Made by a program: the position numbers and the translations under genes
Part shown: piece by piece, positions 1 through 36,943 of the stretch
Layout of the letters: the number at the start of each line of letters is the position of its first letter
Numbering within the stretch: position 1 is the stretch's first letter
Assembly (NCBI GenBank): GCA_026391945.1
Contig: JAPLDA010000020.1
Span: 1-36,943 of the forward strand
Direction: 5' to 3'
Origin: Bacteroidota bacterium
GTDB lineage: Bacteria > Bacteroidota > Bacteroidia > AKYH767-A > 2013-40CM-41-45
DNA: 36,943 nucleotides
Notes under the pieces: model-generated
Databases searched by the model: none
What the model was told of the DNA's origin: nothing
What the model saw: the letters and a program-made list of their open reading frames with translations, nothing else

Positions 1-576
1 TCACTGAAGGTGCCGCTGCCTGTTGTCGTCCAGTGTATGATGCCAACATTTGCCGTTCCGGAAACAGGAAATGAATTTCCCTGGCATACCGATGCTGAAT
101 CAGGAGCGACGGATGCTGACGGAGTTGGATTAACAACGACCGTTGCTGAATCGGTTACACTGCAACTGTAATTGTTGGTGACGGTAACAATGTAGGTCGT
201 TGTTGTTGACGGGTTGACAATAATTGTCGGTGTCACTTCTCCGTTCGGGCTCCACAAATAATTTCCGATGCCTGTTGCAGTTAACGTATCCACATCACCA
301 GAACAAAGTGAATCGTGTGCAACTGTGATAGTCACAACTGGATTTGGAGAAACGTACAACACCAGTGTGGCAGTATCATTCGGGCATACTGAATTGGAAA
401 CAACCATCATCAGCGTTACATAACCGGTGTCCGATATTCCAGGATTGTAAACCGGTGATGCAATCGTTGTATCACTGAAAGTTCCGCTGCCTGTTGTCGT
501 CCAGTGTATGATGCCAACATTTGCCGTTCCGGAAACAGGAAATGAATTTCCCTGGCATACCGATGCTGAATCAGGA
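1..576 (-). repeat. Near-identical 471-bp-offset repeat inside the giant protein gene
   Basis: Bases 1-105 and 472-576 match with only two mismatches (positions 9 and 12), and bases 13-105 match exactly. The 471-bp offset equals 157 codons, so the repeat is in frame. Both copies encode the segment with CQGNSFPVSGTANVGIIHW. The left copy is cut by the window edge, so the real repeat may be longer. Confidence 0.9.
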
Positions 577-3500
577 ACTACACTTGCAATGGGCTGAACA
601 TTCAACGTAACATTCAATATAGAAGTAGCTCCTGAGCAGCCATACTGGTTTGTTTCAAGAACACTGATGATACCACTGCCTGCCGCTCCCCAATTCACAA
701 AGATGCTGTCGCTGCCTTGTCCTGAGGCAATGGTTCCCCCGGAAATATTCCAGGCATAAACAGAGCCCGGAGTTCCCGGAACAAAGTACAGTTGAACACT
801 GTCGCCTTCGCAAAGATTTACATTGCCCTGGATGATGAGCGGAAACGGAATGGGATTGATGACAATATTTTTCGTTTGAGTTGTCCCGGAACATCCTACG
901 GCATTGGTTTCGGTAACAGATACGGATCCGCTTCCCGGCGCTCCCCAGTTTACGCTGATGAATGTTGCATTCGGATTTCCGTTGATGATTCCTCCTGTAA
1001 CAGTCCAGGCATAAGAAGATCCTGCATTCGGGAAAACGAAATAAGAGATCAGGCTGTTTTCGCAAACCGTATCCGGCCCGTTGATGGCCGGTGTAACGGG
1101 AACAGGGTTGATGTTAACGCTGACGGATTGCAATATCCCGTAGCATCCTGCAGAAGAAGTATCGAATACGGAAACCGTTCCCGTTCCGGAACTTCCCCAA
1201 TCCACCTGAATGGAATTGGTTCCTTGTCCGGATGAAATAATTCCGCCGGAAACATTCCAGGTATAATTTCCAACAACAGGAGTAACAGAATAAATGCTTC
1301 CTGTATCATTCGCACAAACCGTAGTCGCACCAGTGATCACTGATGTTACCGGTACTGCGTTCACGGTAACATGAATGGTATCAATGGCCGAACAACTTCC
1401 CACGGCTCCCGCAACCACAAACTGGTAAGGCGATCCGGATGAAGTAAGATTGCTTAGCGTGATGGAGGAAGTCGTCTGACCTGTACTCCACAGGTATGTG
1501 TTTGCTCCGCTTGCAGTGAGGGTTACCGGGTTTCCTTCGCAGATGGATGTGTCGTTGCTTACCGTCAATGCAACTCCCGCAACAACAGACACCGTTTGCG
1601 AAAGAACATTCACACAACCTGTTACGCCATCGGTTACCGTTACAACAAAATGATAAGACCCGACACCACAACTCGTAAAATTAAATACCTGTGATGAACT
1701 GCTGGCCGTATTCGGAGTTACACAGGAAGGAATGGAATCCCAGCTGTAAACAGAACCGGCTCCTGCACCGCTGATGCTTAACGTGGACAGCGCTGACGGA
1801 TCTGCCGTACAAAGAAAAGCAGGAGTAGCCGTGAAGACGGGAACAGGATAAATGAAAACAGTATCACTTACTGTTGAGTCACAGCCCGACACATCGGAAA
1901 CCGTGAAATAAAATATGGTGGAAGACGAAACCGTTGCATCGGTAACTTGTGCAGTTGTATCGGAAATGATCACAGAAGGATTATTGGATGACCAATGGTA
2001 GGTTATTCCTCCTCCGGAAGCGCTGCCGGTTCCATCAAGTGTGATCAAAGTAGGAACTCCGGGACAAATCACATTCGGAAAAACGTTCATCACAACTCCC
2101 GGTGGCGGAAGTTCATTCACCGAAACAGAACTGCCGGAGGAACAACCGGAAGCCGGATCGGTGACGGTGAGTGTAAATGTTTCGGAAGTACAGACATCGG
2201 CTGTCGTATTCAGGTTGTTCGGATTCGTGATGGGAGATCCGTTTAAATCTGTCCAGAGGTACGTCATTCCCGGTGTGCTTCCTGTTCCGTTCAAAACAAC
2301 GGTCGTGCATCCGCAGAAATCAGGAATGCCGGCAGTAACAGCAGCCGGGTTTGGAAATACAAATAACGTATCGGAAATAACCTGCAAACAATTTCCTGCC
2401 ATACCATAAATGGTAAACACGGTGGTGACCAATGGAGAAACTGTTTGCGATGCCTGCGTGGAATCAGTAAACAGGTACGGCGGATTGGCAGTCCAGGCAA
2501 ATACAATGGCGCCACCGGCAGTGAGTGTTGCGGATTGCCCGGAACAAATCTGTGTTGGTCCGGTTACACTCATGTTTAATCCGTTGGTAACCGAAAAAGA
2601 AGTGGTAATGGTATCCACACAACCGGTTACTCCATCGGTAACAACTGAAGTAAAAGTATACGTGCCGGATGAAGAAGGAAACGAAACATACATATCGGAT
2701 GAGTCTGCATTCGCGCCGGTGATCAGAGAATAATCGGGGGATAATATCCATGAATATGTTGAGCCCGCACCCGCGCCAACGACTGAAAATGTATCAACCA
2801 AGATTGGATTCGAGGTACACAAAACGGGTATTGCCGGAATGATAGCCGGCGGCGGATTCACAAACACGTTCACACAATAGGCATCGGAAGTACATCCTGT
2901 TGAATCGGTGATGGTGACACAATACGGAGTGCTTACATTCACAACAGCCGTCGGACTTTGAAGCGTACTGTCATTGAGGCCGGCGGCAGGAATCCAGGTA
3001 AATATAAACGGAGGATTTCCTAACAACGGTGTTGCCGTTAAAGTAACCGGTTGGTAGGCACATGTGTATTGATCAACACCAGGATCAACCGTTGGCTTTG
3101 GGCTGACGTAGATATTGATGATCGTGTCGGCCGTGCATCCGTTTGCATCCACAATATCGAGCGAGAAGGTATAAGGTCCACCGAACGGCAAATCAGCAAT
3201 GGTGGTCGTTGCGCAATTGGAACATCCGATGGTACCGGGTCCCACCCAGTTGTAACTCTGAATGGGCTGAGCGCCGGTGATGATGGTTGCCGTTAATGTT
3301 GCCGTGCTTCCTTCACAGATCACCTGGTCGGGTCCTGCCGTTACAACGGGTTGAGGATTCAGGTTGATGGTGGTGTAGGCCGTGTCAGGTCCGCAGGTTC
3401 CGTCGGTGATGAGTTGAATGGTGAATGAAGTTCCGGGGCCAACGAAAGAGTGAGTCACAAATTGTCCGCTGGCTGTATTGTCAATCCCGGAATTCGGATC

Positions 3501-4355
3501 TCCGAAATCCCAGAGCCAGACGGCGGCATTCGGATCTACATTCGGCGGGTTCGGAAGAATCACAGCATCGCCGCTGAAATCAATTGGTGCATTCATGCAA
3601 GAGGTAGCGCCGGAATAGCTGATGGATGGAAACAAATCCTGGACAACCACATCCTGGCTGATGGATTTGCAGCCACATTCCGAATTGCACACACGAAGAT
3701 CGATGGTGTGTGTGCCGAGTGTGTTCAGCAGGATGGTCGTATCATTTCCCGATGCAGCCATGTAGGATCCGCCGTCCACTCTCCATTGGTACGTGATGTT
3801 CGTTCCCCCATGCAGCGCCGTCGTATTTTGAAGTGTAACAGAAAGCGGCAGGCAGCCATTGGAAGGATTGGTATTGAAGTTTGCATCGGGCTTGGCAATG
3901 ATGGCATCATCAGAAGTCGTCGCAACAATGTTGAAAGCTTCCTGGTTTCCATTGGTTCCATCAATCATGATGTAATACGTTGTTCCCGCAGTCGTGTTGA
4001 ACGTGACACTCATGCTTCCGCCCGGACCATTTCCGCTCGCACACGATCCCGTTGTGGTGAGCGATCCGCAGATACCTGAATAAACTTCCATTTCAAGTCC
4101 CGGGTTGTTGTCGATATGAGAGACGGTGATGGTTGCCGTACCGTTATTAATGGCCAGTACCGAAAACCAGACGTTGTTATGGATGGTATTGTCGCCGCAT
4201 GATAACGCCGGATCGGTGGGAGACGGTGTGGCGCCGGCGGTGGTTGCAGCAGATGTATTGTTGGCGCACAGTGCAGTCGCATTGGAACAGTTGTCCTGTG
4301 CCGTTGCAGAAAAAGAAATGATAAAACAAAACAGGAATGAAATAAAATTTTTCAT
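1..4355 (-). CDS. Giant secreted PKD/Ig-like repeat protein (N-terminal part; runs off left edge)
   Basis: The frame starting at ATG 4355 has no stop to base 1, giving at least 1451 codons; I checked every codon for stops. Residues 1-20 are a signal peptide (MKNFISFLFCFIISFSATAQ). Residues 23-150 form a cysteine-containing beta domain like the pre-peptidase/PPC-like domains at the head of many Bacteroidota surface proteins. Next come PKD domains (WLWDFGDPNSG), then a long array of Ig/PKD-like units with NPxP linkers and cysteine pairs. Three consecutive units share a WNVSGGxI...VxWGxxGxGxxSV pattern at 84-85-residue spacing. The missing C-terminus probably carries a T9SS sorting or gliding-adhesin domain, as in SprB-like or gliding-motility-associated proteins. 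It is divergent from the T9SS protein at 4512. Role as a surface adhesin is inferred; the exact family is open. Confidence 0.9.
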   Translation of the reverse strand, partial: MKNFISFLFCFIISFSATAQDNCSNATALCANNTSAATTAGATPSPTDPALSCGDNTIHNNVWFSVLAINNGTATITVSHIDNNPGLEMEVYSGICGSLTTTGSCASGNGPGGSMSVTFNTTAGTTYYIMIDGTNGNQEAFNIVATTSDDAIIAKPDANFNTNPSNGCLPLSVTLQNTTALHGGTNITYQWRVDGGSYMAASGNDTTILLNTLGTHTIDLRVCNSECGCKSISQDVVVQDLFPSISYSGATSCMNAPIDFSGDAVILPNPPNVDPNAAVWLWDFGDPNSGIDNTASGQFVTHSFVGPGTSFTIQLITDGTCGPDTAYTTINLNPQPVVTAGPDQVICEGSTATLTATIITGAQPIQSYNWVGPGTIGCSNCATTTIADLPFGGPYTFSLDIVDANGCTADTIINIYVSPKPTVDPGVDQYTCAYQPVTLTATPLLGNPPFIFTWIPAAGLNDSTLQSPTAVVNVSTPYCVTITDSTGCTSDAYCVNVFVNPPPAIIPAIPVLCTSNPILVDTFSVVGAGAGSTYSWILSPDYSLITGANADSSDMYVSFPSSSGTYTFTSVVTDGVTGCVDTITTSFSVTNGLNMSVTGPTQICSGQSATLTAGGAIVFAWTANPPYLFTDSTQASQTVSPLVTTVFTIYGMAGNCLQVISDTLFVFPNPAAVTAGIPDFCGCTTVVLNGTGSTPGMTYLWTDLNGSPITNPNNLNTTADVCTSETFTLTVTDPASGCSSGSSVSVNELPPPGVVMNVFPNVICPGVPTLITLDGTGSASGGGITYHWSSNNPSVIISDTTAQVTDATVSSSTIFYFTVSDVSGCDSTVSDTVFIYPVPVFTATPAFLCTADPSALSTLSISGAGAGSVYSWDSIPSCVTPNTASSSSQVFNFTSCGVGSYHFVVTVTDGVTGCVNVLSQTVSVVAGVALTVSNDTSICEGNPVTLTASGANTYLWSTGQTTSSITLSNLTSSGSPYQFVVAGAVGSCSAIDTIHVTVNAVPVTSVITGATTVCANDTGSIYSVTPVVGNYTWNVSGGIISSGQGTNSIQVDWGSSGTGTVSVFDTSSAGCYGILQSVSVNINPVPVTPAINGPDTVCENSLISYFVFPNAGSSYAWTVTGGIINGNPNATFISVNWGAPGSGSVSVTETNAVGCSGTTQTKNIVINPIPFPLIIQGNVNLCEGDSVQLYFVPGTPGSVYAWNISGGTIASGQGSDSIFVNWGAAGSGIISVLETNQYGCSGATSILNVTLNVQPIASVVPDSASVCQGNSFPVSGTANVGIIHWTTTGSGTFSDTTIASPVYNPGISDTGYVTLMMVVSNSVCPNDTATLVLYVSPNPVVTITVAHDSLCSGDVDTLTATGIGNYLWSPNGEVTPTIIVNPSTTTTYIVTVTNNYSCSVTDSATVVVNPTPSASVAPDSASVCQGNSFPVSGTANVGIIHWTTTGSGTFS

Positions 4356-4511
4356 TTGTGTAAGCAGAAAGAATCATCTAAAATAATTTATTGCTTACAG
4401 TGAACACGTTTTTGAATTTCATAATTATGAACATGGAAATTTTAGGAATTGTTAGTAAAGAATTTTTTAATTAGTGAATAAATCTTTTACCTTTCACAAA
4501 AAATAAATACG
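4356..4511. promoter_or_regulatory. AT-rich divergent intergenic region between the surface-protein genes
   Basis: This 156-bp region separates the divergent starts at 4355 and 4512 and must hold both promoters. Plus-strand TACCTTTC at 4488-4495 matches 7 of 8 bases of the Bacteroidota -7 box TAnnTTTG, about 16 bases before the 4512 start. I see no TTG at the usual spacing and no palindrome that I would call an operator. Exact promoters are uncertain. Confidence 0.35.
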
Positions 4512-5021
4512 ATGAAAAAAATCCTTTACACCATTCTGTTCTTCTGTGCATGTTACCATGCACGTTCGCAGACACTGTCTCCCAGTGTCCTCGCATCTTC
4601 CGGGGGATATTATACAGCTTCCGGATACTCGCTGTCATCCACAGTTGCCGAGATGACGATGGTTACCACCGTTTCATCCGGAAGTTTCATTTTGACGCAG
4701 GGTTTCCAGCAGCCGGAAGATTTCGGCGTACGGGTTGCTGAACTGCCGCAGGAAAGCGGAGTCACCCTTTTTCCAAACCCGAATCATGGCTCGCTTGCCT
4801 TGTTGATGAACCTTCAAAAAGACGCCGATGTTTTGGTGAAAGTGTTTGACGCCATCGGGCGGGAAGTTTACTTTGATAAATTCAAACACGTCACGGGAAT
4901 TAACCAGTATTCATTAGACCTGTCTTCCCTGACAGATGGAATGTATTGGATCGAAGTCCTTGCTGAAAAGCAATCACAGGAGTTGATCCATACCACACAA
5001 AAAATCAACATCATTCATTAA
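4512..5021 (+). CDS. Small T9SS type A sorting domain-containing protein
   Basis: 169 residues. A signal peptide ends near SQT at residues 19-21. A short domain rich in small residues follows, with SGGYYTASGYSLSSTVAEM. The C-terminal 85 residues form the T9SS type A sorting domain: LFPNPNHG at about 86-93, VKVFDAIGREVY in the middle and LTDGMYWIEV near the end. This domain directs export across the outer membrane by the PorSS/T9SS machinery and is removed or anchored at the surface. The passenger is small and has no recognisable catalytic motif. The next gene begins 18 bases downstream on the same strand, so the two are probably cotranscribed. Function beyond secretion is unknown. Confidence 0.85.
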   Translation: MKKILYTILFFCACYHARSQTLSPSVLASSGGYYTASGYSLSSTVAEMTMVTTVSSGSFILTQGFQQPEDFGVRVAELPQESGVTLFPNPNHGSLALLMNLQKDADVLVKVFDAIGREVYFDKFKHVTGINQYSLDLSSLTDGMYWIEVLAEKQSQELIHTTQKINIIH

Positions 5022-5039
5022 TTTTAAAACACGATAACC

Positions 5040-7061
5040 ATGAAAAAAATAACACACGTATTATCTGCATTAACAGTCATCTTGTTTCTCAGCAATTTCA
5101 ACCAGGTTGCCAATGCACAGGGCGGACCGCCGAACAAACTCAATTACCAGGCAGTAGCAAGAAATGCCGGTGGAAACGTTTTGGTCAACCAGGCCATCAG
5201 CGTTCGTTTTACATTTCATAGTGCTTCCCCGGGCGGAAGTGTTGAATACCAGGAAACACAACCACTTTCCACCAACCAATTTGGTTTGTTCACGGCTATG
5301 ATCGGAACAGGAACTGTCACACTTGGTTCCTGGAGTGGTATTACCTGGGGCGCTGCCGATCAGTATCTGCAGGTAGAGTATGATCCTGCCGGTGGTAGTT
5401 CGTATCTCAACATGGGAACTTCCCAGTTGGTGAGTGTTCCTTATGCCATGCAATCCGGAACATCACAGGACAATCACTGGGTAGCAAATGGAAATAACAT
5501 TTCAAATACGAATACGGGTTATGTAGGTATTGGTACCGCTGCACCAGCCGGATATTTGGGAATCGAAAATCCAAATACCGATTATTCCATGTATGTTCAT
5601 AAGACCAACGTTGTCGAAAATGCCATGTTCATAAAAGACGCTCCGAGCAGTTCCACAGCAAACATTTATGCAACATACAATGGGAACTGGTATACCATAG
5701 AAAGTTACAATACGGGAGCTTCGGGTGCCGGATATTTTGGAGCAACCGGAAGCGGAGACGGACTTGCTGCTTCTGCAAATACAGGCCGGGGAGGATATTT
5801 TACTTCCACTTCAGGTGCGGCATTGGTTACCGGTACCGGAAATGTTGGTATAAATAATATTTCCCCAACGCATCAATTAGATGTTGCCAGCAATACCACT
5901 GCCAGCGGCACGGGAATCATCTATTCAAATTGTACAAACGCAGCAGCTTCATACAGCGATGTAATTGCCGTTCAGGGAAAATCAAGAGCCGATGACTGGT
6001 ATGGTTACGGAGGTTTCTTCGAAGGCGGATATGTAGGTGCACAAGGCATTGTAAACCCAACCGGAGGTTCAGGGTACATTGGAGTTGACGGGTATGTTTC
6101 CGGTGGTACAGGAACGAACTATGGAGTGTACGGATATGGTGGCGGAGGTGCTCATGACTATGGCGTTTATGGATACAGCGACCAGATCGGAACTTTTGGA
6201 ACAGCATACGGAACAGGTGCTGCCCTCACCACTCCTTATGGTACGGGTTATAATGAATCTGCCGGTGTATTTGGTTCGGGTGACCATGCAACCGGTATTT
6301 CCTATGGTGTTGTTGGAGAAGCAAAATCTACCACTTCTTTATACAACATGGGAGTTATGGGATATTCCACTACCGGAACAAATGGTGGCTATGGTGTTTA
6401 TGGATATTCCGCTGATGCCGCCTATGCCATTGGAACCAATGGTTTGGCAAATGGAGCAGGCATCAACTATGGAGTTTATGGACAAGCGTATGGTGGAACT
6501 ACCAATTATGCAGGATATTTTGGCGGCCCCCTCTATGCAACTTCTGCAAGTGCCGGCATCAAAGCCTTTAAGATCGATCATCCTTCCGATCCTGAAAATA
6601 AATTCCTGTATCATTCGTCTGTTGAAAGTCCGGATATGATGAACGTGTACAACGGAAACATCACCACCGATGCCAATGGAAATGCGACTATCCAGTTGCC
6701 TTCTTATTTCGAAGTGCTGAATAAAGATTTTAAATATCAACTGACATGCATCGGCCAGTTTGCCCAGGCTATTGTGATGGATAAAGTTCATGCAAACCAG
6801 TTTACGATCAAAACTGACAAAGCAAATGTAGAAGTGAGCTGGCAGGTAACCGGTGTTCGTCACGATCCTGTTGCTGAAAAATACCGCATTGTTACCGAGG
6901 TTGAAAAAACCGGCGGTGAAAGAGGAAAATACCTTTGCCCTGAGGCGTATAATCAGCCCGTTGAAAAAGGAATCGCTCCGAATATTAATCTGAACAACGC
7001 TCCGTTCAACCGCGAGGTAAAGGCGCGCCAGCCGTTTGATAGCGGTAAAGCAAAAAAGTAA
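5040..7061 (+). CDS. Secreted fibre-like protein with GVYGYS repeats and a conserved C-terminal domain
   Basis: 673 residues with a signal peptide ending near NAQ (residues 25-27). It starts with a module common in Bacteroidota secreted proteins (PNKLNYQAVARN at about 32-43, then an IgG-like beta region to about 140). The middle, about residues 200-500, is rich in Gly, Tyr, Ala and Thr, with irregular repeats such as NYGVYGYGGGG, GGYGVYGYS and NYGVYGQAYGG, resembling tail-fibre or trimeric stalk sequences. The last 170 residues contain a block with IDHPSDPENKFLYHSSVESP, then LPSYFEVLNKDFKYQLTCIG and VSWQVTGVRHDP. I recall this block from the ends of fibre-like proteins in Bacteroidota and cyanobacteria. 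There is no T9SS type A domain. A strong terminator follows 18 bases downstream. Surface or extracellular fibre role is inferred. Confidence 0.75.
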   Translation: MKKITHVLSALTVILFLSNFNQVANAQGGPPNKLNYQAVARNAGGNVLVNQAISVRFTFHSASPGGSVEYQETQPLSTNQFGLFTAMIGTGTVTLGSWSGITWGAADQYLQVEYDPAGGSSYLNMGTSQLVSVPYAMQSGTSQDNHWVANGNNISNTNTGYVGIGTAAPAGYLGIENPNTDYSMYVHKTNVVENAMFIKDAPSSSTANIYATYNGNWYTIESYNTGASGAGYFGATGSGDGLAASANTGRGGYFTSTSGAALVTGTGNVGINNISPTHQLDVASNTTASGTGIIYSNCTNAAASYSDVIAVQGKSRADDWYGYGGFFEGGYVGAQGIVNPTGGSGYIGVDGYVSGGTGTNYGVYGYGGGGAHDYGVYGYSDQIGTFGTAYGTGAALTTPYGTGYNESAGVFGSGDHATGISYGVVGEAKSTTSLYNMGVMGYSTTGTNGGYGVYGYSADAAYAIGTNGLANGAGINYGVYGQAYGGTTNYAGYFGGPLYATSASAGIKAFKIDHPSDPENKFLYHSSVESPDMMNVYNGNITTDANGNATIQLPSYFEVLNKDFKYQLTCIGQFAQAIVMDKVHANQFTIKTDKANVEVSWQVTGVRHDPVAEKYRIVTEVEKTGGERGKYLCPEAYNQPVEKGIAPNINLNNAPFNREVKARQPFDSGKAKK

Positions 7062-7079
7062 TCATTGATGAATACCATG

Positions 7080-7111
7080 AAAAGCCGCGCTGAAATCAGC
7101 GCGGCTTTTTT
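7080..7111 (+). terminator. Rho-independent terminator after the fibre-like gene
   Basis: GCCGCGCTGA (7084-7093) pairs perfectly with TCAGCGCGGC (7096-7105), preceded by four A and followed by six T. It closes the 4512-7061 transcription unit. Confidence 0.92.
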
Positions 7112-7143
7112 ATTTGCATGAACTCTGTGCATCTTTGCATGAG

Positions 7144-8166
7144 ATGGGAAATACATTACGGGAGATGTTCAGACTGATGCCGAAGCTTTCTGTTTCCAGG
7201 ATTTGGAATGCAGTCAAGGTTTTCAGCAGTTACTATTATTCGAAAGCGTTTTCCATTCCCGCTCACCGGGGTTTGCCGGTTGCACTTTCCATTGAACCAA
7301 CGACATCCTGCAACCTCCGCTGCCCGGAATGTCCAAGCGGACTGAGATCTTTTTCACGGCCGACAGGAATGCTTGATGAAAATTTCTTCCGTGAAATCAT
7401 TGACCAGGTTTCTGATCACGTTCTTTACCTGACTTTTTATTTTCAGGGTGAGCCCTTTTTGAATCCTGCTTTTACAAACATGCTCGCCTATGCTTCATCA
7501 AAAAAAATTTTCACGGCAACATCTACCAACGCGCATTATTTGGATGATGCTACCGCCAGGAAGGTTGTTGAATCCGGTTTAGACAAACTCATCATTTCCA
7601 TCGACGGCACTTCGCAGGAAACCTATGAACAATACCGCATCGGAGGATCAATTGAAAAAGTCCTCGAAGGATCGAAGCGTGTGGTGGAATGGAAAAGAAA
7701 ATTGAAATCAAAAACACCTCACCTCATTTTTCAGTTTTTGGTTTTGAAACACAATGAACATGAAACGGGAAAAGTGAAACGGATCGCTGATGCAATCGGT
7801 GTGGATGACGTGGTTTTCAAAACCGCACAGGTATATGATTACGAAAACGGAAATCAGCTGGTCCCTTCCAATGAGAAATATTCCCGGTATAGGAAAAACA
7901 AAGATGGAACATGGAAGATTAAAAATAAACTACTGAATCATTGCTGGAAAATGTGGCATTCCTGTGTGATCACGTGGGACGGAAAAATTGTTCCTTGCTG
8001 TTTTGATAAAGATGCTGCACATGTGATGGGTGATTTAAAAGAAAAAAACCTTTCAGAAATCTGGAACCATGACTCGTATCGTCAGTTTCGTTCGGCCATT
8101 TTGCAAAACCGTTCTGAAATTGACATCTGTAAAAACTGCACGGAAGGAACAAAGGTGTTGGGATGA
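7144..8166 (+). CDS. Radical SAM / SPASM domain protein
   Basis: 340 residues from ATG 7144. An in-frame TTG at 7114 would extend it into bases directly abutting the terminator, so ATG is preferred; a CATCTTTG box (7130-7137) just upstream resembles a -7 element. The radical SAM cluster motif CNLRCPEC supplies C56, C60 and C63 in the CxxxCxxC pattern that ligates the [4Fe-4S] cluster cleaving S-adenosylmethionine. The C-terminal part has a SPASM-type cysteine set: CWKMWHSC, then VPCCFD, then CKNC near residues 329-332. SPASM proteins often modify peptides or act in cofactor or sugar maturation. No precursor peptide, transporter or glycosyltransferase is visible beside it, so the substrate is unknown. 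It stands alone between a terminator and tRNA-Thr. Confidence 0.85.
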   Translation: MGNTLREMFRLMPKLSVSRIWNAVKVFSSYYYSKAFSIPAHRGLPVALSIEPTTSCNLRCPECPSGLRSFSRPTGMLDENFFREIIDQVSDHVLYLTFYFQGEPFLNPAFTNMLAYASSKKIFTATSTNAHYLDDATARKVVESGLDKLIISIDGTSQETYEQYRIGGSIEKVLEGSKRVVEWKRKLKSKTPHLIFQFLVLKHNEHETGKVKRIADAIGVDDVVFKTAQVYDYENGNQLVPSNEKYSRYRKNKDGTWKIKNKLLNHCWKMWHSCVITWDGKIVPCCFDKDAAHVMGDLKEKNLSEIWNHDSYRQFRSAILQNRSEIDICKNCTEGTKVLG

Positions 8167-8188
8167 TGAACATTCCGAAGGTCAGCGG

Positions 8189-8224
8189 CGAATTAACAAT
8201 TCGTTGATTAGCAAATTAGCGAAT
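8189..8224. repeat. Intergenic word-repeat island downstream of the radical SAM gene
   Basis: Read on the minus strand, the segment consists of 8-base words ATTCGCTA, ATTTGCTA, ATCAACGA and then ATTGTTAATTCG. It belongs with the other word-repeat islands in this window. The surrounding 8167-8439 has no convincing gene. Bases 8274-8300 contain a second short repetition, TTTCCGGCTC then TTTCCGGGCTC. Confidence 0.5.
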
Positions 8225-8439
8225 GGCATCATCGAGCAAAAAATAATTGGCGATTCAGTTAATTGAGTTATTGTTTCCGGCTCTTGTTTCCGGGCTCCCG
8301 ACTTCACTCAATGGTCAAATCGTCCGTAGTCTCATCGTCAGCAAGTTCACAGATTGAAATTCTTAATTCCCGGATCTCCATTATTTTTACTCGAAAATTA
8401 TTAACCTTCTCTCCCAAAACATTTAACAAAATTAAAAAA

Positions 8440-8513
8440 AGCCTTCTGCGAGAATCGAACTCGCGACCTGTTGTTTACGAAACAACCGCTCTGGCCGGCT
8501 GAGCTAAGAAGGC
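8440..8513 (-). tRNA. tRNA-Thr (anticodon CGT)
   Basis: On the minus strand the acceptor arms GCCTTCT and AGAAGGC pair fully. The D arm is GCTC...GAGC. The anticodon stem GTTGT/ACAAC encloses loop TTCGTAA with anticodon CGT (reads ACG). The T arm is GCGAG-TTCGATT-CTCGC. Length is 74 nt including the discriminator; CCA is not encoded. Confidence 0.96.
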
Positions 8514-8516
8514 ATG

Positions 8517-8565
8517 AAAAAAAAATATATCCCTGGAAACCGCATCAGCAAAGGGTTCCAGGGAT
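8517..8565 (-). terminator. Rho-independent terminator, minus strand, just upstream of tRNA-Thr
   Basis: ATCCCTGGAA (8529-8538) pairs with TTCCAGGGAT (8556-8565) across a 17-base loop. On the minus strand the stem is followed by ATAT and a nine-T tract. It would stop transcripts from the frr side before tRNA-Thr. Confidence 0.75.
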
Positions 8566-8650
8566 GCAGGAACAAAAATATCATAATTCGATAAAGAAAA
8601 TGTAACCTTTGACATTTGATCAGCGTTTGAAAAAATGTTTCATGTTAAGT

Positions 8651-8670
8651 TTTAAGTTAAGTAACTTAAA
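8651..8670. repeat. Perfect 20-bp AT-rich palindrome
   Basis: TTTAAGTTA and TAACTTAAA flank a central AG. The left side is itself a 7-base word repeat (TTAAGTT twice from 8645). It lies between the two hairpins downstream of frr. It could be an operator or another word-repeat island; the sequence alone does not decide. Confidence 0.5.
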
Positions 8671-8680
8671 TTGTTGATCG

Positions 8681-8718
8681 AAAATCCCGGGCTTAATTGT
8701 CCGGGGTTTTTGTTTTTT
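8681..8718. terminator. Bidirectional-looking terminator downstream of frr
   Basis: AAAATCCCGG (8681-8690) pairs with CCGGGGTTTT (8701-8710) with one wobble pair, loop of 10. The plus side ends in a long T-rich tract (8707-8718). On the minus strand the stem is followed by only four T. It is the first hairpin after the frr stop codon on the minus strand. Confidence 0.7.
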
Positions 8719-8750
8719 AAGAACGTGAGGTTTTTCCGTCCCCCTGCTCT

Positions 8751-9308
8751 TCAGATCGTCATGATCTCTTTGTCTTTTGCTTCAAGGTGTTTATCAACCA
8801 TGGCAATAAACTGGTCGGTCATTTTTTGAATTTTGTCTTCTGCATCTTTTACCACATCTTCGGGCATGCCTTTGCTCTCATGTTTGGCATGTTCATTTGC
8901 TTCCCGTCGTGTGTTGCGAATGGCAACACGTGCATGCTCCGCTTCGGCTTTCGATTTTTTGACCAATTCTTTTCTTCTCTCTTCCGTGAGCACCGGAACG
9001 TTGATGCGGATAACGGTTCCGTCGTTCTGCGGATTGAAACCGAGGTTCGCCGCCTGGACAGCTTTCTCAATGGGGTGAAGCATGCTTTTTTCCCACGGCT
9101 GAATCATCAATGTCCGCGCATCCGGCGTACTGATGTTCGACACCTGGTTCAACGGCATATTGGTACCATAATAATCAACATGCAATCCTTCGAGCATGGC
9201 AGGGTTTGCCCTGCCTGCACGTATTTTTCCTAATTCAAGTTCAAGATGCTCAATGGCTTTCTTCATATGCGATTGAGTATCGTTAATGAGTTTGTTTAAA
9301 TCTAACAT
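8751..9308 (-). CDS. frr: Ribosome recycling factor
   Basis: 185 residues, the usual RRF length, from ATG 9308 (MLDLNKLINDTQSHMKKAIE). An in-frame start at 9389 would add 27 unrelated residues and overlap pyrH, so it is rejected. Family signatures are present: LGKIRAGRANPAML in the first helix, DVRT-like STPDARTLMIQPW, and a long C-terminal helix with RRKELVKKSKAEAEHARVAIRN. RRF splits post-termination ribosomes together with EF-G. It lies 70 bases downstream of pyrH, the standard bacterial pyrH-frr pairing. The order tsf-pyrH-frr is conserved in many bacteria. Confidence 0.97.
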   Translation of the reverse strand: MLDLNKLINDTQSHMKKAIEHLELELGKIRAGRANPAMLEGLHVDYYGTNMPLNQVSNISTPDARTLMIQPWEKSMLHPIEKAVQAANLGFNPQNDGTVIRINVPVLTEERRKELVKKSKAEAEHARVAIRNTRREANEHAKHESKGMPEDVVKDAEDKIQKMTDQFIAMVDKHLEAKDKEIMTI

Positions 9309-9378
9309 AGCAGTTATGTATTTATAGTTCTTGGCTCCGTGATAAATTCTCTTCCATGAATGTTTCTGGTTCTTACTT

Positions 9379-10089
9379 CTAAAACTCAACGAGTGTCCCG
9401 ACTGGTTTCCCTTCGAGAACTTTAATCAGGTTGCCCGTCTTGTTCATGTCGAAAACGATGATGGAGATTTTGTTTTCATTGCACAGGGTAAAGGCGGTAA
9501 GATCCATCACCTTCAATCCTTTTTCATACACTTCATCAAAGGTAACGGTATCATACTTTACTGCATCCTTGTGAATCTCCGGGTCGGCATTATAAATTCC
9601 ATCCACACGCGTACCTTTCAGGATCACGTCCGCTTCGATTTCAATGGCGCGTAACGAGGCTGCTGTATCGGTAGTGAAGTATGGGTTCCCGGTTCCCGCA
9701 CCGAAAATCACAACCCGTCCTTTTTCAAGATGTCTCACTGCCCTGCGCTTGATATACGGTTCACAAATCTGTTCCATCTTGATGGCTGACTGCAACCGGG
9801 TGATCACGCCGATTCTCTCCAATGCACTTTGCAAAGCCATGCTGTTGATGACGGTGGCCAGCATTCCCATGTAATCACCCTGCACACGGTCAATCACATC
9901 GTCCGTATCGTTGCCGACACCCCTGAAAATATTTCCGCCGCCGATCACGATGGCAAGCTGCACACCTTTATCCACAACGGTTTTGATATCGGCAGCATAT
10001 TTTTTCAGCCGGTCATGATCGATGCCGAATTCTTTGTCGCCCATCAGGGCTTCACCGCTTAGTTTCAAAAGAATGCGTTTGTATTTCAT
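9379..10089 (-). CDS. pyrH: UMP kinase (uridylate kinase)
   Basis: 236 residues from ATG 10089; a TTG immediately upstream would add one residue and is not needed. It is an amino acid kinase fold: [15 protein letters not shown] at the N-terminus binds the phosphates, [11 protein letters not shown] follows, then [15 protein letters not shown] and a C-terminal metal/nucleotide region with [13 protein letters not shown]. The enzyme phosphorylates UMP to UDP and commits pyrimidines to nucleic acid synthesis. It is separated from tsf by a strong terminator, so transcription of pyrH-frr probably starts in the 10090-10238 gap. There, minus-strand TACATTTG (10234-10227) matches the -7 consensus, though no TTG is correctly spaced. 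Confidence 0.97.
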
Positions 10090-10238
10090 CAAGGTATGTT
10101 TTTTTAAAAGACTGACGGAACCCGCTACCTATTTTTTTCTGTTCTGTTTGTAACTTGGCAAGAAGCGGATTTCATAAAATCGGTCGGACAATGGTGACGC
10201 GAATTTATTCAATAATGATTCGATTCCAAATGTACGGG

Positions 10239-10272
10239 CAAAAAAAAGCCCCCCGTAGAAGTACGGGGGGCT
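10239..10272 (-). terminator. Strong Rho-independent terminator between tsf and pyrH
   Basis: AGCCCCCCGTA (10247-10257) pairs perfectly with TACGGGGGGCT (10262-10272) around a four-base loop; on the minus strand a run of eight T follows. It ends the rplM-rpsI-rpsB-tsf transcript. Confidence 0.95.
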
Positions 10273-10279
10273 AAAATGA

Positions 10280-11116
10280 TTATCCGAGTTTTACTCTTTT
10301 GATGGAAGTGATCTTCAGATTTTTGTCGATCCCTTCGAGATACTGTCGGATGGTTTTCTTTTCGTCCTTGATGAAACCCTGGTTCAACAGCGTGTATTCG
10401 TTATAAAACTTGTTGAGTTTACCCTGTGCGATTTTCTCAATCATGTTTTCCGGCTTACCTTCCTGGCGCGCCTGTTCTTTACCGATTTCAATTTCACGCT
10501 CAATCAGTTTCTGATCCACATCGTCCTTATCGATGGCAACAGGAGCCATGGCAGCAACCTGCATGGCTACATCTCTTCCTGCATCATCAATTCCTGCAGG
10601 AGCGGCGCTGAAGCCAACCATGGAAGTGAGTTTATTTCCCGGGTGATTGTAAACGATTACTTTCCCTGTGGATACGGTTTGATAATCCACGACATCAATC
10701 TTCTCCCCTATTTTTCCAATCTGGTCGAGTAATGTTTCTGCCACGGTGAGGTTACCAAGCTTTAATGCTTTTAACTCTTCCGCGTTGGCGGGATTATTCT
10801 GAATGGCAAGATCAAGAATGCTCTCGCCGTATTTAATAAAGTCAGCATTTTTTGCCACGAAATCCGTTTCGCAGCACACAGCCACTACGGCGCCGCGGCT
10901 TCCGTCGGCGGTTACTTTTCCGAATACATATCCTTCTTTCGCTTCACGGTCCTGACGGTTCGCAGCGATCTTCGATCCTCTCTTCCTGAGGATATCAATG
11001 GCTGCTTCGAAATCGCCGCTGGATTCCATCAGCGCTTTTTTGCAATCCATCATTCCTGCACCAGTTTGCTGGCGAAGTTTGTTTACATCGGCGGCGGTTA
11101 TGGTCATAGTTGTCAT
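10280..11116 (-). CDS. tsf: Translation elongation factor Ts
   Basis: 278 residues from ATG 11116; an alternative ATG at 11107 (MTITAADVNKLR) better resembles the usual family start and would give 275 residues. Diagnostic motifs are RQQTGAGMMDCKKAL in the UBA-like N-terminal domain, TDFVAKN, and the EF-Tu-contacting core. EF-Ts exchanges GDP for GTP on EF-Tu. It follows rpsB by 32 bases, the near-universal rpsB-tsf pair, and is closed by the terminator at 10239-10272. Confidence 0.97.
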   Translation of the reverse strand: MTTMTITAADVNKLRQQTGAGMMDCKKALMESSGDFEAAIDILRKRGSKIAANRQDREAKEGYVFGKVTADGSRGAVVAVCCETDFVAKNADFIKYGESILDLAIQNNPANAEELKALKLGNLTVAETLLDQIGKIGEKIDVVDYQTVSTGKVIVYNHPGNKLTSMVGFSAAPAGIDDAGRDVAMQVAAMAPVAIDKDDVDQKLIEREIEIGKEQARQEGKPENMIEKIAQGKLNKFYNEYTLLNQGFIKDEKKTIRQYLEGIDKNLKITSIKRVKLG

Positions 11117-11148
11117 TATTCTTACTCGGTTATTTTTTATGGTAATGC

Positions 11149-12027
11149 TTATTCGCTTTTCTTTTTTCCAACCGGTTTTCCGGGACCAGCTTTGCGCGGA
11201 CGAAGATTTGATTTTGGTTTTTCTGATGCCACTACTTCTGTTTCATCTTCTTCACCCACAGCAAAAACTTTTTCTTTGCCTTCTTCTCCGGCTGCATGTT
11301 GTTCTTCAGTCTCTTTGTCCTTCTCCATTTCCTTATCCTGCTTTCTTTCTGACAAACCTTCTTCGATGGCTTTCACCATGGATTCAACAATCAGCGCAAT
11401 GGATTTGGTTGCATCGTCATTCGCCGGGATAGCGAAGTCAACTTCCGTAGGATCGGTATTGGTATCGGTGATTGCAAAAGTCGGGATGTTCAGTTTTCGC
11501 GCTTCCGAAACGGCAATGTGTTCTTTCATGGTATCCACGATGAACAAGGCGGCTGGAAGGCGGGAGAGATCGATGATGCTGCCCAGGAATTTTTCCATCT
11601 TCGCTTTCTGACGAGTAATCTGCAGACGCTCTTTTTTTGAAATGTTATCAAAGGTGCCGTCAGTAGCCATCTTGTCGAATCCTGTCATCTTCTTCACCGA
11701 CTTGCGAACGGTAGAAAAGTTGGTCAGCATTCCGCCGGGCCAGCGCTCCACGATGAACGGCATTCCAACACGCTGAGCTGCGCTGGTAACGATGTCCTTC
11801 GCCTGCTTTTTCGTGGCAACAAAAAGAATTTTCTTTCCTGACTTGGCGATCTGTTTCATGGCATTGGCAGCCTCATCAATCTTAGCAACTGTTTTGTTGA
11901 GATCGATGATGTGGATGCCACGTGCTTCCATGAAAATATAAGGAGCCATTTTGGGATTCCATTTGCTTTTTAGGTGGCCGAAATGTGCACCTGAATCGAG
12001 TAATTCCTGGTATGAAACTCTTGACAT
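11149..12027 (-). CDS. rpsB: 30S ribosomal protein S2
   Basis: 292 residues. The conserved S2 core spans residues 1-228: LLDSGAHFGHLKSKWNPKM, IIDLNKTV, RWPGGMLTNF, and ITDTNTDPTEVDFAIPANDD. The last 64 residues or so are a charged low-complexity tail rich in Glu and Lys, ending KPVGKKKSE, longer than in E. coli S2 (241 residues). Tails of this kind occur in other Bacteroidota. S2 joins the small subunit late and helps dock S1 and the mRNA. It lies in the operon rplM-rpsI-rpsB-tsf, with a 97-base gap upstream containing an inverted repeat. Confidence 0.97.
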   Translation of the reverse strand: MSRVSYQELLDSGAHFGHLKSKWNPKMAPYIFMEARGIHIIDLNKTVAKIDEAANAMKQIAKSGKKILFVATKKQAKDIVTSAAQRVGMPFIVERWPGGMLTNFSTVRKSVKKMTGFDKMATDGTFDNISKKERLQITRQKAKMEKFLGSIIDLSRLPAALFIVDTMKEHIAVSEARKLNIPTFAITDTNTDPTEVDFAIPANDDATKSIALIVESMVKAIEEGLSERKQDKEMEKDKETEEQHAAGEEGKEKVFAVGEEDETEVVASEKPKSNLRPRKAGPGKPVGKKKSE

Positions 12028-12032
12028 TGTTT

Positions 12033-12107
12033 ATTGAAGATTGAAGATTGGATATGTATTGTTAAAAACCTAAGAATGATAATTGAAACAAATCTTCAAT
12101 CTTCAAT
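12033..12107. repeat. 17-bp perfect inverted repeat of 7-base words between rpsI and rpsB
   Basis: ATTGAAGATTGAAGATT (12033-12049) is the exact reverse complement of bases 12091-12107, with 41 bases between. Each arm repeats a 7-base word (ATTGAAG; CAATCTT). No T tract follows the stem in the operon direction. It may form a long mRNA hairpin between the rpsI and rpsB coding regions. Confidence 0.9.
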
Positions 12108-12124
12108 CTTAAATTTTCAATGGT

Positions 12125-12511
12125 TTAACGTTTACTGAACTGGAATCTCTTACGGGCTTTCTTCTGACCTGGCTTTTTCCTTTCAACCATCCTCGGATCA
12201 CGTGTCAAAAGTCCGGCTTTACGAAGTGTTGATTTATGCTCTTCGTTGATTTTCACCAGGGCTCTCGCAACAGCAAGTCTTACGGCTTCTGCCTGTCCGG
12301 TGATTCCACCTCCGGTAACATTCACCACAATATCAAAAGCATCTTTTGCATTGATCGCTTCCTGCGACTGGTTCACGATGTACTGAAGCGGTCCGGTTGG
12401 AAAGTATTCTTTATAATCACGTTTATTAACAGTGATGGTTCCTTTTCCCGCCTCAAGATAAATACGGGCAATGGATGTTTTTCTTCTTCCGATGGAATGG
12501 GTTATTGACAT
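12125..12511 (-). CDS. rpsI: 30S ribosomal protein S9
   Basis: 128 residues, normal length. Conserved motifs are IGRRKTSIARIYLEAGKGTITVN at the N-terminus, VTGGGITGQAEAVRLAVARAL in the middle and DPRMVERKKPGQKKARKRFQFSKR at the end. The C-terminal Lys/Arg tail reaches the P-site tRNA in known ribosome structures. It starts 10 bases after the rplM stop, as in the universal rplM-rpsI pair. Confidence 0.98.
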   Translation of the reverse strand: MSITHSIGRRKTSIARIYLEAGKGTITVNKRDYKEYFPTGPLQYIVNQSQEAINAKDAFDIVVNVTGGGITGQAEAVRLAVARALVKINEEHKSTLRKAGLLTRDPRMVERKKPGQKKARKRFQFSKR

Positions 12512-12521
12512 GCTTATTCTG

Positions 12522-12968
12522 TTATGAAAGTTTTATTGCTTTGGGTTGTTGAGCCGTGTGAGGATGTTCTGTTCCCGCATATACATGCAGGTTGCTGAAA
12601 ATAGCGCGGCCTAATTTTGTTTTTGGCAACATGCCTCTTACCGCATTTTCAATGATGAGCTCAGGCTTCTTTTTCAGCCACTCTGTCGGCGTTGCAAAAC
12701 GCTGTCCGCCCGGGTAACCGGTATAACGAACATATTCTTTCTCTGTCCATTTATTACCTGTTAACTTCACCTTCTCAGCATTGATCACAATCACATGATC
12801 ACCGCAATCCACATGAGGAGTGTAGTTGGTTTTGTTTTTTCCACGAATCATCATGGCCACCTGCGATGAGAAACGGCCGAGAACCTGGTCTTCAGCATCT
12901 ACAATCACCCAGTTCTTCGTAACTGTTTTGATGTTTGCTGAAATGGTCTTATAACTTAATGCTTCCAC
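12522..12968 (-). CDS. rplM: 50S ribosomal protein L13
   Basis: 148 residues from a GTG at 12968, giving (M)EALSYKTISANIKTVTKNW, which matches the start of L13 in other Bacteroidota. An in-frame GTG at 13013 would add 15 unrelated residues and run into the leader hairpin, so it is less likely. Family motifs: WVIVDAEDQVLGR, YTPHVDCGDHVIVINAEKV, YTGYPGGQR and the C-terminal YAGTEHPHTAQQP. L13 is an early-assembling 23S rRNA-binding protein and a regulator of its own operon in some bacteria. It heads the rplM-rpsI-rpsB-tsf operon. Confidence 0.96.
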   Translation of the reverse strand: MEALSYKTISANIKTVTKNWVIVDAEDQVLGRFSSQVAMMIRGKNKTNYTPHVDCGDHVIVINAEKVKLTGNKWTEKEYVRYTGYPGGQRFATPTEWLKKKPELIIENAVRGMLPKTKLGRAIFSNLHVYAGTEHPHTAQQPKAIKLS

Positions 12969-13004
12969 TTTAGTACTGATTTTAAAGGATTTTACTGTCA
13001 ATTC

Positions 13005-13065
13005 ATCCCACACACCGGGATTCCCTAAGGGGACGCAAAAGTAGGATTATTTTCTTTTCCTGCAA
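13005..13065 (-). promoter_or_regulatory. rplM operon promoter and hairpin leader
   Basis: On the minus strand TACTTTTG (13043-13036) is a perfect -7 box and TTG (13065-13063) lies exactly 19 bases upstream, the classical Bacteroidota arrangement. The predicted leader then holds CCC-TAA-GGG (13023-13031) and ATCCC/GGGAT (13005-13009 with 13017-13021, 7-base loop) before the GTG start at 12968. The two short hairpins could be a ribosomal-protein autoregulation site; that part is inference. Confidence 0.75.
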
Positions 13066-13264
13066 AACCTATTGTAAATATTTATAAAGGAGCGACTGTG
13101 GAGGGATAAGGCGTATCGTTCAGGCCGTTTCGTCGCAATAGAAAATGCGATAAGGAGCGATAATGAACGATTTCAATCCGACTTTCTTCCTGCCATCCGC
13201 TCCAAACCCTCCTCTGCACAAGCCATCGCCTCCGGGTTTTTCGCTGCTGTCGGGGCTACTAAGA

Positions 13265-13629
13265 AAATTCCTGCTGCCGCCATTTGCATTTACAGAACAC
13301 GGTGTTGCCATGCTTGCGAATATTTTGAAGAGTAAAAAAGCCCGGCAAACAAGCATCTCCATCGTGCGGGCATTTATTGCTCTGAAAGAATTTGCACTCA
13401 ACCATTCCGCTTTATCAGAAAAGATAAAAAAATTTAAAAAAAAATACAACAAACAATTTAAAGATGTGTATGAGGCAATCCATTATACCATTTACAATAC
13501 TCAAGATAAAATAATCCAATCCGCCTTGGCGGAGGTGTTAAGCCGATAGAGTATCTGTATTACCTTTTGCAAAAAGACAAACTGCTAATCGAACAGGAAA
13601 AACGAAAACGAATCGGATTTAAAACTTAA
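13265..13629 (+). pseudogene. Broken ORF6N/KilA-N-type DNA-binding protein gene (C-terminal part)
   Basis: The frame from about 13265 reads KFLLPPFAFTEHGVAMLANI, then SISIVRAFIALKEFALNH and KKYNKQFKDVYEAIH. This is the characteristic second half of ORF6N-domain proteins (phage-antirepressor-like). Translation is then broken by an inserted sequence (13486-13558) carrying a stop. The tail resumes one frame over at 13561 as YLLQKDKLLIEQEKRKRIGF and ends at 13629. Deleting 13484-13560 (77 nt) rejoins EAIHY and LLQKDK in one frame. The N-terminal DNA-binding half is absent; the upstream 13163-13264 sequence is open but does not resemble the family. It is a decaying accessory gene. Confidence 0.8.
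13486..13558. mobile_element. Small structured insertion (copy A) with ATTA target duplication
   Basis: The 73-base segment is flanked by ATTA (13482-13485) and ATTA (13559-13562). Excising it with one ATTA restores the ORF6N reading frame. The core 13499-13560 matches 27968-28029 at 53 of 62 positions without gaps. Internal pairings are ATACTC/GAGTAT (13497-13502 with 13549-13554) and TCCGCC/GGCGGA (13520-13525 with 13528-13533). There is no coding capacity, so it would need a transposase in trans. Element type is inferred (MITE- or REP-like). Confidence 0.75.
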
Positions 13630-13638
13630 GAAAAGTAT

Positions 13639-14088
13639 TTACCCTCTCAGCTTATCCAGCAAATCATTCAAATGCTTTTTTTCCTTTTCATCAAGGTTTG
13701 AAAAAAAACCATCAAAAAGTTGTTCCTCTTTATCAAGTTCAGCCAAAAGTTTCAATCCCTTTTTATTGATAAACACATCGCAGTTTCGCCTGTCGCTCGC
13801 ACAAATATGCCTGTCCACCAGTCCTTTTACCCTGAGCTTTTCAACAATGCGTGAAGCATCGCTCATCTTGTCGAGCATGCGTTCTTTCAGCAGTTTGATG
13901 GTGGCCGGATCCGGGTGTTGCCCGCGGAGAATTCTCAGCACATTAAACTGCTGTCCGGTGATGCCGTATTTTTTAAAATGATTCTGGCTGAAAGCATCCA
14001 TCCAGTTAAACGTATAAATCAGGTTCACACCCAACTTATGCGTTTCATTTCTGAATTTCTTCTGCAATATTTCGTCTTCCAGTTTCAT
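13639..14088 (-). CDS. MarR family transcriptional regulator
   Basis: 149 residues, typical MarR length. The winged-helix core includes YGITGQQFNVLRILRGQHPD, then KERMLDKMSDASRIVEKLRVKGLVDR (recognition helix region) and the wing ICASDRRNCDVFINKKG. MarR proteins bind palindromes as dimers and usually repress nearby genes until a phenolic or oxidant signal releases them. A perfect palindrome lies 10 bases before its start (14098-14113) and another on the yceI promoter (16178-16195). The adjacent pirin, CDGSH, isomerase-like and YceI genes are its likely regulon. Confidence 0.9.
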   Translation of the reverse strand: MKLEDEILQKKFRNETHKLGVNLIYTFNWMDAFSQNHFKKYGITGQQFNVLRILRGQHPDPATIKLLKERMLDKMSDASRIVEKLRVKGLVDRHICASDRRNCDVFINKKGLKLLAELDKEEQLFDGFFSNLDEKEKKHLNDLLDKLRG

Positions 14089-14097
14089 GTTATTAAT

Positions 14098-14113
14098 TTG
14101 AAAATGTTTTCAA
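14098..14113. promoter_or_regulatory. Palindrome upstream of marR (candidate operator)
   Basis: TTGAAAATGTTTTCAA is a palindrome with 7-bp arms around TG, 10 bases from the marR start codon. It shares AAAATGTTTT with the palindrome at 16201-16214. Autoregulation is inferred. Confidence 0.45.
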
Positions 14114-14164
14114 TAGTATCAATTCATTATCAAATGATCAAATCAGAACATCGTCCAATCAGGT

Positions 14165-14875
14165 TTACCGCATCGGAACTTCCACGATCAGCAATTCGGA
14201 ATCTTCTGAGGCTGTCATATCAAACCTTTCCGTTTCAGAAATTCCAATGGCATCTCTTCTTGATAATTTTTCTCCGGAAGTTTCAACTGCGCCTTTGATC
14301 ACCATCACATAGGCTCCGTTTCCTTCTTTCATAAACGGGTATGAAAGGGATGTGCCTTTGCTTAGGTTCGTCAAAGAGATGGCAGCTTCCTGGTGGATGT
14401 ACAATTCATCACCACTTCTGAAACCCGAAGCAACCGTTTGAATTTTATTTTTTCTTTCTTCAACAGAAAAAGTTTTCTGATCGTACCCCGGCTTGATTCC
14501 GTTCTCTTTGGGAAATATCCAGAGCTGGAACAGATTTGTTTTTTCCGCCGGCAGCGGGTTGAATTCAGAATGCATCACTCCCGTTCCGGCACTCATCACC
14601 TGCACATCGCCGGGTTTGATCACGGACCCATTTCCCATGTTGTCCTTATGCTGCAACGCTCCCTCCAGGATGATGGTGATGATTTCCATGTCGCTGTGCG
14701 GATGCATTCCAAACCCTTCTCCTCCTTCGATGATGTCGTCATTCAGAACGCGTAACATTCCGAAATGAATTTTGGACGGATCATACCAGTTGGCAAAACT
14801 GAAACTGTGGTGTGCGTCCAGCCAGCCATGATGAGCATGACCTCTTTCTGTAGCACGGTGAATGATTTTTTTCAT
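14165..14875 (-). CDS. Pirin family protein (cupin, possible quercetin dioxygenase)
   Basis: 236 residues. The pirin signature is HHGWLDAHHSFSFANWYDP at about 15-33, followed by the metal-binding cupin motif GFGMHPHSDMEIITIILEG, with the His, His and Glu ligands seen in YhhW-type pirins. GDVQVMSAGTGVMHSEFN adds the fourth ligand region. Bacterial pirins bind Fe(II) or similar metal and some oxidise quercetin; others act as redox sensors or partners of dehydrogenases. It is followed by marR on the same strand after a 76-base gap. The cluster context (CDGSH, YceI, MarR) favours an oxidative or aromatic-compound stress role, which is inference. Confidence 0.92.
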   Translation of the reverse strand: MKKIIHRATERGHAHHGWLDAHHSFSFANWYDPSKIHFGMLRVLNDDIIEGGEGFGMHPHSDMEIITIILEGALQHKDNMGNGSVIKPGDVQVMSAGTGVMHSEFNPLPAEKTNLFQLWIFPKENGIKPGYDQKTFSVEERKNKIQTVASGFRSGDELYIHQEAAISLTNLSKGTSLSYPFMKEGNGAYVMVIKGAVETSGEKLSRRDAIGISETERFDMTASEDSELLIVEVPMR

Positions 14876-14920
14876 AGATGAGCGTCTTATTGAAACAAAC
14901 GAAGAAATAGTTAAGAGTCG

Positions 14921-15003
14921 ATTAAGTTGAGTGAGTTAATTAAGTTGAATGGAATCCGAATAATACTCAAATTACTCAATCAACCAATCAACTTAATTAC
15001 TCA
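14921..15003. repeat. Word-repeat island with long imperfect inverted repeat upstream of pirin
   Basis: TAATTAAGTTGA (14937-14948) is the exact reverse complement of bases 14988-14999, and the pairing continues with TGAG/CTCA after a one-base bulge. Both halves are made of recurring words (AAGTTGA, GAGTTAA; ATTACTC, AATCAAC). It lies in the gap between the CDGSH gene and pirin. Confidence 0.75.
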
Positions 15004-15228
15004 TCACCTGTCCAGCACATCAGAACCTTTATGAGCCCCGTCACAAAAGGGTTTGTTCACCGATAACCCGCAACGGCAGAGTGCAATGTTACCTTCTTTT
15101 TCTTCTGATACTCCCTCTTTATTAACGAGTGTAATTTTTCCCTGTACAAGGTAAGGGCCTTTGTCAAGAATCGCAATTTTTGTTTGTTCCATAATATTTT
15201 TGTTTTTAAAAATGTTTGTCGCTTTCAT
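15004..15228 (-). CDS. CDGSH iron-sulfur domain protein
   Basis: 74 residues from ATG 15228, or 62 from ATG 15192 (MEQTKIAILDKGPY), which looks more like the family start. The CDGSH motif is complete: CRCGLSVNKPFCDGAH gives the three Cys and one His ligands of a redox-active [2Fe-2S] cluster. MitoNEET-type clusters transfer electrons or clusters and respond to redox stress. The 15228 ATG overlaps the stop of the upstream gene by one base (TAATG), which would allow translational coupling. Which start is used is not decidable here. Confidence 0.92.
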   Translation of the reverse strand: MKATNIFKNKNIMEQTKIAILDKGPYLVQGKITLVNKEGVSEEKEGNIALCRCGLSVNKPFCDGAHKGSDVLDR

Positions 15229-15524
15229 TAATTCAGTGAAACTTTTGGAATGTTCACATAGATGCTGTTGTGAAACATGAGTTCGATGATTTCCGGTTTC
15301 ATGAAACCAATCAACGGGAATTCCGACAGCACTTCGATCACATTGATTTCAGATTCGGCTTCCATTACTACCCAGAGTTTACTCCGGTCGGAAGCCAGGG
15401 AATAACTGGTGATGATTCCTTTCCTCATCAGTGAATTCACCATAGCCCGCTGTTCCGGTATGAGTGAAATGAATTCTTCTGTAAACTCATCGGTGAGTTT
15501 GATCGATATCATGAACTGTTTCAT
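15228..15524 (-). CDS. Muconolactone isomerase-like / YCII-like small protein
   Basis: 98 residues. The pattern MKQFMISIKLTDEFTEEFISL, then EQRAMVNSLMRKGIITSYSLA and SKLWVVMEAESEINVIEVLSEFP, fits the ferredoxin-like dimeric fold of muconolactone delta-isomerase-like proteins. In such stress clusters these are usually not true catabolic isomerases, and no other catechol pathway gene is present. It starts 14 bases after yceI and overlaps the CDGSH gene by one base, so yceI, this gene and CDGSH probably form one transcript. The specific function is unknown. Confidence 0.6.
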   Translation of the reverse strand: MKQFMISIKLTDEFTEEFISLIPEQRAMVNSLMRKGIITSYSLASDRSKLWVVMEAESEINVIEVLSEFPLIGFMKPEIIELMFHNSIYVNIPKVSLN

Positions 15525-15538
15525 GGCTACTTTGTTTT

Positions 15539-16120
15539 TCAGGATTGTTTGATCAGCACCAGGTCAATGGAGAATTCAACCGCATCACTCACCACGGCTT
15601 CACCGGTGGCGGCGGCGTGGTTGTATTTCAGGTTGAAATCTTTCCGGTTTATTTTTCCGCTTGCCTTGAAACCGGCCTTGGTATTTCCCCATGGATCATT
15701 GACGGTACCATTGTAAACCACCGGAACCTCCACCTGTTTGGTGACGTCGCGGATCGTCAGCTCTCCGACAAGAATGTATCGGCCTTTGCCGAGGCTCTTC
15801 ACCGACTTGCTTTTAAAGGTGATGTTTGGGAATTTTTCGGCATTGAAAAAATCATCACTCTTCAAATGTTTGTCGCGCATATCATTGTCGGTGCTGATGC
15901 TGTTCACATCTGCTGTTACTGCTGCCTGTAAATCCGACCAGTCGGTTTTTGCAGACGTGAACGTTCCATCAATTTTTTTAAAATCTCCTTCCACATCGGA
16001 GATGACCAGGTATTTCGTACTGAAATGAATTTTGGAATGCGCTGCATCCAGCTTCCAGTTTTGTGAGAATGCCGTTGTTCCAAGAACAACAAGTGCGAAT
16101 AATGCGAGGATCTTTTTCAT
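15539..16120 (-). CDS. YceI family periplasmic lipocalin-like protein
   Basis: 193 residues with a signal peptide (MKKILALFALVVLGTTAFSQ). The YceI pattern is clear: NWKLDAAHSKIHFSTKYL at the mature N-terminus, DNDMRDKHLKSDDFFNAEKFP, GELTIRDVTKQV, and GFKASGKINRKDFNL. YceI proteins form a beta barrel binding an isoprenoid or fatty-acid chain in the periplasm and are often induced by acid, osmotic or oxidant stress. The promoter (-7 TATATTTG, TTG 20 bases upstream) lies under a palindromic candidate operator, so it is probably repressed by the nearby MarR. Confidence 0.95.
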   Translation of the reverse strand: MKKILALFALVVLGTTAFSQNWKLDAAHSKIHFSTKYLVISDVEGDFKKIDGTFTSAKTDWSDLQAAVTADVNSISTDNDMRDKHLKSDDFFNAEKFPNITFKSKSVKSLGKGRYILVGELTIRDVTKQVEVPVVYNGTVNDPWGNTKAGFKASGKINRKDFNLKYNHAAATGEAVVSDAVEFSIDLVLIKQS

Positions 16121-16158
16121 TGGGTTGTTTTTTTATGGGTTGATTTTAAATTCTGGCA

Positions 16159-16195
16159 CAAATATATGTCACAACATTAGATGTTGCAACATCTA
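16159..16195 (-). promoter_or_regulatory. yceI promoter with overlapping 18-bp palindromic operator
   Basis: Minus strand TATATTTG (16166-16159) is a perfect -7 box, and TTG (16189-16187) is exactly 20 bases upstream. TAGATGTTGCAACATCTA (16178-16195) is a perfect palindrome covering that TTG. A further CAACAT (16172-16177) pairs with the inner ATGTTG, giving three half-sites. Repressor binding here would block RNA polymerase; MarR is the obvious candidate. Confidence 0.8.
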
Positions 16196-16200
16196 TTTGG

Positions 16201-16214
16201 TTAAAATGTTTTAA
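16201..16214. promoter_or_regulatory. Second palindrome upstream of yceI
   Basis: TTAAAATGTTTTAA is a 14-bp palindrome (6-bp arms around TG), six bases beyond the yceI operator. Its core AAAATGTTTT is identical to that of the palindrome before marR (14098-14113), so a shared regulator is possible. Confidence 0.4.
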
Positions 16215-16260
16215 TCATCCGTAATGGCTTGGCAATCAATCATAAATTTTACCGGTAGTT

Positions 16261-17265
16261 TTAAAAATGCCTGATGCCGATGGCATGGCGGGCTTCGTTC
16301 ACGGTCTTCGAAGCGCTTTCCCTGGCTTTCGCTGCACCGTGCGAAGCTACTTTGTGGAGGTAGCTTTCATCTTTGGAAAGTTCGTTGATCTTTTCACGAA
16401 AAGGTTGAGTAAAAAGGATGATGTCTTCCGCCAGTTGTTTTTTCATATCACCGTAACGGATCTTCATGGTGTTGTACTGTTCATGAAAAAAATCAATCGT
16501 GTCTTTTTTTGAAACCACTTCCATCAACGTAAAAATATTCTGGATGGCTTCCGGCTTCGGTTGGTTTTCAATTGTCGGCCCGCTGTCGGTGACCGCCCTC
16601 ATCACTTTTTTCCGGATCGCTTCGGGAGAATCGGCGAGGAAGATGGCATTGCCTTCTCCTTCACTCTTTCCCATTTTCCCGGAGCCGTCAAGTCCCGGAA
16701 TTTTTACCAGTTCTGTCCCGAAATTAAAAGCAACAGGCTCCGGAAACAATTCCGTTTTATACATCCTGTTGAAACGGTTTCCGAAGGTGCGCGACATTTC
16801 AAGATGTTGTTCCTGGTCTTTTCCCACCGGAACTTTTAACGCACGATGAATCAGGATATCGGCAGCCATCAGAACGGGATAAGTAAGCAGTCCGGCATTG
16901 ACGTTATCCGGATGCTTGCGGATTTTTTCTTTGAAGGTGGTGGCCCGTTCCAGCTCGCCGACATAGGCATTCATGTTAAGCAACAGGTACAACTCGGCGA
17001 TTTCAGGAAGATCACTCTGAATGTAAATCGTGCAGGCCTCCGGATCCATTCCACAGGCCAGGTATTCGACCAGCACTTGTTTTACAATGGTGTGAAAGTC
17101 GGCAGGAACCGGATGCGTGGTAAGCGAATGGTAATCGGCGATGAAGAAAAAACAATTGTATTCATGTTGCATCTTCAAAAAATTCCGGATCGCTCCGAAA
17201 TAATTTCCGAGATGCAGGTTGCCGGTACTCCTGATCCCGCTTACAACGACTTCCTTCTTATTCAT
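16261..17265 (-). CDS. trpS: Tryptophanyl-tRNA synthetase
   Basis: 334 residues, normal for bacterial TrpRS. The class I signature is [10 protein letters not shown] (HIGH equivalent, about residues 15-24), and [10 protein letters not shown] near residue 197 is the KMSKS loop. [15 protein letters not shown] and [15 protein letters not shown] are typical TrpRS substrate-pocket motifs. It charges tRNA-Trp. Minus-strand TAGATTCG (17277-17270) with a TTG 18 bases upstream could be its promoter, leaving a very short leader. Confidence 0.97.
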
Positions 17266-17362
17266 GCTGCGAATCTACGAAATGAGAATCTATTTCAATC
17301 ATCAGCACCATTCATAAAATCAAATCATAATTTGGTCAACACTTATTTCAGGCACATTCCTA

Positions 17363-17392
17363 ATTCGTACATTCGTACCGATTCGAATTTTG
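17363..17392 (+). repeat. ATTCGTA word island before the carboxylase gene
   Basis: The order is ATTCGTA, one base, ATTCGTA, two bases, GATTCG (17363-17385). The same arrangement occurs on the minus strand at 25929-25907 with 21 of 23 positions identical. GAATTTTG (17385-17392) directly after it is a 7/8 match to the -7 box for the gene starting at 17401. Confidence 0.7.
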
Positions 17393-17400
17393 CAGATACC

Positions 17401-18942
17401 ATGAAAGATAAATTAAAAATTCTGGAAGAAAAAATCGCCGGGGCAAAACTTCTCGGCGGAATAAAAAGAATAGAAGCCCAGCATAAAAAAGGAAAGATGA
17501 CTGCCCGTGAGCGGGTTCACTTTCTCATGGATGAAGGAAGCTTTGAAGAAATCGGAATGCTGGTAACTCACCGTGCCACCGACTTCGGAATCGATAAGGA
17601 AAAATATCCTGGCGACGGAGTGGTAACCGGTTTCGGAACTGTGAATGGAAGATTGGTTTATGTGTATGCCCAGGACTTCACCGTATTCGGAGGATCCCTG
17701 AGTGAAACGCATGCAAAAAAAATATGCCGCATCATGGATCTCGCCATGCAAAACGGCGCACCTGTGATCGGCCTGAATGATTCAGGCGGAGCGCGCATAC
17801 AGGAAGGCGTTGTTTCATTGGGCGGATATGCTGATATTTTTTACCGCAACACACTTGCTTCCGGAGTCATCCCGCAGATTTCAGCCATCATGGGACCATG
17901 CGCCGGCGGAGCCGTGTATTCTCCGGCCATCACCGATTTTATCATGATGGTGGAAAATGCTTCGTACATGTTTGTCACCGGACCGAACGTGGTGAAAACA
18001 GTGACACACGAAGAAGTCACTTCCGAAGAACTTGGAGGAGCATCCACGCATGCCACCAAATCAGGTGTTACGCATTTCACCGCACCCAACGAACTGGATT
18101 GCATCAACTACATTAAAAAAATACTGGGTTACATTCCGCAGAATTGCGAAGATCAGCCACCTGTTGTTGCTTATGAAGATGCCGATGAAATGCGTCCGGC
18201 ATTAAATACGATCATTCCTTCCAACCCGAACCAGCCTTATGATATGAAAGATGTCATCAGCGAATGTTTGGATGCCGATAGTTTTTTTGAAGTGCATAAA
18301 GATTTTGCAGAAAACATTGTGGTGGGATTTGCACGCCTGGCGGGTAGAAGCATCGGCATTGTGGCCAATCAACCGGCCTACCTTGCAGGAGTACTCGACA
18401 TTCATGCTTCCACCAAAGCCGCCCGTTTCGTTCGCTTCTGCGATTGTTTCAACATTCCTCTTTTGGTGTTCGAAGATGTTCCGGGATTTCTTCCCGGCAC
18501 CGACCAGGAATGGAATGGCATCATCGCCAACGGAGCGAAGTTGCTGTATGCATTCTGCGAAGCTACGGTTCCGCGCATCACTGTGATTACACGAAAAGCG
18601 TACGGTGGAGCATATGATGTGATGAACAGCAAACACATCGGCGCCGATATGAATTACGCCTGGCCTTCGGCAGAAATTGCTGTGATGGGTGCCAAAGGCG
18701 CTGCTGAAATCATTTTCAAAAAAGAAATTGCTGAAGCGAAAGATCCGGAAACAAAACTCAAAGAGAAAGAACTGGAGTTCAATGAACTGTTTGCCAATCC
18801 TTATAAAGCAGCCGAACACGGTTATGTGGATGAAGTGATCAAACCGGAAAATACGCGCCGCCGGCTCATTGCATCCTTTAAGATGCTTGAAAATAAAGTG
18901 GCCAAACTTCCAAGAAAAAAACACGGGAATATTCCGTTGTAA
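17401..18942 (+). CDS. pccB: Acyl-CoA carboxylase beta subunit (propionyl-CoA carboxylase type)
   Basis: 513 residues from ATG 17401; the open frame extends upstream across the antisense trpS gene, but that part is non-homologous. [20 protein letters not shown] is the standard start of the family. Carboxyltransferase motifs follow: [74 protein letters not shown] and, in the C-terminal half, [13 protein letters not shown]. The subunit transfers CO2 from biotin to propionyl-CoA (or a related acyl-CoA), giving methylmalonyl-CoA. The biotin carboxylase and carrier subunits are not in this window, so the exact substrate is uncertain (methylmalonyl-CoA decarboxylase alpha is the main alternative). 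Confidence 0.93.
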
Positions 18943-19014
18943 AATGGTTTCTGCCATGGAGAGTACCGGGAATTTGCAATCAACCATTCGCCATTACATT
19001 TATAAATATCAACT

Positions 19015-20313
19015 ATGAATATCTTGCTGCTTGGTTCCGGAGGCCGCGAACATGCATTCGCATGGAAGATTTCACAGAGCAAACGGTGTGAAAAACTTTT
19101 TATCGCTCCCGGAAATGCCGGCACGCTGCAATGTGGTACGAATGTAAATCTCAACCTGCTTGATTTTGTTGCAGTCCGAAATTTTGTTCTCGAAAAAAAA
19201 ATCGACATGGTTATTGTCGGACCGGAAGAACCTTTGGTGAAAGGGATTCATGATTTTTTTCTTGCTGATGAACAGCTCCGAAACATTCCCGTCATCGGTC
19301 CTGAAAAAGATGGCGCTCAACTCGAAGGCAGCAAAGATTTTTCAAAACAGTTCATGTCAAGGCATCGTATTCCGACGGCGCGTTATCAAACATTTACGGC
19401 AGAAACTCTACAAGAAGGATTTAATTTTCTTGAACAGTTAAATCCTCCGTATGTTCTCAAAGCCGACGGACTTGCGGCAGGAAAAGGAGTCGTGATTCCG
19501 AATACACTCGATGATGCAAAAAATGAACTGAAGGAAATGCTTACCGACGCTAAGTTCGGCGCTGCTTCTTCCAAAGTGGTGATCGAGGAATTTCTGAAAG
19601 GCATTGAACTTTCCGTTTTTGTTCTCACCGACGGCGACTCATACAAAATTCTGCCGGAAGCAAAAGACTACAAGCGCATCGGCGACCAGGATACGGGCCC
19701 GAATACCGGTGGAATGGGAGCCGTGTCGCCGGTTCCGTTTGCCGGCAAGGAATTCATGCAGAAGGTTGAAGAACGAATCATCATTCCGACCATCGAAGGA
19801 TTAAAGAAAGAGAACATCCTTTACAAAGGATTTATTTTCATCGGGCTGATGAATGTGAATGGAGAACCGTACGTGATTGAATACAATGTAAGAATGGGAG
19901 ATCCCGAAACAGAAGCGGTGATTCCAAGAATTGAATCTGACCTGGTCGAATTATTCGAAGCCGTTTCAAAAGGAACGCTTGCCGAAAAGGAACTGGTCAT
20001 CAGCAAACAATCCGTGGTTACCGTTATGCTCGTGAGCGGCGGCTACCCCGGAGATTATGAAAAAGGAAAAGTAATCTCCGGACTCGGTGACGTAAAAGAA
20101 AGTTTTGTTTTTCATGCCGGCACTTCAATGGATGAGAAAGAAGTGATTAAAACTTCAGGAGGAAGAGTCCTTGCGGTTTCTTCATTCGGAAAAAATATGG
20201 AGGAAGCGGCGGCTCTATCATACCGGTCTGTTTCCAAAATTGCTTTTGAGAACATGTATTTCAGAAAAGACATCAGCCTTGATCTTCAAACAAAATCTCA
20301 GGTCATAAAATAA
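19015..20313 (+). CDS. purD: Phosphoribosylamine-glycine ligase (GAR synthetase)
   Basis: 432 residues, normal length. It is an ATP-grasp enzyme: MNILLLGSGGREHAFAWKI at the N-terminus, IVGPEEPLVKGI, the ATP-grasp segment PYVLKADGLAAGKGVVI, the family signature DQDTGPNTGGMGAVSP, and EYNVRMGDPETEAVIPR carrying metal ligands. It joins glycine to phosphoribosylamine, the second step of de novo purine synthesis. It follows pccB by 72 bases with a possible TACATTTA -7 element in the gap. It ends at a bidirectional hairpin shared with the converging small gene. Confidence 0.97.
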   Translation: MNILLLGSGGREHAFAWKISQSKRCEKLFIAPGNAGTLQCGTNVNLNLLDFVAVRNFVLEKKIDMVIVGPEEPLVKGIHDFFLADEQLRNIPVIGPEKDGAQLEGSKDFSKQFMSRHRIPTARYQTFTAETLQEGFNFLEQLNPPYVLKADGLAAGKGVVIPNTLDDAKNELKEMLTDAKFGAASSKVVIEEFLKGIELSVFVLTDGDSYKILPEAKDYKRIGDQDTGPNTGGMGAVSPVPFAGKEFMQKVEERIIIPTIEGLKKENILYKGFIFIGLMNVNGEPYVIEYNVRMGDPETEAVIPRIESDLVELFEAVSKGTLAEKELVISKQSVVTVMLVSGGYPGDYEKGKVISGLGDVKESFVFHAGTSMDEKEVIKTSGGRVLAVSSFGKNMEEAAALSYRSVSKIAFENMYFRKDISLDLQTKSQVIK

Positions 20314-20345
20314 AAAATCCCGCTCATTATAGGCGGGATTCCTCG
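20312..20345. terminator. Bidirectional terminator between purD and the small membrane protein gene
   Basis: AATCCCGC (20316-20323) pairs with GCGGGATT (20333-20340), loop of 9. The minus strand continues with a T-rich tract (TTTTTTATTTT); the plus side has CCTCG and then five T. Confidence 0.82.
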
Positions 20346-20363
20346 TTTTTCAGGCTGATCGAA

Positions 20364-20531
20364 TCAATCAAACTTTTCAATTTCTTTTTGTTTGCTCATA
20401 TAACTCACCCAGATGAAAAAGGCGATGAAGCCAATGGTGATGAGCAGTTTGTTGAACCAGGGGCTTACCCAGTTCATGACGTTAAAGATTGCCTCGAAGC
20501 AATCAGCGATGAAATACCAGAATCCGTCCAT
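20364..20531 (-). CDS. Small membrane protein, DUF6341-like
   Basis: 55 residues from ATG 20531 (MDGFWYFIADCFEAIFNVMN). A longer TTG start at 20579 would cover the promoter: minus-strand TATTTTTG is a perfect -7 box within the 20532-20580 gap. One hydrophobic segment, LLITIGFIAFFIWVSYM, is followed by a charged tail SKQKEIEKFD. I recall a small one-helix family (DUF6341) beside DUF6427 in many Bacteroidota, and the divergent neighbour here is DUF6427-like, which supports the call. Function unknown. Confidence 0.65.
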   Translation of the reverse strand: MDGFWYFIADCFEAIFNVMNWVSPWFNKLLITIGFIAFFIWVSYMSKQKEIEKFD

Positions 20532-20605
20532 GTGTGATGTTGTTGAGATGGCAAAAATATAAATTCTGCTGATCTGCAAAAAATTATTTTTCTACTTTTA
20601 TCTCG

Positions 20606-21559
20606 ATGATCCGTTTTTTCAAATCCCCGCAGCCAGCCGCATTGTTCATGGTACCCGTGATCGTGATCCTTCTGTGGTTGCAGGTGATGGTTAAGCAACC
20701 GGCCGGCATGATGCTGCCGTTTCACTGGCAGGAAGCGCTTCCCCGCTTCCTGGTCATGTTTATCGCCGTGGCGCTGGTATCGCTGGAAGCCATTTATATG
20801 AACAACCTGTTTAACCGGCATGAAGTACTGGGCAAAAATTCTTACCTGCCTGCTTTTTTATACGTTCTCTTGATGTCGTTTGCTTTGCCTGTGCTCTGGT
20901 TGCATCCGGTATTAATTGCCAATATTTTTCTTCTTGTGGCTTTGGATAAAACATTTTCATTGTTTAAAAATGAAACAGCCGCATTGGCCTTGTTTGACGG
21001 GGGTTTCATGATTTCCATGGCATCCTTTTTCTATTTTCCGGCTGTCCTTTTTTTTGCCTGGTTTATCATTTCCATTGCCATCCTTCGCCCGTTCAGTTTT
21101 CGTGAATGGCTGATTGCATGCATCGGATTTGTGTTGCCTTATTTTTTCATGAGTGTTTATTTTTTCTGGAACGACCGGCTGGTTTCCAAATGGGAATCAG
21201 GCATCCGCTTGTTCGCGTCGAAAACACCGGACATTTCCTTTGTGACCGGAAGACCGCTCTTTTGGCTCTTTCTACTCACCGGGTTTTTGTTTCTTCTTTC
21301 AATGGGAAAATTCAGGCGGAATTTTTACAAGAATGTTGTGAAAACCAGGCTCTGCCAGCAACTCCTCATGCTGTACATGGTGTTTGCCGTACTCTCCGCC
21401 TTTCTCTCTACTTCCGTTGATTTTTTTCAACTCACCCTCCTGGCCATTCCATTCTCCTTGTTTTTCAGTAATTATTTCCTCCTGGTAAAAAAGAAAACAT
21501 GGATCCCGGAGCTGCTGCTCTGGTCGCTGATCATCCTGATTGCCTGGAACCATCTCTGA
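20606..21559 (+). CDS. DUF6427-like integral membrane protein
   Basis: 317 residues, strongly hydrophobic with roughly eight to nine predicted transmembrane segments. Examples are AALFMVPVIVILLWLQVMV near the start and LLLWSLIILIAWNHL at the end. The start MIRFFKSPQP and the internal LVALDKTFSLFKNETAALALFDGGF fit the DUF6427 family as I remember it. Its usual partner, a DUF6341-like small protein, lies divergently 74 bases away. In other Bacteroidota the pair often sits near purD or upp. No transporter or enzyme motif is visible. Its TGA stop shares the palindrome TGATCA with the stop of ybeY. Confidence 0.7.
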   Translation: MIRFFKSPQPAALFMVPVIVILLWLQVMVKQPAGMMLPFHWQEALPRFLVMFIAVALVSLEAIYMNNLFNRHEVLGKNSYLPAFLYVLLMSFALPVLWLHPVLIANIFLLVALDKTFSLFKNETAALALFDGGFMISMASFFYFPAVLFFAWFIISIAILRPFSFREWLIACIGFVLPYFFMSVYFFWNDRLVSKWESGIRLFASKTPDISFVTGRPLFWLFLLTGFLFLLSMGKFRRNFYKNVVKTRLCQQLLMLYMVFAVLSAFLSTSVDFFQLTLLAIPFSLFFSNYFLLVKKKTWIPELLLWSLIILIAWNHL

Positions 21560-21985
21560 TCACAAAGATCTTTTTCCCAGCCAGTCATCTTCTGCCTTTC
21601 TCATGACCTGCTGATCCCTTTTTGTTTTGTCTTTGTAGCCCAGCAAATGCAGCACGCCATGAATCATCACACGGTTCAGCTCCTCCCTGAATGCGACACC
21701 ATATTCGCCGGAATTAAATTGTACGCGATCAACGGAAATGAAAATATCAGCGGAGATTTTTTTTTTGCCGGCACCATGATCAAACGTGATGATGTCGGTA
21801 AAAAAATCGTGATTCAGAAATTCCCTGTTGAGTCGCAAAAGATATTGATCCGAGCAAAAAATATAATTGATCTCCTCCAGCTCAAACGCATGTTTGCGGA
21901 TGGCTGCATGAATCCATTTTTTTAATTCCTGTTGCTGCACCAGGCGAAACCGAACGTCTTCTTTGAAAAAATGAATGCGGATCAT
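21560..21985 (-). CDS. ybeY: Endoribonuclease YbeY
   Basis: 141 residues. The zinc/active-site motif reads HGVLHLLGYKDK: H109 and H113 are present, but the third histidine of the classical HGxLHLxGYDH motif is replaced by Lys-Asp (D119 is the position-equivalent candidate ligand). As I recall, this is usual in Bacteroidota YbeY. FLNHDFFTDIITFDH matches the conserved N-x-x-Y/F-R-x-x-D-x-x-T-DVLSF region. YbeY takes part in 16S rRNA 3' maturation and ribosome quality control. Minus-strand TACTTTTG (21997-21990), a perfect -7 box, lies only four bases before the start, suggesting a leaderless or very short-leader mRNA. Confidence 0.93.
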   Translation of the reverse strand: MIRIHFFKEDVRFRLVQQQELKKWIHAAIRKHAFELEEINYIFCSDQYLLRLNREFLNHDFFTDIITFDHGAGKKKISADIFISVDRVQFNSGEYGVAFREELNRVMIHGVLHLLGYKDKTKRDQQVMRKAEDDWLGKRSL

Positions 21986-22012
21986 TGATCAAAAGTAATC
22001 ATAAGGGTGATC

Positions 22013-22043
22013 AAATAAAAAAAGGGAGAACTCCTCTCCCTTT
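22013..22043 (-). terminator. Terminator downstream of the ATP-binding regulator gene
   Basis: AAAGGGAGA (22021-22029) pairs with TCTCCCTTT (22035-22043), loop of 5; on the minus strand a T tract follows. It separates the DUF4175/HATPase transcript from ybeY. Confidence 0.88.
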
Positions 22044-22068
22044 CCTGTCTAACCGAAAATTATTTCAC

Positions 22069-22491
22069 TCAATTATTACTGACTAATTTGAAATTTAATT
22101 CCACCACCCGGCCGTTGTCAGAAAAGATAAGCTGGTCGGTGAGATGTTTCATCAGGAAAATCCCGCGGCCACATTCTTTCTCCAGGTTTTCCGGTGCCGT
22201 AGGATCGGGAAGATTGTAGTAATCAAACCCCGGACCCTGGTCGGTAATGGTAAAGGTGAGTTGGTTATGATTGAGCTGGTAACTCACGCTCACTTTCTTC
22301 ATCGGGTCAGCATGATTGCCGTGGTAGATCGCATTGGTAACAGCTTCCGTGATGGCCACGAGCATGTTGCCGAACATATCTTCACTCACGTTGTATTTAT
22401 TGCGTATCTCGTCGATCATGTTCTCCACGATTCCGAGGCTTTCGGGTTGTGAATTCAGTTCCAAGGTTTGGCTTTTTCCTTCAACGTACAT
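22069..22491 (-). CDS. Anti-sigma-factor-type ATP-binding protein (HATPase_c, RsbW-like)
   Basis: 140 residues, a stand-alone GHKL ATPase domain with no sensor. The N box is ITEAVTNAIYHGNH (E49, N53, H57), the G1 box DQGPGFD (84-90) and the G2 box GRGIFLMKHL (108-117). Such domains in RsbW/SpoIIAB proteins bind a sigma factor or phosphorylate an anti-sigma antagonist. No STAS-domain partner or PP2C phosphatase gene lies next to it here. It starts two bases after the DUF4175 stop, so it is translationally linked to that gene, an arrangement I recall as common in Bacteroidota. The target is unknown. Confidence 0.9.
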   Translation of the reverse strand: MYVEGKSQTLELNSQPESLGIVENMIDEIRNKYNVSEDMFGNMLVAITEAVTNAIYHGNHADPMKKVSVSYQLNHNQLTFTITDQGPGFDYYNLPDPTAPENLEKECGRGIFLMKHLTDQLIFSDNGRVVELNFKLVSNN

Positions 22492-22493
22492 AA

Positions 22494-25400
22494 TTATTTT
22501 TCAAGCGTTTGAAAGTAATCGTTGACTTTCTTTTTGTAATACGAATTCAAAGAAGGCGGAACGGTTCTGAGGAGTTCCATTTCCTTTAACTTAAGTCTTT
22601 TATACTCCTCAAACTCCGAAGGGTTACGATGGATGTTGTTTTTTGCTTCTTCACTCTTTCGCTGCTCATCCTGGTCGCGTTCACGCTCTGCTTTTTCACT
22701 TTCAAGCAGGCGTGTGAGGATGTCTTCCTGCCGTTTCAAAGTCTGCTCAGTCACCATTTTATTGACGATATCATTTTCACTTTCCTCCATCTTTTTCTGA
22801 ATCTGCTGGAGGTCTCCGAGCGTATTTTTTCCGTCTTTATTTTCCTGCATATTCATCTTGTTCAATTCATTCCGGATGTACTCCTGCTGGGCGGCCATTT
22901 TCGCCAGTTGTTCGCTCATGCCTTGCTGGCCCTGACCGGTTTTGCCCGGTTTGTTTCCCTGCTTCATCGCCTCCATCATCTTCTTCATGTTTTTATTCAA
23001 CTCCTCCTGCATCTTTCGCAACTCGGAAGCAGATTTAGGTTTTCCCTTTCCCGGTTTACTGCAACTCGCCGAACTGTTGGCTTGTTGCTGCTGCATCTGT
23101 TTCAGGGCTTCACTCAGCAACAGGGCAAGGTCATTCACCGAAGTCATCACAAACTGCTGGCGGCTGCGTGCCTGTGGAACCAGCCGGTCTTCCAGGTTGT
23201 CCAGCGCAGCATCCATGTTCTGGTTGATCCCGGAAATTTCTTTGTTCACCTTCGACTGGATTTGTAAAATCCGTTTGCTCAAAGCGAAAAGCGAGTCTTC
23301 AATCATCTTTGCGTCGTCCTTCAGCTTTCGTTGCTGCTGGCTGGTTTTCAGGTACTGCGGGTTGTTTACATCCAGTGTTTTCAGGTCCTGCATCAGTTTC
23401 TCCTGGTCGAAGGACAGACGAAGGAGGTTTTCCAGCAAAGCACGCAGTGCATTTTCATCTTCTTCCTGCTGCTCCTGTTCCATTTCCTGTTTCATCTTGC
23501 TCATCTTTTGAGAAAGCTGTTCCATTTTCTGTGAAGCGTTTTTCTGAGACTTCGAAGCCTTGCTGTTCTTTCCCTGGCTGAGCTGTTCTTCGCTGTTCTG
23601 CATGTCCTTCTGAATGTCCTTTTGTTCCTCGTCCGTTTTTTTCAGATCATTCGGTTTCTCCAGTGCTGCATTTTTCTTTTCGAGATCATTCATGTCTTTT
23701 TTGAAGTCCTCAAATTGCTTGTTCAGATCGCTTTGTTTGTCTTTTAAATCCTTGCTGTCGGCATTTTTTTCTTCGGACTTCTTCGCGAGTTCATCTTGTT
23801 TTTTTGCAAGGTCATTCAGCTTGCTGATGTTGTTTTCCAGTTTCTGCTCAAATTCCATTTGCTTGAATAACTCCAATGCTCTTTCAAGTTCTTTCTGGAC
23901 GTCTTTGTTGTCCATTTTCATTTGGCCGAGCTGTTCCTGCAATTTCGCCTTGTCCACCTGGTCCATCATCTTCTGCAACTCCTCCATGAGCTTTTGTAAT
24001 TCAGGAGTCATCAGTTTATCCATCAACGCCTGCAACTGCTGTTGTTTATCCAACAGGTCTTTGTCGGGTTGTTTGTACTCTGACTTTTGTTCGTTGTTCT
24101 GCTGGTTCTTGTTTTTTACTTCTTCCAGTTTTTTCTCCAGTTCTTTTTCCTTCTTCAACAACTCTTCAGCCTTCTTTTTATCCTCCCAGTTCATCTCCTT
24201 TTTATCAAGGAGTTTTTTATTGAGATCACTTACATCCTTCTGTAATTGTTTGGCTGCAGCAATGCTTTCCTTCAGATCATTTTTGATGTTGTCGTTATTC
24301 TTTGAAGTGTTTTCAGCAATTTCCTTCAGCGTGGGAGCTTTGAAAAGTTGCGTTTGCGTCTTCGTCGACTTTCCCCCGGCAATGGCGTCGTTGTCGGTCA
24401 CTTCAAAATAGTATTCAATTTCATCACCGGCGGCCACATGAACATCAGAAACATCCCAATAATAAAAGAACGGATCCTGGGTGGAGTTCTTTGCAATGTT
24501 GATGGATTCGCTGAATGGTTTGTTCCTGTTCTCTGAAGAAGTTGACCCCGAGGAATCCACGGCAGATGATTTCAAAAAATGATAATTGAAGGTGAGTTTT
24601 GAAAAACCATAATCGTCTTTGATGATGCCTTTAAAATAAGTTTTCCTGGTGGAAAAGGAATCCTTCTGCGCTTCCACGGCAATGGATGGATAGAGATCAG
24701 GAATAACAGAAACCGAATACCGGATCGAATCTTTGCTGTTCAGGAAACGGTTGGAGGTGGTAACGGAATAAGAATCATTCTTTGTAAAACGTTTGCTGAA
24801 CGCAAAACTGTTTTCATCTGACTTGGCCAGCGACAGGCTTGTATCCTGGAAGTTTAAACGGAGCGCATCCGTGTTTTGTGTATTGAATTTCCAAATGACC
24901 TTCGTTCCGGATGGAATCACCAGGTCGCCGGTATTCTGAATTTTTTCATTTTGCTTTCCGAGGTAAGCAGGATATTCCAAACCGATTTCAAAATTCATCA
25001 GCACCGGGTTGGGCAACGCTTCCAGCGTATATTCTTTCGAATAAAAACCATCAGCGAACAACCGGAAAGGTGTCGTCTTCTGAACATTTTTGAAAACATG
25101 ATGGAAGTTTACGGTGTTCTCTTTATCAAGTTTGAATTGGTTGTTATCAATTTCAAGATACGCTTCATGGGGAATTTCATTGCCGGAAATTTTTACATCG
25201 AGTTGAAAATCCTGCTGCTGAACCGTCTTCAGCTCTTTGTTTAACACTTCAAAAACAAACGGCGCGGGTTTTTCGAAATAGGTTCCGTGTTCAATCAGCC
25301 GTTTGGTGCTTTCCCTGATCAGGCTGGGAGCGGTAAAGAGCAACACCATCAACACAAGAAAAGGAATGAAAGCATAACGAAGGTATTTCCTGTTCTCGTT

Positions 25401-25889
25401 CAGGTTAATGGCCGAAGTGAAAGGAACAGGTTTCAGTTCACTTACTTTCTGGTTGATGCTGGCTGTAAGAAGTTCGATGTTGGATGTTGGAAATGAACTG
25501 TCCTCCTCCTGATTCCTGGTTCCTGATTCCTGGCTCTGCAACTTCAGTTGCAGTACATTCAGCAACTTGTCTTTTACTTCAGCAAAATGTTCCCCAATGA
25601 TTTTCGCCGCCTGTTCATGTGAAATGATTTTTCCGATCCGGTACAAATGAATTAACGGGATGACGATGAAATTCCCGACGATGAAAAAGATACCAAGGAT
25701 GAAAGAATAAAACAACGTGGTACGAAGCCCGGAACTGAAGTGTCCGAAATACTCCAGTGAAGTGATCAGCAGGTAAAAAGCGAGCAGCAACGAGAAAGAA
25801 TAAATCGCCCCACGAATCAACTGGTTCTTGTAATACTTGCGTATAAAAGCATCCAGTTTCTCAATGAGCAGTTGGTAATTATCTTTCAT
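22494..25889 (-). CDS. DUF4175 family giant membrane-anchored coiled-coil protein
   Basis: 1131 residues. The N-terminus has two close transmembrane helices (about 27-45 and 58-80) and a third near 170-190 (YAFIPFLVLMVLLFTAPSLI). A periplasmic beta-rich region of about 350 residues follows. The second half is extraordinarily rich in Gln, Lys, Glu, Leu and Met, with long coiled coils (about 520-800 and 850-1090). This architecture is that of Bacteroidota DUF4175 proteins. The function is not established; position beside an RsbW-like ATPase suggests envelope stress or a structural scaffold. Residues about 117-137 hold an in-frame 7-base word-repeat island. Minus-strand TACCTTTG (25965-25958) is a perfect -7 box, giving a leader of about 60 bases. 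Confidence 0.85.
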   Translation of the reverse strand: MKDNYQLLIEKLDAFIRKYYKNQLIRGAIYSFSLLLAFYLLITSLEYFGHFSSGLRTTLFYSFILGIFFIVGNFIVIPLIHLYRIGKIISHEQAAKIIGEHFAEVKDKLLNVLQLKLQSQESGTRNQEEDSSFPTSNIELLTASINQKVSELKPVPFTSAINLNENRKYLRYAFIPFLVLMVLLFTAPSLIRESTKRLIEHGTYFEKPAPFVFEVLNKELKTVQQQDFQLDVKISGNEIPHEAYLEIDNNQFKLDKENTVNFHHVFKNVQKTTPFRLFADGFYSKEYTLEALPNPVLMNFEIGLEYPAYLGKQNEKIQNTGDLVIPSGTKVIWKFNTQNTDALRLNFQDTSLSLAKSDENSFAFSKRFTKNDSYSVTTSNRFLNSKDSIRYSVSVIPDLYPSIAVEAQKDSFSTRKTYFKGIIKDDYGFSKLTFNYHFLKSSAVDSSGSTSSENRNKPFSESINIAKNSTQDPFFYYWDVSDVHVAAGDEIEYYFEVTDNDAIAGGKSTKTQTQLFKAPTLKEIAENTSKNNDNIKNDLKESIAAAKQLQKDVSDLNKKLLDKKEMNWEDKKKAEELLKKEKELEKKLEEVKNKNQQNNEQKSEYKQPDKDLLDKQQQLQALMDKLMTPELQKLMEELQKMMDQVDKAKLQEQLGQMKMDNKDVQKELERALELFKQMEFEQKLENNISKLNDLAKKQDELAKKSEEKNADSKDLKDKQSDLNKQFEDFKKDMNDLEKKNAALEKPNDLKKTDEEQKDIQKDMQNSEEQLSQGKNSKASKSQKNASQKMEQLSQKMSKMKQEMEQEQQEEDENALRALLENLLRLSFDQEKLMQDLKTLDVNNPQYLKTSQQQRKLKDDAKMIEDSLFALSKRILQIQSKVNKEISGINQNMDAALDNLEDRLVPQARSRQQFVMTSVNDLALLLSEALKQMQQQQANSSASCSKPGKGKPKSASELRKMQEELNKNMKKMMEAMKQGNKPGKTGQGQQGMSEQLAKMAAQQEYIRNELNKMNMQENKDGKNTLGDLQQIQKKMEESENDIVNKMVTEQTLKRQEDILTRLLESEKAERERDQDEQRKSEEAKNNIHRNPSEFEEYKRLKLKEMELLRTVPPSLNSYYKKKVNDYFQTLEK
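25477..25540 (-). repeat. In-frame 7-base word-repeat island inside the DUF4175 gene
   Basis: Plus-strand words CCTGATT, CCTGGTT, CCTGATT, CCTGGCT occupy 25508-25535, and GATGTTG twice occupies 25477-25490. On the coding strand they give SQESGTRNQEE and FPTSN. The 7-base period is exact, so successive words shift codon phase, yet no stop arises. Confidence 0.85.
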
Positions 25890-25896
25890 GGCGTTG

Positions 25897-25929
25897 ATTA
25901 CGAATACGAATCAGTACGAATATACGAAT
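25897..25929 (-). repeat. ATTCGTA word island in the DUF4175 leader
   Basis: On the minus strand: ATTCGTA, one base, ATTCGTA, two bases, GATTCG, then TATTCG. It matches the island before pccB at 21 of 23 positions. It lies between the predicted -7 box (25958-25965) and the DUF4175 start codon, so it would be transcribed as 5' leader. Confidence 0.75.
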
Positions 25930-25957
25930 GGGGAAGAAAACGGTTGACTTCTATTGG

Positions 25958-25965
25958 CAAAGGTA
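25958..25965 (-). promoter_or_regulatory. Promoter -7 box for the DUF4175-HATPase operon
   Basis: TACCTTTG on the minus strand is a perfect TAnnTTTG match 69 bases upstream of the start codon. No TTG is at the ideal spacing. The rest of 25930-26111 shows no gene. Confidence 0.5.
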
Positions 25966-26111
25966 AGGATTGAACGGGTTCTGAGATTATTTATTATGTT
26001 AGGAAAAGCTTAAGAAGCTCCGTGTTCCTTGTGACACTACCGTGAATATTTTTTTTAACTGCTGCAAACATATGAGAAATGGAGGATGTAGAGGGGAATG
26101 CATTAGTCTCA

Positions 26112-27062
26112 TTACAACTTCCTGAATCTTCCGAAAACGCCCAGCGGAAGTTTATGTCCCGACGTCGCATGAAGATAGAGTTCACCGGTATTTACTTCCG
26201 GAATTCCGGAAAGCAAATTCTCAATGATGAGCGAAGAAAATCCGAGCGAGTACGTGTTGAGAATGAGAAAACACTGCTGATCATCGAGCAGGGTTAATAC
26301 ATGCTTCATCATTTCATTGATGTGGTCTTCGAGTTTCCATTTTTCTCCTGCCGATCCATGTCCGTATGCCGGAGGATCAAGGATGATTCCGCTGTATTTT
26401 TTTCCGCGCTTCACTTCCCGTTTTACAAATGTCAATGCATCCTCCACGATCCAACGGATGTCCTTCAGCCCGGAAAGTTCCATGTTTTCTTTCGACCACG
26501 TGACCACCTGCTTGATGGAATCAAGATGGGTGATGTCGGCTCCTGCCGCTTTTGCCGCCAGCGAAGCTCCTCCGGTGTACGCAAAAAGGTTGAGGACTTT
26601 GGGCTGTTCTGCCTTCATCAGGCGAACACTTTCAGAAATGTAATCCCAGTTCACGGCCTGCTCCGGAAAAATACCGACATGTTTGAAAGCAGTAAGTGCC
26701 AGCCGGAATTTTAATATGTGAATTTTATTGGCCGTTTCTATGTCGTTTGCCGGATGTTCTCTGTTGCCGGATTCCTCTTGACTCTTGACTCTTGACTCTT
26801 GACTTTCATTCATCAACGGGTATTCAATCACCCAACGATCCGGCATGTCCTTCAGTTTTTTCCAGTCGCCGGATGAACTTGATCCCGGAACGAACCTCAC
26901 ATGAGCCGTCTTTTCCCATTCTCTTTCAGAAAGTTTTTTATCCCAGACAGCCTGCGGCTCAGGTCGTATGGTGATGTATTTACCGAAACGTTCCAGTTTT
27001 TCGAACTCGCCGCAATCGATGAGTTCGTAATCGGGAAAGTGGGTTGGGGTGAGCAGTTCCAT
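26112..27062 (-). CDS. Class I SAM-dependent rRNA methyltransferase, RlmI-like
   Basis: 316 residues from ATG 27062 (MELLTPTHFPDYELIDCGEF), the start that matches homologues; the longer frame from 27113 is not supported. It has the N-terminal FGKYITIRPEPQAVWDKKL region and a Rossmann methyltransferase with VLNLFAYTGGASLAAKAAGA (SAM-binding motif I), THLDSIKQVVTWSKENMEL, and IILDPPAYGHG (motif IV). By family it would methylate a base in rRNA, probably a 23S rRNA cytosine C5. Residues 87-102 (SQESRVKSQEESGNRE) are an in-frame word-repeat insertion within a stretch that is short in homologues I recall. Followed by 222 bases without a gene. Confidence 0.85.
   Translation of the reverse strand: MELLTPTHFPDYELIDCGEFEKLERFGKYITIRPEPQAVWDKKLSEREWEKTAHVRFVPGSSSSGDWKKLKDMPDRWVIEYPLMNESQESRVKSQEESGNREHPANDIETANKIHILKFRLALTAFKHVGIFPEQAVNWDYISESVRLMKAEQPKVLNLFAYTGGASLAAKAAGADITHLDSIKQVVTWSKENMELSGLKDIRWIVEDALTFVKREVKRGKKYSGIILDPPAYGHGSAGEKWKLEDHINEMMKHVLTLLDDQQCFLILNTYSLGFSSLIIENLLSGIPEVNTGELYLHATSGHKLPLGVFGRFRKL
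26775..26802 (-). repeat. Four perfect 7-base tandem repeats inside the RlmI-like gene
   Basis: CTCTTGA occurs four times in tandem on the plus strand at 26775-26802. On the coding strand it encodes part of SQESRVKSQEES. It is an exact heptamer tandem repeat within a conserved enzyme gene. Confidence 0.93.
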
Positions 27063-27186
27063 GGGGCGAAAGTAATGATTTGATGTTGGAAGACGGAGGA
27101 TGGAATTCACCAATTAATTTTTTTAAACAAGTTCATTATCTTCAAAATCATTTCTATCTTTATCCTGTCATTAAAATCCAGAAATC

Positions 27187-27960
27187 ATGTCAACTGAAAA
27201 CACAAACGCGGTAATGAGTGTAGAATCATTACAAATGAAGGTGGAAAACCAGCAGAATATGATCAAACAACTTTCCACCGAGAACGAAGAACTGTATCAC
27301 CAATTCAATCATCTGATGATCAGAAATAACAAGCTGCTTAAACGGATTGATGACTTGCAGGGAATCATTGATGATCTGCACATCAGAATTGAAGAGTTGC
27401 AATTGATCAATGGAAACATGCTGAAAATTAATGACAGGATAAAAGCCGGAAAAGATCATGTACTTTCCGGTAATGATAGTATTCTTTCGTCCTGCGATGC
27501 TTTTGAAAAACAAAATGACGATATAAAATACCGGGATGAATTCAAAAGCGTGTTTACTCAGTGGAAAAATTATCCCGGCCAGGATGGCAAGAACGAACCC
27601 AACCTTCGCAAGCAGGCGCAGATGCTGGTCCATATTTACCATCACAAAACCCTTCGCGCCGCTGACTTATTTAACCTCACAGGAGTTGGCGGAGTAACCG
27701 GCGCCCGTTATGTTGCCACTTTGAAAAAATTCGGTCTCATCAGTTATACCGGTGCCCGTAAAAAAGGATGGTATGAAATGACAAAAAAAGGAATTGAGTT
27801 CGTTGATCATTCCAATGAAAATCCGCTACCGGTGAACCCAATATCTTATGCGGGGAACCCGGCCGGCGCTGTTTTACCATCCGTCGAGTTACAGGGAATT
27901 CCCGTGAGAGAAGATGTAAAAGAATTGCTTGCCTCCCAGTTCGATCACGCCGACCTTTAA
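27187..27960 (+). CDS. Coiled-coil plus winged-helix DNA-binding-type protein
   Basis: 257 residues, no signal peptide or membrane segment. Residues about 8-85 form a continuous coiled coil (MKVENQQNMIKQLSTENEEL, then LLKRIDDLQGIIDDLHIRIE). Residues about 135-205 look like a winged helix: RKQAQMLVHIYHHKTLRAAD, LTGVGGVTGARYVATLKKFG as the helix-turn-helix, and LISYTGARKKGWYEMTKKG as the wing. The C-terminal 50 residues are unstructured. I do not recognise a named family. The dimeric coiled coil plus wHTH suggests a regulator that may bridge DNA sites; this is inference. The structured repeat copy B begins within about eight bases of its stop. Confidence 0.75.
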   Translation: MSTENTNAVMSVESLQMKVENQQNMIKQLSTENEELYHQFNHLMIRNNKLLKRIDDLQGIIDDLHIRIEELQLINGNMLKINDRIKAGKDHVLSGNDSILSSCDAFEKQNDDIKYRDEFKSVFTQWKNYPGQDGKNEPNLRKQAQMLVHIYHHKTLRAADLFNLTGVGGVTGARYVATLKKFGLISYTGARKKGWYEMTKKGIEFVDHSNENPLPVNPISYAGNPAGAVLPSVELQGIPVREDVKELLASQFDHADL

Positions 27961-27967
27961 TGCCATT

Positions 27968-28029
27968 ACTCAATATAAAATAATCCAATCCGCATTGGCG
28001 GAAGCATTATGCCGATGGAGTGGCTGTAT
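27968..28029. mobile_element. Structured repeat element, copy B
   Basis: 62 bases aligning without gaps to 13499-13560 (53 identical). Outer pairing TTACTC/GAGTGG (27966-27971 with 28018-28023) is kept by two G-T pairs; inner pairing TCCGC/GCGGA (27989-27993 with 27998-28002). An alternative hairpin CCAAT/ATTGG (27985-27989 with 27994-27998) is also possible. No clear target duplication is visible. It sits directly 3' of the coiled-coil gene. Confidence 0.75.
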
Positions 28030-28113
28030 AAGAGAATTTTTCCTGTGAAATGATTTGTTCCCGAAGGAGTAAAATCTCCTCATTTTGATTTAGTGATTCT
28101 ATCCTGAATCGTG

Positions 28114-28121
28114 TAAGTTTG
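28114..28121 (+). promoter_or_regulatory. gltX promoter -7 box
   Basis: TAAGTTTG is a perfect TAnnTTTG match, 16 bases before the gltX start codon. The nearest upstream TTG (28085-28087) is 26 bases away, longer than ideal. Confidence 0.55.
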
Positions 28122-28137
28122 CATTCAATTTTTAAAA

Positions 28138-29688
28138 ATGGAAAAAAGAACCCGGACACGTTTTGCTCCCAGTCCTACCGGCCCGTTGCACATGGGCGGT
28201 GTGCGCACGGCTTTGTATGCCTATCTTTTTGCGAAACAAAAAGGCGGCGACTTTCTTCTACGCATAGAAGATACTGATCAGAACCGTTTCGTTCCCGGGG
28301 CGGAAGAATACATCATCGAAGCACTTCACTGGTGCGGAATTAAGATTGACGAAGGAGTTTCCGCCGGCGGAAAATTTTCTCCGTACCGCCAGAGTGAGCG
28401 GAAAGAAATGTACAGGAAGTATGCGGAGCAACTGGTTGAAAGCGGGCATGCGTATTACGCATTTGATGCTTCTGCAGAACTCGACACCGCAAGAAAACTG
28501 GCGGAGGCAGCGGGGAAAACATTTTCCTATGATTCATCTTCGCGGATGAACATGAAAAATTCGTTATCCCTTCCGAAGAATGAAACCAGCCGGTTGATTT
28601 CAGAAAACACTCCTCATGTCATCCGCCTCAACGTTCCGGTGAATGAAGAAATCAGGTTCACTGATTTGGTTCGTGGTGAAGTTGTTTTTCATTCAAACCT
28701 GGTAGACGATAAAGTATTATTGAAGAGCGACGGCATGCCAACCTATCATCTTGCACACATTGTGGATGATGTGCTGATGGAAATTACCCATGCCATCCGC
28801 GGTGAAGAATGGCTTCCATCGGCGCCTGCACATATTCTTATTTATGATTTTCTTGGATGGAAGGAACAGATGCCTCACTATGCACACCTTCCTTTGCTTT
28901 TAAAACCGGATGGGAATGGAAAACTTAGTAAACGCGATGGCGACCGTTTGGGATTTCCTGTTTTCCCGTTGGAGTGGAAGGATCCGGCAACAGGTGAAAT
29001 TTCTTCCGGTTACCGCGAAAGAGGTTATTATCCCGAAGCATTCGTGAACATGCTGGCGTTTCTCGGATGGAACCCGGGAACCGAACAGGAAATTTTTTCG
29101 ATGGATGAACTGATACGGAATTTTTCTTTTCACCATGTCCACAAAGCCGGGGCACGCTTCGATCCTGAAAAAACAAAATGGTTCAACCAGCAATACCTGC
29201 ATAAAAAAAGTGATGAGGAACTGGCAAAGGAATTTTTGCCGGTGGTTGAAAGGGAACTTAACAGTCCGCAGTCCGCAGTTTGCAGTCCGCAGTTTGTTCA
29301 GCGCATTTGCGGACTGGTAAAAGAGAAGGCAACGTTTGTAAGCGAGTTCTGGAATCTTTCTTCTTATCTTTTCATTGCTCCATCTGAATATGAACAGGAC
29401 GTGATTACTAAAAAGTGGAATGAAAATTCTTCCAAGTTCTTTAATGGTTTCATTGAGAACCTGCAGGCGCTAACGGGTTTTACAAGAGATGACATTGATA
29501 AAACAATTAAGCAAACGGCTGCTGATACAGGAATCAAACCTGGGGAAATCATGCAACTGCTTCGTGTGCTCATCAGCGGAAGAGGAAGCGGAGTAGATTT
29601 ACTTGGTATGATGGCGTTGCTTGGCCACGATGAAGTGTGCAGCCGGCTGGAGAGAGGATTGTTAAACGTGAAAGAAAAGGTTCAATAA
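28138..29688 (+). CDS. gltX: Glutamyl-tRNA synthetase
   Basis: 516 residues. RTRFAPSPTGPLHMGGVRTA carries the HIGH-equivalent motif (HMGG), and KLSKRD at 262-267 is the KMSKS loop. FLLRIEDTDQNR and GEEWLPSAPAHILIYDFLGW are GluRS-specific. It charges tRNA-Glu (possibly also tRNA-Gln in other species, but here glnS is next door, so a discriminating enzyme is likely). Residues about 375-386 (NSPQSAVCSPQF) are an in-frame 7-base word-repeat island in the linker before the anticodon-binding domain. Confidence 0.96.
   Translation: MEKRTRTRFAPSPTGPLHMGGVRTALYAYLFAKQKGGDFLLRIEDTDQNRFVPGAEEYIIEALHWCGIKIDEGVSAGGKFSPYRQSERKEMYRKYAEQLVESGHAYYAFDASAELDTARKLAEAAGKTFSYDSSSRMNMKNSLSLPKNETSRLISENTPHVIRLNVPVNEEIRFTDLVRGEVVFHSNLVDDKVLLKSDGMPTYHLAHIVDDVLMEITHAIRGEEWLPSAPAHILIYDFLGWKEQMPHYAHLPLLLKPDGNGKLSKRDGDRLGFPVFPLEWKDPATGEISSGYRERGYYPEAFVNMLAFLGWNPGTEQEIFSMDELIRNFSFHHVHKAGARFDPEKTKWFNQQYLHKKSDEELAKEFLPVVERELNSPQSAVCSPQFVQRICGLVKEKATFVSEFWNLSSYLFIAPSEYEQDVITKKWNENSSKFFNGFIENLQALTGFTRDDIDKTIKQTAADTGIKPGEIMQLLRVLISGRGSGVDLLGMMALLGHDEVCSRLERGLLNVKEKVQ
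29263..29297 (+). repeat. Five 7-base words in frame inside gltX
   Basis: The words are AGTCCGC, AGTCCGC, AGTTTGC, AGTCCGC, AGTTTGT in exact 7-base register. Translation is SPQSAVCSPQFV, lying between the catalytic and anticodon-binding parts of GluRS. Confidence 0.92.
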
Positions 29689-29689
29689 A

Positions 29690-29797
29690 GTGTTTATGTG
29701 TTGAAGTGCGTAAGTGCCGGAGTGTTGAAGAGAGCCTTTACTAAAACACTTGCGTACTCAAACACCCAAACACTTATTTACTTAAACACTCAAAAAA
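29690..29797. repeat. Word-repeat island between gltX and glnS
   Basis: The left part repeats AGTGTTT-, AAGTGCG- and TAAGTG-like words. The right part repeats ACTCAA, ACACCCAA, ACACTTAT, TTACTTAA, ACACTCAA in about 8-base steps. The halves are imperfectly complementary (CACTTGCGTACTCAAACAC against the reverse complement of the left arm). The island ends at the base before the glnS ATG. Confidence 0.7.
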
Positions 29798-29798
29798 A

Positions 29799-31487
29799 AT
29801 GTCAATAGAAAAAGGACAGAATTTTTTAGAAGAAATTGTCGCTGAAGACGTGAAGAACAAAAAGCACGGAGGAAGAGTGCTTACCCGCTTTCCTCCCGAG
29901 CCGAACGGATACCTTCACATCGGGCATGCGAAATCAATCTGCCTCAACTTCGGATTGGCCAACCAGTTCGGTGGGAAAACCAATCTCCGCTTTGACGACA
30001 CCAACCCGGAAACAGAAGAAACGGAATATGTGGATAGCATCAAAGAAGACATCCGCTGGCTTGGTTTCAACTGGGCGAATGAATTTTATGCTTCTGATTA
30101 TTTCGACCAGATTTATGAATTCGCTGTTGCGCTGATAAAAAAAGGTCTGGCTTATGTGGACGATTCATCAGCAGAAGAAATTGCTTCGATGAAAGGAACA
30201 CCGACGGAGCCGGGGAAAAATTCTCCATACAGGGAAAGAAGCATCGAAGAAAACCTCGACCTCTTCGAACGCATGCGCAAAGGAGAATTCAAAGACGGTG
30301 AAAAAGTGTTGCGCGCAAAAGTCGACATGGCCTCCCCGAACATGCATCTCCGCGATCCGCTGATGTACCGGATCAAACACGTTCCGCATCATCGCACCAA
30401 AGACAAATGGTGCATTTACCCGATGTATGATTTTGCGCACGGCCAGAGCGATTCCATTGAGAACATCACTCATTCCATCTGTACACTGGAGTTCGAAGTG
30501 CATCGTCCGCTCTATGAATGGTTCATCGAGAAGCTCGGAATTTTTCCAAGCCATCAATATGAATTTGCAAGAGGCAACCTTACCTACACGGTCATGAGCA
30601 AAAGAAAGTTGCTCCAGCTGGTAAAAGAAAATCACGTAAGCGGCTGGGATGATCCGCGGATGCCGACCATCTGCGGGTTCAGGAGAAGAGGATATACACC
30701 GGAAAGCATCCGCAACTTCTGGGAGATGATCGGTATTGCGAGAAGAGAAAACATCATCGATGTGGGCGTGCTTGAATACTGTGTGCGTGAAGACCTGAAC
30801 AAAAGAGCCAACCGGGCTATGGTGGTAATGGATCCGTTGAAACTCATCATCACGAATTTCCCGGAAGGAAAAACAGAAATACTCCCGGCAGAAAATAATC
30901 CGGAGGCGGAAGACAAAGGAGGATACCGGGAACTTCCGTTCAGCCGCGAACTCTGGATTGAACGGGAAGATTTTATGGAGCATGCAGAAAAAGGATTTCA
31001 CCGGCTTGCCCCGGGTTTAATGGTACGTTTGAAACATGCCTTCATTGTGAAATGCGAATCATTCGAAAAAAATAGTGATGGTTCCATTCGCGAAATTCAC
31101 TGTACGTATGTTCCGGAAAGTCGCAGCGGACAAGACGCCAGCGGCATTAAAACCAAGGGTGTGATCCATTGGGTGGATGCGGCCGATTGCATTTCCGTGG
31201 AGGTGAGAAATTACGACCGTCTATTTAAAGCAGAAGATCCTTCCAATGAAGACGGAGATTTCAAAGACTACCTCAATCCGCACAGCCTGGAAATAATTAA
31301 AGAAGCAAAGGCAGAACCTTCATTACGGAATTCAAAACCGGGAGCTCAGTTCCAGTTTATGCGAAAGGGATATTACTGCGTTGACAAAGAATCAACAGAA
31401 GGGAAAATTATTTTCAACCGGACCGTTACACTCAAAGACAGTTGGTCGAAAGAACAGCAGAAGGGAAAGTTGACAGAATCAATTTAA
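29799..31487 (+). CDS. glnS: Glutaminyl-tRNA synthetase
   Basis: 562 residues. [20 protein letters not shown] contains HIGH, and [11 protein letters not shown] the KMSKS equivalent. [20 protein letters not shown] and [20 protein letters not shown] are diagnostic for GlnRS over GluRS. The C-terminal two-barrel anticodon-binding region reads through to [24 protein letters not shown]. It follows gltX on the same strand, separated by the word-repeat island. Presence of GlnRS means the cell charges tRNA-Gln directly. Confidence 0.97.
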
Positions 31488-31496
31488 TCAAATTCA

Positions 31497-31560
31497 GGAT
31501 GTGGAGATTTTTGGATTCAGGGCTCCTAAAAAAATCCGGAAATCTCAAAATCCTTTAATC
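31497..31560. repeat. Word-repeat island between glnS and folB
   Basis: GAGATTTTTGGATT and AATCCGGAAATCTC are complementary at 11 of 14 positions, and the right half continues with AAAATCC, TTTAATCC and CAAATC words. It occupies most of the 87-base gap. Confidence 0.6.
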
Positions 31561-31574
31561 CCAAATCAAAATAT

Positions 31575-31931
31575 ATGGGGATCATACAGGTTACAGGAAT
31601 CAGGTGTTATGCCTATCATGGCTGCAATCAGGAAGAAGCCACCATCGGTGGTTCTTACATTGTTGATGTAAACATCGAAACGGATTTCGATGAAGCGGCT
31701 TTAACGGATGACTTATCCAAAACGGTTGACTATGTTGAGGTTTCTGAAATTGTGAAACAGGAGATGGCCATTCGGTCGAAACTCATTGAACATGCGGCAC
31801 AGAGAATCTGCAATCATCTTCTGAAAAGCATTCAACGGATTCAAAAAGTGGAAGTCAGGTTAACGAAACTGAGTCCGCCTATCAACGGTGATGTTGAGAA
31901 AGTTACGGTCAAAATTGCAGGAACGAGGTAA
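31575..31931 (+). CDS. folB: Dihydroneopterin aldolase
   Basis: 118 residues, normal FolB length. VTGIRCYAYHGCNQEEATIG carries the conserved YxxHG motif near the N-terminus. VDYVEVSEIVKQEM and LIEHAAQRICNHLL (catalytic Glu/His region) and LTKLSPPINGDVEKVTVKI complete the tunnelling fold. It converts dihydroneopterin to 6-hydroxymethyl-dihydropterin in folate synthesis. It is on the same strand as glnS, 87 bases downstream. Confidence 0.95.
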   Translation: MGIIQVTGIRCYAYHGCNQEEATIGGSYIVDVNIETDFDEAALTDDLSKTVDYVEVSEIVKQEMAIRSKLIEHAAQRICNHLLKSIQRIQKVEVRLTKLSPPINGDVEKVTVKIAGTR

Positions 31932-31996
31932 TGTTCAGCGGTAATTTGCCGTAACACAAGTTCATTATTTCAGTAAAGAGGTAACAAATAACTTTT

Positions 31997-32004
31997 TATA
32001 TTTG
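31997..32004 (+). promoter_or_regulatory. tRNA-Cys promoter -7 box
   Basis: TATATTTG is a perfect TAnnTTTG match 12 bases before the tRNA 5' end; no well-spaced TTG is seen. Confidence 0.6.
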
Positions 32005-32016
32005 CACTCCCAAAAA

Positions 32017-32087
32017 GGTCCTGTGGCCGAGTGGTTAGGCAGAGGTCTGCAAAACCTTGTACAGCGGTTCAAATCCGCTCGGGACCT
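32017..32087 (+). tRNA. tRNA-Cys (anticodon GCA)
   Basis: Acceptor GGTCCTG pairs with CGGGACC (one T-G wobble). The anticodon stem GAGGT/ACCTT encloses loop CTGCAAA, giving anticodon GCA. The T arm is AGCGG-TTCAAAT-CCGCT. 71 nt including the discriminator T; CCA not encoded. Confidence 0.96.
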
Positions 32088-32095
32088 CAACCAAG

Positions 32096-32126
32096 AACGC
32101 CAGTCCATCGCGGATTGGCGTTTTTC
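32096..32126 (+). terminator. Terminator after tRNA-Cys
   Basis: AACGCCAGTCC (32096-32106) pairs with GGATTGGCGTT (32112-32122) with one wobble and a five-base loop; T tract 32121-32125. Confidence 0.88.
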
Positions 32127-32389
32127 TTTCCATTCCGCTTCTGCGCTTTAAAAACCGGTGTCATTTCCGCCCCCTTCCGCGCCCTTCTGCGCAAAAATGT
32201 TTCAGTAATGTTTCAGTAAATGCCAATGTTTCAGTCGGGGGTCGCAAGTCAGGATTTTTATCTGGGGGAAAATTAGAAAGGTGATCGTTCGTGGGAGGTA
32301 TTTTTATCCATCATTGACCATCTGTTTTTCATAACAATCTTTTATTGAAATTTGAAACCAATTATGTTTAACCATTTTGATTTTAACAA
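32127..32389. repeat. Gene-free region with three AATGTTTCAGT copies
   Basis: AATGTTTCAGT occurs exactly at 32196-32206, 32207-32217 and 32225-32235. Upstream, TTCCGC and TTCTGCGC words recur (32132-32192). No gene is visible up to 32390. It separates tRNA-Cys from the AT-rich accessory block and could be the scar of an integration event; no integrase or tRNA-end duplication is visible in the window. Confidence 0.6.
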
Positions 32390-32890
32390 ATGAACAAATA
32401 TCTAACGATACTTTTATTCGGACAGCTTTGGGGTTGTTCACAACCGACAACAAAACCACAGCCATCAACATCTAATCCTGATAGTTTAGCGACACAACTT
32501 GAAGAGTTAAGAGAAAAGTATCGTCCCGGACTTGGAGAAATTATGGGAGGCATACAAACTCATCATGCTAAACTTTGGTTTGCAGGAATAAACAACAACT
32601 GGAAACTTGCGGACTATGAAATTGCTGAAATTAAAGAACGAATTGAAGAAGCGGCAGAGATCGAAACCAACCGACCTGAGGTAAAAACCATTTCAATGAT
32701 TTATCCTGCCATAGACAGCGTTGCAAATTCAATCAGGCAACAAAACCTTGCAGCATTCAAAAATAATTTTCAAGTGCTCACAAACACTTGCAACACTTGC
32801 CATGTTGCAAATCACTTTGAATTTAACGTAATTACTATCCCAACCGCACCTCCTGTATATAACCAGGACTTTAAAGCACAAGTAAAATGA
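32390..32890 (+). CDS. Lipoprotein with a C-terminal CxxCH (cytochrome c'-like)
   Basis: 166 residues. The N-terminus MNKYLTILLFGQLWGC ends in a lipobox-like LWGC (C16), so it is probably a lipoprotein. The rest is predicted mostly helical (YEIAEIKERIEEAAEIETN; YPAIDSVANSIRQQNLAAF), and CNTCHVANHF near residue 135 is a c-type haem-binding CxxCH. Helical bundle with the CxxCH near the C-terminus recalls cytochrome c', which binds NO or transfers electrons, but sequence alone does not prove that family. Its stop overlaps the DoxX start (ATGA), so the two are translationally coupled. Confidence 0.7.
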   Translation: MNKYLTILLFGQLWGCSQPTTKPQPSTSNPDSLATQLEELREKYRPGLGEIMGGIQTHHAKLWFAGINNNWKLADYEIAEIKERIEEAAEIETNRPEVKTISMIYPAIDSVANSIRQQNLAAFKNNFQVLTNTCNTCHVANHFEFNVITIPTAPPVYNQDFKAQVK

Positions 32891-33306
32891 AAAACAAATT
32901 TCTTCAAACATCGGATGCCGGATATTTAATCCTTGTTCGCTTGATGACAGGATTCGTTTTTTTATCCGAAGGAATCCAAAAGTTTTTGTCTGCTGATGCT
33001 TTAGGTGTTGGCCGATTCCTTAAAATCGGTATTCCGTATCCTGAATTTTCTGCGCCTTTTGTAGGTATTATTGAAATAGTGGCGGGAATATTAATTGTGC
33101 TCGGGCTGGTGACACGATTAGCAGCGTTGCTTCTGCTCATTGATATTTCTGTAGCAATCATCACCACCAAAATTCCAATGCTTCACATCAGTTTCTGGAC
33201 TTTTGCGCACGAGGCCCGGACAGATTTCTGTATGTTCATCGGTACAATATTGTTGTTAATTTCCGGTGGTGGAAAATGGTCAGCCGACAAACGATTAACG
33301 AAATGA
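32887..33306 (+). CDS. DoxX family membrane protein
   Basis: 139 residues with four predicted transmembrane helices. LILVRLMTGFVFLSEGIQKF and VGIIEIVAGILIVLGLVTRLAAL are the usual DoxX-family patterns, the second containing the conserved E and G of helix 2. DoxX-type proteins are associated with thiosulfate:quinone oxidoreductase or with oxidant-stress membrane complexes, but most members have no proven activity. Start and stop both overlap neighbours by four bases (ATGA), placing it in the middle of a three-gene coupled operon with a cytochrome-like lipoprotein and ChrA. Confidence 0.85.
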   Translation: MKNKFLQTSDAGYLILVRLMTGFVFLSEGIQKFLSADALGVGRFLKIGIPYPEFSAPFVGIIEIVAGILIVLGLVTRLAALLLLIDISVAIITTKIPMLHISFWTFAHEARTDFCMFIGTILLLISGGGKWSADKRLTK

Positions 33307-34445
33307 CAGAGCCATTAAATCAAAGAACTAAACTTAAAGAGTTAGCGGGAATCTTTCTAAAATTGGGAACTGTTTCTTTTGGCGGGCCAGCGGCACACAT
33401 AGCCATGATGGAAAAAGAGGTCGTAAGGAAACGACAATGGATGACCCACGAACATTTCCTTGATCTAATCGGGGCAACAAATTTAATTCCGGGACCCAAC
33501 TCTACCGAAATGGCAATCCATTGCGGATACCAGCGTGCAGGGCGAATGGGTCTCTGGCTTGCAGGATTTAGTTTCATCTTACCTGCTGTTCTAATTACAA
33601 CAATATTTGCATGGTTCTACAAACAATACGGAGCATTGCCTGCTGTTGAACCATTCTTCTATGGGATCAAACCTGCGGTGATTGCAATCATTCTTGATGC
33701 TGTTTTTAAGTTCGGAAAAAAAGCATTGAAAAATTGGCAACTCAGTATAATTGGAATTGCTGTAGTTACGGGAGCATTATTTGGAGCAAGTGAAATTCTT
33801 CTCATTCTGCTTGCAGGAATGGTAGGAATAATTTGTTTATCAGGATTTAAAAAGACAATCAAAGTTTTTTCCCCACTTGTTTTGTTGCAAGTCCCCGTTG
33901 CAATTACATCCTATTCTACAACAAAACTTTTTTGGGTATTTCTGAAAATCGGTTCAGTATTGTTTGGAAGCGGTTATGTTTTGTTTGCTTATCTCGATGG
34001 TGAGTTGGTGCAGAAATTACATTGGCTCACTCGACAACAGTTAATAGATGCAGTTGCTGTTGGACAATTTACACCTGGTCCCGTTCTTTCATCCGCAACA
34101 TTTATCGGTTATCAAATCGCCGGATTTACAGGAGCTATCGTTTCAACTATCGGAATATTTTTGCCTTCCTTCATTTTTGTTTTGTTGCTCAATCCGCTTG
34201 TTTCTAAACTTCGCAAATCCAAAGTTGCATCAGCATTTCTTGACAGCGTGAATATTGCGTCCGTTGCGCTTATGCTTGCTGTAACCTTGCAGATGGCACA
34301 TATCACCCTCATTGACTGGAAAACTTGGGTAATTGCTTTAGTAGGATTTGCCTGTCTGTACGGAATAAAAAATATTAATACGGTTTGGGTAGTTGTTGGC
34401 GGTGCGGGTCTTGGATATTTATTTCATTTCATTTCACAAATATGA
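33303..34445 (+). CDS. chrA: Chromate transporter family protein (ChrA/CHR, two-domain)
   Basis: 380 residues from ATG 33303, which overlaps the DoxX stop (ATGA); an upstream ATG at 33276 lies inside DoxX and is less likely. It has two CHR repeats. The first carries FLKLGTVSFGGPAAHIAMME and GATNLIPGPNSTEMAIHCGY; the second FLKIGSVLFGSGYVLFAYLDG and AVAVGQFTPGPVLSSATFIGY. There are about ten transmembrane helices. Characterised two-domain CHR proteins export chromate, exchanging it for sulfate or protons; the substrate of this one is inferred from family only. The second-repeat motif is FGSG rather than FGGP. The partnering with DoxX and a haem lipoprotein is unusual and may indicate another oxyanion. 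Confidence 0.88.
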   Translation: MTEPLNQRTKLKELAGIFLKLGTVSFGGPAAHIAMMEKEVVRKRQWMTHEHFLDLIGATNLIPGPNSTEMAIHCGYQRAGRMGLWLAGFSFILPAVLITTIFAWFYKQYGALPAVEPFFYGIKPAVIAIILDAVFKFGKKALKNWQLSIIGIAVVTGALFGASEILLILLAGMVGIICLSGFKKTIKVFSPLVLLQVPVAITSYSTTKLFWVFLKIGSVLFGSGYVLFAYLDGELVQKLHWLTRQQLIDAVAVGQFTPGPVLSSATFIGYQIAGFTGAIVSTIGIFLPSFIFVLLLNPLVSKLRKSKVASAFLDSVNIASVALMLAVTLQMAHITLIDWKTWVIALVGFACLYGIKNINTVWVVVGGAGLGYLFHFISQI

Positions 34446-34654
34446 TTGCGAAGAAAAACTGACGCAGCTTGGTGGCAACAATTTACCGGGTTAAACAAAT
34501 TGAGACGAAATTTTAAAAAAAGAAATGCCAGAACTTCTGTTACATTCACATGTAGTCCTGACACTTCTTATTTGGATTTACATCCCGTAATAACCCTAAA
34601 ACACAGAGGAAAGATTCGGGATATCTACCACAAACTAAACTTGACCTTCAATCT
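34446..34654. other. Intergenic gap between converging chrA and cytochrome genes
   Basis: The gap contains an 88-codon plus-strand frame from a TTG, but its composition is not protein-like and it overlaps the antisense cytochrome gene. I see no hairpin terminator followed by a T tract on either strand. Confidence 0.5.
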
Positions 34655-34924
34655 TCATTTTGCTGATTGTAAAAAGTCAACAATCTTTCTTGTTTCATCG
34701 GCAGTAATGTGAGCTCTCATGCGCATGTGTGTCCCAATTACATCCCATTGCTCTCTTGTATAGTAAGAACCATTAGGAGCATTGTGACATCTTCCGCAGT
34801 TTTCGGACCAGAGTTCCGATCCTCCTTTTGCAGCTACCTCCTGGGTTGCTTTGCATCCATTAATCAGCAAACTCGTTGCACTGACCACTACTCCAATTGT
34901 AATTATTAGCAGATATTTTTTCAT
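34655..34924 (-). CDS. Small c-type cytochrome lipoprotein
   Basis: 89 residues. MKKYLLIITIGVVVSATSLLINGC has a lipobox at C24 (INGC). CGRCH at 43-47 is the haem attachment site, and HMRMRAHITADETRKIVDFL provides Met ligand candidates and the terminal helix. It is a monohaem class I-type cytochrome reduced to the minimal length, likely anchored to the periplasmic face of a membrane. It lies 41 bases downstream of the porin gene on the same strand, so the two are probably cotranscribed with the 36253-36675 cytochrome. The role is electron transfer to an unknown acceptor. Confidence 0.85.
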   Translation of the reverse strand: MKKYLLIITIGVVVSATSLLINGCKATQEVAAKGGSELWSENCGRCHNAPNGSYYTREQWDVIGTHMRMRAHITADETRKIVDFLQSAK

Positions 34925-34965
34925 AGTTTTTTCCTTTCGATTTATAGTTTGAAATTTATAGTTTC

Positions 34966-36198
34966 TTAGAATCCCATTGCCATGGATAACAGGTAACGGG
35001 TAGGTGCATTCGTTGAACTGCCAACATCAGGATGGTTGACATCTTGCTCATAAGAAACTTTTATTACAGCATTCCATGCTATCCAATAATCAAGTGCAAT
35101 GGCGAGTTGTGTCTTGTCTACACCCCATTTAGCACCCTTTGGATTATCAAGAGCACCATAGCGTCCGGCTAATTCAAACCTGCGAAGAACTTTGTTTGAG
35201 ACTTGTGTGGGACGATATGAAAGTTGTGCAAACCATGCACTTACTTTGTTGTCGAAAGTATAAGTAGTAGTATCAGTCAAGGCGTAGTCAACTTTATCAA
35301 CATTTCGTCCAGCATATTGTGAGCGAAAAACGATACTTCCTTTAATTGCTTCAATGTCCTTGTTGTAACATAAATCTGCACCGAAGTATGTTGCTCCTAT
35401 GTTATTGTATTTATTAAAAGCTGTGCTTTTTCCTGTTCCATCGTCATCTCCGACTTTTGAAGTCTGTCCTGAAACACCGATTTCCAATGATGAATTAGAT
35501 AAAGGAAGAAATCCAATACGCCCTCCAATGGCTTTGTTCATGTTATTATCTGTAATGCCTTCCCATTGCAATTGTCCTGCATGACTGCCTTCTTCAGCAT
35601 TTTCTTCAAACAGAAGTCTTGGACCGCTTGTTATATCAATGCTGTAATTCATCTTAGCTGATCCACATGGAATAGCTCCCCGTAGGTTAAAGCCAAGGTC
35701 TGTCCCAGATTCAATACCGAGGCCACTTTGTGCTCCGATCCCAAGAGGGCGGCTCACCATTTTATTCGTGATGCGTTGATGATGCCAGTCTTCAAAAATC
35801 CCCATTGTTGAGAAAAAAGTTCCAGCTCTCAGAATCATGTAATCGTTGATGATATATCCGAAGTTGCAGTATTCAAGCTCCACTTCCAGACCCTCACCAA
35901 CGGCATATCCAGTGGGATGCGGATTACGATTTTGAAATTCTACTTCACCTTCAAAAATCATTTTCTCATTGAGTTTCCAAAGAAAAACGGGATTAACTCC
36001 CATGTTCGTAAAAGTGAATTGCTGTGCCCCTGTTATAGAATTCTTCTGGTACTTTAATCCCATATATGCGTCACCGCTTAATAAAAATTTCAAGCCTGGC
36101 ATCTTTGTCTCATCCTGGGCTTTTGCTTTCGGAATTCCTACAGCAATGCAAAGGATGATAAAGCATAATGCTGTAAGATTTTGTTTAAGTGTTCTCAT
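34966..36198 (-). CDS. Outer-membrane beta-barrel porin-like protein
   Basis: 410 residues with a signal peptide ending at KAKAQ (about 24-28). The mature protein alternates polar and hydrophobic residues throughout, as in a large beta barrel (FEGEVEFQNRNPH, VELEYCNFGYIINDYMILRAG, GIFEDWHHQRITNKMVSRPLG). It ends in the aromatic C-terminal residue typical of outer-membrane barrels (MGF). The pattern recalls the phosphate-selective/OprP-type porin superfamily, but the substrate is not readable. It sits between two c-type cytochromes on one strand, a porin-cytochrome arrangement that may serve oxyanion uptake or extracellular electron transfer; this is inference. Confidence 0.75.
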   Translation of the reverse strand: MRTLKQNLTALCFIILCIAVGIPKAKAQDETKMPGLKFLLSGDAYMGLKYQKNSITGAQQFTFTNMGVNPVFLWKLNEKMIFEGEVEFQNRNPHPTGYAVGEGLEVELEYCNFGYIINDYMILRAGTFFSTMGIFEDWHHQRITNKMVSRPLGIGAQSGLGIESGTDLGFNLRGAIPCGSAKMNYSIDITSGPRLLFEENAEEGSHAGQLQWEGITDNNMNKAIGGRIGFLPLSNSSLEIGVSGQTSKVGDDDGTGKSTAFNKYNNIGATYFGADLCYNKDIEAIKGSIVFRSQYAGRNVDKVDYALTDTTTYTFDNKVSAWFAQLSYRPTQVSNKVLRRFELAGRYGALDNPKGAKWGVDKTQLAIALDYWIAWNAVIKVSYEQDVNHPDVGSSTNAPTRYLLSMAMGF

Positions 36199-36252
36199 TG
36201 TGTTATATCTTTTAGGGTTAGTAATAAATGAATGATTTCATTGTATCTGAAA

Positions 36253-36675
36253 CTATTTCTTTTTTTCTCCAAGGGTACGTATGTAGTTCACCACCTCCCA
36301 GCGTTCATTATCAGAAAGTTTTGCACCAAACGAAGGCATTGGTTTTCTTCCATCGGTAATTTTCCAATAAATCTCTCCATCTGTCTCACTCTTAAACTCT
36401 TCCTTTGTAAAATCGCCACATGAAATATCGATGTTGGCCGATTTAGGTCCGTCTCCTTTTCCTTTGGTTCCATGGCAAGATTTGCATTGCTTCGTATAAA
36501 TCTCCTTTCCATCTGCAAGATTTTCATTATTTACAGTCACTGGATTCTTTTCTTTTTTGGCGGTCTCAGGTGCATCCCATTTTTTATTTTGTTGAGCCAA
36601 GGCAGCAACTGCTATAAAGCATATTGTAATCAGTGGCAAAACAATTTTTTTATTGAATTTATTTTCTAATTTCAT
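36253..36675 (-). CDS. Class I c-type cytochrome
   Basis: 140 residues with an N-terminal signal or anchor (VLPLITICFIAVAALAQ). CKSCH at 64-68 is the haem site, and KPMPSFG near residues 111-117 provides the Met axial ligand. The end NERWEVVNYIRTLG is the C-terminal helix of cytochrome c6/cbb3-type monohaem domains. A second cysteine, in DISCGDF, is not part of a haem motif. It heads the minus-strand cytochrome-porin-cytochrome unit; the porin begins 54 bases downstream. A paired palindromic site lies about 100 bases upstream (36772-36794). Confidence 0.9.
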   Translation of the reverse strand: MKLENKFNKKIVLPLITICFIAVAALAQQNKKWDAPETAKKEKNPVTVNNENLADGKEIYTKQCKSCHGTKGKGDGPKSANIDISCGDFTKEEFKSETDGEIYWKITDGRKPMPSFGAKLSDNERWEVVNYIRTLGEKKK

Positions 36676-36771
36676 AATGCTTTTTGTTTATTCAGTTAAT
36701 TAATAATATTTGACGCCCTAAAATTCGTTTCTCTATGAAGTTGTCGATATGATATTACTCATGTTTATACT

Positions 36772-36794
36772 CTGACTTTAGTCAGGACTTAGTC
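36772..36794. promoter_or_regulatory. Paired palindromic site upstream of the cytochrome operon
   Basis: CTGACTTTAGTCAG (36772-36785; 6-bp arms around TT) is directly followed by GACTTAGTC (36786-36794; 4-bp arms around T). The two share GACTT(T)AGTC, so this looks like two adjacent sites for one regulator. The rest of 36676-36868 shows no gene. Confidence 0.5.
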
Positions 36795-36868
36795 TGTCGG
36801 AGTTTGTGAACTGAATAGAATTCAATAAATTGGGATGGCCTTATCGAAGTGGTTATATTAACATTCAA

Positions 36869-36943
36869 TTAAATATTTTTAATGAACTCAAAAATGTTCT
36901 GCAACTCTTCTCTCACATGATAGGCTGTTGCCGCCCATGACCA
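36869..36943 (-). CDS. C-terminal end of an unidentified protein (runs off right edge)
   Basis: The minus frame entering at 36943 reads WSWAATAYHVREELQNIF and ends FEFIKNI at TAA 36871-36869. The 24 residues look like an amphipathic C-terminal helix of a real protein, but too little is present to name it. If real, it is upstream of the cytochrome-porin operon on the same strand. Confidence 0.4.
   Translation of the reverse strand, partial: WSWAATAYHVREELQNIFEFIKNI

Follow-up and report, generated by a model that had tools for sequence, protein, structure and literature searches.

A putative miniature transposon flanked by TNA target duplications interrupts an ORF6N gene remnant and recurs among Bacteroidota genomes

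The window, that is, the entire 36,943-nt stretch of Bacteroidota DNA analysed here, carries a reading frame that includes the C-terminal remnant of an ORF6N gene and runs into an inserted segment, with positions 13483-13562 reading as TTA, a 74-bp element and TTA. A second copy of the element is located further downstream. The features are as follows, with the strand given where one applies:

13163-13549, forward strand: reading frame with the ORF6N C-terminal remnant, homology starting at approximately PFAFTEHG; its stop now lies inside the element
13483-13485: left copy of the target duplication, TTA
13486-13559, forward strand: the element, a 74-bp short form, TACC...CTGTA
13486-13519, forward strand: left end module, TACCATTTACAATACTCAAGATAAAATAATCCAA, with about six bases more than other copies in the alignment
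13520-13533: inner palindrome, TCCGCCTTGGCGGA, seen in sequence and fold
13541-13559, forward strand: what is left of the right module, AGCCGATAGAGTATCTGTA; alignment and hairpin model indicate that this copy has lost the hairpin carried by long forms
13560-13562: right copy of the target duplication, TTA
13563-13629, forward strand: terminal part of the ORF6N remnant, displaced by the insertion, LLQKDKLLIEQEKRKRIGFKT and its stop, identified by alignment to homologues
27961-28028, forward strand: second copy, a 68-bp form bordered by TAA on both sides (27958-27960 and 28029-28031)

Two tRNA genes (8440-8513, reverse strand; 32017-32087, forward strand) were furthermore identified in the window by comparison against Rfam.

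When the flanks of the insert are rejoined, YEAIHY continues directly into LLQKDKLLIEQEKRKRIGFKT (longer joined read: ...FKDVYEAIHYLLQKDKLLIEQEKRKRIGFKT), and the joined sequence aligns without gaps to intact homologues (73.9% in L212; 68.9% in L213), the former of which is uninterrupted across the insertion point (QFKDVYEAINYLLQKDKIEINQKERKRIGF). Homologues in other genomes show no interruption here, and the segment is therefore not native to the ORF6N gene. The first-pass annotation had proposed that 77 extra bases break the frame, that their removal yields an ORF6N ending in one frame, and that intact homologues containing the segment would speak against an insertion; the extra bases are accounted for by the 74-bp element and one 3-bp duplication, the rejoined ending is that of ORF6N proteins, and the homologues are free of the segment. 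Its description of a disrupted ORF6N gene holds in part, in that the frame is interrupted by the insert, but the gene was already a 5′-truncated fragment beforehand. ORF6N homology spans approximately the last 90 of 170-200 residues, with the 5′ half missing, while the part of the frame upstream of PFAFTEHG shows no likeness to ORF6N proteins. The Pfam ORF6N match covers profile positions 71-86 of 86 (the last 16) and falls below the cut-off, and the PHROGs annotation of the remnant is an anti-repressor (e-value: 1.5e-6).

Comparison of the insert against the host genome (G000) returned 22 matches, itself included, with e-values of the 21 others down to 4e-21, while a full-length consensus query added three further full-length copies and small fragments, bringing the host total to about 25 copies in 3.1 Mb. 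These fall into size classes of 61-62 bp (seven copies), 68-74 bp (three of 68 bp and the window copy), 104 bp and 115-120 bp, and one copy is truncated to 55 bp. The long form, TACCATTACTCAATATAAAATAATCCAATCCGCCTTGGCGGAGGTATTATGCCGATAGAGTAGCTGTTATAGGCC...TTGGACTATTACAGATACCGTATCGGTA, consists of a left module beginning with TACC and a right module containing a hairpin, TGCCGAT...ATCGGTA, which is mostly missing from the short forms. The window copy derives from the 115-120 bp form by shortening and has lost the right hairpin: the hairpin model (R1) has zero matches in the window, the copy folds weakly when treated alone as single-stranded DNA (z = -1.6), and only TAC/GTA of the inverted repeat is left at its termini. 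The ending GAGTATCTGTA is common to the window copy and a copy on contig C96, suggesting a common short progenitor. Identical short endings are also paired with two different left-module haplotypes, and the short forms may alternatively have arisen through repeated deletion after insertion. At 61-120 bp in the host and up to 403 bp elsewhere, all copies are too short to encode a transposase, in agreement with the initial view that the insert has no coding capacity.

The ends of the element are TACC...GGTA, and they are bordered by a duplicated TNA triplet. Among 59 measured copies (21 from the host and 38 from eleven other genomes, including a few degenerate copies added by hand), the same triplet is found on both sides in 48 (TAA in 24, TTA in 22 and TGA in two). 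When the right-hand triplets were permuted within genomes, the mean agreement was 31.6 and the maximum 46, with none of 100,000 trials reaching 48. We placed the copy ends by reference to the alignment, anchoring them on TACC and GGTA, and TNA was not a selection criterion. The four-base ATTA duplication initially read at the window copy must be corrected to the 3-bp TTA, since copies duplicated at TAA and TGA show 3 bp and the A preceding the right-hand TTA is thus the terminal base of the element. Most full-length copies have exact TACC and GGTA termini, but the exact match between the terminal inverted repeats ends after these 4 bp; similarity further inwards is weak and, in subfamily G092a, absent.

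An exact empty site was furthermore identified when the joined flanks of six copies not shared between the sister genomes G061 and G062 were searched. A 126-bp copy in G062 (C213; L156) is missing from the orthologous position in G061 (C289; L195), where the flanks, 95.5% and 89.7% identical, meet with a three-base overlap; for the other five joined flanks no empty orthologue was located in these genomes, which is uninformative either way. Inconsistent ends and a lack of empty sites had been named as grounds for abandoning the mobile-element interpretation, and the copies show the opposite on both counts. The insertion in the window occurred at TTA, which was duplicated, and members of the same family have inserted repeatedly at TNA sites in the host and in other Bacteroidota genomes. 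A repeat of about 120 bases occurs at many contig ends of the two sister genomes (including L208-L210) and probably marks the border of a repeat that was collapsed and left unassembled.

Copies are mostly intergenic and often located near the 3′ ends of genes. In the host, 19 of 21 lie either outside open reading frames of 100 or more codons or on the stop of one, and four are exactly on a stop codon, whereas such stops account for 3.6% of the TNA triplets in the intergenic parts of these stretches. One example is the second window copy, whose left TAA (27958-27960) is the stop codon of the open reading frame at 27187-27960. Because the genes are simple ORF calls, the enrichment is no more than suggestive. 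Insertions of this kind would be harmless, as the stop codon is re-formed by the duplication. Open frames composed of tandem repeats (IISTQVS, VVTISFA and ALARTGL units) occur near copies in G061 and G062 (L147, 2214-2735 and 3968-4378; L148, 1030-1489).

The search of the host and its relatives suggested in the first-pass annotation shows a wider distribution. At least 12 of 395 evenly drawn genomes of the class matched, G000 and G005 included, which is a lower bound. An abundant relative with the same ends (116-403 bp) is present in G005, which belongs to the same family and another genus, and a same-ended relative also occurs in G019, while about a dozen copies of several subfamilies are found in G092 (20 contigs). 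Relatives outside the host measure approximately 101-403 bp. The exact right-end pattern was found in 18 stretches of public genomes, mostly metagenome-assembled, in which all named groups are Bacteroidota. Among viral contigs the right-end pattern gave six matches, none with the remaining element and five of them representing one unrelated sequence, and the hairpin-arm pattern gave zero matches; no copies were found in the plasmids and phages searched.

The TACC...GGTA ends and TNA duplications, the empty site and the uninterrupted ORF6N homologues together indicate, with a probability of roughly 0.85, that the inserted segment represents a MITE-like, non-autonomous DNA transposon of miniature size. 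The original proposal of a very small non-autonomous mobile element is hence borne out by the dispersed copies, consistent ends, target duplication, empty site and absence of coding capacity. Being shorter than 500 bp, devoid of a transposase, multicopy and dispersed, with target duplications and terminal inverted repeats, the element has the properties of prokaryotic MITEs, whose definition it fits in size, terminal repeats, duplications, intergenic bias and non-coding nature (PMC10969869). Its small size is unusual but not unprecedented, given that copies of QMITE1 are as short as 39 bp (PMC10969869). The MITEs of Porphyromonas gingivalis, a member of the same phylum (BrickBuilt, MITE239, MITE464/PgRS and MITE700), are likewise non-coding, multicopy and mostly intergenic, and their IS5-family terminal inverted repeats are common to identified full-length IS elements, but these repeats (GAGAC..., ACGT...; PMC4596501) are unlike the ends of the element. 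The Correia elements of Neisseria, RUP of pneumococcus and ERIC are also dispersed, non-autonomous, approximately 100-200 bp long and equipped with terminal repeats, but are unrelated in sequence. The target duplication of Correia elements and RUP is TA. A limited search of the open-access literature identified no described family matching the element, which would thus represent an unassigned transposon family spread across many Bacteroidota genomes, whose forms of 61-74 bp retain clean target duplications and approach the minimum size of such elements.

Mobilization would proceed through cleavage at the TACC and GGTA ends by a DDE transposase and joining of the cut ends to target DNA cleaved at TNA with a 3-bp stagger. 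From the TNA duplication, the sole basis for this assignment, we infer that the likeliest enzyme is of the IS1031 group (IS5 family), perhaps with even odds, supplied in trans by an element that is either lost or missing from the assembly. Members of the IS1031 group, such as ISLrh, prefer TNA and generate exclusively a 3-bp direct repeat (PMC12016507). ISLrh differs from the element in its length of 857 bp, its own transposase and its inverted repeats, GAACCTGTCTAGTATCT (PMC12016507), in contrast to the transposase-free element with its TACC...GGTA ends; this published repeat was the sole IS1031 sequence against which the termini were compared, and they did not match.

Searches with the profiles DDE_Tnp_1, DDE_Tnp_1_2, DDE_Tnp_4 and Y1_Tnp in selected carriers showed DDE_Tnp_1 and Y1_Tnp to be present in several of them, DDE_Tnp_1_2 in one of eight and DDE_Tnp_4 in one of 12, the latter two being absent from the draft of G000. 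Three-bp repeats are also made by other IS groups, namely IS982, ISAzo13, IS3 and IS30, and mobilization of the MITE by one of these, to which the single DDE_Tnp_1_2 and DDE_Tnp_4 carriers might point, is a tentative alternative, countered by the combination of TNA preference and an exclusive 3-bp repeat that is stated for IS1031 (PMC12016507). Neither element ends nor hairpin, the model for which covered 52 loci, were found near the fetched transposase loci, and the DDE_Tnp_1 matches in G000 are not flanked by element ends. By eye, the two DDE_Tnp_1 genes of the host resemble the IS1182 type and its single Y1_Tnp gene resembles a RAYT. The genome G064 carries copies of the element and has zero DDE_Tnp_1 or Y1_Tnp matches, while G092 has no transposase-length version among its copies. 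Lone right ends (L094/L148, L095/L164 and L149) and lone left ends (L061 and L150) were considered as possible edges of longer autonomous elements, and this was rejected as no transposase-like open reading frame is apparent by eye. The recommended search for a transposase or RAYT with matching ends therefore gave no match in the genomes and families covered, all of them draft assemblies, which frequently lack repeated IS elements. The host's only RAYT-like gene has no flanking copies of the element.

One feature sits uneasily with a MITE, in that covariation in the right-hand hairpin is unexpected for ordinary MITE ends. Following the central TNA, this imperfect hairpin comprises TGCCGAT, three mostly unpaired bases, three pairs, a mismatch, four pairs, a loop and ATCGGTA. 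In 12 diverse representatives, hand-picked to span the subfamilies, two-sided changes occur at all seven inner pairs, 100% of the helix cells pair, and the covariation score is 0.41, compared to 0.135 for shuffled and at most 0.09 for slid alignments; RNAalifold recovers the same helices unaided. Across 37 distinct arm pairs (65 copies), inner positions are paired in 76-89% and the mismatch position 14 in 16% (mostly G.A), although this check leans towards structure because the model used to find the copies was itself derived from the 12 representatives. The hairpin is kept across genera, with fold z-scores of approximately -6 to -8 in the long forms; the stem bases change in pairs, in contrast to the retained outer GCCGAT/ATCGGT, G.A mismatch and unpaired triplet. 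This pattern suggests either that a folded strand is recognised or that the arms are two transposase-binding ends evolving to match each other, and folding more readily accounts for the fixed asymmetry, in which one arm has G where the reverse complement of the other has T. Hairpin-less short forms have perfect duplications, which makes an indispensable role of the hairpin doubtful unless it was lost after insertion. Recognition of the right module as a folded single strand of DNA or RNA by an enzyme making the 3-bp TNA duplication is improbable, but would constitute a mode of transposition outside the standard DDE and HUH schemes.

The same hairpin, with its compensatory changes and fixed mismatches, would fit a REP-like palindrome moved by a RAYT or IS200-IS605 tyrosine transposase that recognises folded single-stranded hairpins; in addition, the main subfamily has a GTAG in front of its inner stem, and a Y1_Tnp gene exists in G000. 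We nevertheless consider this identity very unlikely and reject it, as no copies flank the RAYT gene and target duplications are present, which this class of transposases is not known to make. Furthermore, GTAG is lost in other subfamilies, none of the Y1_Tnp genes found is flanked by the element, copies occur in G064 where Y1_Tnp has no match, and the hairpin-less short forms are properly duplicated, though the hairpin could have been lost after insertion. REP elements share with the element conserved imperfect hairpins whose stems carry alternative complementary residues between subfamilies (PMC3733652), but are 20-40 bp long with a GTAG or CGTC tag, whereas the element is longer and combines TNA duplications with an additional, left module; it is too long for a REP, its tag is not conserved and no RAYT gene is flanked by it. 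Least credible is a host RNA or regulatory structure, such as a terminator or riboswitch-like element, that is not mobile: the strong hairpin of the long forms, its compensatory changes and the mostly intergenic position near gene 3′ ends would fit, but the empty site and 3-bp duplications show insertion, no credible Rfam match was obtained (only the tRNAs in the window and two sub-threshold matches in relatives), and the window copy has no hairpin and lies inside a gene remnant. A secondary RNA role for some copies is possible.

For the miniature transposon favoured here, the covarying hairpin of the long forms poses a testable question, namely whether the mobilizing enzyme recognises a folded strand or a pair of matching double-stranded ends, and the combination of TACC...GGTA, TNA and the hairpin provides a bait for the missing transposase. 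Further peculiarities can be observed within the hairpin. Four of the nine subfamilies have, at positions 8-10, an unpaired triplet that forms a direct repeat flanking the inner stem (ATA, CGA, GCT and GCT), resembling a second, nested 3-bp duplication. Two loci of G005 (L067 and L068) contain a loop segment of approximately 95 bp in opposite orientations, as if inverted across the stem. Finally, in the copy at 1435-1505 of L242 (G000:C110) the right arm is a perfect complement of the left, as if corrected from arm to arm, and the same is partly seen in L244.
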